A DNA stretch of 64,000 nucleotides, from assembly GCA_028293125.1 (NCBI GenBank), contig JAQGPJ010000068.1:1-64000 (forward strand). The letters run 5' to 3'. Each line of letters starts with the position of its first letter. The first letter of the stretch is position 1. The stretch comes from Verrucomicrobiales bacterium. Lineage in GTDB: Bacteria; Verrucomicrobiota; Verrucomicrobiia; Verrucomicrobiales; V1-33. The position numbers and the translations under genes are program-made. The notes under the pieces are model-generated. The model did no database searches. It was not told where the DNA came from and saw only the letters and a list, made by a program, of their open reading frames with translations. Below are positions 1 through 64,000 of the stretch, in pieces.

Positions 1-151
1 TTGCCATTTCCGCTTTTTACAGATTCAAAGCCGCCTTTCAAGGAGGGGATTTACCCTTTAATCCTTTGGCTGTGAATGCGCAATATGATGAGTTGCGCTG
101 AAGCGGGATGGCTGGCGCCGGCATTCCGGAAAACTGAAAAACCTATGCTCC

Positions 152-224
152 GGCACCGGGCAGGGTGCCCGGCGGGACAGGCGGGACGCCTGTTCTACCC
201 GGCTGTCCAGCCGGCTTCAGCCGG
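152..224. repeat. Cluster of short adjacent palindromes (REP-like intergenic element)
   Basis: Successive perfect inverted repeats: GGCACC-n6-GGTGCC (152-169), ACAGGCG-GGA-CGCCTGT (177-193), CCGGCTG-TC-CAGCCGG (199-214), CCGGCT-TC-AGCCGG (211-224), just 3' of the 242-1054 minus-strand gene. Confidence 0.6.
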
Positions 225-241
225 AAATTCTATAAAATGGA

Positions 242-1054
242 TTACTCCGGCAGCACTTCGAAGGTCGTGGTGTAGGAGGAGCGGCTGGTGGTGGGCACGC
301 CGTCCACCTTGGACCCCTCGCCTTCGGTCACGGCATTGAGCCAGTAGCGGCCGGTTTCCGGAAAGGTGACTTGGAAGCGGCCTTCGGCGTCAGTGGTGAC
401 GGCGGTTTCGCCAACCTCATCGCGGTAGCGGTCGTCGCCTTTCACAACAGTCACTTTCAGATTCGCGGCCGGCTTGCCGTTGAAGTGCAGGAGGAAGGAG
501 GCTTTCTCACCCTTCACCAAGTCGGTGGGGTGGTTCTTATCAACCACGAGCTCCAAGCCTTTGCCGGTGGGCTTCAGCGCGCCGAGGGAGGGCTCGCCGG
601 AGGTGACCACCGTCTCCACGCGGGAAACGTTTTGCGACACCTTGACGCCGGATTTGTCCTTGATGCCTTCGGAGGCGAAGGTCTCCGCGTTGCCGCGCCA
701 GCGCTTTTGCTCGCCGTTCTCGGTCCACACGGCGGAAAGGGTTTCACGCACGGTGGCGGCCTTGTAGGTGCCGGGCTGGGTGAGCTTGACGTCGAACGTG
801 GTGCGCACCTGACCCTCTTTGCCGTTCTGGATCTCCACGGCTTTGCCATCCGGCCCCGTCACGGTGAAGCCGGCCAGAGGGGCGGCATGATGGTTGGGAA
901 AGAAGAGGTTGTTGGAGATGGCGGCATCGAAGGTCACCCACTGGTCATCCCCGGAAAGCACGGAATTTGAGGGGATGATCCAGAACCGGTGGGCCAGCGC
1001 GGGGCTGACGGACAGGACGAGCAGGCCGGAGGCGGCAAGGATTCTGAGTTTCAT
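242..1054 (-). CDS. DUF4198-like periplasmic protein
   Basis: 270 aa, signal peptide, N-terminal AHRFWIIPSNSVLSGDD...VTFDAAISNNLFFPNH typical of the DUF4198 family; third gene of a minus-strand operon. Confidence 0.8.
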   Translation of the reverse strand: MKLRILAASGLLVLSVSPALAHRFWIIPSNSVLSGDDQWVTFDAAISNNLFFPNHHAAPLAGFTVTGPDGKAVEIQNGKEGQVRTTFDVKLTQPGTYKAATVRETLSAVWTENGEQKRWRGNAETFASEGIKDKSGVKVSQNVSRVETVVTSGEPSLGALKPTGKGLELVVDKNHPTDLVKGEKASFLLHFNGKPAANLKVTVVKGDDRYRDEVGETAVTTDAEGRFQVTFPETGRYWLNAVTEGEGSKVDGVPTTSRSSYTTTFEVLPE

Positions 1055-1071
1055 AATAAAAAGAGGTTAAA

Positions 1072-1186
1072 GGGTTCAGAGTTCAGGGTTCAGGCAGAAG
1101 GGAAAAAGATTCAGAAAGGGGCGCGGGATTGTTGGAAAGAGGGCGGGGGCAGGCGGGTCTTTTCTGAACCCTGAACCCTGAAACCT
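1072..1186. repeat. Imperfect inverted repeat built from GGTTCAG heptamers
   Basis: Left arm GGGTTCAGAGTTCAGGGTTCAGG (1072-1094); right arm TCTGAACCCTGAACCCTGAAACC (~1163-1186) is nearly its reverse complement; lies between two genes of one operon. Confidence 0.6.
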
Positions 1187-1196
1187 TTTCCCTTTT

Positions 1197-1721
1197 TCAC
1201 GGCTTTAGGGCGATTTTGATTTTGCCGAGCTCCGCAGTGCCTTTGGCTTCGGCCTCCACGGCGGTTTTGCCGTCCCATTTGAAGGGGACGCGCACCAGTT
1301 CCCGACCGCCGACCTCGCGGGAGGCCTCCACCACGAGGGCATATTCACTGCTTGCGGACAGAGGTGGCAGAGTGGCGGTTTTGGCGGGAATGGTAATGGT
1401 GTGGGTGCCGACGGGGCGGGAGGGGCCGCTGACGCCATCGACCGGCATCTTCACGGAGCGTCCGCTTTTGCGCCACCACTGACGCATATCCTTCAGCCAG
1501 GTCTCCCCCTTGGCGTTGGGCTGTTCGGTGTCGTACCAGACCGCCAGATTGGCCACCACGGCCTTGTCGGCGTTTTCGACCCAGGCGGCGATGTAGGGGC
1601 GGTGGTATTCTGCCACTTCGAGACGCGGGATTTCAATGGTCAGCGCGATATCGCCGGCGCGGGTGGCGGAGGCTGTGGCCAGGATCGCCAGCAGGAGCAG
1701 GAGGAGGGTCGGTTTCATAAG
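1197..1721 (-). CDS. DUF2271-like periplasmic protein
   Basis: Start MKPTLLLLLLAILATASATRAGD gives a signal peptide; body IEIPRLEVAEYHRPYIAAWVENAD...WYDTEQPNAKGETWLKDMRQWWRKSG is DUF2271-like. Confidence 0.8.
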   Translation of the reverse strand, partial: LMKPTLLLLLLAILATASATRAGDIALTIEIPRLEVAEYHRPYIAAWVENADKAVVANLAVWYDTEQPNAKGETWLKDMRQWWRKSGRSVKMPVDGVSGPSRPVGTHTITIPAKTATLPPLSASSEYALVVEASREVGGRELVRVPFKWDGKTAVEAEAKGTAELGKIKIALKP

Positions 1722-1767
1722 CAGGGAAAAGAAAAGAGAAGGAGGAGGGGGGGCCATGAGGGTGGAA

Positions 1768-2439
1768 TCAGTGGACGAGGAAAATCACAATCAGCACCGG
1801 CACCAGCACTCCGGCGGCCACCACCGGCCAGGTGCTCGGGCGGCGGCGGGCATGGACCCACAGCAGTCCCAGCCCGGTCAGGCTGAAGATCACGCAGGCC
1901 CCCGAGAAGATGTCCAGAAACCACGCCCAGCCGGGTCCGGTGTGCCGGCCTTTGTGCAGGTCATTCAGATAGGAGATGACTCCCCGACGGGTGAGCTCGT
2001 GGGTCACGGCGCCGGATTCCCGGTCAATGGTCAGCCAGGCATCCCCTCCGGGGCGGGGCAGGCTCAGGTAAATCTCAAACTCCGACCAGTCGGCGCCCCG
2101 GTCCGCCACCTTCTGCCGCAGTTCCTTTCCCAGCCACTCCGCCACTGGGGCCGGCAGCGGGGCTTTTTTCTCCGCCGCCGCTCCCTGCTCCAAGGCCACG
2201 GCACCCAGCAGACCGGCGGGCAGCGTCAGCTTCCGTTCATTCACCACTGGCTTGGCGGGAATGTCCGCCGCGTGGTTCAGTGTGATGCCGGTGAAGGCGA
2301 AAAAAAGCATGGATGCCAGGCACAGGGCGCTGCTGACCCAGTGCCAAAGGTAAAACTGCCTGGTCCAGAATGCCTTGCGCTTCCTCGCGGTGGGGGAAGG
2401 GATTTTCGGTTCAGTGACGGCAGGGGCAGTTTCAGACAT
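1768..2439 (-). CDS. PepSY-associated TM helix family protein
   Basis: 223 aa, N-terminal RKRKAFWTRQFYLWHWVSSALCLASMLFFAFTGITLNHA, multiple TM helices, YLNDLHKGRHTGPGWAWFLDIFSGACVIFSLTGLGLLW. Confidence 0.85.
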   Translation of the reverse strand: MSETAPAVTEPKIPSPTARKRKAFWTRQFYLWHWVSSALCLASMLFFAFTGITLNHAADIPAKPVVNERKLTLPAGLLGAVALEQGAAAEKKAPLPAPVAEWLGKELRQKVADRGADWSEFEIYLSLPRPGGDAWLTIDRESGAVTHELTRRGVISYLNDLHKGRHTGPGWAWFLDIFSGACVIFSLTGLGLLWVHARRRPSTWPVVAAGVLVPVLIVIFLVH

Positions 2440-2494
2440 GACAGAGCGGATTTCTCTTCACCGCCGGATCTTGGATCACCTCCGTGAGTGGGAG

Positions 2495-2513
2495 ATTGAG
2501 ACTCAGTCTCAAT
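2495..2513. promoter_or_regulatory. Candidate Fur-family operator (19-bp 9-1-9 palindrome)
   Basis: ATTGAGACT-C-AGTCTCAAT, perfect arms, 56 bp upstream of the first gene of the PepSY/DUF2271/DUF4198 operon. Confidence 0.5.
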
Positions 2514-2727
2514 AGTTTGGCTTTGTCAAAGAGGAATTTCCTGTTCACCCCACCGCTTTCCCGTACGGATTCAGGTTGATTTGTGATGGTTATGTCAGGA
2601 AAAAGCGGTGGGAGGGACCGGGCAGGCATCGGGGAATCTCCTGGCTGAGGGCATCAGCGCATTTTCCCGAGAAATCGGGCCGCACAGACGCGTTTTCCGG
2701 GGAAAGGTGATTCATTATTTGTTCAGC

Positions 2728-5022
2728 ATGTCCCCCTGCCCGTTGTTGTATTCATTTCCGGTGTTTTTTCTGGCCTCCACGTCTGCGGGAGCCCAGGAGA
2801 AGATCACGTTTCAGGACCACATCCGGCCGATTTTTGAAAACCGCTGCCTGAACTGCCACAACCCTGACAAAAAGAAGGGGGATCTCGACCTGTCCACCTT
2901 CGGCGGCGTGATGACGGGCGGCTCCGGCGGGGCCTCAGTGGAGCCGGGGGATTCCGCGGCCAGCACTCTGTGGCAGGTGGTGTCGCACATCAAGGAGCCG
3001 CTCATGCCGCCCAAGGGAGGGAAGATTCCGGATGCCGAGATCGAACTGATCGCCAAGTGGATTCAGGGAGGTCTGCTGGACGGGGCGGGCAGTGCGGCCA
3101 AAGTGAAAAAGAAGGCCGGCTTCGCCATGAACACCGCCGCGGTCTCCTCCCAGCGTCCGGAGGGTCCGCCACCCATGCCGGAGAATCTGCTGTTGGAGCC
3201 GGTGGTGGCGCCGGTGCGGCCCAATGCCATCACCGCCATGGCCCACAGTCCGTGGGCTCCGCTGGTGGCCATCGCCGCGCCGCGCCAAGTGCTGCTTTAC
3301 CAGTCCGCCACCAGCGATCTGATGGGCGTGCTGCCGTTTCCCAACAAAGGGGCGGTGGAAACTCTGTCCTTCAGCCGCAACGGATCGCTGCTGCTGGCTG
3401 GCGGCGGTATTGCGGGCAAGGAGGGACTGGTGGTGGTCTGGGATGTGAAGACCGGGCAGCAGGTCATCACCCTGCCCATGGCCGAGGATTTCGACACCGT
3501 GCTGGCGGCGGATATCTCGGCGGACCAGTCGCGCATTGCCATGGCCGGTCCGGGGAAGAAGGTGAGACTTTACGACACCAAGACCTCGCAGCTGCTGGCC
3601 ACGATGAAGAAGCACACCGACTGGGTGACCTCACTGGCCTTCAGTCCCGACGGCGTGCTGCTGGCGACCGGCGACCGCAATGGCGGGCTGTACGTGTGGG
3701 AGGCGGGCACGGGCAATGAATTCTACAACCTGCGCGACCATGAGAAGCGCATCGCCGCGCTGGCCTGGCGGGCGGACTCCAACCTCCTGGCCGCCGGCAG
3801 CGAGGACGGCAACATCACCTGGTGGGAGATGCAGAACGGCACCCAAGTGAAAAAAATCGGCAGCCACGGCGGAGTGCTGGCCCTGGGGTTCGCCCCGGAC
3901 GGCCGCATGGTGTCCGGCGGGCGCGACGGCCATGCGCGGGTGTGGGATGCCAATGGCGCGCAGAAGCGCGACTGGGTGCCGTCCAGCGGCAGCCTGATCC
4001 TGCGGACCCTGTTTTCGGATGATGGACAGCGCATCCTCACCGGCGCCTGGAGCGGCGAGGTGAAATCCTTCCTGACCGACAAGCCCGAGACTGAGGCTCC
4101 GCCTGTGGTGCTGGTGAGCAATCCCCCCACCATCGAAACCCGTCTGACTTCCCTGACCGCCGACATCACCGCCAAACAGGCGGCTTTGAATCAGGCCGCC
4201 GCCGCCGTGGCGGAGAAGGAGAAAGCCGCAGCCGACCTTGAGTCCGGTGTGACCGCTCTGCGCAAAACCATCACCGAAACCGAGACCGCCGCCGCTGAGG
4301 CCGCCAAACACCGGGAGGCTCTCCAGGCGGAGACCGTCAAACTTCAGGAAACCGTCGGCACCCTGGCCAAAACCCTGGAGGAAATCCGCAAAAGCCCGCC
4401 GCCGCCCGCACCGGTGACGCCGGACACCGCCTCCATGCCCACCGCCGTGCAGGCCGCGATGGTCAAAATCACGGAGACGGAAACCACCCTGAACACCTTG
4501 GCGGGCAAAATCCGGGAGGAGAAGATAAAAGCCTTCGAGGCCCGCACTTCCAAAGCCAACAACACCCTCGCCGCCAAAATGGCGGAGGTGCCCAAAGTCT
4601 CCGCCGAAGTGGAAAGCCTGAATGCCCGGCTGGAGGAGATGCGCAAAAAAATGCCCGAGGAGGAGAAGTCCCTCACCGCCGCCAAACAGGCGGTGGAGAG
4701 TCTGAAACCCCAACTGGAAGCCGCCCGCCAGCAGGCTTCCGAAATCACCCGCGCCCGCGCCCGCTGGGAGGCCGCCCTCCAGAATGTCACCGTGCTGTCC
4801 CTCCGCGAGGAGACCAGCACCCTGAACTCCAAGCTGGAGGACCTCCGCAGCGAGCTTTCCGAATTGGAGGCCCCGGCTGTGAAACCCACGGCCCAGGAAT
4901 CGCGGAAACAGCGCCTGGAGGAGATCAAAAAGGAACTCGAAATCCTGCCCGCCAAAGTGGAGGCCAAGAAAAAGGAGACCGAGGAGGCCGTGCTGAAATA
5001 CCAGGCGCTGCTTCCGAAGTAG
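2728..5022 (+). CDS. PVC-type c-type cytochrome domain protein with WD40 repeats and C-terminal coiled coil
   Basis: Signal peptide, HIRPIFENRCLNCHNPDKKKGDLDLS haem motif, several WD40 repeats, long Glu/Lys/Ala coiled-coil tail; start chosen at MSPCPLLYSF. Confidence 0.85.
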   Translation: MSPCPLLYSFPVFFLASTSAGAQEKITFQDHIRPIFENRCLNCHNPDKKKGDLDLSTFGGVMTGGSGGASVEPGDSAASTLWQVVSHIKEPLMPPKGGKIPDAEIELIAKWIQGGLLDGAGSAAKVKKKAGFAMNTAAVSSQRPEGPPPMPENLLLEPVVAPVRPNAITAMAHSPWAPLVAIAAPRQVLLYQSATSDLMGVLPFPNKGAVETLSFSRNGSLLLAGGGIAGKEGLVVVWDVKTGQQVITLPMAEDFDTVLAADISADQSRIAMAGPGKKVRLYDTKTSQLLATMKKHTDWVTSLAFSPDGVLLATGDRNGGLYVWEAGTGNEFYNLRDHEKRIAALAWRADSNLLAAGSEDGNITWWEMQNGTQVKKIGSHGGVLALGFAPDGRMVSGGRDGHARVWDANGAQKRDWVPSSGSLILRTLFSDDGQRILTGAWSGEVKSFLTDKPETEAPPVVLVSNPPTIETRLTSLTADITAKQAALNQAAAAVAEKEKAAADLESGVTALRKTITETETAAAEAAKHREALQAETVKLQETVGTLAKTLEEIRKSPPPPAPVTPDTASMPTAVQAAMVKITETETTLNTLAGKIREEKIKAFEARTSKANNTLAAKMAEVPKVSAEVESLNARLEEMRKKMPEEEKSLTAAKQAVESLKPQLEAARQQASEITRARARWEAALQNVTVLSLREETSTLNSKLEDLRSELSELEAPAVKPTAQESRKQRLEEIKKELEILPAKVEAKKKETEEAVLKYQALLPK

Positions 5023-5109
5023 AGCTATCCCTACAAATTTTAGTAAAAATTAAGAAAAATTGATCGGCTTTTGAGGAGTGGATGGAGCAAAATATTCGGT
5101 TTTGAAAAA

Positions 5110-5139
5110 ATACAAAATTGTATAAATACAAAATTGTAT
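5110..5139. repeat. Two direct copies of near-palindrome ATACAAAATTGTAT
   Basis: ATACAAAATTGTAT at 5110-5123 and again at 5126-5139, in the intergenic space between convergent genes. Confidence 0.6.
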
Positions 5140-5155
5140 ATTGACGAATCCGTAC

Positions 5156-5395
5156 TCAGAGTTCGGCCAGATAGCGCTGTGGATTCTTTTCGAATTTCGC
5201 CACACAGGGCTGGCAGCAGAATTTCACCTGCTGGCCATCATAAGTTTTGGTGATGACGGGGCCCATGGACCCCAGCTTGTTATCAGAGAGGACGCAGGTG
5301 TCCTTGGTGTAAGGCTTCACGCCCGCGGTGCCGGCAGGGGTGCCGGCACAGGAAACGAGTCCGGCGGCGGCGATCAGTGTCAGAATGGTTTTCAT
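5156..5395 (-). CDS. Small secreted Cys-rich (putative metal-binding) protein
   Basis: MKTILTLIAAAGLVSCAG lipobox-like start, then KPYTKDTCVLSDNKLGSMGPVITKTYDGQQVKFCCQPCVAKFEKNPQRYLAEL; paralogous to 7623-7919. Confidence 0.75.
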   Translation of the reverse strand: MKTILTLIAAAGLVSCAGTPAGTAGVKPYTKDTCVLSDNKLGSMGPVITKTYDGQQVKFCCQPCVAKFEKNPQRYLAEL

Positions 5396-5429
5396 GGCTT
5401 TTGGTTGATGTGGGTGGGTTATGGTGGCT

Positions 5430-7592
5430 TCAGAAGCGGAAACGGAGGCCTCCGCCAAAGCCGTAGTCGGAGTGATACTGGGTGATCAGGGAAAAGGTTT
5501 TGTTGAGCAGATGCTCGGCGCCCGCGCTCCACTCCCATTGGGAGCCGGTGTCGTATTGGACCTCGGCGAACAGGTTCACCCGGTCGGTCAGCTGCAGGCG
5601 TTTGCTGAGTCCCGCGCGGACGTCCCCCTCCCCATCGACCGCGAGCGAACTGTTGATGAGATACGGCAGACGGTATTCGACTCCCGCGAAGGGACGGTCT
5701 TCGGAATCCTCTCCGTTGGTGATACGCCATCCAAGGATCGTGGAGAAGTTCGGGTTGAAATACCTCCGCCAGCCGAGGTCGATTTCATATTCCGTGTCAT
5801 CGTCCGGGTAGCCGGCTTCCCAGTCGGCATACCAGTCGTTATGGGAATTTCTCGCGGTCAGCCGGCCTTCGCTCATGTGGCTCTGAAGCGTTCCGTCCAG
5901 CAGGAGGTAAACAGGATCGTGCTCATGTCCGCCGCCATTGGGGGTGTGCGAAAGCCCGGCCTGATGACCTGAGCCTCCGGATGCGGAGGGCATGCCGGGC
6001 ATGCCTGGCATTCCGTGCTCTCCGGGCTTGGCGGAATGTCCGCCGCCGCCGCCGGCACCACCGGCCGCCCCGTCGCTGAGGGGAGGCTGCCAGCTGCTGT
6101 CCTGATAGGAGAAAATCCGGGTCATGCCCGCGTGCATATGATAGAGAAGGTGGCAGTGGAACAGCCAGTCGCCGCGGTCATTGGCTTCAAACTCCACCGT
6201 GCGTCGCCCCATCGGGGGGAGATCGATCGTGTGTTTGAGCGGCGACAGTTTTCCCTGGCCTGCAAGGATCCGGAAGAAGTGGCCGTGCAGATGCAGCGGA
6301 TGGTGCATCATGGTGTCGTTGATGAACTCCAGACGGATGACTTCGCCCTTTTTGATCGGGATCACGCCGTCCTCGGCAAAGGTCCGGCCATTGAAGGACC
6401 AGATATAACGCTCCATGTCTCCGGTCGCCCGCAGAGTGAGGGTGCGGCGCGGCAGACTCTTGGGAAGCTCTGTGGATTTCGGGGACCTCAACCGGGAGTA
6501 AGGGGAGAGGGGGCGTTCAGGTTCGGTGGCGAGCGCCTGGGCATCCGTCACCGGCTTCGCGTCCATGTCCTCCATCGCCGCCATCAGATGGGCATCCATC
6601 CGGTAGTTGTCCGGCTTGGGAACCTCCGGCGCGGGATGCTCCCCGCCCTCGCCGAACCACAGGGAGGCATGGCCGGAGCCATCCTGGGCGGTGGCGCGGA
6701 GTTCCCATTTGCCAGCCTTGGGGATGGTGACGAGAAGGTCGTAGGTTTCCGCCATGCCGATGAGAAGGCGCTTCACCTGAATGGGTTGAACGTCAGGGCC
6801 GTCAGCCGCCACGATCCGGAGCGGGCCGTTTGCGGACTGGAGGTAAAAATAAGTGGCGGCGGCGGCGTTGATGAAGCGGACGCGCACGGTTTCCCCCGGC
6901 TGGCCCGGGATGGTGGTGGATTCCCGGCCATTGGCCAGGAAGGCATCGTAGGCCACGTCCGATATGTCCATGGCGGGCATCCGGCTCCGCTCGCGCTGCC
7001 AGAATTCCTTCAGGGCTCCGGCCTTCGCGGCTCCGGTCAGGCTCTGGATGCTGCCTTTCTTAAACGCATACCACTCGCTCTCGCGGTTGAGGGTCCGCAT
7101 GATTTCCTCCGCTGATCCCCGGGTCCAGTCGGAGAGCACCACGACATGATCACGGTCCGCCTTCACGGGCTCACCGCTCCTCGGCTCAATCACGATGGAG
7201 CCGAAGACTCCGATCTGCTCCTGGAGCGCCGTGTGACTGTGATACCAGTAGGTGCCGGAGTGGATGATGGGAAATTCGAAGGTGTGGGTGGTGCCTGGCT
7301 CGATCGGCGGGGTGGTCACGCCGGGCACTCCATCCTGTTCGTTCGGCAGCAGCAGGCCGTGCCAGTGGATGGAGGTGGTTTCTTTCCTGAGCTGGTTATG
7401 CACGCGGATGCGGGCGGTGTCTCCGACCTTGAAACGGATGGTCGGTCCAGGGATGCCTCCATTCACGGTGATCGCCCGCGCCGCCGGGTGACCGGGTGGA
7501 GACCACCGTTGCTCGGAGATGCTGAGATCGTACTCCACCATGCGGCCGTGGGCCGCGAGGATGGAGAGGAGAAGGAGAACAAGGACTTTCAT
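5430..7592 (-). CDS. Multicopper oxidase (CopA-like) fused to CopB-like outer-membrane beta-barrel
   Basis: All MCO copper motifs present (SIHWHG, YWYHSH, HPLHLHGHFF, HCHLLYHMHAGM), Met/Gly/His linker, then CopB-like barrel (YADWEAGYPDDDTEYEIDLGWRRYFNPNFSTILGWRITNGED...GGGLRFRF) ending in aromatic-X-F. Confidence 0.85.
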   Translation of the reverse strand: MKVLVLLLLSILAAHGRMVEYDLSISEQRWSPPGHPAARAITVNGGIPGPTIRFKVGDTARIRVHNQLRKETTSIHWHGLLLPNEQDGVPGVTTPPIEPGTTHTFEFPIIHSGTYWYHSHTALQEQIGVFGSIVIEPRSGEPVKADRDHVVVLSDWTRGSAEEIMRTLNRESEWYAFKKGSIQSLTGAAKAGALKEFWQRERSRMPAMDISDVAYDAFLANGRESTTIPGQPGETVRVRFINAAAATYFYLQSANGPLRIVAADGPDVQPIQVKRLLIGMAETYDLLVTIPKAGKWELRATAQDGSGHASLWFGEGGEHPAPEVPKPDNYRMDAHLMAAMEDMDAKPVTDAQALATEPERPLSPYSRLRSPKSTELPKSLPRRTLTLRATGDMERYIWSFNGRTFAEDGVIPIKKGEVIRLEFINDTMMHHPLHLHGHFFRILAGQGKLSPLKHTIDLPPMGRRTVEFEANDRGDWLFHCHLLYHMHAGMTRIFSYQDSSWQPPLSDGAAGGAGGGGGHSAKPGEHGMPGMPGMPSASGGSGHQAGLSHTPNGGGHEHDPVYLLLDGTLQSHMSEGRLTARNSHNDWYADWEAGYPDDDTEYEIDLGWRRYFNPNFSTILGWRITNGEDSEDRPFAGVEYRLPYLINSSLAVDGEGDVRAGLSKRLQLTDRVNLFAEVQYDTGSQWEWSAGAEHLLNKTFSLITQYHSDYGFGGGLRFRF

Positions 7593-7622
7593 GGCCGGAC
7601 AGGGAAAGTGGGGTCCGGCGGA

Positions 7623-7919
7623 TTACCTGGCTTTGAGTTTCCTGAGATACTTGGCGGGATCCTTGTCGAAGTCCTTTTTGCAGGGCTTGCAGCAAAGTTT
7701 GATCTCCTGGCCCTTGTGGGTGAAGGCCACTGTATCGTCCATGGCCTCCAGAGCGTCTCCGGAGACAATGCAGGTTTTGAGCGGGTAGGGTTTAACCTTC
7801 CCCGCCTTTTCCTGCCTGGCTGGCTTTCCCTCTTTGCCGGGTTCCGGGGATGGCGCCGCCATCGCCAGGGAGTTCACGGCGATGGCGAGAACGGCGGTCA
7901 TGAGCAGCTTCCTTTTCAT
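7623..7919 (-). CDS. Small secreted Cys-rich (putative metal-binding) protein
   Basis: MKRKLLMTAVLAIAVNSLAMA signal; KPYPLKTCIVSGDALEAMDDTVAFTHKGQEIKLCCKPCKKDFDKDPAKYLRKL; start at 7919 preferred over 7961 because a promoter-like motif ends at 7962. Confidence 0.75.
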   Translation of the reverse strand: MKRKLLMTAVLAIAVNSLAMAAPSPEPGKEGKPARQEKAGKVKPYPLKTCIVSGDALEAMDDTVAFTHKGQEIKLCCKPCKKDFDKDPAKYLRKLKAR

Positions 7920-7961
7920 TCGATAAGTGGGTTGGGATTGGAGGGATTTGATGGCCTTCAT

Positions 7962-7992
7962 GGGTTAATGTCCGGCACGGCGGAAAACCCTT
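7962..7992 (-). promoter_or_regulatory. Candidate ECF-sigma promoter, site 1 (copper genes)
   Basis: Minus strand AAGGGTTTTCCGCCGTGCCGGACATTAACCC; same bipartite motif and 31-nt length as 9427-9457 and 9823-9853; ends 43 nt from the start codon at 7919. Confidence 0.5.
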
Positions 7993-7994
7993 GG

Positions 7995-8020
7995 AAAAAC
8001 GACCGGTTTTTCACGGTCGT
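7995..8020 (-). terminator. Rho-independent terminator after the sigma factor gene
   Basis: Minus strand ACGACCG-TGAAAAAC-CGGTCGT-TTTT: 7-bp stem followed by a T run, just 3' of the gene ending at 8041. Confidence 0.65.
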
Positions 8021-8040
8021 GCCCATCACATTCTTTTGTC

Positions 8041-8607
8041 TCAGTTGGCAAGATCCTTGAGCCGTTCCTTGAGGAGCTGGCGGGCGCGATAGATACGCGT
8101 TTCCACAGCCTTGGGGCTGCAGCCGATCATGGAGGCGATTTCCGCGTGGCTCATCCCTTCGTAAATGAAGAGGACCATCGCCTCCCGCAGATCGTCAGGA
8201 AGGGTCTGGAACGCGCGGTCCACCGCCAAGGTTGTTTCCATGGCTTCGGCTGCTTCCAATGGATTGCGGCCGGGGTCGATCGGTTGCGGGCAGATGGACG
8301 GCTCCTCCCGGGGGGCATCCAGCGAAACGGTGGGGTGGCGCCGGTTCCACCGCGCATGATTTCGGGCGAGGTTCCCGGAGATGGCGAAAAGATAGGTCGG
8401 AAAATTGCCGCCCGGCCGGTAGCGGTTTTTCGCCTGATAAAGTTTGACGAATGTCTCCTGCGCCAAGTCGACCGCGGTATCGCGGTTCCCGGTCATGCGG
8501 AAAAGGAAGGCGGTGACCCTTTCCCCCCATCGGTCCATAAGGGCGTTCAGCGCCAGGTCGTCCCCCTTCGCCAGCCGTGCCATCAGTTCAAAATCGGAGG
8601 GCTCCAT
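8041..8607 (-). CDS. ECF RNA polymerase sigma factor (CnrH-like by context)
   Basis: ALMDRWGERVTAFLFRMTGNRDTAVDLAQETFVKLYQAKNRYRPGGNFPTYLFAISGNLARNHARW (region 2) and LREAMVLFIYEGMSHAEIASMIGCSPKAVETRIYRARQLLKERL (region 4); start MEPSDFEL chosen. Confidence 0.9.
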   Translation of the reverse strand: MEPSDFELMARLAKGDDLALNALMDRWGERVTAFLFRMTGNRDTAVDLAQETFVKLYQAKNRYRPGGNFPTYLFAISGNLARNHARWNRRHPTVSLDAPREEPSICPQPIDPGRNPLEAAEAMETTLAVDRAFQTLPDDLREAMVLFIYEGMSHAEIASMIGCSPKAVETRIYRARQLLKERLKDLAN

Positions 8608-9091
8608 CGTGGGTGGCCTCCTGGTTGCCGCGGCTCCGGTCGGGTTCACTGCGTGAGAAATCCAGAGCGTAGGGCAGCACGGCCTCCAAATAGCGGGCGG
8701 ATTGCTTCCGGTCGAGCTGGGCGGAGGTCTGGTAGATGTGGTTCAGCATGGCCTGCCGGCATTCCAGATGGACGGCGGCGTGCTCCTTCAGCGCGGCCTC
8801 CAGTTCCGGATTCAGCGAGGTCCCCTCCCTGGCCAGGGTCTCCAGCCTCCGGTGGGCACGCGCGATGCGGGCGCACATCTCGACGCACTTCGGCTGGTAG
8901 GCCGCGTGAAGCCCGCTCACCTTGCGGAACTGATCGTCGGAAAGCTTGAGTTCGCTTCGCAGCCAGACCAGTTCTGGCATGGTGTCGAGCAGCACTCCTC
9001 CGCGCTCCTGCTGCTTCCGGAAATGCGTGAAGCAGAAAGCGCAGGCTCCGGCAGAAAGAATCAGCAGCAGGATGAGGAGCGGCTTTTTCAT
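8588..9091 (-). CDS. Periplasmic heavy-metal sensor (CnrX/ZraP-like)
   Basis: N-terminal TM anchor, helical periplasmic domain PELVWLRSELKLSDDQFRKVSGLHAAYQPKCVEMCARIARAHRRLETLA; lies between the 98-aa TM protein and the ECF sigma, the cnrY-X-H order. Confidence 0.75.
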   Translation of the reverse strand: MKKPLLILLLILSAGACAFCFTHFRKQQERGGVLLDTMPELVWLRSELKLSDDQFRKVSGLHAAYQPKCVEMCARIARAHRRLETLAREGTSLNPELEAALKEHAAVHLECRQAMLNHIYQTSAQLDRKQSARYLEAVLPYALDFSRSEPDRSRGNQEATHDGALRF

Positions 9092-9384
9092 CGCAGGTGA
9101 GTGGGGGAGAAGGGATTGATCGATTCAATGTAGGCGCTCCGGCTGTCCGGCTGCCCCGGAGCGGTGACCGCGCCAAGCCAGAGCCCGAAAGCGACAGTCG
9201 AGGCGAGACCGGTGACCACCCCCAGAGGACGGGTGATCAGGCCAATGACAGTCTCATACCATGGAGAGGGGACCGGAGCCTGGGCGTTTTCGATGCGCCG
9301 CCAGACTCCCTGACGGAAGGAGGCTGGCAGTGGCTGGCTGCCCCGCGCGGAGCGGAGCAAGTCGTCAAACTCGGAATCGTTCAT
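9088..9384 (-). CDS. Small single-TM protein, putative anti-sigma factor (CnrY-like by context)
   Basis: 98 aa, cytosolic N-terminus MNDSEFDDLLRSARGSQPLPASFRQGVWRRIENA, TM helix VVTGLASTVAFGLWLGAV; 4-bp ATGA overlap with the downstream sensor gene. Confidence 0.65.
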   Translation of the reverse strand: MNDSEFDDLLRSARGSQPLPASFRQGVWRRIENAQAPVPSPWYETVIGLITRPLGVVTGLASTVAFGLWLGAVTAPGQPDSRSAYIESINPFSPTHLR

Positions 9385-9426
9385 AGTGATCTTTCTCTAA
9401 AAGGGTGGAGTCAGAGAGTCTGCCAC

Positions 9427-9457
9427 GGGTAAAACACCATGGCCGGAGGAAACCCTT
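9427..9457 (-). promoter_or_regulatory. Candidate ECF-sigma promoter, site 2 (cnrYXH-like operon)
   Basis: Minus strand AAGGGTTTCCTCCGGCCATGGTGTTTTACCC; ends 43 nt from the ATG at 9384, the same distance as site 1. Confidence 0.5.
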
Positions 9458-9822
9458 TGGATTTTTCCGTCACTTGATGATTCCGTCATTTTCCGGAGCC
9501 GGACGGCGTTGGTCAAAGGTTGCCGCAAGCGGCTTGCCCTGGACACCCCATGACTGATTTGGACGGAGCGCATCCCCGCCTGAGCAAGGGCCAGCTCCAT
9601 CTGAGCAGGGACTATGAGGAAAGCACCCTCTGCTCCGGGGATCACGATCCTCATTTCCACAGTCACCCGTGATCCCGGGACTCCAGCAGCCGGATCAAAC
9701 AGGTTCTCATGGGCGAAGCCGTTTGAAAAAGCGGCTCCTGGAATGCCATGCCATGGAGGATTCCCGCATCCGGGTACGCGGAAATTCCCTTGGGAATGAA
9801 ATAAGCTGGGGTTGGCGGGGCG

Positions 9823-9853
9823 TAGGGTTTTCCCGGTCCCCATGCTGTTGCCC
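9823..9853 (+). promoter_or_regulatory. Candidate ECF-sigma promoter, site 3 (efflux operon)
   Basis: TAGGGTTTTCCCGGTCCCCATGCTGTTGCCC, same motif pair and length, about 118 nt upstream of the TolC-family start at 9971. Confidence 0.4.
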
Positions 9854-9970
9854 TGAATTGTGAAATCCCTGTGAACCCCCGCTTTCTGTTTCCGCGCTGC
9901 CGCCGCCGCCACCGCCACCGCTCCTGCTGTCAGGGTGCTGGACGGTTGGCGGCACCTTTCTGATTTTCAC

Positions 9971-12376
9971 ATGGATCCTGTCCGGAACATTCCCGCTTGG
10001 CGGATGCTGATGGTTGGCTCGTGTCTGGCGCTGCAGGGCTGCGGCACTCCGGATGCGCGGGCGGCGGAGCGTCAGGACGGGCAGCAGCGGAAGGCGGAGG
10101 CCGCGGTGGTCAAACGTCTGGAGGCGCACGGGGTGGAACTGCCGGAGGCGGTGCATCCCCCGCCGGCGTCGCGTTATGCTGATCCCTCCCCTTCGCCGCG
10201 GACGTCCGCGCCACCGGATGCCGGGTTTGGGGAACCGGCGCGCAATACCACATGGGAACAGGCGCTGCCCCGGGGAGCGGATGGCATGGTGAGTCTGGAC
10301 CGCGCCGGGGCGGTGCGGGTGGCGCTGCTGAATTCGCCGGACTTCCAGCGCGAGCGCGAGGATCTTTTTCTCTCCGCCCAGGATCTGAGGGGGGAGGAGC
10401 ACAAATTTGAGCTTCAGGGCGGCCTGACGAGCCGGGGCAGCCGCCTCACCGGTGCCCGCGCGGCGGACGAAAGCGCCCGGCGCTCCACGGGCTCCGTGGA
10501 GTCCTCGGCGGCTTTGAGCAAAACCACCAGAACCGGAGGCCGTTTCCTGCTGGATCTGGCAAACTCCGTGCTCGTCAGCCTCGGCGGCGGGCCGGACAAG
10601 GTCATCGGTTCCGCCCTCAACCTCAGCGTGGTCCAGCCACTGCTGCGCCACGGGTCCCGGAAGTATGTCATGGAGGATCTCACCCAGGCGCAGCGCAATC
10701 TGGTGGCCAATGTCCGGCGGCTGGAGCAGTTCCGGCGCGGGTTCTACATTCAGACGACCGCCGGCCGCAGTGTGGCCCAAGGACCGGTGCGGGGGCAGGG
10801 CGATGCGGAAAGCGTGGGCCTGCTGGCCGGAGCTCCGGGCGGAACCTCGGGAGCGCAGGAGCCGGGCGGCTTTCTGGGTCTACTGCTGAGCGGTCAGAAG
10901 ATTAGGAATCAGGAGGCCGTGCTTCAGGCGCTGCAGGACAGCCTGGCCCAGCTGGAGGCCGCCTTCGAGGCCGGACGCATCTCCAACCGTCTCCAGGTGC
11001 TGCAGACGCGTCAGGCTCTTTACAACAGCCAGAGTGTGCTGCTCACGGCCCGTGAATCGTGGCGCACCCAGCTGGACAATTACAAGATCAGCCTCGGCCT
11101 GCCGCCGTCGCTGCCGGTGGCGATTCAGGATCCGCTGCTGGAACAGTCCCGGCTGGTGGATCCCGACACCACCGCCCTGCAGAAGGACCTCACCGCCAAA
11201 CTGAACGCCCTGCGCCAGCGGACCGACCTGACCACGCTTCAGGTGCTGGGCGGGGAGGCCGGGGAGCTGCTGAAGTTCAAGCCCCGCGCCGAGGGCCGGA
11301 TCCGTGCGGCGGAACAGAACCTGAATGAGTTTCATGGCGGACTGAAGCCCCGGCAGGACCAGCTGGCCCGCCTGCGCCAGCGCCCGGAGGTGGCCACCAT
11401 GGGCACGGCGTCGGAACTTTTCGATCCTGCGGCCACGGAGTCCACCCATGACCGTCTGGTCAAAACCTTTCCCAGTCTGAAGAGCGGGATGATGGAGAAC
11501 TTCGCGGAGATTGAGAAACTGCGCACGGCGGTGCCGGCGGACCGTCCGCCGGCGGAGGTCCGCGCGGATCTGCAGCGGTTGGCGGGTTCCATTTCCGGTC
11601 AGCTGCTGGAGCTTTCCCTGCATCAGGCCGCCAGCCGGCTGGAGACCGCCACCTTGGAGACCATCGAGCTGCCCCCGGAGACCGCCTTGGAACTCGCTCG
11701 CGCCCAGCGTCTGGACTGGGCCAACGCCCAGTCGCGGCTGGTGGACGCCTGGCGGAGAATCGCGGTCAGCGCCGAGGCCCTGAAGCCGGGTCTGGACCTG
11801 CTGGTCAGCGGCCGCATCCCCACGGCGGGGGATGACGGCACCGAATTCAGCTACGGCAGCAGCACCCTGAATCTGGGAGTGAACTTGGATCTGCCCTGGG
11901 ACAAGGTGGACGAACGCGGAGCCTATCAGGAGTCGCTCATCAGCTATCAGCGCTCCCGGCGCGACTTCATCCGCTTCAGCGACCAGGTGACGCTCAGTCT
12001 TCAGAACACCCTGCGCGTGATCCGCCTGATCCAGATGAACTTTGAAATCCGCCGCGCCGCCGTGCGCGCCGCCATCTCGCAGGTGGATCTGGCCCGTCTG
12101 CGCCTGAACGAGCCGCCGCGTCCCGACCAGACGGCCACACCCTTCGGCGCCACCACGGCCCGCGACCTTGTGTCCGCGCTGAACGATCTGCTGAACGCGC
12201 AGAATGACTTCCAAAGCGCCTGGATCACTTACGACGTCCTGCGGCTCACTCTCGATTTCGAACTCGGCACCATGCGGCTGGATGACCACGGCCTATGGGC
12301 GGATCCCGGCGCGATAACGGCTGAATCCGTCTCCCGCCGCCTGCCGCCGGCTCCTTCCCTGACTTCCGTCAACTAG
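9971..12376 (+). CDS. TolC-family outer-membrane efflux lipoprotein with large central insertion
   Basis: Lipobox MVGSCLALQGC; TolC-type helical repeats in both halves (LQALQDSLAQLEAAFEAGRISNRLQVLQTRQALYNSQ; YQESLISYQRSRRDFIRFSDQVTLSLQNTLR); about 800 aa. Confidence 0.8.
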   Translation: MDPVRNIPAWRMLMVGSCLALQGCGTPDARAAERQDGQQRKAEAAVVKRLEAHGVELPEAVHPPPASRYADPSPSPRTSAPPDAGFGEPARNTTWEQALPRGADGMVSLDRAGAVRVALLNSPDFQREREDLFLSAQDLRGEEHKFELQGGLTSRGSRLTGARAADESARRSTGSVESSAALSKTTRTGGRFLLDLANSVLVSLGGGPDKVIGSALNLSVVQPLLRHGSRKYVMEDLTQAQRNLVANVRRLEQFRRGFYIQTTAGRSVAQGPVRGQGDAESVGLLAGAPGGTSGAQEPGGFLGLLLSGQKIRNQEAVLQALQDSLAQLEAAFEAGRISNRLQVLQTRQALYNSQSVLLTARESWRTQLDNYKISLGLPPSLPVAIQDPLLEQSRLVDPDTTALQKDLTAKLNALRQRTDLTTLQVLGGEAGELLKFKPRAEGRIRAAEQNLNEFHGGLKPRQDQLARLRQRPEVATMGTASELFDPAATESTHDRLVKTFPSLKSGMMENFAEIEKLRTAVPADRPPAEVRADLQRLAGSISGQLLELSLHQAASRLETATLETIELPPETALELARAQRLDWANAQSRLVDAWRRIAVSAEALKPGLDLLVSGRIPTAGDDGTEFSYGSSTLNLGVNLDLPWDKVDERGAYQESLISYQRSRRDFIRFSDQVTLSLQNTLRVIRLIQMNFEIRRAAVRAAISQVDLARLRLNEPPRPDQTATPFGATTARDLVSALNDLLNAQNDFQSAWITYDVLRLTLDFELGTMRLDDHGLWADPGAITAESVSRRLPPAPSLTSVN

Positions 12377-12384
12377 CGAATTCT

Positions 12385-13884
12385 ATGAAACTCACCCTGT
12401 TTCCGAAACTGGCAGCCAAACTTCCGCCCGCCGTGCGCCGCCCGCGTGTGTGGGTGCCGGGGGTGCTGTTGCTGGGCGGGGCGCTGGCTCTGACGCTGCG
12501 CACCTCCCGGCCCTCCGCCGGCGGTGCCGCCATTCTCACGGCGGCGGTTCAGACCGCGCCCTTTGTGGAGGAAATCCTGGAGTCCGGGGAACTGGAGAGC
12601 GCCAGCAATGTGGAGGTCCGCTGCCGCGTGCGCAGCATGGCGGGCGCGGCCATCCTGACTCTGGTCACCGAGGGATCGGCCGTGAAAAAAGGCAATCTGA
12701 TCATGCAGCTCGATGATTCCGATCTCAAAAACCGGATGGTGGACCAGCAGATCAATGTCAACAAAAGCGCGGCGGAGCTGGCCCAGGCCCAGGCGGACCT
12801 TTCGAGTTCGGAGATGGCGCTGAGGGAATATCAGTCCGGTCTTTTTCTGGAAACCGAAAAGACCTATGAAAGCGCGGCCTTCGTGGCTGAGGAGAACCTG
12901 CGCCGCGCCAACGAGTATCTGCGCTACAGCAAACACCTGGCGCAGAAGGGGTATATATCCGAAGTCCAGCTGGAGGCTGACACTTTCGCCCTCGGCAAGG
13001 CCACCAAGGAGCTGGAGCTTTCCAAAACCAAACTGGATGTGCTGCGGCTGTTCACGAAGGAAAAGACCGTCAAGGAGCTGATGGCCAATGTGGAGAAATT
13101 CAAAACCAAGGTCGCCACCTCCGAACGCAGTTATCAGATCGACGTGCGGCGGCTGGAGGATATCAAGGAGCAGATCGCCTTCTGCAGAATCGCCGCGCCG
13201 CTGGACGGGCAGGTGGTCTACGCCAACGACCAGCGCAACCGCGGCTCTTCCGAGCCACTGATCGCGGAGGGCAAGGTGGTGCGCGAGAACCAGGTGCTGG
13301 TGCGCCTGCCGGACCCCACCCGCATGCAGGTGCTGGCGCGGATCAACGAGTCCCGCGTGGACCGCATCCGCAACGGCCAGAAGGTGCGCATCTCCCTGGA
13401 CGCCCTGCCGGGAACGGTGCTCACCGGCAAGGTGGACAGCGTCAGTGACTATCCGATGCCGCCGAATCCCTATTACAGCAATTTAAAGTACTACGCCTGT
13501 GAGATTCCGGTGGTGAATCCGCCGGTCAATATCCGTCCGGGCATGACCTCCAGCGTGTCCATTCTGGTCGAACAGCTGAAGGAGGCGCGGCAGGTGCCGC
13601 TGGCCGCCGTGTTCGCGAGGGATGACCGGCACTACTGCCTGGTGCGGCATGAGGATGAGGGCATGGAGGCCCGCGAGATCACGGTGGGCGCCTCCAACGA
13701 TGCCATGGCCGTGGTGGAGAACGGCCTGACGGATGGCGAGCAGGTGGTGCTGTCCCCGCAGCCATGGCTGCATGATGTGAGCCTGCCGGCTCCGCGGGCG
13801 ACGGTGCGGTCCGCTCCCGCGGATGCTCCGGACCCCGGTCCCCGCAAAGGAAGCCAGGCCGGATCCCCGGTCGCCAGCCGATGA
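12385..13884 (+). CDS. HlyD/MacA-like periplasmic adaptor subunit
   Basis: N-terminal TM, lipoyl-like half motifs, long coiled coil, AAVFARDDRHYCLVRHEDEGMEAREITVGASNDAMAVVENGLTDGEQVVLSP. Confidence 0.9.
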   Translation: MKLTLFPKLAAKLPPAVRRPRVWVPGVLLLGGALALTLRTSRPSAGGAAILTAAVQTAPFVEEILESGELESASNVEVRCRVRSMAGAAILTLVTEGSAVKKGNLIMQLDDSDLKNRMVDQQINVNKSAAELAQAQADLSSSEMALREYQSGLFLETEKTYESAAFVAEENLRRANEYLRYSKHLAQKGYISEVQLEADTFALGKATKELELSKTKLDVLRLFTKEKTVKELMANVEKFKTKVATSERSYQIDVRRLEDIKEQIAFCRIAAPLDGQVVYANDQRNRGSSEPLIAEGKVVRENQVLVRLPDPTRMQVLARINESRVDRIRNGQKVRISLDALPGTVLTGKVDSVSDYPMPPNPYYSNLKYYACEIPVVNPPVNIRPGMTSSVSILVEQLKEARQVPLAAVFARDDRHYCLVRHEDEGMEAREITVGASNDAMAVVENGLTDGEQVVLSPQPWLHDVSLPAPRATVRSAPADAPDPGPRKGSQAGSPVASR

Positions 13885-16043
13885 GCGCGCTGCGGATCAG
13901 CGGCCTGCGCAAGGATTACCTGGTGGGGGCGGAGGCAGTGCCAGTGCTGAAGGGCATCGACCTTGATGTGCCGGAGGGCGATTACGTGGCCATCATGGGC
14001 CCGTCGGGTTCCGGCAAAAGCACGTTGCTCAATGTGCTGGGCTGCTTGGACCATCCCACCGCCGGGCATTACTGGCTGGGCGGGCAGGATGTGGCGGCGC
14101 TCAATGACGACGAGGTCTCCCAGCTGCGCGGGGATCACATCGGCTTTGTCTTCCAGTCCTACAATCTCATTCCCCAGCTGACGGTGATCGAGAACATCGC
14201 CACGCCTCTGGAATACCGCGCCGCGGCCGGACCGGAGGAGCTGGCGCGGTGTCAGGAACTGGCGGAGCGAGTGGGGCTGGGCACACGCCTGGACCACCGG
14301 GCGACCCAGCTTTCCGGCGGGCAGCAGCAGCGGGTGGGCATCGCGCGCAGTCTGGTTAATGCACCGGCCTTCATCCTCGCGGATGAGCCCACGGGGAATC
14401 TGGACACCGTCACTACGGCGGAGATTCTGAATCTGCTGGACCAGCTCAACGGGGCGGGCAAAACCATCGTCATGGTCACGCACGAGGATGAGGTCGCGCA
14501 CCGTGCGCGGCGCATCGTCCGGCTGCGGGACGGCGTCATCGTTTCCGACGAGCGGCTGCGCCCGCCCGCAGGCCCGCCCGTTCCTGCCCTATCCGGGCCC
14601 GGAGCCGCCAAAGCCGGGGATGTGGGGACGGAGGCCGGGATAACGGTTGATCCGGCGGCGCCTTTGGCGGAGGCATCCCCCCGCACAGGGATGGCGGTGC
14701 AGCCAAAGCTATCCTGGCGGAGCTCCCTGGAGCAGGCGCTGAAGCCGGTGCAGCTGGGATTCCGCAATCTGATTCTGCATCCCCTGCGGTCGGCGCTGAC
14801 AGTGCTGGGCATGTTTATTGGCGTGGCCAGTGTCATCTGGCTCATGGCCATCGGCGAGGGCATCGGACGGCAGGCCATGGAGCAGATCGAGAAGCTTGGC
14901 GCGTCCAATATCATCCTGCGCACCGTGGCTCCCTCGACAGATCCCGGACAGTCGCGGCGCAGCAATTTCGGTATCAGCGTGGCGGATTACGGGCGCCTGC
15001 GCCGCCTGCTGCCGTCCATCGTCAATGCCGTCCCCATGCAGGAGTACACGCACTCGCTCTGCCAGGCCCGGGGACACATGGTTTACGCCCGCCTGCTGGG
15101 ATGCACGGAGGACTACGCGCCGCTGCACCAGCAGGTGCTCAAGGCCGGGCGCTTTTTGTCCAGTCTGGACATGGAGCGCAAGGCCAAGGTCTGTGTGCTT
15201 TCGCAGGCTCTCTGCGACCAGCTGTTCCGCATCGAGGATCCGCTCGGACAATCCGTGCAGCTCAATGGCGACTTCTACCGTGTGGTGGGCATCAGCGATG
15301 CCGATGTCAGCACCGAGGCCGTCGCTGGAGGACAGGGCCGCCCGCAGGCGGCGAATCCGCTCATGGTGGGCTGCATTCCCCTTTCCACCTACTACACCAA
15401 CATCAACGATCCCGGCAGCCGTGCCACCGACGGCGGACTGTCCGTGGATCAGGTGACCCTGGTGCTGCGCAGCCAGCAGGACGTGCTGCCCGCCGCCGAT
15501 CTCATCCGCAGCGATCTGGAGCGCACGCACCGCGACAAGGATTACGAGGTCATCGCGCCGCTGGAGCTGTTGGAGCAGGCGAGGAGCACGCGGCTCATGT
15601 TCATGGCCATGCTGGGGCTGGTGGCGGCGATCTCCCTGCTGGTGGGCGGCATCGGCATTATGAACATCATGCTGGCCACCGTCACCGAGCGCACCCGGGA
15701 GATCGGCATCCGCCGGGCGCTGGGCGCACGGCGGCGGGACATCACGCGGCAGTTCCTGGCGGAGACCGCAGTGCTTTCCGGGGTGGGCGGCGCGGTCGGC
15801 ATTCTGGTGGGTCTGGCATGCAGTCCCGCCCTGACCGGGCTGCGCTCACTGCTGACTCTGTTGTTTCCCAAACTGCTCGCCTCCGCGCCTGAGACCATCC
15901 GGAATCTGGATCCTGTGGTGGTTCCCTGGTCACTGCCTCTGGCGGCGGGTATTTCCCTGGCGACCGGTGTCCTCTTCGGCCTTTATCCGGCGCGGCGGGC
16001 CGCAGCCATGCATCCCATCGACGCGCTGCGGCATGTGAATTGA
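13881..16043 (+). CDS. MacB-like ABC transporter (fused ATPase and FtsX-type permease)
   Basis: Walker A GPSGSGKST, signature LSGGQQQRVGIARSL, Walker B ILADEPTGNLD; FtsX-type C-terminus ISLLVGGIGIMNIMLATVTERTREIGIRRALGARRRDI; 4-bp overlap with the adaptor. Confidence 0.93.
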   Translation: MSALRISGLRKDYLVGAEAVPVLKGIDLDVPEGDYVAIMGPSGSGKSTLLNVLGCLDHPTAGHYWLGGQDVAALNDDEVSQLRGDHIGFVFQSYNLIPQLTVIENIATPLEYRAAAGPEELARCQELAERVGLGTRLDHRATQLSGGQQQRVGIARSLVNAPAFILADEPTGNLDTVTTAEILNLLDQLNGAGKTIVMVTHEDEVAHRARRIVRLRDGVIVSDERLRPPAGPPVPALSGPGAAKAGDVGTEAGITVDPAAPLAEASPRTGMAVQPKLSWRSSLEQALKPVQLGFRNLILHPLRSALTVLGMFIGVASVIWLMAIGEGIGRQAMEQIEKLGASNIILRTVAPSTDPGQSRRSNFGISVADYGRLRRLLPSIVNAVPMQEYTHSLCQARGHMVYARLLGCTEDYAPLHQQVLKAGRFLSSLDMERKAKVCVLSQALCDQLFRIEDPLGQSVQLNGDFYRVVGISDADVSTEAVAGGQGRPQAANPLMVGCIPLSTYYTNINDPGSRATDGGLSVDQVTLVLRSQQDVLPAADLIRSDLERTHRDKDYEVIAPLELLEQARSTRLMFMAMLGLVAAISLLVGGIGIMNIMLATVTERTREIGIRRALGARRRDITRQFLAETAVLSGVGGAVGILVGLACSPALTGLRSLLTLLFPKLLASAPETIRNLDPVVVPWSLPLAAGISLATGVLFGLYPARRAAAMHPIDALRHVN

Positions 16044-16061
16044 ATTCAACCAAGCCAGGCG

Positions 16062-19000
16062 TCATTCCGGCTCCGGAAGAATCCTCCACCTGTGGGGAGG
16101 GGAAACTTTGGCCTGGGGTCCGCTCCAGTCAAGCTTCCGCTCCGCCAGCAGGGTCCGCAGACGCGCCAGATCCCACAGCTGCACCATGTGCCCCAGGCAG
16201 AAGACCGCCAGCCGGGTGCCGTCCGGTGACAGGGCCAGACTGTTGATGGGGTGGGGCGAGGCATGGCGCAGCCGGATGATTTCCTCTTTGGTTTGAGGGC
16301 TCAGCAGGGAAACCGAATCCGGAGTGAGGGTCGCGGCCAGTACGGAGAAATCCCCGGAGAACGCCAGCTGCGCGGGCATGGGAAGCTTGGGATGCACCGC
16401 CAGTCTCCAGCGGTTTTGGAGGGTCCGGGCATCCCAGCAGCCCACTTCATCCTGGGTGCCGATGTAGAGTGTGTCGGGATCCCGCCCAAAAAGAACGGCA
16501 GCCTCGGGAAACCGGGTTGTGATTTTTCCCAGCTGGCGGCCGGCAGCCAGGTCCCAGATCAGCACATCGCAGTAATCCTCCTGCGAGAGCGCCGCCAATG
16601 TGCCATTCTGATTGATGCGGGACACATCAATTCCACCCCGCGACGGTTTTTCATCCTTGGGTCGATCGCCAATGGGGTCCATCCGGGATTTCACCCGCCC
16701 GGTGGAGGTGTCATAAACCTCGAGCCAGTGTCTGCGTCCCATCAGAAGCGCACGGCCATCCTGCCTGAGGGAGCAGTGATTCAGGGTGCGTTCATTGCCA
16801 GGGCCGATCCACGCATCGTCATCCCGGACGGGCTGAAGCACGGAAACGCCATCCTCCGTCCTGATGACGGAGCGGAGGTGGAGGCCGAGTTTGCTGGAGG
16901 AGTAAAGGCGGTTGCCTTCCGGACTCCACTGCATGCTCCAGCAGGGATCCGGTCTGCTTCTTCCCAGTGGGGCCCCAGTGAAGCCATCGAAATGAAGCTG
17001 TCCGGCCAGATCCCCCACCGTCAGCAGGCCCCCGTCCGGACTGAAAAGTAGAGTGTAGCATCCTATGGAGGAGGTGCCGCCCTCCAGCGGGTGAAAAATG
17101 GGGAACTCCCGGCAGATATCCGATCGGTCCAGGCGGAATTCCCGCAGTTGCCGAACGTCGCGGTCCTCGCAGACAAAGCGGTCGCCGTTGGGGGAGAAGC
17201 GGGCTTCGGACCCGGTGCAGGAAAGCGTGGCCACGGGCTGGCCGCTGCCGGTGTTCCACAGGCGCGTGGTTTTGTCCTCCGCCTGGCTGAGAAGCATGTC
17301 CCCATTCCCGTTGACCTCCATGACGGTAATGCTGCCCTGATGGCCGACATACTGCCGCGGCAGGCTGCCGGGGTTCATCTGCCATTCGTAAATCCGGAAG
17401 TTTTCCGATCCCACAAAGAAGCTTTGGCTGTCAGGCCGCCAGGCCACACACCGCATGGAGGCGCCGGAGGGATTCTTGTTGCGAAGGATTTCACCACCGG
17501 TCCCCACATCCATCACCATGAATGTGGTTTGCAGGGATTTAAAAATGACATGCAGGGATTTCTCCTGGGGCGGGTTGCCCACCTGACCTATCAGCAGTTT
17601 GCTTCCGTCAGGACTGAACGCGTAAGGGCGGGCCTGGAGGGTGAAGCAGGTGGTGAAAGGGCCCCGTCGGTCTCCGTTCACCAGATCCAGAAAGGATACC
17701 GTGCCGTCCACGGAGCTGATGGCCATGGTCCGCCCATCCGGGGAAAAACAGCCGTAAAAGCCCAGAAGCTCCTTTTCCACCCACGAACCTCCGGGGATGT
17801 CCCAGATATACAGCGGTGTGTCCTGGGCAACGGGATTTTCGCTTTTGGCCGGCTTCACCGGGCGCACGATCAGATATTTTCCATCCGGGCTGACAGGTCC
17901 GTAGTTGTCAGGGCTGAGGCCGGTGGCACCGACGGAGCTGATGATTGCCGAGTTGTCCATCCGGCGGATGGTCAGGCCGCCTGTGGCGTCGCGGTGGGTG
18001 TAGCAGGTCAGCCCGGCGTCGGTGTGCACCCGGTTGGTGACATCATGCATGCCGTAACGGATGCTGCGCACCTCCTCAAAGCTGGTCATGGACAGCGCGC
18101 TGACATACTCCTCCCGCACCGCGGGGGAGGGATCGATATCCGCCGCCTGCCGCAGGGCGCTGAGCACCTCGTCCTGATTTTCCAGACTGGCATTCTCCCT
18201 CATGGCCGACGCCTGCGCCAGCAGGGCATCATGCAGGTGCTGGCGGGAGGTGCGCAGGGCCTGCCACAGTGCCGCTCCGCCGACCGTGAGGGCCAGACCC
18301 AGAAGCACTGCAAGGGTGGATGGCAGGGGATTGCGCAACGCCCATCGCCAGACTTTCTCACCGCGGGTCACGGACCGCGCCTGCACAGGCCGCCCCGTCA
18401 GCCAGTTGCGCAGGTCCGCCGCCAGGGCGGAGGCGCTGGCGTAGCGCTGTGTGGGCTCCTTGCGGATGGCCTTCAGGCAGATGATCTCAAGATCGCGGGG
18501 GATTTTGGGATTGAGCGTGCGGGGAGGCTTCACGGGCTCGTCCGCAATCTGCCGCAGGAGAGCGGTCAGGTGCTTGTCCTGATGGGGAGGGCGGCCTGCC
18601 AGCAGCTCGTAGAGAATCGCTCCCAGCCCATAGATGTCACCGGCGGTGGTGGGACGTTTGGCGGTGCCGGAGGCCCATTCCGGCGGCAGGTAATTCGGAG
18701 TCCCGATCAGGGATTCCGACTTGGTCAGATGATGGTGCCCCTCACCGTCGTCCAGCCTTTTGGCGATGCCGAAATCGCTGACGCTGGCCCGGTCCTTCTC
18801 ATCGAACAGAATATTGGCCGGTTTCAGGTCGCGGTGCAGCAGACCATATTCGTGAGCCGTCTGGATGGCGTCCGCAAGGTGCGCGGTCAGAGCGGCGATG
18901 GCCCGCCAGTTGCCTCTGAAGCGTTCTGCATTTTTCGCCAGATTGCCGCCGGAGGCCAGCTTCATGGTGAAGAAAGGCAGCCCGTTGCAGTCCCCCACCT

Positions 19001-19376
19001 CGTACACCGGCAGAATACCGGAGTGGTCCAGTCCGGCCATAGCCTGCACCTCGATGCGGAACCGCTCCCTCATGCCGGGGTCCTCCAGCAGGTGGGGCAG
19101 GAGCATCTTCACCGCCACCCGGCGCCGGGGCTCCGTCTGCTCAGCCTCGTAAATGATGCCCATGCCGCCGCGGGCAATCTCCCGGATGATACGGTGGCCG
19201 CGCAGCTTCAGCAGTTGGGGGCCGGTGGGCTCCTCCCGGTTTTTCGTTGTGCCGGCCGCCGTGGCGTCGGTTTCATCCAGCAGGCAGACCGGACAAATGC
19301 CGTCCAGCCGGTTGGAGGTCATCACCGCACCGCATTCGGGGCAGCAGCAGGGACAGGGTTCCTCAGCTTCATCCAT
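16062..19376 (-). CDS. Serine/threonine protein kinase with N-terminal zinc ribbon-like segment, TM helix and WD40 repeats
   Basis: CPCCCPECGAV...CPVCLLDE; IIREIARGGMGIIYEAEQTEPRRRVAVKML; LLHRDLKPANILFDE; VSDFGIAKRL; C-terminal WD40-type repeats. Confidence 0.93.
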   Translation of the reverse strand: MDEAEEPCPCCCPECGAVMTSNRLDGICPVCLLDETDATAAGTTKNREEPTGPQLLKLRGHRIIREIARGGMGIIYEAEQTEPRRRVAVKMLLPHLLEDPGMRERFRIEVQAMAGLDHSGILPVYEVGDCNGLPFFTMKLASGGNLAKNAERFRGNWRAIAALTAHLADAIQTAHEYGLLHRDLKPANILFDEKDRASVSDFGIAKRLDDGEGHHHLTKSESLIGTPNYLPPEWASGTAKRPTTAGDIYGLGAILYELLAGRPPHQDKHLTALLRQIADEPVKPPRTLNPKIPRDLEIICLKAIRKEPTQRYASASALAADLRNWLTGRPVQARSVTRGEKVWRWALRNPLPSTLAVLLGLALTVGGAALWQALRTSRQHLHDALLAQASAMRENASLENQDEVLSALRQAADIDPSPAVREEYVSALSMTSFEEVRSIRYGMHDVTNRVHTDAGLTCYTHRDATGGLTIRRMDNSAIISSVGATGLSPDNYGPVSPDGKYLIVRPVKPAKSENPVAQDTPLYIWDIPGGSWVEKELLGFYGCFSPDGRTMAISSVDGTVSFLDLVNGDRRGPFTTCFTLQARPYAFSPDGSKLLIGQVGNPPQEKSLHVIFKSLQTTFMVMDVGTGGEILRNKNPSGASMRCVAWRPDSQSFFVGSENFRIYEWQMNPGSLPRQYVGHQGSITVMEVNGNGDMLLSQAEDKTTRLWNTGSGQPVATLSCTGSEARFSPNGDRFVCEDRDVRQLREFRLDRSDICREFPIFHPLEGGTSSIGCYTLLFSPDGGLLTVGDLAGQLHFDGFTGAPLGRSRPDPCWSMQWSPEGNRLYSSSKLGLHLRSVIRTEDGVSVLQPVRDDDAWIGPGNERTLNHCSLRQDGRALLMGRRHWLEVYDTSTGRVKSRMDPIGDRPKDEKPSRGGIDVSRINQNGTLAALSQEDYCDVLIWDLAAGRQLGKITTRFPEAAVLFGRDPDTLYIGTQDEVGCWDARTLQNRWRLAVHPKLPMPAQLAFSGDFSVLAATLTPDSVSLLSPQTKEEIIRLRHASPHPINSLALSPDGTRLAVFCLGHMVQLWDLARLRTLLAERKLDWSGPQAKVSPPHRWRILPEPE

Positions 19377-20067
19377 GGATCAGCACCTGTTTTAAATGCC
19401 GTAGCTCCTCCTCGATCTCATGGGGGGCGGAAACCGTGCGCGCCACCTCCAGACGGAGCATATCCCGGAACGTTTTCCGCAGCCGGCTCACATCCGTGCG
19501 GAGAGCGCCGGGAGTGGTGCCCAGCGCCAGCGCCGCATCCGCATAATCCGGCACCGGACTGCCGGCATTGGGCAGGAAACCTTTCAGCACTTCGTATTCC
19601 TTCCGTCCCCGGTTGGTTTCATACTCCACCCGCACCCGCACCATGGCGGCCTCCATGGTGGTCAGCGCCCACTCCCGGTCAAAAATCCGCTGGTTCGGAC
19701 CATCCTCCGCGATGAGGTCCCAGCCGGTGTCCTCCAGAGCAATGATTTCGATGCCCCGGTTCCGCAGGCGCTTTTCCTTGCGGATTTCACCGCTGGCCAG
19801 ATAACGCCGCAGGGATCCCATCAGAAAGGAGCGGAATTTCCCTCTCAGAGGATCCGCTTTCCGAAAGAGGGAGTGCTGCATGGTGTGCAGGAAAAACCCC
19901 TGAGTGAGATCCCGCCCCTGCTCCTCGCTGATGCCCATGCCCCTCAGTGACAGATAGACCGGCTGCCAGTACTTGCGGCACATGGCGTCCAAGGCGGCCT
20001 TGGCCTCCGTGCCCCCGTTCAGGGTGGCCTCGGCCAGACGGGTCCAGCGGGTGGTTGGAAAAGACAT
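19369..20067 (-). CDS. ECF-type sigma factor, PVC-associated family
   Basis: MSFPTTRWTRLAEATLNGGTEAKAALDAMCRKYWQPVYLSLRGMGISEEQGRDLTQGFFLHTM; 8-bp overlap with the downstream kinase gene. Confidence 0.8.
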   Translation of the reverse strand: MSFPTTRWTRLAEATLNGGTEAKAALDAMCRKYWQPVYLSLRGMGISEEQGRDLTQGFFLHTMQHSLFRKADPLRGKFRSFLMGSLRRYLASGEIRKEKRLRNRGIEIIALEDTGWDLIAEDGPNQRIFDREWALTTMEAAMVRVRVEYETNRGRKEYEVLKGFLPNAGSPVPDYADAALALGTTPGALRTDVSRLRKTFRDMLRLEVARTVSAPHEIEEELRHLKQVLIHG

Positions 20068-20409
20068 GGGGGGGATAAAACTGTTTAACTTTGAAGGTTC
20101 TCCCTCTGATGTGCGAGAGGAAACGCGCTCGGAAGAACAGGACAGCCGCAGCCTTGAATTGTTCATTGTCCAAGGAGCCACGGGCAGCCGAAAAACGGTT
20201 TCCTGCTTGAATTCAATATTGTTCGCATGACCGGAAACGGAAGGTCCAAAAGGCACGGCTGACCGTGGTGAAATTAAAAATGCGGAAAGCAGGTGCCCTT
20301 CCCAAAAAACCGGAAAGGCGGATCATTGAGAAAAATCCAGATGCCAGGCGTCCGGGTTGGCTTCATGGTGGGCGGATCTCCTCCCCGGAAACGGGCGGTC
20401 AAAATCCCC

Positions 20410-21825
20410 ATGAACACCAACAACACCAAACCGATCTCCACGCGGGGCAAGGCGCTGCGCCTGAATCTCGACCCCTCCAGCTACGGCACTTTCGCGGAAA
20501 TTGGAGCCGGACAGGAGACGGCGGCATGGTTCTTCAGAGTGGGGGCCTCCTCCGGCACCATTGCGAAAACGATTTCGGCCTATGACATGACGATCAGTGA
20601 CGCCATCTATGGTCCCAGCCCGCGCTATGTTTCACGGGAGCGGCTGACCTCCATGCTGGATCACGAATACGCCCTCCTGACGGAGCGGCTGGCTCCCAAG
20701 CGCGGCGGCACCACCGTTTTCTTCGCGTTCTGCAACACGGTCCGCGCCCGGGCCTACAGCGACAAGGGCGGGGCCGAGTGCCAGGGCTGGGTGGGCATCC
20801 GCTACCAGTTCCGTCCCGGTGGCCCGGCCAACGACATCCTTCTGCACGTCCGCATGCTGGACGACACCAATCTGGAACAGCAGCGCTCGCTGGGGGTGCT
20901 GGGGGTGAATCTGATCTGGGCCGCGCTTTTCAACCGGAACAACATCAAAACCTTTGTGGAGTCCCTGGTCGACGATCTGCGGGTGGAGTCGCTGGAGATC
21001 GACATGCTCAAGCTGACGGGGCCGGACTTCGGCCACATCGACAACCGCGAGGTGGCGCTGCAGCTGGTGGAGAGCAATCTGACGGAGGCCGCCTTTTTCA
21101 CCAGCGAGGGCGAGGTGATGCAGGTTTCCGAAAAGCTCTACCGGCAGCCCGTGCTGGTGCTGCGCGGGAGCTTCAATCCGGTCACCCTGGTGCACACCGA
21201 CATGCTGGCCAGCGCGGGGGCGGAATTCCGCAAGCGCCTGAAAGATCCCAATCAGGAGTGGATCGAACTGATGGAGTTCAGCATGAACAATCTTTTCGCC
21301 GCAAGGGACTCCGCGCTGACGCATCAGGACTTCCTCTGCCGCGCGGATGTGCTTCAGCGCCTGGGCAAAAGCGTGCTTATTTCCAAATTCGGAGCCTTCC
21401 ACCGTCTGGGCACCTATCTGAGCCGCTACACCCAGGAGCCGGTGGGACTGGTGCTCAGTGTGGACGTGCTGGAGAAACTCTTTCAGGAGCGCTGGTACGA
21501 CGACCTGCCAGGCGGCATTCTGGAAAACTTCGGCCGCCTTTTCAAACATGCCCTGCGGCTGTATGTGTATCCCATTATCGACCGGGATCTGGACCGGGTG
21601 CGGACCGCGCAGAAGGCCAATATTCCCGGCCATCTCCGCAGCCTTTTCGACTATCTGCTGGAGAACGACCGCATTCTGAACATCGCCCAGCACGCCAACC
21701 GCCTGGTGCTTGATTTCTGGACCTCCGACGTGCGCTCCATGATTGCCAACCACGATCCCCGCTGGCGCGCGCTGGTGCCCCCGGAAATCGCTGACGCCTA
21801 CGAGATGGAAGTGGTTCCCAACTGA
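20410..21825 (+). CDS. Conserved hypothetical protein with GSFNPVTxxH nucleotidyltransferase-like motif
   Basis: About 471 aa from MNTNNTKPISTRGKALRLNL; VLVLRGSFNPVTLVHTDMLASAG resembles the NMNAT-type motif; no other firm family match by eye. Confidence 0.7.
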   Translation: MNTNNTKPISTRGKALRLNLDPSSYGTFAEIGAGQETAAWFFRVGASSGTIAKTISAYDMTISDAIYGPSPRYVSRERLTSMLDHEYALLTERLAPKRGGTTVFFAFCNTVRARAYSDKGGAECQGWVGIRYQFRPGGPANDILLHVRMLDDTNLEQQRSLGVLGVNLIWAALFNRNNIKTFVESLVDDLRVESLEIDMLKLTGPDFGHIDNREVALQLVESNLTEAAFFTSEGEVMQVSEKLYRQPVLVLRGSFNPVTLVHTDMLASAGAEFRKRLKDPNQEWIELMEFSMNNLFAARDSALTHQDFLCRADVLQRLGKSVLISKFGAFHRLGTYLSRYTQEPVGLVLSVDVLEKLFQERWYDDLPGGILENFGRLFKHALRLYVYPIIDRDLDRVRTAQKANIPGHLRSLFDYLLENDRILNIAQHANRLVLDFWTSDVRSMIANHDPRWRALVPPEIADAYEMEVVPN

Positions 21826-21975
21826 GTGCCGGGATTGGCGGGGCAGGGGAATGGGCGAAAGGTGAAAACGGCGGAATCGGCTGGCGGAGAAAGCCGGGAG
21901 CGGATTGAATCCGGCTTCCGGCTTTCGTGAAAAACGGCTGCCGCCCGCTGACACTGAACCTGTGAATCCACCCTT

Positions 21976-23928
21976 ATGGCTGAAAACGGAACCGAGGACG
22001 CAAACGATATTTTTGATGTCCGGACGCGGGCGGCGGGACCGGCGGGGGCTCTGCCCCTGACCCCGGAGATGCTGCGGGAGTGGCCGAGCGGGCATCTGTT
22101 CGGTCTCTCCCAGAACGCCGGCATGGGCTGGCGGGCGGATGAGCTGGGACGGAAGCAGTGGCTGATCCTCAGCACCCAGGGCGGCATGCGGGATCCGGCG
22201 GGCAGGCCGGTGGCGCTGGGGTATCATACCGGACACTGGGAAATCGCGGAGCAGGTGCGCGAGGCCGCTCTGGAGCTGCGGCGGCTGAAGGGACTGCCGT
22301 TCGCCGCTTTTGTCTCCGACCCCTGTGACGGCCGCACCCAGGGCACCACGGGCATGTTCGACAGCCTGCCTTACCGGAACGACGCCGCCCAGGTTTTCCG
22401 CCGGCTCATCCGCAGCCTGCCGCAGCGGATGGGCGTGATGGGAGTGGCCACCTGCGACAAGGGACTGCCGGCGATGATGATGGCCCTGGCGGGCATGCGG
22501 GATCTGCCGGTGGTGCTGGTGCCGGGGGGCGTCACCCTGCCGCCGGAGACCGGAGAGGATGCGGGCGCGGTGCAGACGCTGGGCGCAAGGTATTCCCACG
22601 GCATGATTTCACTGGAGGAGGCGGCGGATATGGGCTGCCGGGCCTGCGCCTCGCCAGGCGGCGGATGCCAGTTTCTGGGCACGGCGGCCACCTCCCAGGT
22701 GGTGGGGGAGGCCCTGGGCCTGAGTGTGGTCCACAGCGCGCTGGCTCCCAGCGGAGAAAAGGTGTGGCGGGAAATCGCCCGGCGCTCCGCGCGGGCGCTG
22801 ACCGGGCTGGAGGCCGCCGGGCTCCGCAGCCGGGATATTCTCACGGACGCCGCGGTGCGGAATGCCATGACGGTGCACGCGGCTTTCGGCGGCTCCACCA
22901 ATCTGCTGCTGCACATCCCCGCCATCGCCCATGCCGCAGGGCTGCGGCGGCCGGCGGTGCCGGACTGGACGGAGGTCAATCGCCGCACTCCGCGCCTGGT
23001 GAGCGTGCTTCCCAACGGGCCGGTGCACCACCCCACCGTGCGCGTGTTTCTGGCCGGCGGGGTGCCGGAGGTGATGCTGCATCTGCGCGGCCTGGGGCTG
23101 CTGGATTTGTCCGTGCGCACCGTGGACGGGCAATACTTGGAGGAGGTGCTCCAGGACTGGGAGGCCAGTGAGCGCCGCCGTCGGTTCCGGGAGGTGCTGT
23201 TTGAAAAGGATGGCGTGGATCCGGATCAGGTGATCCTGTCCCCGTCGGCGGCGAAGGCGGCGGGCATGGCCAGCACCGTGACTTTCCTGAAGGGCAATGT
23301 CTGTCCGGAGGGGGCCGTTATCAAAAGCGCGGCCATCGATCCCCGGGTGGTGGATGCCGACGGCGTTTACCGGTTCGAGGGGCCGGTGCGCTTTTTCACC
23401 AGTGAGAGACAGGCCATGGCGGCTATTAAAGAGGGCTCCGTCCGCGCCGGTCAGGTTATGGTGCTGGCGGGCTGTGGCCCCATGGGAACGGGGATGGAGG
23501 AGACCTATCAGCTCACGTCCGCTCTGAAATTCCTGCCCTTCGGCCGGGAGGTGGCGCTGGTGACAGATGCCCGGTTTTCGGGTGTCAGCACCGGGGCCTG
23601 CATCGGCCACGCGGGACCGGAGGCCCTGGCCGGCGGTCCGTTGGGAAGGCTGCGGGAGGGCGACCGGCTGCGCATTGAAATTGATCTGAGGGAGCTGACC
23701 GGCACGGTGAATTTCAACGGCCTGGCGGATTCCTCCAAGCGTCTGACCCGGGAGGAGGGGGCCGCCCTCTTGGCGGAGCGTCCCCCGCATCCCGGCCTCG
23801 CCCCGCATCCTGACCTGCCGGATGACACCCGGCTGTGGGCTGCCCTTCAGCAGGCTGGGGGAGGCACCTGGGGAGGATGTGTCTTTGATGCCGATGCCAT
23901 CCTGCGGCGGTTGGGCGGGGCAGGGTGA
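21976..23928 (+). CDS. yjhG: YjhG/YagF-family dehydratase (IlvD/Edd superfamily)
   Basis: [98 protein letters not shown]. Confidence 0.9.
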
Positions 23929-23959
23929 GAGGCTTCTGTTACGGCTCCTTCTTTTTCCT

Positions 23960-24922
23960 TTAAGAGGGTTTCCCGGCCGGGGGCAGGGGTTTCACCTCCC
24001 GGCTGGCCTTGCGGTGAAAGACGGTGGTGAATCCCGGCTCCTCATCCTCCCCGTTCTCAATAGCCTTTTTCGTCTCCTCCTCCTCTTTCTCCGTGCAGGT
24101 GCTGATGCGCATATCGGTCTCCAGGGTCTCATGAAGCAGAGGAAGCGATGGATCGATGGGCAGCACGCGGGTGTTGACCGCGCGGATGAAGCTCTCCTTC
24201 AGTTCCCGGTCGGGACTGGATTTGAATCCCTTCAGTCCAATGTTGAATTTGGACTCCGTGGACAGGGCCGGGATATCCTGACAGATAGTCGCCTTGTCGA
24301 AAAACAGCTCGCCGGAGGTGCCGCTCACATGGGTCATGAAGGGAGTGGTCAGGGTGATGGCGCGGGCCAGCAGTCTGGGATCGGCGGGAAGTTTGGTGCC
24401 GGGGCGCACGGGCTGACTGTTCTGGAAAACGGCGTCCTCGGAGGGCTCATTGGTGGACCCCAGGTTCGCGCCGGCGAGGTTGAGGGCGTCAGCCAGGGTG
24501 CCCTCCAGCAGATCCCGGCCTTGGTGGAAGTGCGTCTCATCACCCTCGGATGTGGCCTCCAGCACGGTGCCGGGCGTGAATTGCTGCTGGGGACCGGATC
24601 CGTCGTTGGTCTCCAGCTTTTCGACGGTGATCCGCACATGGACCGGCTGGCCGTTTTTTCCCACCGCCAGCACCTCCTGGGTGGCGGCATAGGAAATCTC
24701 CAGCGTGTCCAGGGAGTCCTCAGGCATCTGGCCCGGAAGGTTGGTGCGGAGGCGGCGGGTCTGGCTGCCGGTGGAGGAGACGGAGCAGCGGTCCCCCACC
24801 GCCGCCGGGCGGTCCAGATAAATCTGCCAGGAGGTGTCCTGCTGGCTGTGGCCGGGGGTGGCGGCGGCTGTCAGAAGCAGCCAGGCCAGCGGTATGGAGG
24901 TGGTGAAAACAGGGCGGCGCAT
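23960..24922 (-). CDS. Secreted hypothetical protein
   Basis: 320 aa with signal peptide MRRPVFTTSIPLAWLLLTAAATPGHSQ; coding-like composition, no family recognised. Confidence 0.7.
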   Translation of the reverse strand: MRRPVFTTSIPLAWLLLTAAATPGHSQQDTSWQIYLDRPAAVGDRCSVSSTGSQTRRLRTNLPGQMPEDSLDTLEISYAATQEVLAVGKNGQPVHVRITVEKLETNDGSGPQQQFTPGTVLEATSEGDETHFHQGRDLLEGTLADALNLAGANLGSTNEPSEDAVFQNSQPVRPGTKLPADPRLLARAITLTTPFMTHVSGTSGELFFDKATICQDIPALSTESKFNIGLKGFKSSPDRELKESFIRAVNTRVLPIDPSLPLLHETLETDMRISTCTEKEEEETKKAIENGEDEEPGFTTVFHRKASREVKPLPPAGKPS

Positions 24923-25059
24923 GGGCCCAGCATGGCTTGGAAAAACTTCCCCGCCAGAAGATTTGCAGCAGCCAGGGAAATCCCGTATTGCCAGGATGAC
25001 GGCGCGGTGGATAGAGCGTGCCCGCCAGTCCTTTTCATCTCTCCGCTCCGCCCGGCATC

Positions 25060-25983
25060 ATGCGTTTCCGCCTTCTCCTCCTGCCCCTCCTGCTTCTCCC
25101 GGTTTTCCGGCTGTCCGCCCAGACACCCGTGGATTTTGATGGTTTTGAGGACAACGATGACACTGGCTGGGTCCATATGGATCCCATCGGGACCGTCATG
25201 GGCTCCTCCTTCGCCTCCATCAAGGCGGAGTCCGGGGCTTATCATATTTCCTGTCCTCCGTCTCCGGATCCCGGCAGTATCGGCCCGGCGCGGGCCGGGG
25301 CTTACAGGCCGGACCGTGTCCTGACGGATTTTGTGATTGTTGTTGATCTGGCGGCCTGGGATCAGTCCCTGGACCAGGCGCTGGGCATTCTGGCCCGCAT
25401 TCAGCCCGATCCGGGGCCAGGAGCCCTCAGCGGCTATTCCGTGAATTATCAGACGCGGGACCATGATATCGAAATCAACCGCCTGGACAACGAGCAGCCT
25501 GTCTCCCTGGTCCGGCTGCCGCTGGAGCTGCGGGCCGGTGAGCCTTGCCGCTTGGTGTTCACAGGCACGGGCGCCTCGCTCACAGCTTCGGTGTTTTCGC
25601 ATCAAAATCCGCTTCTGCCGCTGGTGACGCTTTCCGCCGAGGATGACACCTATGCCTCCGGCGACAGCGGAATCTTTATTTTTCAGGCGGACACCCCTGC
25701 CGCGGGAGCGGCGGACGGCACCTTCGATTCCTTCTCCGCCTCGGCTCCATCGGTGCCGGCCCTCAGTATCAGTTCCGGCACCGGAGGAAAGACACCCGTT
25801 CAGCTGGAATGGCCACGATCCGCCTCCCACTGGCATCTCCAGCGCAGTTCCGATCTGGAAACCTGGGCCGATGTCACCGAAGGGGGCTTGGAGAATGACC
25901 AGGTGATCCAGTGGAACCCGCCGGCGGATGCGCCGGCAAAAGGGTATTACCGTTTGCAGGAGGGCTGGGCGAAACCGCGTTAG
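25060..25983 (+). CDS. Secreted hypothetical protein
   Basis: Signal peptide MRFRLLLLPLLLLPVFRLSAQ; lectin/laminin G-like beta-rich region; C-terminal LQRSSDLETWADVTEG segment common in PVC secreted proteins. Confidence 0.7.
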   Translation: MRFRLLLLPLLLLPVFRLSAQTPVDFDGFEDNDDTGWVHMDPIGTVMGSSFASIKAESGAYHISCPPSPDPGSIGPARAGAYRPDRVLTDFVIVVDLAAWDQSLDQALGILARIQPDPGPGALSGYSVNYQTRDHDIEINRLDNEQPVSLVRLPLELRAGEPCRLVFTGTGASLTASVFSHQNPLLPLVTLSAEDDTYASGDSGIFIFQADTPAAGAADGTFDSFSASAPSVPALSISSGTGGKTPVQLEWPRSASHWHLQRSSDLETWADVTEGGLENDQVIQWNPPADAPAKGYYRLQEGWAKPR

Positions 25984-26117
25984 TCGGGAGTGCCCGTTTC
26001 CCGGTGGACCAAAAGTCTTTTTGGGTGAGAAGATTGAAACGTTCCCCGTCATCCGGGGGGGCGTGCATTCCACACATCGTGTGGAATAGTCTGACCGAAC
26101 TCCATCCTCCTGAACTT

Positions 26118-26990
26118 ATGGCCACTGTCCTTTCCTGCACTGAAGGTTCTCAATACGCGCCCGGTATTTATGAGTTGACCGCCTGGGCGGCTTCCCGGCT
26201 TCAGGCCGGGGTGGAGGTGCTGCATGTGGTTGAGCCCTTTCCGGCTCTCACCCCCGCCTTGGATTTTGCCGGCGGCGCGGGCATCGCCATTACGCCGGTT
26301 TACACGCCGGAAACTGCGGAACTGGACCGGGAACTCATTGATTTGGCCAACGAGAAATCCGCAAAAATCCTCAATGAGGCCCGGACCGCCCTTCAGGCGG
26401 CCGGTGTGGCCAATCCCGTTCTCACCTCCGGCGACGGCTCGCTGGTGGATGTGCTGAAGCATTGGGAAAAGCCGGTTGAGGTGCTGGTGATCGGCAAGCG
26501 CGGGGACGAAACCGATACTGAGGAGGGCAACATCGGACACCATTTGCAGTCCCTCATCCGCTCCAGCCACTGGCCGGTGCTGGTCGCCACCCGCGGTTTC
26601 CATCCCATTCAGCGTTTCCTTTTCTCCTTTGATGGCGGTCCTCCGTCTCTGGCGGTGCTGGATTTTGTGATTTCCAGTCCACTGCTCAAGGGACTCGCCT
26701 GCACCTTGGTGATGGCCGGTGAGCCCAGTGCGGAAAACGCGGCGGCTTTGGAGAGCGCCCGCCAGCAGCTTCAGAATGCCGGCTTCACAGTGGAGACGCA
26801 TCTGCACGAGGGCGATCCCGAGGCCGTCAGCGCCTGGGAGGCCGCGGCTCATGACATCGACCTGCTCGTCATGGGGGCCTACAGCCACTCGCGCTTCCTC
26901 CAGTTCTTCACCGGCAGCACCACCACGGAGATGATCCGCCAGAGCCGGGTGCCCATTCTGCTGGTGAACAGCAAAAAGGAGCACTCCTGA
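26118..26990 (+). CDS. Universal stress protein with two tandem Usp domains
   Basis: MATVLSCTEGSQYAPGIYELTAWAASRLQAGVEVLHVVEP; VEVLVIGKRGDE; second domain DIDLLVMGAYSHSRFLQFFTGSTTTEMIRQSRVPILLV. Confidence 0.88.
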   Translation: MATVLSCTEGSQYAPGIYELTAWAASRLQAGVEVLHVVEPFPALTPALDFAGGAGIAITPVYTPETAELDRELIDLANEKSAKILNEARTALQAAGVANPVLTSGDGSLVDVLKHWEKPVEVLVIGKRGDETDTEEGNIGHHLQSLIRSSHWPVLVATRGFHPIQRFLFSFDGGPPSLAVLDFVISSPLLKGLACTLVMAGEPSAENAAALESARQQLQNAGFTVETHLHEGDPEAVSAWEAAAHDIDLLVMGAYSHSRFLQFFTGSTTTEMIRQSRVPILLVNSKKEHS

Positions 26991-27196
26991 TCCAAAGGAC
27001 GGGGACCGTGCTCCAGGCCGGTGCCGGGCTTGGCGGGAGGACAGCTCTCCTGCGCGCCTTTGCGTGTTTTGGCGGAGGCCGCGGAAACAGGCACCGGCTC
27101 CTGGCTGAAAGTGAGGACGATTTACGGGAGAGGAGAGGGATTGTCCGCGCAGGCTTATTTCATTTTTAATTCCCCGCACCACGCTTATTTCAGGAT

Positions 27197-28690
27197 ATGG
27201 CTCCCTCCTGCGCGAATCCGGACATTATTCTCATCGGCGGCGGCGTCATGTCCGCCAATTTGGGCGCTTTGATCAAACGGCTGGATCCCCGGCTGCGGAT
27301 TCAGGTGTTCGAGAGGGGGGAGGCGATGGCGATGGAAAGCTCCAATGGCTGGAGCAACGCCGGCACCGGCCATGCGGGGCTTTGTGAACTGAGCTACACT
27401 CCCTCACGCGGAGCCGATGGAACCGTGAACGTGGACAAGGCGCTGGAGATCTTCGGACAATTTGAGGAGACGCTTCAGTTCTGGAGTTATGCCGCCGCCA
27501 GCGGCATGGCGGAGCAGCCGGCGGACTTCATCCGTCCGGTGCCGCATCTCAGCTTCGTCCACGGGCGGGAGCAGGTGGAGTTTCTGCGCTCAAGGTTTGC
27601 GGGGCTGTCCCGGCATCCCTTTTTCGAAACCATGGAGTTCACCACTGATCCGGACGTCATCGCCGGATGGGCCCCGCTGCTGATGGAGGGACAGGAAAAA
27701 ATGCCGGTGGCGGCCACCAAAGTGGACACCGGGACGGATGTGGACTTTGGAGTGCTCGCCCGGAGGCTGCTTGCGTGGCTGGGGGCTCAGGAGGGCTGCG
27801 CGGTGGCCTCCCGGCACCGGGTGGATGGTCTCAGGCGGTGCCACGGGGGCTGGGAGGTGGAGGTCACGGACTTGGCCGCAGGCACCTCCCGCACCTGCCG
27901 GGCGAAGTTTGTTTTTGTGGGGGCGGGCGGGGGCAGCCTGCCGCTGCTGCAGAAAGCGGGCATTCCGGAGGCGCGCGGTCTGGGAGGATTCCCCATCGGC
28001 GGCCAGTGGCTGGTGTGCCGGAAGCCGGAGATTGTCCGCCGCCATCAGGCCAAGGTGTATGGCCAGGCCTTGGACGCGGCGCCGACCATGGCGGTGCCGC
28101 ATCTTGACACGCGGGTGCTCAACGGGCAAAAGGCGCTTCTTTTTGGACCCTTTGCGGCATGGACGGGTAAATTCCTGCAACAGCAGGGCAGCTGGCTGGA
28201 CCTTCCGCTCTCAGTGCGTCCGGACAATCTGCTCACTCTGCTGCGCATCGGGTGGAGCAATCTTCCCCTTATCCACTATCTCATGAAGGAGGGCGCGCAG
28301 TCCATGGATTCCCGCCTGGCGATGCTGCGCCAATTTTATCCGGAAGCCCATGAGGAGGACTGGACCCTGGAAAGAGCCGGCATCCGCGTGCAGGCTATCA
28401 AAAAGACGGATGGCGAGGCCGGCATCGTCCATTATGGCACGGAACTGATCAAAAGCGCGGACCATAGCATCGCGGCTCTGCTGGGAGCCTCGCCCGGAGC
28501 CTCGGTATGCGTTCACATCGCTGTCGGGGTCATCCGCGCCTGCCTGCCGCATTTGCTGGACAGTGATGAGGGCCGGGAGCGGATGCGGGAGATGATCCCC
28601 GCACGCGGTGAGGAGCTGCGGCAGCCGGAGAATGCCGGAAAATTCCGGGAACTGCACCGGCATTGTCTGAAAACCCTGGGCCTGATCTGA
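27197..28690 (+). CDS. mqo: Malate:quinone oxidoreductase
   Basis: IILIGGGVMSANLGALIKRLDPRLRIQVFERG; ESSNGWSNAGTGHAGLCELSYTP; LLGASPGASVCVHIAVGVI. Confidence 0.95.
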   Translation: MAPSCANPDIILIGGGVMSANLGALIKRLDPRLRIQVFERGEAMAMESSNGWSNAGTGHAGLCELSYTPSRGADGTVNVDKALEIFGQFEETLQFWSYAAASGMAEQPADFIRPVPHLSFVHGREQVEFLRSRFAGLSRHPFFETMEFTTDPDVIAGWAPLLMEGQEKMPVAATKVDTGTDVDFGVLARRLLAWLGAQEGCAVASRHRVDGLRRCHGGWEVEVTDLAAGTSRTCRAKFVFVGAGGGSLPLLQKAGIPEARGLGGFPIGGQWLVCRKPEIVRRHQAKVYGQALDAAPTMAVPHLDTRVLNGQKALLFGPFAAWTGKFLQQQGSWLDLPLSVRPDNLLTLLRIGWSNLPLIHYLMKEGAQSMDSRLAMLRQFYPEAHEEDWTLERAGIRVQAIKKTDGEAGIVHYGTELIKSADHSIAALLGASPGASVCVHIAVGVIRACLPHLLDSDEGRERMREMIPARGEELRQPENAGKFRELHRHCLKTLGLI

Positions 28691-28818
28691 GAAGGAAGGG
28701 AATCAGCCGCGATTCCATGCCCGCTCCCGCATGAGGCTGGGAAAAAGTGGAGGTCTCAAGCCGGGACGTTTGACTGCTCCGCTGGCCGGCGGCAGGAAAC
28801 CGGTCTGTATATTTTTCC

Positions 28819-29454
28819 ATGGCCATCAACGAAAACTGGAACATCCGCTCCCGCGCCCACGCCTGCGCCCATTCCGGCGTGCCTTTTGAGGACGGGCAGG
28901 TGCTGGTCACGGTCCTCCTGGAGGATGAAAAAACCGGCGAGCTGCTGCGGAAGGATTTTTCCAAGGCGTCGTGGAAGGAAGTCGAATCCACGCTCACCAC
29001 CCCCTTCTTCTTCTGGCGCACGGAATTCACCGTCAACAAATCCGAGGGCAATGCCCGGGCGGAGATCGCGGAGAAGGAGACGGCGGAAACCCTGCTGCGG
29101 CGGCTGGTGGCCGAGGACTCCATCACCACGGAGAACACCCGCTACATCCTGGCGGTGATGCTGGAGCGCAAAAAGCAGCTGAAGCAGACCGGCACCCGGG
29201 AAACCGCCGAGGCCACGGTGCTGGTGTACGAGCATTCCAAAAGCGGCGAGATTTACCTCATCCGGGATCCGGAGCTCAGGCTGGACCAGATCGAGGAGGT
29301 GCAGAAGGAGGTGTCCCGTCTTCTCAGCTCCAACAGCGCGCAGGCGGCCTCCGAAAATAATCCGGCGGGCGCTCCCGCCAATCCACCCGCTGAAACCCTT
29401 GCGCCGACTGACGCCGGAAGTCAGCCGGCGGCTCCGGATGGCGCAACAGCCTGA
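28819..29454 (+). CDS. Conserved hypothetical protein
   Basis: 211 aa ORF starting MAINENWNIRSRAHACAHSGVPFEDGQVLVTVLLEDEKTGELLRKDFSKASW; coding-like. Confidence 0.7.
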   Translation: MAINENWNIRSRAHACAHSGVPFEDGQVLVTVLLEDEKTGELLRKDFSKASWKEVESTLTTPFFFWRTEFTVNKSEGNARAEIAEKETAETLLRRLVAEDSITTENTRYILAVMLERKKQLKQTGTRETAEATVLVYEHSKSGEIYLIRDPELRLDQIEEVQKEVSRLLSSNSAQAASENNPAGAPANPPAETLAPTDAGSQPAAPDGATA

Positions 29455-29705
29455 GGGGACGGCATGGACTTCACGAATCGCGGATGCCCCGGTAGCGCAA
29501 GGGATGGAAATTCAGCTTCTTCATCACCCATCGAGACATCCGGTGCTTGATGACCTTCCAGTTGGGTGAGCCTCCAGTTTCATAAACCAGCAGCCGTCAG
29601 CCGGAGAGCCTGCCCGCAGCTGTTCAATCCCGTTTTCAAATGAAGCCACCACCGCATCCGCCGTTTTGATGCATTCTCTATGCCGGCGCAAGCGGCCTCG
29701 GGAAA

Positions 29706-30659
29706 TCATGCCGGATCACTGTGCTTTAGGAAAGTATCCGGCATTTCCCGCCGAAGCGCCCGCTCCAGAAACTGATGGCCGTAGGCTGCGTAGTCGAAGT
29801 CTTCCGGCTTCTGAGTCTGTTCCGTCGAGGAAGCCGCATGCAGCGCGGCTTGGAGGAATCCCCATGCGGCCTCGCGGAGGTCGGACATGATCCGCATGGC
29901 ATCAATGCCCGGCTGCGTGGTGCGGGCTTTGTCAGGAGAGCCGAAACAGGCTTCCAGAAAACAGGCGCGGTCCGCTCCCTCCAGTTCAAGGTTGGAGATC
30001 AGATTGGCGAGGTCGAAGCGGACGTCGCCCATGCCGGCGTATTCCCAGTCGAGCAGCAGGAGACGCGTGCCGTCATGGAGAAGATTGCCCGCCAGCAGAT
30101 CATTGTGGCAGGGAACCAAGGGTTGATCCTGACGGAGAAAAAGCTCCAGCCGGGCGCGCTGCGGCGCGGTGTCCACAAAAGCGGCGGGGAAGGGATGGCC
30201 GCGCCGGACGGCGGATTCCTGATAGGAGGCGATCACCTCAAAGACATCAAACCTTCCCGGAATGGCGGGACCGTCATGCAGGGTGCGGAGAAGGGTGGCC
30301 AGATTGGCCAGCAATTCCGGATTGCCGGCAAGGGATGCCGGATCCAGCGGCGCGGCGTCGGCGAAACGCTTCAGGAAAATCCCCTGCGTTTCATCCCGAA
30401 ACAACGGCTCCACGCCGATGCCGAGCGCGAAGGCCTGCCGCAGACACACCCATTCGTGGGCCCGCCGGATGCCGAGAACGCTGGTTTCCGCGCCCGCCAT
30501 CCGCAGCACAAAGCGTTCGCCGTTTTCGCCGCTGATCCGAAAATTGCGGTTGGTCAGCCCGCCGGGCAGGGGTTGGATTTCCGGAGTGCCGCCAATCCAC
30601 GGTTTCAGAGCGGCGTGGAGAGAGCCGGTCAGGATTCCGGAAAGGGATGGATCGCTCAT
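29706..30659 (-). CDS. Choline/ethanolamine kinase-like phosphotransferase (APH fold)
   Basis: PLPGGLTNRNFRISGENGERFVLRMAG; VPCHNDLLAGNLLHDGTRLLLLDWEYAGMGDVRFDLANLISN. Confidence 0.88.
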   Translation of the reverse strand: MSDPSLSGILTGSLHAALKPWIGGTPEIQPLPGGLTNRNFRISGENGERFVLRMAGAETSVLGIRRAHEWVCLRQAFALGIGVEPLFRDETQGIFLKRFADAAPLDPASLAGNPELLANLATLLRTLHDGPAIPGRFDVFEVIASYQESAVRRGHPFPAAFVDTAPQRARLELFLRQDQPLVPCHNDLLAGNLLHDGTRLLLLDWEYAGMGDVRFDLANLISNLELEGADRACFLEACFGSPDKARTTQPGIDAMRIMSDLREAAWGFLQAALHAASSTEQTQKPEDFDYAAYGHQFLERALRREMPDTFLKHSDPA

Positions 30660-30730
30660 GACGACGTCGGTTCAGCAAAGTCCGGGCCGGTTGATGACAG
30701 GCCTTATCCAGTCTGTCCGGGATCAAAGAA

Positions 30731-33280
30731 TCAGCCGGCAATTTTCAAACGCTGGGGGTCCACAGGAGCCTCAAGCATGGCGCGGGCGGGCCAGGAGCGG
30801 CCATCCTGCAGGATGGTCCATGCGCCGGATTCAATCCATTCCCGATCCACCCCCAGCCCGGCTTCAAACTCCGCCGGCGGACGTTTCAGGTAAGCCATGG
30901 CAATAGGCCGGCCCAGCGTGGGCGAGAAAGCGCCGCTGGAGGTGTAGCCGGCCAGCACGCCGGCGCGGAAAACCGGCTCATTGCCCCACAGGGTGACAGA
31001 GGGATCGGAGCTGTCCATCACCAGCGACGCCACCCGCTTGCGGAGCGGGCGGCCCTTGAGTTCCAACAGGCGTTTTTTGCCCATGAAATCCTTGGCCCAG
31101 TCGAGGGCGAAAGTGAGGCCGGCCTCAAAGGGGTTCTCATCTACGGACAACTCATGTCCCCAGGCGCGGTAGGCTTTCTCCAGCCGCATGGCATTGATGG
31201 CGTAAGTCCCGGCGGGGCGGATGCCCTCCGGCGCTCCGGCGGCCGTCAGCACCTGCCACACCGCGGACATGGCGGTGGCGGGACCATGAAGCTCCCAGCC
31301 CAGCTCCCCCACATAGGTCACGCGCAGAGCCTGGATTTTGGCGGGAACACCCGCGATTTCCACTTCCTGGCTGTGGCCGAAGGGGAAGGCGGTGTTCGAC
31401 AGGTCAGCGTCCGTCACCCGGCTGAGCACGGTGCGGGACTGCGGCCCCATGAGGGAGACCACGCCAATCTCCTCCGTGACATCGCGCAGGTGGAAATCCG
31501 CCTCCGCCGGCACCTGGCGAAGAATCCAGTCGGCGTCATGCCGCACCTGCTGGGTGGCGGTGATCAGATAGAAATGTTCCGGCCCCGTGCGCACCACGGT
31601 GAGATCCGATTCATAGGTTCCGCGGTCATTCAGCAGGCCGGTGTAAACGATGCGGCCCTCCTCCACTCCGATGCGGTTGGCGCAGAGCCACTCCAGCTGC
31701 GCCAAGGCATCGCGGCCCGTGATCTCATATTTCGCAAAGGTGGACTGGTCGAAAAGGGCCACGCTTTCCCGGCACTGGCGGACCTCGGCGGCCACATGCG
31801 GAGCCCAGTTCTGTTTTTCGAAAGCATAGGCCAGTTCCGGCTCCACGCCCGGCGGCGCATACCACAGCGCCCGCTCCCATCCCGCCGTCTGGCCGTAACA
31901 GGCTCCGGCGGCGGCAGTGCAGCCGTGCAGCGGCGTGGTCCTGGCCTGGCGGGAGGTTTCCATCTCACGGTTCGGCCACGCCATCTGATAGTGCAGGCCC
32001 AGCACTTCGGCGGCGCGCGCCTGAAGATAGCCGCGGCCATTCTGCAGAGGCACAAAGCGGCGCACATCCACGCTCCACAGATCCATGGGCATTTCCCCCG
32101 TCTCCAGCCAGGGCACGGCGAACTTTCCCGCACCTCCGGCGCTGGCGATGCCCACGGAGTTGAAGCCGGCCAGCACAAAAAGCCCCTCCGTGCCGGCGGG
32201 CGGACCCATCAGGAAATTGTTGTCCGGCGTGAAGCTCTCCGGGCCGTTCACAAATTTCGGGAACTGCGCGGTCCGCAGCGCCGGAATGCGGTGCTTGCCG
32301 GCAGCCCACGGTTCGGCGAATTTCTCCCAGTCGTCCGGCAGCAGGCCAAACGCGAAGTCCGCCGGCACCGTGTCCCCGATCTGCCAGGGCTTGGATCGCC
32401 ACTGGAAGGCACCCAGCTTGATGGAACCGTCGTCCAGGGTGCGGAAATAAATCGCGGCATCGGGATCGCGGGCGCAGGGCAGATCCACCCGCGCGCCCTC
32501 GATCGGCTCGCTGAGCACGTAATGGTGCTCCACCGGATACATCGGCAGATCCACGCCGATGCCCAGGCCCAGCTGCCGGGTCCACATCCCGCCGGTGAGA
32601 ACCACCCGATCCGCCAGAATTTCGTGGCCGCCCTCCAGCCTGACGCCGGTGATGCGCAGGCGGCCATGCTTGGAGGGTCTGGTGAGCAGGGAGACCACAC
32701 GGGTTCCGTCCAGCAGGTCGGCCCCGTGAAGCAGGGCTCCCTTGGCCAGCGCGACGGTGCATTCCCCGGGAATTACGCGCCCGTCGCCGGGCAGGTAAAC
32801 CGCGCCCAGCACGTCCCCGGTCTGGATCAGCGGCCAAAGCTCCTGGGCTTCACGCGGGCTGACCAGATGCGCCTCCACCCCGAAAACCTCGGCCATGGCG
32901 GCAGTGCGGCGCAGCTGGGTCATGCGGGCGGGATTGGTGCCCAAAGTCAGGCCGGTGGTGCGCACCCAGCCGACATTGTGGCCGGTTTCCTTTTCCAATT
33001 CAGGGTAAAGCGCCGCCGAGTATTTGTTGATCTGGGTCATGCTGTTGCTGGCGCGCAGCTGACCCACCATGCCGGCGGCATGCCAGGTGGTGCCGCTGCT
33101 CAGGCGGCCCTGCTCCAGCAGCAGCACATCCCTCCAGCCGGCTTTGGCCAGGTGATAGGCCACGGAGCAGCCGGCAATGCCGCCGCCCACGATGATCACC
33201 CGGGCGGATTTCGGCGGAGCGGCCTGTGGCAGGGTGAAACCCGACCGGACCGGGGTGTTGGTGACGAACGTTCCTGGCAT
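30731..33280 (-). CDS. Dimethylglycine/sarcosine dehydrogenase-like FAD oxidoreductase with GcvT domain
   Basis: ARVIIVGGGIAGCSVAYHLAKAGWRDVLLLEQGRLSSGTTWHAAGMVGQLR; C-terminal GcvT-like region YVGELGWELHGP...RLEKAYRAWGHELSVDENPFEAGL; start at MPGTFVTNTPVRSG chosen. Confidence 0.88.
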   Translation of the reverse strand: MPGTFVTNTPVRSGFTLPQAAPPKSARVIIVGGGIAGCSVAYHLAKAGWRDVLLLEQGRLSSGTTWHAAGMVGQLRASNSMTQINKYSAALYPELEKETGHNVGWVRTTGLTLGTNPARMTQLRRTAAMAEVFGVEAHLVSPREAQELWPLIQTGDVLGAVYLPGDGRVIPGECTVALAKGALLHGADLLDGTRVVSLLTRPSKHGRLRITGVRLEGGHEILADRVVLTGGMWTRQLGLGIGVDLPMYPVEHHYVLSEPIEGARVDLPCARDPDAAIYFRTLDDGSIKLGAFQWRSKPWQIGDTVPADFAFGLLPDDWEKFAEPWAAGKHRIPALRTAQFPKFVNGPESFTPDNNFLMGPPAGTEGLFVLAGFNSVGIASAGGAGKFAVPWLETGEMPMDLWSVDVRRFVPLQNGRGYLQARAAEVLGLHYQMAWPNREMETSRQARTTPLHGCTAAAGACYGQTAGWERALWYAPPGVEPELAYAFEKQNWAPHVAAEVRQCRESVALFDQSTFAKYEITGRDALAQLEWLCANRIGVEEGRIVYTGLLNDRGTYESDLTVVRTGPEHFYLITATQQVRHDADWILRQVPAEADFHLRDVTEEIGVVSLMGPQSRTVLSRVTDADLSNTAFPFGHSQEVEIAGVPAKIQALRVTYVGELGWELHGPATAMSAVWQVLTAAGAPEGIRPAGTYAINAMRLEKAYRAWGHELSVDENPFEAGLTFALDWAKDFMGKKRLLELKGRPLRKRVASLVMDSSDPSVTLWGNEPVFRAGVLAGYTSSGAFSPTLGRPIAMAYLKRPPAEFEAGLGVDREWIESGAWTILQDGRSWPARAMLEAPVDPQRLKIAG

Positions 33281-33537
33281 GGCTGAAAAGGTGGGGCCGG
33301 ACCGCCTTTTCCTCCCTGACAGACACGGGTGAAGTCTTGCCGGGAAAGGGCTTGCCGGACCGTGCGCCACCTTTCACGCCGCCGGCTTTGCGGGCGATTT
33401 AAATTTTGGAGCAAATTCGCTATCCGCGGACAAAATCCTTCCCGGACTTATGATATCCCTTCGCTGCGGCCAGGAATTTTTCTCCATTCGCCGGCCATGG
33501 CCTCAGTCCCGTTCCGCCACTTGGCAGGCAGCCCTTT

Positions 33538-34329
33538 TCAGGGCACGCGGAAAACCTTGCCCGTATAGGGGCAGCGGACCTTGGTGCCGGCAGCCACATT
33601 GGCGACATCGATCAGGCCTTGTTCCGGGGCATAGGGGCTGTAAACGAACCCTTTGCGGCCGAAGGCCGGAGTGCCGAAGGGCAGAGCCTCAGCCGGTGCG
33701 GAAGGCTGCGTTTCGGTGGAGGGAGCCGGCGTTTCCTCTCCCGAGGCATCCGGCACTTCAATCCAGCCTTCAGGAGTGGCCGTGGATTTTTCAGGCGGTT
33801 TTTCCCCGTCGGGCTTGCCGGTGCGCTTGGCTGCGGGCGGCGTGTCGGATTCATCCGGGGTGGATGAGGGTTTTTTGCGGGTTTTGGGCTTATCGCCCTC
33901 GCTGCTGTCGTCATCGTCCGCCGCCGTGGTTTTCCGTTTGGGTTTGGCGGGTTTGGAATCCGTGCCCGTGGTCTTCGGTTTGGGCTTGTAGGAGGCCTCG
34001 GCAGTGGTAGCTTTCCGCGGTTTGGCGGCGGCCTGCGGTTTGGGTTTGGAAGAGGCGGTGCCGGTGGGTTTCGGTTTCGGTTTGACGGACTGGACCACGG
34101 TGGCACGGGGGGGAGACGCTTTAACCGGTTCCGCTTTTCCGGTCGTCACCATGTTTTTGGCCGCCTTCGCGGTGTTTTTAATGGCGGAGCCGACGTTGCT
34201 GACACCGCTTTTGATTTTGCCGCCGATGTTTTTGAGGGGATTCTCCGCCCGTGAAACCGCGGGCGCGGCCAGCAGGCAGACCGCCGTCAGGACAACGGCC
34301 CGCAGGAAAAGGACAGGGGAGATTTTCAT
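33538..34329 (-). CDS. Secreted Lys/Pro/Thr-rich low-complexity protein with conserved-looking C-terminal CPYTGKVFRVP motif
   Basis: Signal peptide, KPKPKPTGT/KPKPQ/KPKPKTTGT repeats, then GFVYSPYAPEQGLIDVANVAAGTKVRCPYTGKVFRVP. Confidence 0.75.
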   Translation of the reverse strand: MKISPVLFLRAVVLTAVCLLAAPAVSRAENPLKNIGGKIKSGVSNVGSAIKNTAKAAKNMVTTGKAEPVKASPPRATVVQSVKPKPKPTGTASSKPKPQAAAKPRKATTAEASYKPKPKTTGTDSKPAKPKRKTTAADDDDSSEGDKPKTRKKPSSTPDESDTPPAAKRTGKPDGEKPPEKSTATPEGWIEVPDASGEETPAPSTETQPSAPAEALPFGTPAFGRKGFVYSPYAPEQGLIDVANVAAGTKVRCPYTGKVFRVP

Positions 34330-34637
34330 GGAAAGGAATACTGTCAGTCTCCATCATTCCATCCGCAAAAACACCCGCAGATTTTGGAAATTTACTGAAA
34401 CCTTCAAAAGAGTCTAATTTTTAACGATTTATTTAACTTGTGTCAATTGCTGAAAACCCTTCAACCTTGCATGGGATGAAATGGAGAGCTTCAAAATTTG
34501 GACGTTTGCACATTTGAAGCAATTCGGGCATTTCAATCCTTGGAGAATGGTCGGAAAGAATATTAAATAGGCGCAACGGGAGCTGGTGGGGGGCAATGAA
34601 GCGGCGCATAAAAAGTTAGGATCACCGGGAATGTTCT

Positions 34638-34662
34638 GAAATGCCCTTCAGAAGGGCATTTC
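34638..34662. repeat. 25-nt perfect palindrome (12-1-12)
   Basis: GAAATGCCCTTC-A-GAAGGGCATTTC. Confidence 0.7.
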
Positions 34663-34690
34663 ACCCTGTAAAATCCGATAATGACCTCCA

Positions 34691-34793
34691 ATCAGACTTG
34701 CTGTGGAGGGCCAGGGAAAACCGGAATAAGTGCCGGAGGCCGAGCGGAGCAGGTTATGCCGGATTTTCCTTGGCCCGGAGCGGCGGGTCTGAT
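34691..34793 (+). ncRNA. Candidate structured RNA: 103-nt extended imperfect hairpin
   Basis: ATCAGACTTGCTGTGGAGGGCCAGGGAAAACCGGAATAA pairs with TTATGCCGGATTTTCCTTGGCCCGGAGCGGCGGGTCTGAT; G-U wobbles form only in + strand RNA. Confidence 0.45.
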
Positions 34794-35124
34794 ATTCAGA
34801 GCCTCCCGGAAGGCTTCAAGCACCCCCACCAATTCCCGCGGCACCATTAAATATATGCCAGCGCGAATTTAAGGTAAAAATAAACGCAGGTCATGGGTGT
34901 CGCGTCATTCCGTGATGGCACTTGGTCTGGAGCATGCCGTATCTCAAAGGGATAAGGATTTGAGGGGCAATTCCGTTCGATGGCCGTTGCAACAAGGTGA
35001 CACCGCAGACACAGGGCCGCTTTGTTTGGTTTTTGTAATCCATTTATGTCCAAAACGTTTCATATGATTGATTGAGGTTCATTTGACGGGGATATGGTGT
35101 GCCCTTCTCACCATCCTCTCACTG

Positions 35125-36795
35125 ATGAAATACCTCCCTCTTTCCACCGCCGTGCTGTTGACGGTCTCCGCCACCGCCGCCCACGCCCAGTTTAAACTGC
35201 AGCAGATCGCCAGTCTGCCGGCCAATATGGGGGACACCGCCTCCGGTGCCGGGGAGATCACCTCCTTCGACTCCTCCACCAACCGCCTGTTCGTGACCCG
35301 GTCCCATACAGACACCGCTTCGGGGGTGAACTACTTTGACCTGAGCAATCCCTCAAACCCCCAGCCGCTGGGATTCATTGACTTCTCCAACGTCCTGGGC
35401 AGCGGGGCCAGCCAGATTTTCTCCCTGACCAGTGTGGCGGCGGACCCCGCCGGCCGCGGGTTCGGGGTGGCCAGCATCGTGCCCAAAGTAAACACTCCCG
35501 CGGGCGGGAATTACCGCACAGGGCTGATCGGTATTTTTGACACTGCCAGCGGCACGATTCTCCAGACTTTGGATGTCGGATACCATCCGGACTCCGTCAC
35601 TTTTTCCCCCGATGGAAGCCGTATCCTGGTTTCCAATGAAGGGGAATACAGCGTGGTGCCCGGCTCGAATCAGAGGCCGGGATCGGTGAGCGTGGTGGAT
35701 GTTTCCGGGATCACCGCCCTGAACAAGGGCACAGCCATTCCGGGGCTCAGCGCCGCCCAGGTCAACACGCTTGACTTCAGCAGCGCCAATCTGAATGGGC
35801 TGCGCGCTCCCGGCGTTTCCCTGCCAGGTGCCGGGGGCTCTGAAACCATGGTGCAGGCCATGGAGCCGGAATATGTCTCGGTGGTGGGCAACCGCGCCTT
35901 TGTCTCCCTGCAGGACAACAATGCCCTCGCGGAGCTGAATCTGTCCACCATGACGTGGTCCTCCGTGCGCTCCCTTGGCACCATCACCCATTCCGTCGAC
36001 GCGCTGACGGATTCCAAAGCGCTCCAAACACATACCGTGGCCGGATTGCCCATGCCGGACAATATCGCGGCTTTCACCACCGGGGGGAAAACCTATATCG
36101 CCAGCGCCAATGAAGGGGATGCGCGGGTGGACAACACCGGGGACGCCACCACGAGGGATGACATCCGCGTCAGCGATCTGGGCAAGCCCGGCTTTCCTGC
36201 CTACGATGGCGACACCCCGTTGGACCCGGCTTTGGCCAATCTGCGCATCAGCCGTATGAACGGGGATACGGATGGGGACGGCGCCATCAATGTGATCACC
36301 ACCTTCGGCACCCGCAGCATCTCCATTTTTGACGCGGAAAACGGGAACGTGGTTTGGGATTCCGGAAATCTTCTCGAAACCTACATCGCGGCCAACGATC
36401 CCACGCACTATGCCGATAACCGCAGCCCGCAGAAAGGACCGGAGCCTGAAGCGCTGACGATCGGTGAAGTGGATGGCCGCACACTGCTGGTGGCAGGTAT
36501 GGAGCGCTCCAACCATATCTTCCTTTTTGACATCACTGATCCCGCCGCTCCGGCGATCCAGGATTTTGTTCTGGGCAGCGACACCTTTCTCCGTCCGGAA
36601 TCCATCAACTTCATCTCTGCCGCGGACAGCCCAACCGGTCAGGCGATGCTGGTGGTGGGTTTTGAGGGGGACGGCACCCGTGCCACGGAGGGTCTGGTGC
36701 TCTTCAACATCGCCACCACCCTGATTCCCGAGCCTTCGGTCTCCATGCTGGCTCTTGGGAGCCTGATCGCCGGCCTCCGCCGTCACCGCCGCTGA
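35125..36795 (+). CDS. Choice-of-anchor I family protein with PEP-CTERM sorting signal
   Basis: Signal peptide; TRSHTDTASGVNYFDLSNPSNPQPLGFIDF, GPEPEALTIGEVDGRTLLVAGMERSNHIFLFDITDP; C-terminus IPEPSVSMLALGSLIAGLRRHRR. Confidence 0.88.
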   Translation: MKYLPLSTAVLLTVSATAAHAQFKLQQIASLPANMGDTASGAGEITSFDSSTNRLFVTRSHTDTASGVNYFDLSNPSNPQPLGFIDFSNVLGSGASQIFSLTSVAADPAGRGFGVASIVPKVNTPAGGNYRTGLIGIFDTASGTILQTLDVGYHPDSVTFSPDGSRILVSNEGEYSVVPGSNQRPGSVSVVDVSGITALNKGTAIPGLSAAQVNTLDFSSANLNGLRAPGVSLPGAGGSETMVQAMEPEYVSVVGNRAFVSLQDNNALAELNLSTMTWSSVRSLGTITHSVDALTDSKALQTHTVAGLPMPDNIAAFTTGGKTYIASANEGDARVDNTGDATTRDDIRVSDLGKPGFPAYDGDTPLDPALANLRISRMNGDTDGDGAINVITTFGTRSISIFDAENGNVVWDSGNLLETYIAANDPTHYADNRSPQKGPEPEALTIGEVDGRTLLVAGMERSNHIFLFDITDPAAPAIQDFVLGSDTFLRPESINFISAADSPTGQAMLVVGFEGDGTRATEGLVLFNIATTLIPEPSVSMLALGSLIAGLRRHRR

Positions 36796-37031
36796 GATGC
36801 GCCTGTTTGGGATACACAAAATTCCGAACCGCCGGTAAGCCGGAGGCATAGGACAGTTTAAAAATCAGCCAGCCCCGCCTGCCGTGATTTCACGTGCATG
36901 GCGGAGCTGACTGCTCTACTGGCCCTGATGGTTGACCGGTGCCGGCGGATTTTGGGAACCATGATCAGGCCCTGTTCCTTTTCTCATTGGGCAGGATCAC
37001 CGGAAAGGGATGTAAAAAGGTGGGGGCGGAA

Positions 37032-37613
37032 TTACCGGATACCCAGGGAAAGCAGCAGTCCGCTGTCCATGTAACCCGTTACCGTCAGACCATTTCTCAT
37101 CTGGTAGCGGCGGATGGCGGCGCAGGAACCGGGGCCGATGTCACCATCAATGGGACCGTAATAATACCCCATGCGTGACAGCGCGGACTGACACCGGATG
37201 GCATCGTTGCGCCTATAATACCGCGGGGAAGCGGAATAATAACCCGGTGATGACAGATAAACACGGGGAACCACAGCCTGCGTGCGGTAGTAGGTGACAC
37301 CGGGGCGCTCATAATAGTAGGCGGCGTGCGGAGGTCCGTAATAGTAGCCACGGCCCGCATAGCCGTTGCCGATGGAAAGGCCGAAGCTGCTGCGCGGATG
37401 GTTCATGTATCCGTGTCGATCGGAATCATACCGGGGGCCGGGATTGTAGTGCCGGTAGGGGGAGTAGGACTGCCCGCGGGAATGCCCATAGCCGCCATGA
37501 CCGGAGCGATGATCAGGCTTGGCTTGTGAGATTCCGGTGAGGCCGAGGCTGCCGATCACCAGGACGATGGCAGGACTGAGTTTCAGACGGCAGAGAAAAG
37601 CGGGGGTTTTCAT
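37032..37613 (-). CDS. Secreted Gly/Tyr/Arg-rich protein with C-terminal peptidoglycan-binding-like domain
   Basis: Signal peptide MKTPAFLCRLKLSPAIVLVIGSLGLTGISQA; C-terminus CQSALSRMGYYYGPIDGDIGPGSCAAIRRYQMRNGLTVTGYMDSGLLLSLGI. Confidence 0.8.
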   Translation of the reverse strand: MKTPAFLCRLKLSPAIVLVIGSLGLTGISQAKPDHRSGHGGYGHSRGQSYSPYRHYNPGPRYDSDRHGYMNHPRSSFGLSIGNGYAGRGYYYGPPHAAYYYERPGVTYYRTQAVVPRVYLSSPGYYSASPRYYRRNDAIRCQSALSRMGYYYGPIDGDIGPGSCAAIRRYQMRNGLTVTGYMDSGLLLSLGIR

Positions 37614-37821
37614 GACGGTTTCAGGGTTGGAGTCCCAAGGGAAAGGGATGTTCTTCTGCAATGGCTTTCCAAGTGTCCAAGTGAGCGTGCCCACAGGAGT
37701 ACAGTAGTGCATAAATCGTGACAGGTATAATTCCCCGCAGGCGGAATGGTCTTTTCTGGCATTCCGCAAAAATCCTGTCTCTACTGGTGGCAAAATCCCA
37801 CTCCTGATCCTCATTCAGACC

Positions 37822-38577
37822 ATGGAAAAACACATTGCCGCCACAGCGGCCCACGCCGGGGAGGCCGCTGCCGCCTGCGGGGCCGGAATGCTGCGCGCCG
37901 TTCTGGCCGAGCGCGGGGAGGCCACCATCATCGTGGCCACCGGTGCCTCCCAGTTCGACATGCTGGCCACGCTGACGGCGGAGCCGGGTATTTCCTGGCA
38001 TCACGTCACGGTTTTCCATCTGGATGAATATGTGGGGATGCCCATCACCCATCCGGCGTCTTTCCGACGGTATTTGTGGGAGAGGTTCCACTCCCGGCTG
38101 CCGCTGCCGGTGAAGGCGTTTCACTACATCAATGGCGAAGTCGATCCGGCGGCGGAATGCGCACGGCTGGGGGCCCTGATTGTGGCCCATCCGGTGGACA
38201 TCGCGTTCATCGGCATCGGGGAGAACGGGCACATCGCCTTCAACGACCCCCCGGCGGATTTTGAGACGGAGGAGCCGTATCTGGTCGTCACCTTGGACGA
38301 CGCCTGCCGCCGCCAACAGTTCGGCGAGGGGTGGTTTCCGGGGCTGGAAGCCGTGCCGGAGCGCGCCATTTCCATGAGCGTGCGCCAGGTTCTGCGCAGC
38401 GCCAGCATCGTCTGCACCGTGCCCGATGAGCGCAAAGCCAAAGCTGTGCGCGACGCCTTGGAGGGACCGGTGACCCCGGAAGCGCCGGCGTCCATCCTTC
38501 AGACCCATGCCGATGTGCGGCTGTTTCTGGACAGCCAGTCGGCCTCCCTGCTGGCTGCCGCACCCGGACATTCCTGA
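37822..38577 (+). CDS. nagB: Glucosamine-6-phosphate deaminase
   Basis: [73 protein letters not shown]. Confidence 0.93.
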
Positions 38578-38591
38578 CAGGTTTGCATGGA

Positions 38592-39518
38592 ATGAAAACG
38601 ATTGCCGGCATGACCACTCTGGACCTTCAAGTGAACGGATTTGCGGGCGTGGATTTCAACTCCGGCGACCTTGCCGCAGAGTCCCTGCGCCATGCCTGCG
38701 TGGCGGCACGGGCGGCGGGGGCGGACCAAATTTTCGCCACCGTCATCACGGATTCCCTGGAGGCCATGGCCCGCCGGTTGAACCGGCTGGCGGTTCTGCG
38801 GGAGGCTGATGAGGTCGTCAGCGGCATCATCGCCGGACTGCATGTGGAGGGGCCGTTCCTGAATCCCGCCCCCGGCTACATCGGTGCCCATCCCGTGGAG
38901 CATGCCCGCCCCGCGGACCTCGAAAGCGCCCGCCGGCTGATCGATGCCGGCCGGGGCCTGGTGAGGCTGGTGACTCTGGCGCCGGAATGTGATCCCGGCC
39001 TGGCGGTCACACGCTGGCTGGCGGGGCAGGGCATCGTGGTTTCGGCGGGCCACTGCGACACTCCGCTGGACACGCTGAAGGCGGCGGCGGATGCCGGCTT
39101 GTCGATGTTCACGCATGTGGGCAATGGCTGCCCGCAGCAGCTGCACCGCCATGACAATATCATCCAGCGCGCCCTCAGTCTGGCGGACCGGCTGTGGCTG
39201 TGCTTTGTGGTGGATGGCACGCACGTGCCGTCGGTGGCGCTGGGAAATTACTGGCGCACCGCTGGTCTGGATCGGGTGATCGCCGTTACGGACGCCATCT
39301 CCGCCGCGGGTCTGGGACCGGGCCGGTTCACTTTGGGCAATCAGGTGCTGGAGATCGGCGAGGACCTCATCGCCTGGGGGCCGGGCCGGGCGCATTTTGT
39401 AGGCTCCACCGCCACCATGGGGCGCGTTCAGGAAACAGCCGCCGCCATGGGGCTGACGCCGGAGGAGATTGCCCGCATCACCTCCGCCAATCCCCGGCGG
39501 GCCATGGGAATGCGGTGA
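38592..39518 (+). CDS. nagA: N-acetylglucosamine-6-phosphate deacetylase
   Basis: LDLQVNGFAGVDFN; GLHVEGPFLNPAPGYIGAHP; VSAGHCDT; THVGNGCPQ; VTDAISAAGLGPGRF. Confidence 0.9.
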   Translation: MKTIAGMTTLDLQVNGFAGVDFNSGDLAAESLRHACVAARAAGADQIFATVITDSLEAMARRLNRLAVLREADEVVSGIIAGLHVEGPFLNPAPGYIGAHPVEHARPADLESARRLIDAGRGLVRLVTLAPECDPGLAVTRWLAGQGIVVSAGHCDTPLDTLKAAADAGLSMFTHVGNGCPQQLHRHDNIIQRALSLADRLWLCFVVDGTHVPSVALGNYWRTAGLDRVIAVTDAISAAGLGPGRFTLGNQVLEIGEDLIAWGPGRAHFVGSTATMGRVQETAAAMGLTPEEIARITSANPRRAMGMR

Positions 39519-39543
39519 CCGCCAGCGGGCATCACCCTGGCCG

Positions 39544-40278
39544 TCAGAGCTTTTCAACGCCCCAAGACACCGTGCTGACTCCCGGCGAAAAGTGGCAGAC
39601 CGGGTCCTCCCCCGGCAGCGGCAGGCCGGCGGCGGCGGGCAGAGCGCAGGTTTTCAAAGTCATCTCCACCTGCTGCAATGGCCAGGGCGGGTGGTGAACC
39701 TGGACCCGCTCCAGCCCGCGCTTCGGAGAGTGCGAATACAGGCAGTAACGCTCGGTCGCCCAATGCTCAAAGGTGCCGGGACGGGAATGAAAGATTTCGC
39801 CCACCGGCCGGTAAGCCGCCTCGAACCCCGCCTTCCCATGGCGGCGGATGCTGGAGAAATGGCACCGGCCATCCTTCCATCCGTGTTGCGTGGAGGCGTG
39901 ATAATAAGGCAGGCCATAGACATGCTTTCCGCCAAGGACAAAAGGCCATGAGGAGGTGTCGAGACTGAAAAACCAGACCCCCGGCTTTCCTCCGCACTCC
40001 ACGTAGGTCCGCAGGTTCAGTTCCGGAAAGGTGTGCAGAAAGGGAATGTCCGGCAGCAGGCGCGGCGACACCCCGGACATGCGGAAGGGAACCACCCCCA
40101 GCCAGGCGCTCCCATCGAACTCCTGAAGTTCAACCTTGGCGGGGAGACGCGGCTTCAGCAGGGCCGCCGGCACCCGGTAATGAATAAACGCCAGATCCAG
40201 CCACGACTGCCGCCACCTCCAGGGTGCCGCCGGCAACGGCCAGGGGCGGTGGTCCGTTTCGAGCAGGGAAGGATGCAT
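39544..40278 (-). CDS. DUF2071 (YqjF-like) family protein
   Basis: MHPSLLETDHRPWPLPAAPWRWRQSWLDLAFIHYRVPAALLKPRLPAKVELQEFDGSAWLGVVPFRMSGV; NLRTYVECGGKPGVWFFSLDTSS. Confidence 0.88.
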   Translation of the reverse strand: MHPSLLETDHRPWPLPAAPWRWRQSWLDLAFIHYRVPAALLKPRLPAKVELQEFDGSAWLGVVPFRMSGVSPRLLPDIPFLHTFPELNLRTYVECGGKPGVWFFSLDTSSWPFVLGGKHVYGLPYYHASTQHGWKDGRCHFSSIRRHGKAGFEAAYRPVGEIFHSRPGTFEHWATERYCLYSHSPKRGLERVQVHHPPWPLQQVEMTLKTCALPAAAGLPLPGEDPVCHFSPGVSTVSWGVEKL

Positions 40279-40565
40279 GGCGGCGTTCTTTGAGGAGGGA
40301 ATCCCAGGAACAGAGCAGGCTTTCCCATAGCGTGGGAGACCCTGTGGTCAGACCGGGGACTGCGGTCACGGTCATGGAGTATCCGATATTTCCCCCCCTG
40401 CCAAAGGTCAAAAATTCCTCCGGCTGCCGCCCGGCGGGTTTTTTCTGGACAGCCAGCGCCGTGGACCCGTAATAACCGGTCTCATTGGTTGATTCCGGAC
40501 CGGCTTTTCCGGTCCGGACCGGGACCTTTCCCGAAGCCACCTCCAACTCACCACCTCCGCACTTC

Positions 40566-41591
<1,026 letters not shown>

Positions 41592-41646
41592 GCCGCCATT
41601 TGAATGCCGGGAATCACGGCCCGGAAAATTCCGGATAAAACCCCGG

Positions 41647-41682
41647 CGGGGCCTGCGGAGTGTGAAAGCTCCGCAGGCCCCG
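41647..41682 (+). terminator. Strong terminator-like hairpin
   Basis: CGGGGCCTGCGGAG-TGTGAAAG-CTCCGCAGGCCCCG, 14-bp stem followed by TCTCTTT, 56 nt after the stop at 41591. Confidence 0.75.
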
Positions 41683-41902
41683 TCTCTTTGAGGAGCGAAT
41701 CTCCGGAAAGGCAGGCGGGAGTTGTTTTCATCCACGATTTAACTTTCGAATCCTTGGTAAAAGGTAAAATTTTGGATTGCCCGAAGCGAAAACTGCGGGA
41801 ATTTTCGGGTGCGCGGCGTGAAATATTTCGCTTTTATAGAATATAAACCTTCTGAATTTACCGGTTGTCCCCGGTTTCCGCCCCTTTTAAAATACCGGCA
41901 CC

Positions 41903-42601
41903 ATGAAGGAACTGATCTATCAGGGAGGCCCCCTCATCTTTCTACTTCTGGGGTGCAGTCTTCTCGCTATGGGGACTTTTCTGGAAAGGTTCTTCCATTT
42001 CCACCGCTCCACGATCGTTGTGCAGGATCTGCTGCAGGGGCTGGGAAACCTGATCAGCCGGAAAAACTATGCCGAGGCGCTCCATGTCTGTGCCGGCACC
42101 CCGGGCCCGGTGGCCCGGGTCATGAAGGCGGTGCTCACCCGCCATGAAGCCTCCCGTCCGGAACTGAAGGAGATCGCCCAAGAGGCCGGCCAACTGGAGG
42201 TGCCCCGTCTGGAGCGCTCGCTGCCGGTGCTGCTCTCCATCGCCTATGTGGCTCCATTGATCGGACTGCTGGGCACCGTGCTCGGCCTGGTAGACACCTT
42301 TCTCCCGGTGGCCCAGCACGGCTATGCGACCAATACCGAGCTGGCACGGGGAGTTTACAAAAGCCTGGTCACCGCTTCGGCGGGGATTGCGGTCGCCATT
42401 CCCTCCTACCTGCTTTACGCCTACCTCGCCCAGAATGTGCGCAGCCTCATGCACGACATGGAGCGGGCAGGCATCGAAATCGTGAACCTGCTGATGCAGA
42501 GCCGCCAGAGCACCGACATTGTGGAGTTCAAGGAGGGAGCCCGCGCTGTGGAGGAGAAACGCCGCAAGGCTGGCGGCGGCGGTCCCTCCCTCGTCAAATA
42601 A
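41903..42601 (+). CDS. MotA/TolQ/ExbB proton channel family protein
   Basis: MKELIYQGGPLIFLLLGCSLLAMGTFLERFFHF; LSIAYVAPLIGLLGTVLGLVDTF; GVYKSLVTASAGIAVAIPSYLLYAYL. Confidence 0.93.
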   Translation: MKELIYQGGPLIFLLLGCSLLAMGTFLERFFHFHRSTIVVQDLLQGLGNLISRKNYAEALHVCAGTPGPVARVMKAVLTRHEASRPELKEIAQEAGQLEVPRLERSLPVLLSIAYVAPLIGLLGTVLGLVDTFLPVAQHGYATNTELARGVYKSLVTASAGIAVAIPSYLLYAYLAQNVRSLMHDMERAGIEIVNLLMQSRQSTDIVEFKEGARAVEEKRRKAGGGGPSLVK

Positions 42602-42715
42602 CGGGACCGCCCAGCCGGAGAACCAGCCCACAGGGAGGAAAGCCGCTTTGCTTTCACCCTGGTTTCCCAATCCTCCGGTTGATCCGCCCCTTCTTTTGCG
42701 TTTCCTCCTCCCCGC

Positions 42716-43117
42716 ATGAAGCTGGAAAGCAATCTCGTCCTGCGGCCTGATTTTCTCTATCTGGCCCCCCTGCTGAATGTGGTGCTGCTGCTGCTGATTT
42801 TTTTCCTGCTGAACTCGAATTTCGTGATCCGCAGCGGCATCCGGGTGGATCTGCCGGTCTCCGCCTCCAGCCTGAAGCCGATGGAGCGCGCGCACCAGAT
42901 CACCCTCACCGCCGGGGATCCCCCTCAGGTGTTCCTGGGCGAGCGTGAAGTGGGCATCCAGGATCTGAAGCCCGCACTCGAGGCCGGTCGGGACGAAAGC
43001 CGCCATGTGATCATCCACGCCGACCGCGCCGCCTCCGTCGGCCTGATGCAGGAGGTGCAGAACGCGGCCTTGGCGGCCGGCTGCGAGGTGGCTGTCGCCA
43101 CGGCTATTGCGCCGTGA
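42716..43117 (+). CDS. ExbD/TolR family protein
   Basis: LNVVLLLLIFFLLNSNFVIRSGIRVDLPVSAS; HVIIHADRAASVGLMQEVQNAALAAGCEVAVAT. Confidence 0.9.
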   Translation: MKLESNLVLRPDFLYLAPLLNVVLLLLIFFLLNSNFVIRSGIRVDLPVSASSLKPMERAHQITLTAGDPPQVFLGEREVGIQDLKPALEAGRDESRHVIIHADRAASVGLMQEVQNAALAAGCEVAVATAIAP

Positions 43118-43266
43118 GTGACGATTTCCTCCCGTGTTTGTGAAACCGGTTGTCGAGAGCCCAGGGCAGAATATTTTTAACGGGATTCGCAGATGGCCAT
43201 GTCCGTCATTTTGCAGGACTGGGTAAAACTGCTGTGCTTTTAAGCAATTTGTGCTAAACCCGGAGA

Positions 43267-43785
43267 TTGACTGGTACCCAAGCTCCCGTGATTGAAATCT
43301 ACACCGTCGGATACGAAAAATTTACAGCTGGTGATTTCACAGTTCGGTTGTCCCGCTCCGCTGTGGAGCATGTTGTCGATGTTCGGGAACTGCCTATCAG
43401 CAGGAAAAAGGGCTTCGCTAAAAACGCCTTGAGGGCAGCCCTTGAGGAAAATGGCATCGGTTACAGCCATGCCCAGTATTTTGGGTGCCCCAGGCCGGTT
43501 CGGAATGCTTACCGGGAGACAAACGATTGGTCAGCCTACACGGTGAGTTTCAAACACTACATCAAAACCCGCCACAAGGAACTCGAAGCCCTTGGAGCCG
43601 CAGCTTTGGAGTGCCGTCTGGCGCTTCTCTGTCTGGAGGACGATTATAATTTCTGCCATCGGACGTATGTGGCGGAGGAGATGGCGGCGGCCATGGGAGA
43701 GGAAGTGACCATCAGGCACCTCACCGGCCCTATGAAAAATCGAACTGCGGTTGTACCCGCGCTTCGGTGCCATCAGGAGGTTTAG
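43267..43785 (+). CDS. DUF488 family protein
   Basis: EIYTVGYEKFTAGDFTVRLSRSAVEHVVDVRELPISRKKGFAKNALRAALEENGIGYSHAQYFGCPRPVR; LALLCLEDDYNFCHRTYVAEEMA. Confidence 0.88.
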   Translation: MTGTQAPVIEIYTVGYEKFTAGDFTVRLSRSAVEHVVDVRELPISRKKGFAKNALRAALEENGIGYSHAQYFGCPRPVRNAYRETNDWSAYTVSFKHYIKTRHKELEALGAAALECRLALLCLEDDYNFCHRTYVAEEMAAAMGEEVTIRHLTGPMKNRTAVVPALRCHQEV

Positions 43786-44135
43786 GCGGGTAAATAAGGC
43801 CAACGATGAGCCACTGATCGGGAAAACGGTGTATGGTCCCGAGGATCAGACGCAGATCCTTGTTCTGCATGGCGATTATCGGAGGGTGCCCGCTGCACAA
43901 GGCACCGGATGCGTTCCCATTTTAAATTGCTGATCGCCGCTCAAAAACCGGAATGGCACAGGAAAAAGTCTGCGGAACTGCCTTTGATCCGTAATAGCCG
44001 CAACGCAGGTGGTTTCCCGGTATTTGACGCTGGGTTGTGGATAGGTTTTTGCCAGGATGACGCACTCTTCCTCCATAAGGAAGCTGAAAGAAAAATGGAG
44101 TGAGGTGCAAGGCGAATTTTGAAAAGCCGATATGG

Positions 44136-44166
44136 GACCGTCCCCGGCAAGTAGCCGGGGACGGTC
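44136..44166. terminator. Stable intergenic hairpin, possible terminator
   Basis: GACCGTCCCCGGC-AAGTA-GCCGGGGACGGTC, 13-bp perfect stem, no clear T-run on either strand. Confidence 0.5.
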
Positions 44167-44239
44167 TTGAAACGGCGGTCGGAGGTGTTAACCCGATGTT
44201 CCCTGGTGGGGATTTCCGTTCAGGACAACCTTCAGCAAA

Positions 44240-46693
44240 TCAGGGCTTGGCGAGGCGGAAGAATTCCCGTCCGCTGACCGGGGTGATGAAGCCGGGGGCG
44301 GCTCCGGGGACCGCTGTCCAGGTTTTCAGGTCCGGGCTGCGCTGGAGGACGGCGCCTTCAGTGACGGTCCAGGAGATCCGGGCCTGATTGCCGGTTTGGA
44401 GGGAAATGGCCAGATTGGCGTCGAAAACAATGACCCCGGTGGCGGCGGGCTCAAAGTAAAAGGTGCCGGCGGCGTATCGGTTGGCGGGGCCGCCGTCGAT
44501 ATTGACGGGCAGGACGTCCAGGGCGGTGTCCCAGCGGGAGGTGCCGGTGAAGACCAGGCTGCCGCCGCTGAAGGTGGTCCAGTCACCGCCTCCCGCATTG
44601 CCGTTCTGCTCATCCACCCCGTAACCGTAGGCCACGATGCTTCCCTGAAACCCTTCCGGCAGCACTACGGGAGGATTCAGCGGAAGGAAGCGGCTGCTTT
44701 CCAGCAACTCCCCGTCCTCACGGGTGGGCGTGGAGCCATCGTCCACTGGAAACTCCATCAGCGGCGTCACGGGGGTGCCGGTGGTCCGGTCGTAAATGGC
44801 CACCGTGATGGGCACCAACAGGCCGTCGGCACCGCTGTCGAAAGCTCCCAGTTTGGTGACCTTGACCGGATTCGCGACATCGAAGTCCATCCCCAGACTG
44901 CCGCCAAAGCTCTGGTTTCCGAATGTGCCCTCCGGAACCGCATAGGCCGCACCGGCCGCCGGTACGGAGGGGATGGTGGTGAGCATGTCGGAAGGGAGCC
45001 CCTCCACGCCGCCGGCGGACACCGCACGCACCACGAAGGTGGCGGGCTGCTCATTGACCAGGCCGCTGACACGGTAGCCCAGGGAGGTGGATTCCCCAAT
45101 CAGGGTGTATTCCAAAGTGTCGGGGTCATAACGGTAAACACGGTACTTGGCGGCGGCGGCGGGAGCGGTCACCGCCTCCCAGACCAGATTGGCCGAGGCA
45201 TCGGAAATCAGAGGTGTTATCCGGACCACCGGCCTGCCGGGGGTCACGCTGGCGGTGGTTTCGTATTCGAAGGTGCCCGCGGCATAGGCGGCGGCCAGGC
45301 TGCCGTCCACGGTGTCGGGGAACCCCCCCTGCGCCACGCCATAACGCCCGGTGCCGGTGAATTGAAGAGAGGACTGCCCGTCATCCAGAATCCAGATGGC
45401 GTTGGCGGGGATGTTGCTGGAATTCAGCAGCGGCTCGCCGGCTCCGTAGCTGTCCGCGACCATGCAGCCGTGGAAACCGGTGGAAAGGACCACGGGCTCC
45501 GCCAGATCCTTGAACCTCATGCCGCCCAGGAGGGTGCCTGGATCCTCCGCTGAAAACTCCGCACTGGCCAAGGGCTCCGCAAAATTGTCGCGGTCGTACA
45601 GCCGGGCGGTCAGGATGCGGGGGGTGTCGTCGTCCGTGCCGGTGATGCCGTCCGGGCCGGGATCCGGGCGGATACCGTCGGAGCCGGAGTCAAACACTCC
45701 CAGCCGCGTGACTTTGACCGGATTCTGCACATCGAAATCCAGACCCAGCGTGCCGCTGAAGGCTTGGTTGCCGATGGCATTGGAGGGCGTGAAGTAAGCG
45801 ATATGGCGGCTGGCGGCCAATTGATAGGGCGTGCCGCGGTAAACCCGGCCGTCCGCGCTGAGAAGGCCGTCCGAAGTGACGGCGTGGACTTTGTAGAAAT
45901 AAGTCGTGCCGTTGGTGAGACCGGTGTCGGTGAACTCCAGGGCGGCGGTTTGCGTGATCTGGCTGAAGCTGCCGTCCACGGTTGCGGAGCGGGAAATCCG
46001 GTAATTGGCGGCGGCCACCGGCAGTGGGATGGCATTCCAGACCAGCTTCACTTGACCATTGGAGCCGGTGACGGAAAGCTCCGGCGGGGCCGGGCGCACC
46101 ACGCCATTGGCTGCATACTGGAAAGTGCCGGCGGCATACTGGCCGGAGGGAGTGTCCCTCATGTCCGGATAACCGAAGGGATCACCCGACCCCCAGTAGG
46201 AGAGGGCACCGGAAAAGCTGAGGATGCCGCCATTGTCATCCACGGTCCAAGGCTGGCCGGTGGCCAGATTGCCGTTCCGCTCACCGTCGCCATAGCCATT
46301 GGCGACAATGATACCCTGAAAGCCGGCGGGCAGAGTCAACGGGGCCGTCAGCGGCAGAAAGCGGCTGCCGCCCTCCAGGTTGCCATCCTCGCGGGCCGGG
46401 GTCTCCGGATCGTCCACATTGAAATCCAAAGTGGCGACGGGAACCGTCGGCGCGCTGCGGTCATAAAGCCGCACCTAGATGGGAAGCTGCAGACCGTCGG
46501 ATAGGTCATCAAAGCAGCCGAGTTTGCTGACGGTGACGGCGCTGACCACATTGAACTCCATGCCCAGCGCGCCGCCGAAAGCCTGATTTCCCTGCTGGCC
46601 TTCCGGCACCACAAAGGCGGTGTGGGTCTGCGCATGGCCGGACAGGGTCAGGCCGCCGAGGACACTGAGAACAAGGGACCGTGATGACTTCAT
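44240..46693 (-). pseudogene. Secreted multi-repeat beta-rich/FnIII-like protein interrupted by in-frame TAG at 46475-46477
   Basis: Start MKSSRSLVLSVLGGLTLSGHAQ at 46693; reading continues in the same frame after the stop with sequence homologous to internal repeats 2 and 3. Confidence 0.7.
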
Positions 46694-46764
46694 ATGATTG
46701 GTTGGATTGAATGGGAATGGGTGATGGCGTGGAACTTTGGAGGGATTCGGAGCAGGAGCGGAAT

Positions 46765-49700
46765 TCAGGAAGGAACCTGAAACCGGACACGGAGGTACAG
46801 CCGGGGCTCCGCCGGAGATGCGGGGAGGCGGTAATGGCGGATTTCCCGTGCCCCCTGGGCGTCGGTGCTTTCCAAGGCGGCACCGGAGGCGGCAGTCCAG
46901 TTTTTCAAATCCGCGGACTGCTCGATAAGGCAGGAAACCCCCGCTCCGGCCAGGCAGGTGACAGCCACCGTGAAGCCGCCGTTGGCCTGCCGGGTGAAAA
47001 CAGGCAGGACCCTGAGGCTGATGATGTCAGGATCGGAAGCGGTGGCGAATTCCAAAAGGGCCGTCAGCCCGTCCCCATCGCGGTCATCACTGTCGCTGGC
47101 GATGCCATGACTGGCTTTCCACGCGGCGAATCCAGGGACAGCGGCACCGCCGGTGCCGGGGGTGGGAGAGGCGGCCTGCCAGCTGGCGGGAAGTGAAAGG
47201 TCGGGATTTGTCTGCGGCGGGATCAGGGCCAGGGAGGAGCCGCCGCCGTCCGCGGCCTCCGGCCACGGGGCGCTGTCCCCATAGGGCACGGTGCGCAGCA
47301 CCTGGCCGGAGCCGAGGCTCAGAGTGAGCGTTTCACCGGAATTGTTGAGACTGTTGCTGGAGGAGTTGAGGTATTCACCGGCGATCGGAAGACCCGGACC
47401 GTAGCGGGCCTCAAACGCCGCCCGGTCGCGCACCACCAGCAGGCGTGCCCCGGCGGCGAGGGTGGCGCCATCCGGAAAGGACCACAGAATGCCCGCGGTG
47501 AACTGGACCCCGGTCAGATCCAGGGTGGAGGCGCCGCTGTTCAGCAGTTCGATGAACTCCGTGTCCCCGCCTTCGGCGTCCGGCGGGTGGTACATGATTT
47601 CGCTGATAATGAGATCCGTGGCCAGCTGCCCGGCGGGCGGGGCTCCGGCGGTGAATTCCACCGGGGCGCTCCAGTGGCTCCAGTGCCCGGCAGCGTTTTT
47701 GTGCCGCACCCGGGCGCGGTAGGTGCGGCCGGCGGCCAGTCCGGTGGCGGGCGGCGAGGCGCCGGAGGCAAAAACCGTGAGTTCGCCGGAGGTCCACACC
47801 GGCGTGATTTCATAACGCCAGGGAGTGCCCGCCGTGAATCCGGGCACGGAGGGATCGTGGATTTCCCCGATTCTCCATTCCATGGCCGCGAAGCCCTGTC
47901 CGTCGGGGGAGTGGTGGGCGCTGCTGGAGAAGCCCAAGGCATTGACTGGCCAGCCTGCGGGGCCGGTGTAGCTGATGACCGGGGTGTCCGGGATGACGGC
48001 CGGCGTGGCTGACACCGCCAGCGTGTAAGGGTTCACGGTGCCGGCGGCCATCTTCGCCAGCCGGCCTCCGCCGTGGGCGTCGAAGGCGATGAACTCCTTC
48101 ACCCAGCGCACACTGCCGGCGAAATCCGGGGTGGCCAGGATGCGGGAGAAGGGCTGCGGCGGTCCATTCCCCATATTGCCGATGGGGTAGGGAGTCTTAT
48201 AATAATTCCCCGTGGGCCCGGCTCCCCTTGGCGGAGTGGGATTGCCGGGACGGTAGTCCCATCGCCGGCGGTCAGCTTCCACAAACCCCGGTGCGATGGC
48301 GCCGTCGATGGGAATAACGCGGGGCGGACCGTCCGTGATGAGGGAAACGAACTCATCGATCACCTTCCACGCCTGATCATCATTCAGCAGCAGGTCTTGA
48401 AGTTCGCGGGCGCGGTTTTGAAATTCAATGCGCAGGGAGGGGTGCAGCAGCAGCCGGCTGATCTGCTCATACTGACTCAGGTCATTGCCGTTCTGCGTGG
48501 CCTGCGGACCCCAGCGGTCCAGCCGTTCATACAGCAGATCCACGTCCCAGGAATAGATCTCCCAGCGGCGGTCCTGCGGGCCCGGATTGCGGAAATAGAC
48601 CACATTCTCCTGCTCCCGGCGGTCCGTCTGGTTCACCGCCTCGGTCACCGCGCGCCAGTTGTAATACCGTGGCAGATGGACATTGGCCTGCCACCAGCTG
48701 ACGGGCTGGATGTTGTTGATCAGGGGAGCCGCCGAGGCCGAGCCGCCGCCCTTGCGGTAACCGGTGCCGCCGGTGCTGGTGAAGCTGTTGAGATCACTCA
48801 GGTTGGAGGGCTGGCCGCTGCCCTGGTCCAGCAGGCTGTTGCCGGCTCCGGTGACCTGAAGGCGGAAGATGTTTCCATCCGGCAGGCGGTGGGACTCCTT
48901 GAAGCGGTTGTCCTGGTTTTCAAAGGCCAGATACAGTCCCCAGAAATCGCCCCCAAACTGGTCGGCGGGGGCTTCGGCGGCGGCATCGATCACCCGCCAC
49001 TGGATGTGGCAGCCATACGGCGCGGGGGAGTCCGCCAGATTGCAGAGCCGGTAGTTGACCGCCTCATCCAGCCCGGCCAGTCCCCGGTTCCAAGGTGCCC
49101 ACGGAGCGGCCAGGGAGGAGATATTCAGGGTGTCCACCGTGGTGGTGGTCAGTCCGTAGTCGTCGGGCATCTCCAGCAGTCGGCCCCGGTTGAATTTGAA
49201 CTTCCATTTGTTCTTGCCGGTGTTGTAGGTGGAGTTCTGACCTTTGGCCCGGTAATGCACGTGGTCGTAAACCTTGCCGTCAATGACCAGCGTTCCCTTG
49301 AAACGGTAGGTGCCGTCGTTGTAAGCGGGGTTGTACTGGCAGTTCTGGACATCCGTGGCATGGCTCAGCAGATGCCAGGGCCGGACCCGCCGCATGGTCT
49401 CCACGGGAAACGTGGAGGCCGGGGTGATGCCGGGGCGCAGAGCCGCCGTCCAGGCCGGCACACCGTCATAGCAGAAGAGGGCGAAGTTTTTGGAGGGATC
49501 GTCCTCCGTGGGCACGCGCACCCCCGCGTCGGCGGTGTTGACCGCACGGACGCGCCAGCGGATCAGGTGCCGGTGGACCAGAAGCGCGGCGGGAAGCATC
49601 GCGCTGAAGGTGTCGTCATCCGCCGTGGCGTCGCCGTTCAGGCCGTCGTCGTGCATGGGCAGGTCCCGCCATTTGCTGACGGCGGGATCCGTGGAGGTGA

Positions 49701-50940
49701 AGGCGGCGTCGGTGCTGCGGATGTAGGCGCCGGGGGCCACATCCTGATACTCCAGAATCACTGACGCCACCTCGCGCGGGTCCGTCACTTTGGCGCTGAT
49801 GGTCACCGGCTGGCCTGATGGGAAAACCCCCGTGGGCACCGTGGACGGCTGGGCGGAAACCGCGGCCACCTGCCGGATGGCGGGCGGAGGAATCTCCCGC
49901 GCCACCCCGGCATTGGCCGCGCCGGGTGTGGGTTTGCCGGGACGCCACGAGCCGCCCAGGGTCCGGTCCAGCGACGGATGGATGACCTGCATGGAGTTCC
50001 CTGTGGGAGCTGTCTGGGCTCCGGTCACGGCGCTGCCCACCACCGGCCATGGAGTGCCCAGACCGTAGCTGAGGGAATCCACCGTCATTCCCGCCGCATC
50101 TGTCAGGGTGATCTCCTCCCCTTCATTGGAAAGCCCGCCGGTCCAGGGTCCCAGTGCGCCGGGAGAGCCGAGATGGGTTTGCAGCTGCGCGGGATTTTCC
50201 CCGATCACCAGATAGCCGCCGGGGGCAATTTTGGTTCCGTCGGGAAAAACATAACTGATTCCCTTCACAAACCTCCAGCCACTGAGATCCACTTCGGAGG
50301 GCAGAGGATTGAAGAGCTCGATGAACTCCACCAGCTTCGACTTGGAGTCCGCCGGATCCACATGCAGCTCATGGATCAGCACATGGGCGGCGGGCAGGCC
50401 GTGGTCCCCATTGGCCGCACCGGGAGTGGGTTGAAGGAAATAACCGGTCCCCCCCGGTGCCGTGTGCCCCCAGGAGATGTCCGCGGACTGCGCGGGAAAA
50501 GCCGGCGAAAAGGCGCTGAGCACCGTCACCCCGTCCGCCGCCGTCAGCGCGAGGTATTCCCCGTTGGTGCCCAGACTGAAATTGGTGTGTGGCGGAGCCC
50601 CGGCCCCGGCCCGGTTTTTGGAGGAGGCGAAAACCACCAGATACCCGTTGGCGGGAATGGCGGTGCCGGCGGGGAAAGCCCACTTCGTTTTGACCGCACG
50701 GTCGTCAGTCAGGTGCATCCCGGAAAGATCCGCCGGAGTGGAGGCGGCATTCCGCAGTTCGATCCAGTCACTCCAATCTCCATCACTATCCCTGAGGGTT
50801 CCGGTGTTCGAGGCCATGACCTCATTGAGACTCAGCCCCTGCGTCAGTGCCGGGTCCTGAGCCTGCATTCCGATGACAGTGCTCCAAATCAGGATTCCCA
50901 AAAGCAGGCCTGAGGGAGGGAAGGGAAAAGATTGGATCAC
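46765..50940 (-). CDS. CotH kinase-family protein with several lamin-tail (LTD) domains
   Basis: LTD-like segments LSLNEVMASNTGTLRDSDGDWSDWIELRN, ELHVDPADSKSKLVEFIELFNP and LIISEIMYHPPDAEGGDTEFIELLNSG; CotH-like YRFKGTLVIDGKVYDHVHYRAKGQNSTYNTGKNKWKFKF; start uncertain (GTG at 50940 suggested; open frame runs to 51366). Confidence 0.85.
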   Translation of the reverse strand: MIQSFPFPPSGLLLGILIWSTVIGMQAQDPALTQGLSLNEVMASNTGTLRDSDGDWSDWIELRNAASTPADLSGMHLTDDRAVKTKWAFPAGTAIPANGYLVVFASSKNRAGAGAPPHTNFSLGTNGEYLALTAADGVTVLSAFSPAFPAQSADISWGHTAPGGTGYFLQPTPGAANGDHGLPAAHVLIHELHVDPADSKSKLVEFIELFNPLPSEVDLSGWRFVKGISYVFPDGTKIAPGGYLVIGENPAQLQTHLGSPGALGPWTGGLSNEGEEITLTDAAGMTVDSLSYGLGTPWPVVGSAVTGAQTAPTGNSMQVIHPSLDRTLGGSWRPGKPTPGAANAGVAREIPPPAIRQVAAVSAQPSTVPTGVFPSGQPVTISAKVTDPREVASVILEYQDVAPGAYIRSTDAAFTSTDPAVSKWRDLPMHDDGLNGDATADDDTFSAMLPAALLVHRHLIRWRVRAVNTADAGVRVPTEDDPSKNFALFCYDGVPAWTAALRPGITPASTFPVETMRRVRPWHLLSHATDVQNCQYNPAYNDGTYRFKGTLVIDGKVYDHVHYRAKGQNSTYNTGKNKWKFKFNRGRLLEMPDDYGLTTTTVDTLNISSLAAPWAPWNRGLAGLDEAVNYRLCNLADSPAPYGCHIQWRVIDAAAEAPADQFGGDFWGLYLAFENQDNRFKESHRLPDGNIFRLQVTGAGNSLLDQGSGQPSNLSDLNSFTSTGGTGYRKGGGSASAAPLINNIQPVSWWQANVHLPRYYNWRAVTEAVNQTDRREQENVVYFRNPGPQDRRWEIYSWDVDLLYERLDRWGPQATQNGNDLSQYEQISRLLLHPSLRIEFQNRARELQDLLLNDDQAWKVIDEFVSLITDGPPRVIPIDGAIAPGFVEADRRRWDYRPGNPTPPRGAGPTGNYYKTPYPIGNMGNGPPQPFSRILATPDFAGSVRWVKEFIAFDAHGGGRLAKMAAGTVNPYTLAVSATPAVIPDTPVISYTGPAGWPVNALGFSSSAHHSPDGQGFAAMEWRIGEIHDPSVPGFTAGTPWRYEITPVWTSGELTVFASGASPPATGLAAGRTYRARVRHKNAAGHWSHWSAPVEFTAGAPPAGQLATDLIISEIMYHPPDAEGGDTEFIELLNSGASTLDLTGVQFTAGILWSFPDGATLAAGARLLVVRDRAAFEARYGPGLPIAGEYLNSSSNSLNNSGETLTLSLGSGQVLRTVPYGDSAPWPEAADGGGSSLALIPPQTNPDLSLPASWQAASPTPGTGGAAVPGFAAWKASHGIASDSDDRDGDGLTALLEFATASDPDIISLRVLPVFTRQANGGFTVAVTCLAGAGVSCLIEQSADLKNWTAASGAALESTDAQGAREIRHYRLPASPAEPRLYLRVRFQVPS

Positions 50941-51145
50941 AAAGAGTAAAACGGCATTAAAACAGATTCCTGACTCATTCGGAATGGAAAACCGCTTTTT
51001 TCGTTTTCCTGGATTAATTCGGTTTTTCCGATGTTTAATACCTGTTTTCCAGTCCGGGCGGCCGTGTGTTTGTCTGCCCGGAGCCGACGGGAATTCAAAT
51101 TTCCGGCCTGACAACCGGTGCCGGAACCGCCAGAGTGGCCAGCCT

Positions 51146-51577
51146 ATGCAGCAAGTGAAAGACACGGCGAGGGCAATGGTCCGCATCGGATATGACGGGC
51201 GCGTGCATAAAACCTTCCGCGGGCCGCTGGCGGCGGAGCGCTTCGCCAATGAGGAGCGGGTGCTGAGGTATCTTGAGAAGCGCGGCTGCCCGTTTGTGCC
51301 CAAAGTGCTGGAGAGCGATCCCGAAGCCCTGCGGCTGGTGACCACCAACTGCGGAGCCCGCGTCAACCAGCTGGATGAAAGACGGATGGACGGTCTTTAC
51401 GACGAGCTGGAGACTTACGGGGTGCGTCACGGGGACCGCTTTATGCGCAATGTGACCTACAGCCAGCAGCTGGCGCGCTTCTGCCTGATCGATTTCGAAT
51501 TTGCCACCATCCTCGAAACCGGCGAGGGCCTGGAGCAGACCAGCAGCGGGGTGATCGACCTCGACCGTGCGGACTGA
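51146..51577 (+). CDS. Minimal protein kinase-like protein
   Basis: 143 aa; HKTFRGPLAAERFANEERVLRYLEKRG, YGVRHGDRFMRNVTYSQQLARFCLIDFEFA matches an HxDxxxxN / DF(G/E) catalytic-loop arrangement. Confidence 0.65.
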   Translation: MQQVKDTARAMVRIGYDGRVHKTFRGPLAAERFANEERVLRYLEKRGCPFVPKVLESDPEALRLVTTNCGARVNQLDERRMDGLYDELETYGVRHGDRFMRNVTYSQQLARFCLIDFEFATILETGEGLEQTSSGVIDLDRAD

Positions 51578-51677
51578 CCGGATCCACCTCAGCGTCAGCC
51601 TTCCCTCTTTTTCCATCCGGCCCAGCGTCTCCAATCATCCGTTTGCCGGGGACCAGCCCTTTTCAGCAGCCACCCGA

Positions 51678-52643
51678 ATGAGCCAATCCCAATCCCAAAG
51701 TCAGAGCCAGTCATCCCCGCCTCCCGCTTCGGACAACCCTCCCGCCGCCGGGACCAGCCCTGCCGTGGAATGGGTGGATGAATCCCTCATGTCCGGCACC
51801 CCGCCCTGGCTGGCCAGTGCGGAGCCGGCGGCGGCCCTCACCCTGCGCTGGTCGGGTTTGACGCATCCGGGAAAGGTGCGGCCCAACAACGAGGACGCTT
51901 TTCTGGCGCTGAACTTCAACGGGGGCGGCGTGCAGTTTCTGGGAAAGGTGGGCAGCGCTCCGCTGTCGGACGCCGATTTTGTTTTTGCCGTGAGCGACGG
52001 CATGGGAGGCGCGAAATCCGGGGAGTTCGCCAGCCGCATCGCCGTGGATAAGATCACCCATCTGCTGCCCCGCAGTTTCCGGCGGGCCGCCCTGGGCATG
52101 TCCGTGAATTACCAGGACGTGCTGCCGGAACTGGTCACCTCCATCCACCGCGACCTGACGCTGCTGGCGGAAAGCTACGAGGAGTGCGCGGGCATGGGAG
52201 CCACCCTGACCATGGCGTGGTTCGCGCCGGGCTGGATGTATTTTGCCCATATTGGGGACAGCCGGCTTTATTACCTGCCCGCCGGCGGAGCGCTGCGGCA
52301 GATCAGCGAGGACAATTCCCACGTGGGCTGGCTGCGGCGTCAGGGGAAAATCAACGAGCGCGAGGCCCGCACCCATCCGCGTAAAAACGTCCTGAACAAA
52401 GCCCTCGGCGCGGGCCATCAGTTTGTGGATCCGCAGGTGGGCGCGGTGTCCTGCCAGCCGGGGGATATTTTCCTGCTGGTGACCGACGGCATTATCGACG
52501 GCCTCTGGGACCGCCATCTGGAGGAGTTCCTGCGAACCCCGGATGCCGTGATCACCCCCGCCCAGCAGATGATCAATGAAGCCCTCTCCCGTTCCGGGCG
52601 CGACAATCTGACGGCGGTGGTGGTGGAGGTGCTGCCAGGGTGA
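51678..52643 (+). CDS. PP2C-family serine/threonine phosphatase
   Basis: SGLTHPGKVRPNNEDAFLAL; FVFAVSDGMGGAKSGEFASRIA; MGATLTMAWFAPGWMYFAHIGDSRLYYL; DIFLLVTDGIIDGLWD; SGRDNLTAVVVEV. Confidence 0.92.
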   Translation: MSQSQSQSQSQSSPPPASDNPPAAGTSPAVEWVDESLMSGTPPWLASAEPAAALTLRWSGLTHPGKVRPNNEDAFLALNFNGGGVQFLGKVGSAPLSDADFVFAVSDGMGGAKSGEFASRIAVDKITHLLPRSFRRAALGMSVNYQDVLPELVTSIHRDLTLLAESYEECAGMGATLTMAWFAPGWMYFAHIGDSRLYYLPAGGALRQISEDNSHVGWLRRQGKINEREARTHPRKNVLNKALGAGHQFVDPQVGAVSCQPGDIFLLVTDGIIDGLWDRHLEEFLRTPDAVITPAQQMINEALSRSGRDNLTAVVVEVLPG

Positions 52644-52734
52644 GGGCAGCCGGGAACACAGAAGGCGGCGGACGGATTCACTATGGCTGTCCGCGCCCGC
52701 GACGCTGTGATACGGGGCCGGTTTCAAAAACAAA

Positions 52735-52764
52735 ACACCCGCCCGGCTTTCGCGGGGCGGGTGT
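52735..52764 (-). terminator. Rho-independent terminator for htpG
   Basis: ACACCCGCCC-n10-GGGCGGGTGT, 10-bp stem; minus strand continues TTTTGTTTTTG. Confidence 0.75.
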
Positions 52765-52820
52765 CCGATGAATGAGGAATGCCGGGTGCCGGCCCGAAGC
52801 CGGGCATGGCGGGGCAGCGG

Positions 52821-54665
52821 TCAGAGAGCGGCGGCGAGCACCTTCTCCATGCGGGCGAGCATGCCGGTCGGACTGTCAAGCAGGCCGGCGGCGATCAGGG
52901 CGTTGTCCCGGATCTGCTCGGCGATGAGCGGGGCCAGCTCATCGTTTTTCTTCCCGCGCAGAGCCAGCTTGCGGATCAGGTTGTGGCGGGGGTTGATTTC
53001 CAGAACGACCTTGGCTCCTCCGCCGAAGTCCTGGTTCATGGCTTTCATCATGGCGCGCATCTGCGGGCTCACCTGGCCTTCGGGCTGAAGGGCGACCGCC
53101 GGGCTGCTGACCAGACGGGAGCCGGCGCGCACGCTTTCCACGCTGTCACCGAGTGTTTCCTTCAGCCATTCGCAGATTTCCTTTGTCTGCTCCTCCGTGA
53201 GGGATTCCCCTTCGGTGGGCGGGGCATCGCCCAGATCGAGGTCGTCGCTGGCGGCGGAGACGAGGCGCTTGCCCTCCACTTCGGAAAGGGAGGAGACCAC
53301 GTATTCGTCAATGGGCTCGAAGAGGTAAATCACCTCCAGACCGCGGGCCTTGAAGGCCTCCAGATACGGGCCGGCCTCAATGGCGGCACGGCTGGGCGCG
53401 ATGAGGAAGTAAATATCCTTCTGGCCGTCCTTGGCGCGGCTGAGGTACTCGTCAAAGCCGGTCAGGACGCCGGGCTCGGTCAGGGAGGACTCGAAGCGCA
53501 GGAGCTTCGACAGGGCCGCACGGTGGCGGTCGTCCACGGCCACGCCCTCTTTGAGGAAACGGCTGAAGGCTTTGTAGAAGTCGTTGTATTTCTCGGCATT
53601 GTCCCTGGCCTCGCCCTCCAGCATCTTGATCAGGCGCTTGGTCAGAACGTCGCCGAGCTTCTGCACCAGGGCGCTGTCCTGCATGGACTCGCGGGAGATG
53701 TTCAGCGGCAGGTCGTCGCTGTCGATCACCCCTTTGGCGAAGCGCAGCCACTCCGGCAGCAGGCCGCGGGGCTTGGGATCGATGAGCACGCGCCGGCAGT
53801 AGAGGGCCACCCCGGGCTCCATCTGGCCCATGCCGTAGCGCTCAGGGTTTTCCTGGGGAATGAAGAGCAGGGAATTGATCACCAGCGGCGCGTCGGCGCT
53901 GAAGTGCAGGCGGTAGCGGGGCTCGTCCCAGGCGTGGGCGATGAATTTGTAAAATTCATTGTACTGCTCGTCGGTGACCTCGCTCTTTTTCTTCAGCCAG
54001 AGGGCCTCCACGTTGTTCACGCGCTCCCCATCCAGGAGGATGGGGAAGGGCACGAAGTTGGAGTAGCGCTCCAGAATGGTTTTGACACGGCCCTTGGCGG
54101 CGAACTCCGCGTGCTCCTCCTTCAGATGGATGACGATGCGGCACCCGCGGTGCTGGCCGGGAGCTTCCGCGACGTCGAATCCGCCACGTCCGTCGCTGGT
54201 CCACAGCAGGGATTCACCGTCCTCCCGCCAGGAGTGGGTGAAAACCTCCACCCGGTCCGCCACCATGAAGACACTGTAAAACCCGACGCCGAAGCGTCCG
54301 ATGACATTGCCCGCCGCCTGCGCGCCGGCCTCCAGATTCTGAAGAAAGGCCTTGGTGCCGCTGTGGGCGATGGTGCCGAGGTTCCTGATCAGCTCCTCGC
54401 GGGTCATCCCAATACCGTAGTCGGTGATGGTCAGGGTTTTGGCCTCGGCATCGGAGGTGATCTCAATCTCCGGCTCCTTTTCGGATTCGAAAACGGAGGG
54501 CTCCGTCAGACGCAGGTGGCGCAGCTTCTCCAGGGAGTCGGCGGCATTGGACACCAGCTCGCGGACAAAGATCTCGCGGTCGGTGTAAAGGGAGTTGATG
54601 ACGATGTCCAGCAGCTGGCGGACTTCGGCCTGAAAGGGTTGGTGGGTGACAGTATCGGTGCTCAT
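52821..54665 (-). CDS. htpG: Molecular chaperone HtpG (Hsp90)
   Basis: HQPFQAEVRQLLDIVINSLYTDREIFVRELVSNAADSLEKLRHL; GIGMTREELIRNLGTIAHSGTKAFL; IGRFGVGFYSVFMVADRVEVFT. Confidence 0.97.
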   Translation of the reverse strand: MSTDTVTHQPFQAEVRQLLDIVINSLYTDREIFVRELVSNAADSLEKLRHLRLTEPSVFESEKEPEIEITSDAEAKTLTITDYGIGMTREELIRNLGTIAHSGTKAFLQNLEAGAQAAGNVIGRFGVGFYSVFMVADRVEVFTHSWREDGESLLWTSDGRGGFDVAEAPGQHRGCRIVIHLKEEHAEFAAKGRVKTILERYSNFVPFPILLDGERVNNVEALWLKKKSEVTDEQYNEFYKFIAHAWDEPRYRLHFSADAPLVINSLLFIPQENPERYGMGQMEPGVALYCRRVLIDPKPRGLLPEWLRFAKGVIDSDDLPLNISRESMQDSALVQKLGDVLTKRLIKMLEGEARDNAEKYNDFYKAFSRFLKEGVAVDDRHRAALSKLLRFESSLTEPGVLTGFDEYLSRAKDGQKDIYFLIAPSRAAIEAGPYLEAFKARGLEVIYLFEPIDEYVVSSLSEVEGKRLVSAASDDLDLGDAPPTEGESLTEEQTKEICEWLKETLGDSVESVRAGSRLVSSPAVALQPEGQVSPQMRAMMKAMNQDFGGGAKVVLEINPRHNLIRKLALRGKKNDELAPLIAEQIRDNALIAAGLLDSPTGMLARMEKVLAAAL

Positions 54666-54888
54666 GGCATTCTGGTTGGAGAAAAGGGGGTGGAAAAGAG
54701 GGCTGCCACTTTAACGATCAACAGCCGGCTGTCAAAAGCCCTCATGCAGCAGTGCGGTTGGGGCGGCGGGGTTTTGGAGTTGTATTTCTGATCAAGTTTT
54801 TGTGGCGACCCGAAATTCGGGATGACGGGTGCTGGAAATGACTTTAGTGGAGGGCAAATCGTGCGCCTCACGATGAACCCGGACCTTC

Positions 54889-56025
54889 ATGGGCATGCTG
54901 TTACCCATTTCCACGCTCACCGTGACCAGATTCCGTTCGCTGCGGGGTCTGACTGCCGGGCCTTTTGGCAGGGTGAATTTGATTACAGGGAAAAACAACA
55001 CCGGCAAATCAACTCTGCTGGAGGCCATCCGTGTTCTGGTGACGGATGGCGCTCCCGGCACGCTTTTCAGTATTCTCAATTACCGGGAGGAGCTCACCGC
55101 TTCCGACCGGGAGGCGCCCATCACACCACTGGACTCACCGTGGTTTTCCAGTCTTTTCTCTGATTTTCCCGATTTGACCGGATGCGGTGAGCCGTTCACG
55201 GTTTCGAGCGCCGCCGGTGATTCCATGCCGCTGAAAACGGTGGAAATCAAAGTGGGTTGGTATTCTGAGCAGGTGGATGATGAAACCGGCAACCACCGCT
55301 TTATTCCCGTAACGGGAACAGATCCGCCTGATGAGAATGAGGCAGTGCCATTTCTGGAAATCAAAGCCCCCCACCGGCAACGGAGAATCCGCCTCGACAG
55401 CCTCCGGAGCATGGCGGGGCGCAGAGTGGTTGAGGGGATGGGAACGGAAGGACTGCGGATGCCCTGCCTCTATCTTGATCCGTTCAGTGGCCGTTCCCCG
55501 TCCCACCTTGGAGTTTTGTGGGATGCCATCGCCCTCACCAGCCGTGAGAGACAGGTGGTTGAGGCGCTCAGGATTATTAGCCCGGATATTGAGGCTGTCT
55601 CCATGATTGGCAGTGGGAATGGCAACCGCTTCCGAACGGCCATTGCCAAAAGCCGTCAGTTCCGCGCCCCTGTCTCCCTGAGAACGTTTGGCGACGGCGT
55701 GAACCGCCTTTTCGGAATTATTCTTTCCCTTGTGAATGCCGCTGGGGGGGTGCTGCTGGTGGATGAGATCGAGAATGGGCTGCACCATTCCATTCTTCCT
55801 GATGTATGGAAGATCATTTTTCAAATGGCGGATGAACTGAACGTTCAGATTTTCGCCACGTCCCATAGTTGGGATTGCGTGGACTCCTTTCAGCAGGCCG
55901 CCAACGTCCACCCGCAAACCGGTGTGCTGGCCCGGTTGACCTCTTTGAACGGCAAAATTATCCCCACCCTCTTCAGTGAGAACGAACTGCGCATCGCGGC
56001 CAGGGATCAAATTGAAGTCCGCTGA
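54889..56025 (+). CDS. AAA-family (OLD/RecF-type) ATPase
   Basis: FRSLRGL...VNLITGKNNTGKSTLLEAI (Walker A), SLRTFGDGVNRLFGIIL, GVLLVDEIENGLHHS (Walker B), QIFATSHSWDCV. Confidence 0.88.
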   Translation: MGMLLPISTLTVTRFRSLRGLTAGPFGRVNLITGKNNTGKSTLLEAIRVLVTDGAPGTLFSILNYREELTASDREAPITPLDSPWFSSLFSDFPDLTGCGEPFTVSSAAGDSMPLKTVEIKVGWYSEQVDDETGNHRFIPVTGTDPPDENEAVPFLEIKAPHRQRRIRLDSLRSMAGRRVVEGMGTEGLRMPCLYLDPFSGRSPSHLGVLWDAIALTSRERQVVEALRIISPDIEAVSMIGSGNGNRFRTAIAKSRQFRAPVSLRTFGDGVNRLFGIILSLVNAAGGVLLVDEIENGLHHSILPDVWKIIFQMADELNVQIFATSHSWDCVDSFQQAANVHPQTGVLARLTSLNGKIIPTLFSENELRIAARDQIEVR

Positions 56026-56027
56026 TC

Positions 56028-56654
56028 ATGGCCGCTCCCAAACAGCTTCTTGTTGAGGGCACGGATGACTATCATGTCATCCTGAATCTCCAAGGGTCGC
56101 GCGGTCTCCGCATTCTGGACAAGAAACAGATCCATGATCTGCAGGGCGTGGAGAACCTGCTTGAAAGCCTGCCTGTGCGCATCCGCGCCAGCGAGGGCGG
56201 CGCTGTGGGCGCGGTGCTTGATGCGGACACCAGTCTGGCGGACCGCTGGCGCGGCATACGCGGCAGGATGGAGCGGCTGGGATATACTGATGTCCCGGCG
56301 GATCCCGCGCCGGAAGGCACCATCCTGATGCCGCCCGCCGGCACCCTGCTTCCCAGAGTGGGCATCTGGCTGATGCCGGACAACTCCACCTCGGGAATTC
56401 TGGAGGATTTTCTCAGGTTTCTGGTTCCGCCGGAGGACAGGCTCATTCAAACCGCGGAGCAGGCCATTGACCGGCTGCCGGACAGGCCGTTTCCTGACAA
56501 GGACCGCTCCAAGGCTCTCATGCACACGTGGCTGGCGTGGCGGGAGGAGCCCGGAAAGCCCTTTGGCCAGGCGATCACCGCCCGGTATCTCCATGGGGAT
56601 GTGCGGCAGGCCGACCTTTTCATCCATTGGCTCCAGATCCTGTTCGCCGATTGA
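56028..56654 (+). CDS. TOPRIM-like DUF3226-family protein
   Basis: MAAPKQLLVEGTDDYHVI (TOPRIM Glu motif), AVGAVLDADTSLADRW (DxD), MPDNSTSGILEDFL; starts 2 bp after the ATPase stop. Confidence 0.75.
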   Translation: MAAPKQLLVEGTDDYHVILNLQGSRGLRILDKKQIHDLQGVENLLESLPVRIRASEGGAVGAVLDADTSLADRWRGIRGRMERLGYTDVPADPAPEGTILMPPAGTLLPRVGIWLMPDNSTSGILEDFLRFLVPPEDRLIQTAEQAIDRLPDRPFPDKDRSKALMHTWLAWREEPGKPFGQAITARYLHGDVRQADLFIHWLQILFAD

Positions 56655-56711
56655 GCGCGGGAGGGAATCGGGATGAAAATCGGCGCTGGCCGGTCCGGGC
56701 GCTGAACACAA

Positions 56712-58898
56712 CTATCTCCCAACCGCTTTCAGTTCCTCCTGCGTCCAGGGAGAGGTCCGCGCTTCCGTCTCCCTGCGGATTTTGGCGATGTCACCGGCGG
56801 TGAGGATGCGGTTCCAGCCGTGCCAGTGCTCGCCCGCGTAGGTCAGCACCTGCGCCAGCTGCTCGTCGGTGTGGGTTTTCTCCAGCGGGGGCATGAGGCC
56901 GGCACCGTAGCTGACGCCGTCGAGGGGGCCGGTCAGGCCCTGAAGGAGGATGCGGGCAAGGATGGTGACGTCCCCGTTGTTGGCCATCCAGCTGGATTTG
57001 GCCAAAGGCGGGGCCAGCAGGGTATCCCCGGCCTTCAGGCCCATGCCGTCCGGGCCGTGGCAGGAGATGCAGAGCGTCTCGTACACCAGACGCCCCTGCT
57101 GCGCGGCAGGGCTGAGCCGGCTCTGGAGGTTCTCCGCGATGTCATGGTTTTTGACGGCGTCCACGAGGGGAAGCGGACGGTTTCCAAGCTGGAAATTCCC
57201 TGTTTGGCCGGCGGCGCGCCAAGCCAGAAAGGACTGTGTGGCCACGTGGGCATCGGGATCCGTGTCCGTGCCCCTGATGGCGGCGGCTGTCTCCGCATCC
57301 CGCTGCAGCAGCCATGGCTCGGCAAGCTGCACGGCGGCCCGGCGCACGCGGGGCTCCTTGTCCTTGAGGGCGGCGAGAACCGTCTCCTTTTTCAGCGAAT
57401 CCAGCCCGCTCAGGCACCAGAGGCTGTGGAGGCGGGCGTTGGTGTCGGAGTGTTTGGTCATTTGCTCCAAGGCCGGGACAGCGGATTTACCGCCCCGGGA
57501 CACGATCAGCATCTGCGCGGTGTCGCGCCACCAGCCGCCGGGATTGGAAAGGTGGGCGGCCAGTTCCGTGGAGGACTCGTCCAGCATGCGGGGACGCGGC
57601 AGTTTGGCGGCGGACTGGCCGTCGGGCAGCAGCCGGTAAATCCGGCCATGGCGGTGGACTTTGATCATGCCCCAGCGCTTGATGCGCTCATACCGCTCGA
57701 CCCACAGCTCCAGCTTGTTTTTGCGGTAGTCCTCGACATAGTGGGCGCGCAGTTCCGGGGTGACGGCGGTGGGAAACCACTCCTTCTCCTGAATGATGCC
57801 CCGGTAGAGATCCGCGATATAGAGACCGCCATCGGGTCCGCACTCGGTCCACACCGGGCGGAAATAGGCATCCCGCGAGCGGACAAACTCGCTGCCGGGG
57901 AAGGCGTTGTGCGCGGTGCCTTTGCCATCCTGCCACGAATAGCGCGTCATGCGGATCAGCCGTCCCACCGGCTCGCAGCCGAGGGAGTTTCCGTTCCACT
58001 GCGGAAAAAGCGGGCTGCGGACCACGCTCTGCCCGCAGGTGGCGGAGAAATGCGTCAGCTGCGCCTGGCGCGGCACATCGTAGCCGCCGTCACTGAAGTC
58101 CCACACCGGGCAGATGCCCCAGGGACGGAAATACCCCTCCTCATGCTCCGGCAGATCCAGAATAGGGTAGCCGGCGGGCAGCTGGAAGCTGTGGGCGGGA
58201 TTGGCCCCGCCGCCCCAGGAGCAGATGAGCCGCCCGTCGTCATCACGCGCGAGCCCCCACTGGCTGACGCGGCCCCGGCTGTGGGGCATGGCCACCAGTT
58301 TGCCTCCGTTCCAGCGGAGGCGGCGGTCGTTGGTGATGATGGTGTTGTCGAGATTCCAGAGCAGGCCGCTCTGCTGATGCTCAATATTTCCATGGTCGGA
58401 CTCTCCTCGCCACGCCACCTCTTTCCGGTCGGCCACGCCGTCCCGGTTGTCGTCAAAATAGGACCAGATGGTCTGATCCTCCGTGAAATACACCAGCACC
58501 CGGTCCTGCAGGGGCAGCACCGCGCGTGGCAGGACCACGTTGTCGATAAAGACGGTGCGTTTGTCCATTTTCCCGTCGCCGTCGGTGTCCGTCAGTTTCA
58601 CCACCCGGCTCACGGGATCCAGCTGGCCGGTGGCGTGCTCGTCCTGCATGTAGGTGCGCCACTCGCAGACGTAGAGCGAGCCATTGCCGTCGAAGGCCAT
58701 CATGGAGGGCTCCTCAACCATGGGCTCGCTGGCCACGCACTCCAGATGGAAGCCTTTGGGCACCTCGATGGTGCGGATGGACTCCTCCGGGGACAGGGCC
58801 GGGAAAGTGGTGTCGGGATTCCATTCACCCTCCGCGCGGGCGGGCAGGGTCAGGCCGATAAGGGCCAGCGGGAGGAGGAAAAAACGGGTGGGTGTCAT
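56712..58898 (-). CDS. PVC-type haem-binding dehydrogenase/c-type cytochrome protein
   Basis: Signal peptide MTPTRFFLLPLALIGLTLPARA; IEVPKGFHLECVASEPMVEEPSMMAFDGNGSLYVCEWRTYMQD; LVYETLCISCHGPDGMGLKAG. Confidence 0.9.
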   Translation of the reverse strand: MTPTRFFLLPLALIGLTLPARAEGEWNPDTTFPALSPEESIRTIEVPKGFHLECVASEPMVEEPSMMAFDGNGSLYVCEWRTYMQDEHATGQLDPVSRVVKLTDTDGDGKMDKRTVFIDNVVLPRAVLPLQDRVLVYFTEDQTIWSYFDDNRDGVADRKEVAWRGESDHGNIEHQQSGLLWNLDNTIITNDRRLRWNGGKLVAMPHSRGRVSQWGLARDDDGRLICSWGGGANPAHSFQLPAGYPILDLPEHEEGYFRPWGICPVWDFSDGGYDVPRQAQLTHFSATCGQSVVRSPLFPQWNGNSLGCEPVGRLIRMTRYSWQDGKGTAHNAFPGSEFVRSRDAYFRPVWTECGPDGGLYIADLYRGIIQEKEWFPTAVTPELRAHYVEDYRKNKLELWVERYERIKRWGMIKVHRHGRIYRLLPDGQSAAKLPRPRMLDESSTELAAHLSNPGGWWRDTAQMLIVSRGGKSAVPALEQMTKHSDTNARLHSLWCLSGLDSLKKETVLAALKDKEPRVRRAAVQLAEPWLLQRDAETAAAIRGTDTDPDAHVATQSFLAWRAAGQTGNFQLGNRPLPLVDAVKNHDIAENLQSRLSPAAQQGRLVYETLCISCHGPDGMGLKAGDTLLAPPLAKSSWMANNGDVTILARILLQGLTGPLDGVSYGAGLMPPLEKTHTDEQLAQVLTYAGEHWHGWNRILTAGDIAKIRRETEARTSPWTQEELKAVGR

Positions 58899-59095
58899 GG
58901 CTCTGGTGGGATCCTTAATGCACGGTCTCCGCATCCGCGCCACCGCTCATCGGTGCGGTTGACGGGAACTTCCGGAGCCAGGCGGATTTGAACAGTCATG
59001 AATCCTCCTTGCACGGGGGAGAGGGCTGCTCCAGGATGATGATTCCCGCCGGGCTGCCTGCGGGAACAGCAACCTTTTTTCATTTTCATTACCCT

Positions 59096-61891
<2,796 letters not shown>

Positions 61892-61957
61892 GCGGGAAAA
61901 TTCAAAAACCAGGACTGCCCGGCCCGCTGAGGCCCGCTCCGTCCCCTTCACAACGCC

Positions 61958-62203
61958 ATGAATCTTGAAATGCCCACTCCGGCGGAGACCGAAGGTCTGC
62001 GGAAAGCGCTGCTGATCGTGCTTGGAGTGATGATTGTGACCATCCCCGTCATCGCAGTACTGGTGGTCGCCAAAATCAAAGCCAACCAGCGGGACCGTGA
62101 ACGGCGTCCAGCCCCTCCCCCGGCTGGAAACAACCCCGCTGAAAGCCCGCGGGCGGCGCGGAGCACGGACGAAGCCGGCCGTGAGCCGCCACCCCATGCC
62201 TGA
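61958..62203 (+). CDS. Small single-pass membrane protein
   Basis: 81 aa, MNLEMPTPAETEGLRKALLIVLGVMIVTIPVIAVLVVAKIKANQRDRERR; slight overlap with the next gene. Confidence 0.6.
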   Translation: MNLEMPTPAETEGLRKALLIVLGVMIVTIPVIAVLVVAKIKANQRDRERRPAPPPAGNNPAESPRAARSTDEAGREPPPHA

Positions 62204-62813
62204 GCGGCGGTCCCGGCTTTTTGAACACCCGGATTTCCCGCCCCCGGGCGGAGGCTCCGGCTGGCATCCTCTGCATCTTCCCTGGCCGCATCTCATCAGC
62301 ACGCCGGATCATGCCGTGCCACGTGTCCGCTGGACCCGGTGCGGTGCGGGAGCGCTCCTTTGGGAGATCCAAGCTCCTCCGCCACTCGCGGCGCGGAGCG
62401 CGTTCAGAACGGCGGCTGACGGATTCACCGAAGGCCTGTGGACGCAGGATGTCGCGGAGTGCTTCATCGCGGACCCCGGCACAGGCCACTATACGGAATA
62501 CAATCTCAGCCCGGCGGGAGCCTGGTGGGCCTGCCATTACACCGCACCCCGCCAGCGCAGCGATCCACAGCCGGACTGGCTCCGGGCCGGCATCGTAACC
62601 GAAACCGGCTGGACGAAAACCGGCTGGACGGGCCGCATGATCTGCCCCCTTCCCCCGCCTGCAGCCACGCAAGCCGCGACGGGCCGCCCTGTCGTGAATT
62701 TCACGGCGGTTGTGGCGATTCCGGACGCCCGCGCCTACTACAGTCTGGCCGCCATCGGTGGCGGTGAGCGCCCGGATTTTCACCGGCTCATGGGTTGGAG
62801 AGAGCTGGAGTAA
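62196..62813 (+). CDS. Hypothetical protein, carbohydrate-binding family 9-like
   Basis: WTQDVAECFIADPGTGHYTEYNLSPAGAWWACHYTAPRQR resembles CBM9-like domains. Confidence 0.6.
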   Translation: MPERRSRLFEHPDFPPPGGGSGWHPLHLPWPHLISTPDHAVPRVRWTRCGAGALLWEIQAPPPLAARSAFRTAADGFTEGLWTQDVAECFIADPGTGHYTEYNLSPAGAWWACHYTAPRQRSDPQPDWLRAGIVTETGWTKTGWTGRMICPLPPPAATQAATGRPVVNFTAVVAIPDARAYYSLAAIGGGERPDFHRLMGWRELE

Positions 62814-62854
62814 ACGGGCATCAGTCCTGCGGAGCCCGGAAGCCTGCTGCCGGT

Positions 62855-64000
62855 TCACTCCGCAGCCCGTGTGGACACGGCGCGCCACCAGGCGCGGGGA
62901 CCAGCAGGCCGGGGGAGATTGACCTCATGGAAAGTCTCCGCGGGGGTGATGGTTGTGGTCCGGGAGACCGGAACGACGTTCCGCCAGGAGAGCAGATCCG
63001 TAGTGATCTGATAGAGGAAACTGTCCGCCGTGTCGCTAGGCCAGCCGTGATGGCTGAATCGGAACAGGGATCCGTTGAGGGCGGTGACAGGCGGCTGTCC
63101 GTATCTTTCCCCGAAGGCAAAGCTGGTGAAGGTCCCCGCCGTGGCCGGGCGGTTGGCCAGCCAGGTCCGGTAGTCCGGCAGTGCGGCGGGGGTGAAAATC
63201 TCCAGAGTCCATGACTGGAGCACCGCGGTCTGGGTGTCGGGCCGGTCGTCCATGACCCGGAGAGTCCAGATGCCGGCGGCGGCGCGGTCCGTGAGAACCG
63301 TCAGATCGGCGGCGGGCTGCAGGGCATCGGTGCAGGGCGGGCCGGACTGGGAAAACGGGCGCAGGGAGTGCGGGGAAAGCAGCGTCCGGCGGAAGTCCGC
63401 TCCATGCCGGAGGCGGGCTCCGTCCACCAGCGTCAGCGGTGGCAGCAGCAGAGCCGGCGGCGTCTCGAGAGTGAGGGTCAGCGTCTGGGTGTCGGGGTGC
63501 CTGAGGTCCAGCCAGATCCGGATTTCCTCAATGTTTCCGGGCGCTGTCAGGCTGATGGGAAAGGTGGCCGCGCCATGGTCGGGCACCGCCGCCGGTCCGG
63601 GAAAAGTGGCCACCGCCTGGGTGCGGCGGAAGAGCCGGGCCGGTTCGGTCAGCGGCAGAGGGACCGCGGTACCGAATGGCGGACGGGAGCGGAACTCCAG
63701 TGCCAGCCGGGCACAGGCCAGCCGGGGCAGGCTGAAAGCGCCCCCGGTCAGCAGTCCCGCCGGCGTCATGAGAAGGGTCTGCACCGGCCCATTGCCCATG
63801 GGTGGCTGCCATCCGGGATCCAAGGTGCCGTCAGGCTGGAGCCGCAGGATGGACCGCACGGGCCGGGTTCCACAGAGGGAGAAATCGCCGCCGGCGTAAA
63901 TCCGGTTCTGACCGTCCAGCGCCAAAGTCTGCACGGCGTCGTCCAGGACCGGCGGAGCGAAGGAGGGATCGGCTGATCCGTTTTCCAGCACCCGAGCCAG
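62855..64000 (-). CDS. Partial secreted protein with delta-60-type repeats and P/proprotein convertase-like domain (5' end outside window)
   Basis: LARVLENGSADPSFAPPVLDDAVQTLALDGQNRIYAGGDFSLCGTRPVRSILRLQPDGTLDPGW repeat; IRIWLDLRHPDTQTLTLTLETP...GIWTLRVMDDRPDTQTAVLQSWTLEIF; open frame continues past the window edge. Confidence 0.8.
   Translation of the reverse strand: MARVLENGSADPSFAPPVLDDAVQTLALDGQNRIYAGGDFSLCGTRPVRSILRLQPDGTLDPGWQPPMGNGPVQTLLMTPAGLLTGGAFSLPRLACARLALEFRSRPPFGTAVPLPLTEPARLFRRTQAVATFPGPAAVPDHGAATFPISLTAPGNIEEIRIWLDLRHPDTQTLTLTLETPPALLLPPLTLVDGARLRHGADFRRTLLSPHSLRPFSQSGPPCTDALQPAADLTVLTDRAAAGIWTLRVMDDRPDTQTAVLQSWTLEIFTPAALPDYRTWLANRPATAGTFTSFAFGERYGQPPVTALNGSLFRFSHHGWPSDTADSFLYQITTDLLSWRNVVPVSRTTTITPAETFHEVNLPRPAGPRAWWRAVSTRAAE

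Follow-up and report, generated by a model that had tools for sequence, protein, structure and literature searches.

The question raised by this locus is whether a small ECF sigma factor gene, located between a group of copper genes and an efflux operon (Table 1), drives its own transcription and that of its neighbors. The window (the whole stretch of DNA analyzed, 64,000 nt in length) contains three 31-nt strings, one upstream of each transcription unit, which an earlier note had proposed as promoters of this sigma factor. A direct check of the sequence confirmed their coordinates and strands, as well as the 43 nt separating sites 1 and 2 from their start codons (7919 and 9384, respectively), while a scan for sigma-70 promoters gave no match at the sites.

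The pattern as first drawn, AGGGTTTYC-N18/19-CCC, matched 4 times within the 64-kb window, compared to 0.06 matches expected from shuffles. Across the whole genome (6.48 Mb), there were 24 matches to AGGGTTTYC..CCC and 10 to its reversed form used as a control, and the pattern was therefore considered unspecific as written; the exact pattern was missing at almost all orthologous module loci of the relatives. The fourth match within the window lies at 28647-28677 on the minus strand; its spacer is one base longer, and the conserved motif described below was not matched there.

Table 1. Features of the locus, ordered by position.
Feature	Position	Strand	Description
YHS2	5156..5395	-	Small protein, YHS/TRASH-like domain; PF04945, E 1e-6, under the gathering score
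Multicopper oxidase	5430..7592	-	CopA type, 720 aa; Cu-oxidase domains
YHS1	7623..7919	-	Small exported protein, YHS/TRASH-like Cys motif, start 7919; PF04945 weak, E 0.0024
Site 1	7964..7992	-	Predicted promoter of the YHS1-multicopper oxidase-YHS2 operon; AAGGGTTTT-ccgccgtgc-CGGACATTAAC
Site 1, variant -10	7968-7974	-	CGGACAT
Terminator-like hairpin	about 7994-8020	-	Includes a T run; situated 3' of the sigma gene, ahead of site 1; fold -13.4 kcal/mol
ECF sigma factor	8041..8607	-	188 aa; its ATG (8607) lies within the 3' end of the cnrX-like gene
CnrX-like protein	8588..9091	-	167 aa, putative periplasmic metal sensor anchored in the membrane
CnrY-like protein	9088..9384	-	98 aa, putative membrane anti-sigma factor; first in module, conserved
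Site 2	9429..9457	-	Predicted promoter of the cnrY-cnrX-sigma operon; AAGGGTTTC-ctccggcca-TGGTGTTTTAC
Site 2, -35-like block	9450-9457	-
Site 2, -10-like core	9433-9438	-	GGTGTT
Site 2, AC	9429-9430	-
Site 3	9823..9853	+	Only the -35-like half is present; the CGGxGTT core is missing from the conserved spacing
Efflux operon	9971-16043	+	Outer-membrane factor (OMF), HlyD, MacB; 3' of site 3, adjoins the module

A Conserved Bipartite Motif at the Sigma Modules of Relatives

The nature of the shared signal was derived computationally from 36 regions upstream of orthologous modules, the window being excluded, by means of an unbiased two-block EM search. This yielded a single bipartite motif, GAGGG.TT(G)-N9-cGG(a/t)GTT(g), with one spacer length, in 33 of the 36 regions, at a log-likelihood of 324, compared to 81-91 for six shuffled sets. 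Direct reading of the regions upstream of the relatives' modules revealed AAGGGTTT, followed by GGTGTT at a constant distance. The consensus, refined with 90 non-redundant sites from outside the window, was RAGGGDTT-N10-CGG(T/A)GT(T/A)-NN-AC, in which the first position of the -35-like block is G or A (R), its third-from-last position is variable (T, G or A; D), and the AC at motif positions 28-29 is conserved. The spacer sequences have diverged among sites while the two blocks are fixed, and the motif is oriented toward the gene start, with its end commonly lying 45-115 nt from the ATG. Of the halves drawn initially, the left one corresponds to RAGGGDTT and could be maintained, but not the right one: T..RCCC overlaps the conserved element only in its final AC. 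This half is mis-centered, and the predicted -10 element, as read from the alignment, is corrected to CGG(T/A)GT(T/A)-NN-AC.

When the position matrix was scanned and orthologous loci were inspected, the motif was found to be kept in relatives carrying the same sigma module and to cluster there, with no random spread over genomes. Two outcomes that the earlier note had named as refuting its proposal, a motif at random positions and a lack of conserved sites in such relatives, were thus not observed. For the 38 genomes carrying the module, 83 exact matches were listed, of which 67 lay at most 8 kb from a module sigma gene, and in 105 other genomes exact matches were near background (64, versus 49 in the control). 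A separate scan covered loci, mostly of additional Verrucomicrobiota groups, whose sequences are not shared with the training set, and there the motif was often found before the module. In contrast, no strong match above threshold was present at module loci L119, L173, L174, L179, L183, L184, L186 and others, so that conservation across module loci, as judged from sequence, is broad but not universal. In the genome under study, one-mismatch matches (33, versus 20 in the control) mostly overlap long open frames; since they sit there and are little above the control, no wider regulon is claimed.

Two variations are of note. At L188, L190-L195 and L200 (Verrucomicrobia subdivision 3 and others), a clade-specific -10, CGGGGTATTAC or CGGTGTAA, replaces CGGTGTT. 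At the two Methylacidimicrobium loci, L173 and L174, the sigma and sensor genes are related, but no strong match to the motif was found, and their promoter may have diverged.

Predicted Promoters of the Sigma Module and of the Copper Operon

Site 2, upstream of the sigma module, scored 28.2 bits with the matrix built from the 90 non-window sites, ranking first among 127,944 window positions. The first matrix, also made from relatives only, gave 25.1 bits and again rank 1 in the 64 kb, the best of 30 shuffled windows reaching 18.1 bits. The claim of an ECF-type bipartite promoter before the sigma module is thus strengthened by a matrix made without this DNA and by the conservation of the site in relatives.

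Site 1, upstream of the copper operon, ranked second among the same 127,944 positions (12.9 bits, 90-site matrix), with 0.0006 such matches expected by chance per 150 nt on one strand. Its variant -10, CGGACAT, was also found before the orthologous YHS1 gene of relative G009 and at L155, where it is placed directly 3' of the sigma gene, after a T-rich stretch and before an orthologous YHS gene. In addition, RAGGGDTT-N11-GGACAT occurs only once in the 6.48-Mb genome, at site 1 itself. Because of the presence of this -10 in G009 and L155 and its single genomic occurrence with the -35, site 1 was considered a conserved variant rather than a weak chance match, and its window rank, together with the variant common to orthologous YHS1 promoters, supports its earlier description as an ECF-type promoter of the copper genes. 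This site had also been said to follow a terminator directly. A hairpin does precede it immediately, but its nature as a terminator is only modestly supported, given a z of -1.8 and that 12 of 200 shuffles fold equally well.

The multicopper oxidase of this operon matched TIGR01480 with an E of 2e-121, under the curated cut-off, and YHS1 orthologs were found within the modules of relatives. There, strong motif matches are located ahead of the cnrY operon and of the gene immediately following sigma, as well as of YHS genes and divergent genes for multicopper oxidases. The genes 3' of the motif, read from sequence, encode small Cys-rich proteins and YHS proteins and, at some loci, Cus-type outer-membrane and membrane-fusion proteins, named by sequence resemblance.

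The Module and Its Relation to Known Systems

The sigma factor contains regions 2 and 4 only (Sigma70_r2, PF04542; r4_2, PF08281; TIGR02937), and its orthologs in relatives are 50-69% identical. Sigma and sensor orthologs co-occur across the order, and the order anti-sigma, sensor, sigma is kept in most loci. The CnrY-like protein has a conserved N-terminus among its orthologs and no match in Pfam or NCBIfam. As for the CnrX-like sensor, PF13801 was found in 14 of 15 family members, and a profile search matched NccX and CnrX. Its AlphaFold model (mean pLDDT 86.7, pTM 0.66) has CnrX as the closest PDB fold (E 7.5e-4). H62, C69, C73, C111 and H118 are invariant in the alignment of 15 orthologs and represent candidate ligands; together with the adjoining copper genes, this combination of Cys and His suggests binding of Cu(I) or a comparable soft metal.

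The module shares its gene order and the CnrX fold with CnrYXH/NccYXH, the Ni/Co-sensing ECF systems of Cupriavidus metallidurans. CnrH is responsible for the transcription of cnrYXH as well as of its target operon, cnrCBAT (PMC4803752) and, likewise, the predicted promoter motif stands here before both the sigma operon and a neighboring resistance operon. The target, however, is an RND Ni/Co pump in CnrYXH and, as predicted from the motif, a CopA/YHS copper operon here. Differences extend to the sensor: in the sequence alignment, E63 of CnrX is replaced by the invariant His62, H119 corresponds to the invariant His118, M123 becomes Thr122, and three invariant cysteines (Cys69, Cys73 and Cys111) are added. 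CnrX requires Met123 for Ni/Co signaling (PMC7689651), and the ligand set that includes this residue is not reproduced here, Thr122 taking its place. The system, with its putative CnrYXH-like working but different metal ligands, was therefore filed as a CnrYXH variant. The label "CnrH-like", previously given to the sigma factor, suits the gene module but not the protein, whose sequence resembles RpoE and sigma-H more closely than CnrH.

A second relevant case is CorE (ECF44) of Myxococcus xanthus, a copper-dependent ECF sigma factor driving a multicopper oxidase (PMC3107203), a kind of target also found in the system proposed here. In CorE, regulation is exerted by a Cys-rich C-terminal extension of the sigma factor itself, with no anti-sigma (PMC10141476). 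In contrast, a separate membrane sensor pair is encoded here, and the sigma factor stops shortly after region 4 and shows no Cys-rich C-terminal tail in its alignment.

A Proposed Copper Switch and Its Alternatives

A model can be put forward in which the adjacent copper-type CnrYXH-like ECF sigma factor recognizes sites 2 and 1 as its promoters, providing autoregulation and control of the copper operon, and we consider it quite likely. The sigma factor would be held at the membrane by the putative CnrY-like anti-sigma factor, coupled to the CnrX-like sensor. By analogy with CnrYXH, the binding of a metal to this sensor outside the inner membrane would release the sigma factor, and gene content and ligand type point to copper as the most likely inducer. 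The freed sigma would transcribe two operons: its own, from site 2, which would generate positive feedback, and YHS1-multicopper oxidase-YHS2, from site 1, with transcription presumably starting near 9423 and 7958. One small switch would probably turn on both itself and the copper defense.

The main alternative is that the motif is an operator for a regulator encoded elsewhere, such as a copper repressor or a response regulator, and not a sigma site. Promoters of the RpoE/SigW type consist of two short blocks upstream of the sigma and target operons, conferring autoregulation, and their -35, as that of many ECF sigma factors, typically bears AAC; here, this is absent from RAGGGDTT, which is combined with a CGGxGTT-NN-AC -10. 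Since the -35-like block lacks AAC and the two blocks are closer together than usual, a bound regulator is formally possible, and a two-block motif with G-rich halves would be compatible with it; the -10 of site 1, degenerate by the general consensus, and the module loci lacking a strong match also speak against the sigma reading. We nevertheless judge an operator unlikely: the blocks of the motif are neither inverted nor direct repeats of each other, unlike those of most dimeric operators, their spacing is constant over many sites, the motif tracks the sigma module and falls to near background in genomes without it, and the sites face the gene start at short range.

Still less likely is the notion that this sigma factor uses all three sites, site 3 among them, as promoters, with T..RCCC as the -10. 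It is true that the three sites align without gaps, that a few relatives (L156, L176) also show TACCC/AACCC tails and that the AC at 28-29 is conserved. However, within RCCC, AC alone is generally conserved, and the invariant core CGGxGTT is missing at site 3, for which AGGGTTT is the only part in common in the site alignment. This site scored -8.4 bits (rank 653 in the window, 90-site matrix), and rescoring at shifted spacers of 8-11 provided a weak match only, at a spacer absent from relatives. Close orthologs of the efflux operon (OMF) exist in only 2 of 144 relatives, neither with a detectable sensor gene, and its placement here consequently looks lineage-specific. For one of these orthologs, no match to the motif exceeded 8 bits; for the other, the aligned start is preceded, at a distance of about 1 kb, by a match scoring 16 bits. 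Site 3 was hence rejected as a member of the system and regarded as a chance look-alike, on the grounds of its rank, its missing core and the unsupportive orthologs, and the control of the MacB-type efflux operon through it, as suggested earlier, is not supported.

Finally, that the similarity merely reflects chance or a shared ancestry of functionless intergenic DNA is highly improbable, even if the drawn pattern is common genome-wide and the one-mismatch matches fall mostly in long open frames, because a matrix from outside the window places sites 2 and 1 at ranks 1 and 2 and because spacers diverge between fixed blocks; for site 2, this explanation is already refuted.

Distribution and Significance

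Beyond this locus, we moderately favor the view that the sigma reading of sites 2 and 1 reflects a phylum-wide copper-responsive ECF switch of the Verrucomicrobiota, in which a CnrX-fold sensor would have been refitted with a Cys/His Cu(I) site and the sigma factor would read a promoter whose -35 lacks AAC (RAGGGDTT) and whose -10 is CGGxGTT. No report of this system was found in the literature searched, whose coverage did not extend to the ECF reclassification study and its predicted motifs. Such a switch would offer a promoter code that can be tested for one ECF group throughout a phylum in which few sigma regulons have been characterized. It would also connect copper genes to a CnrX-like sensor whose Cys/His set is invariant, and allow the regulon to be read directly from genomes by means of the motif.

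Some loci present additional features. At L099 (G094:C82), two full cnrY-cnrX-sigma modules are arranged in tandem; each has a motif of its own, and YHS genes lie in between. At L094, L095, L096, L101, L111, L115 and others, a hairpin, CCCGCCAG...CTGGCGGGTTG, was found just upstream of the cnrY-like gene, downstream of the promoter and between a small Cys-rich gene and cnrY. This hairpin resembles a terminator or attenuator and could limit read-through into the sigma operon.
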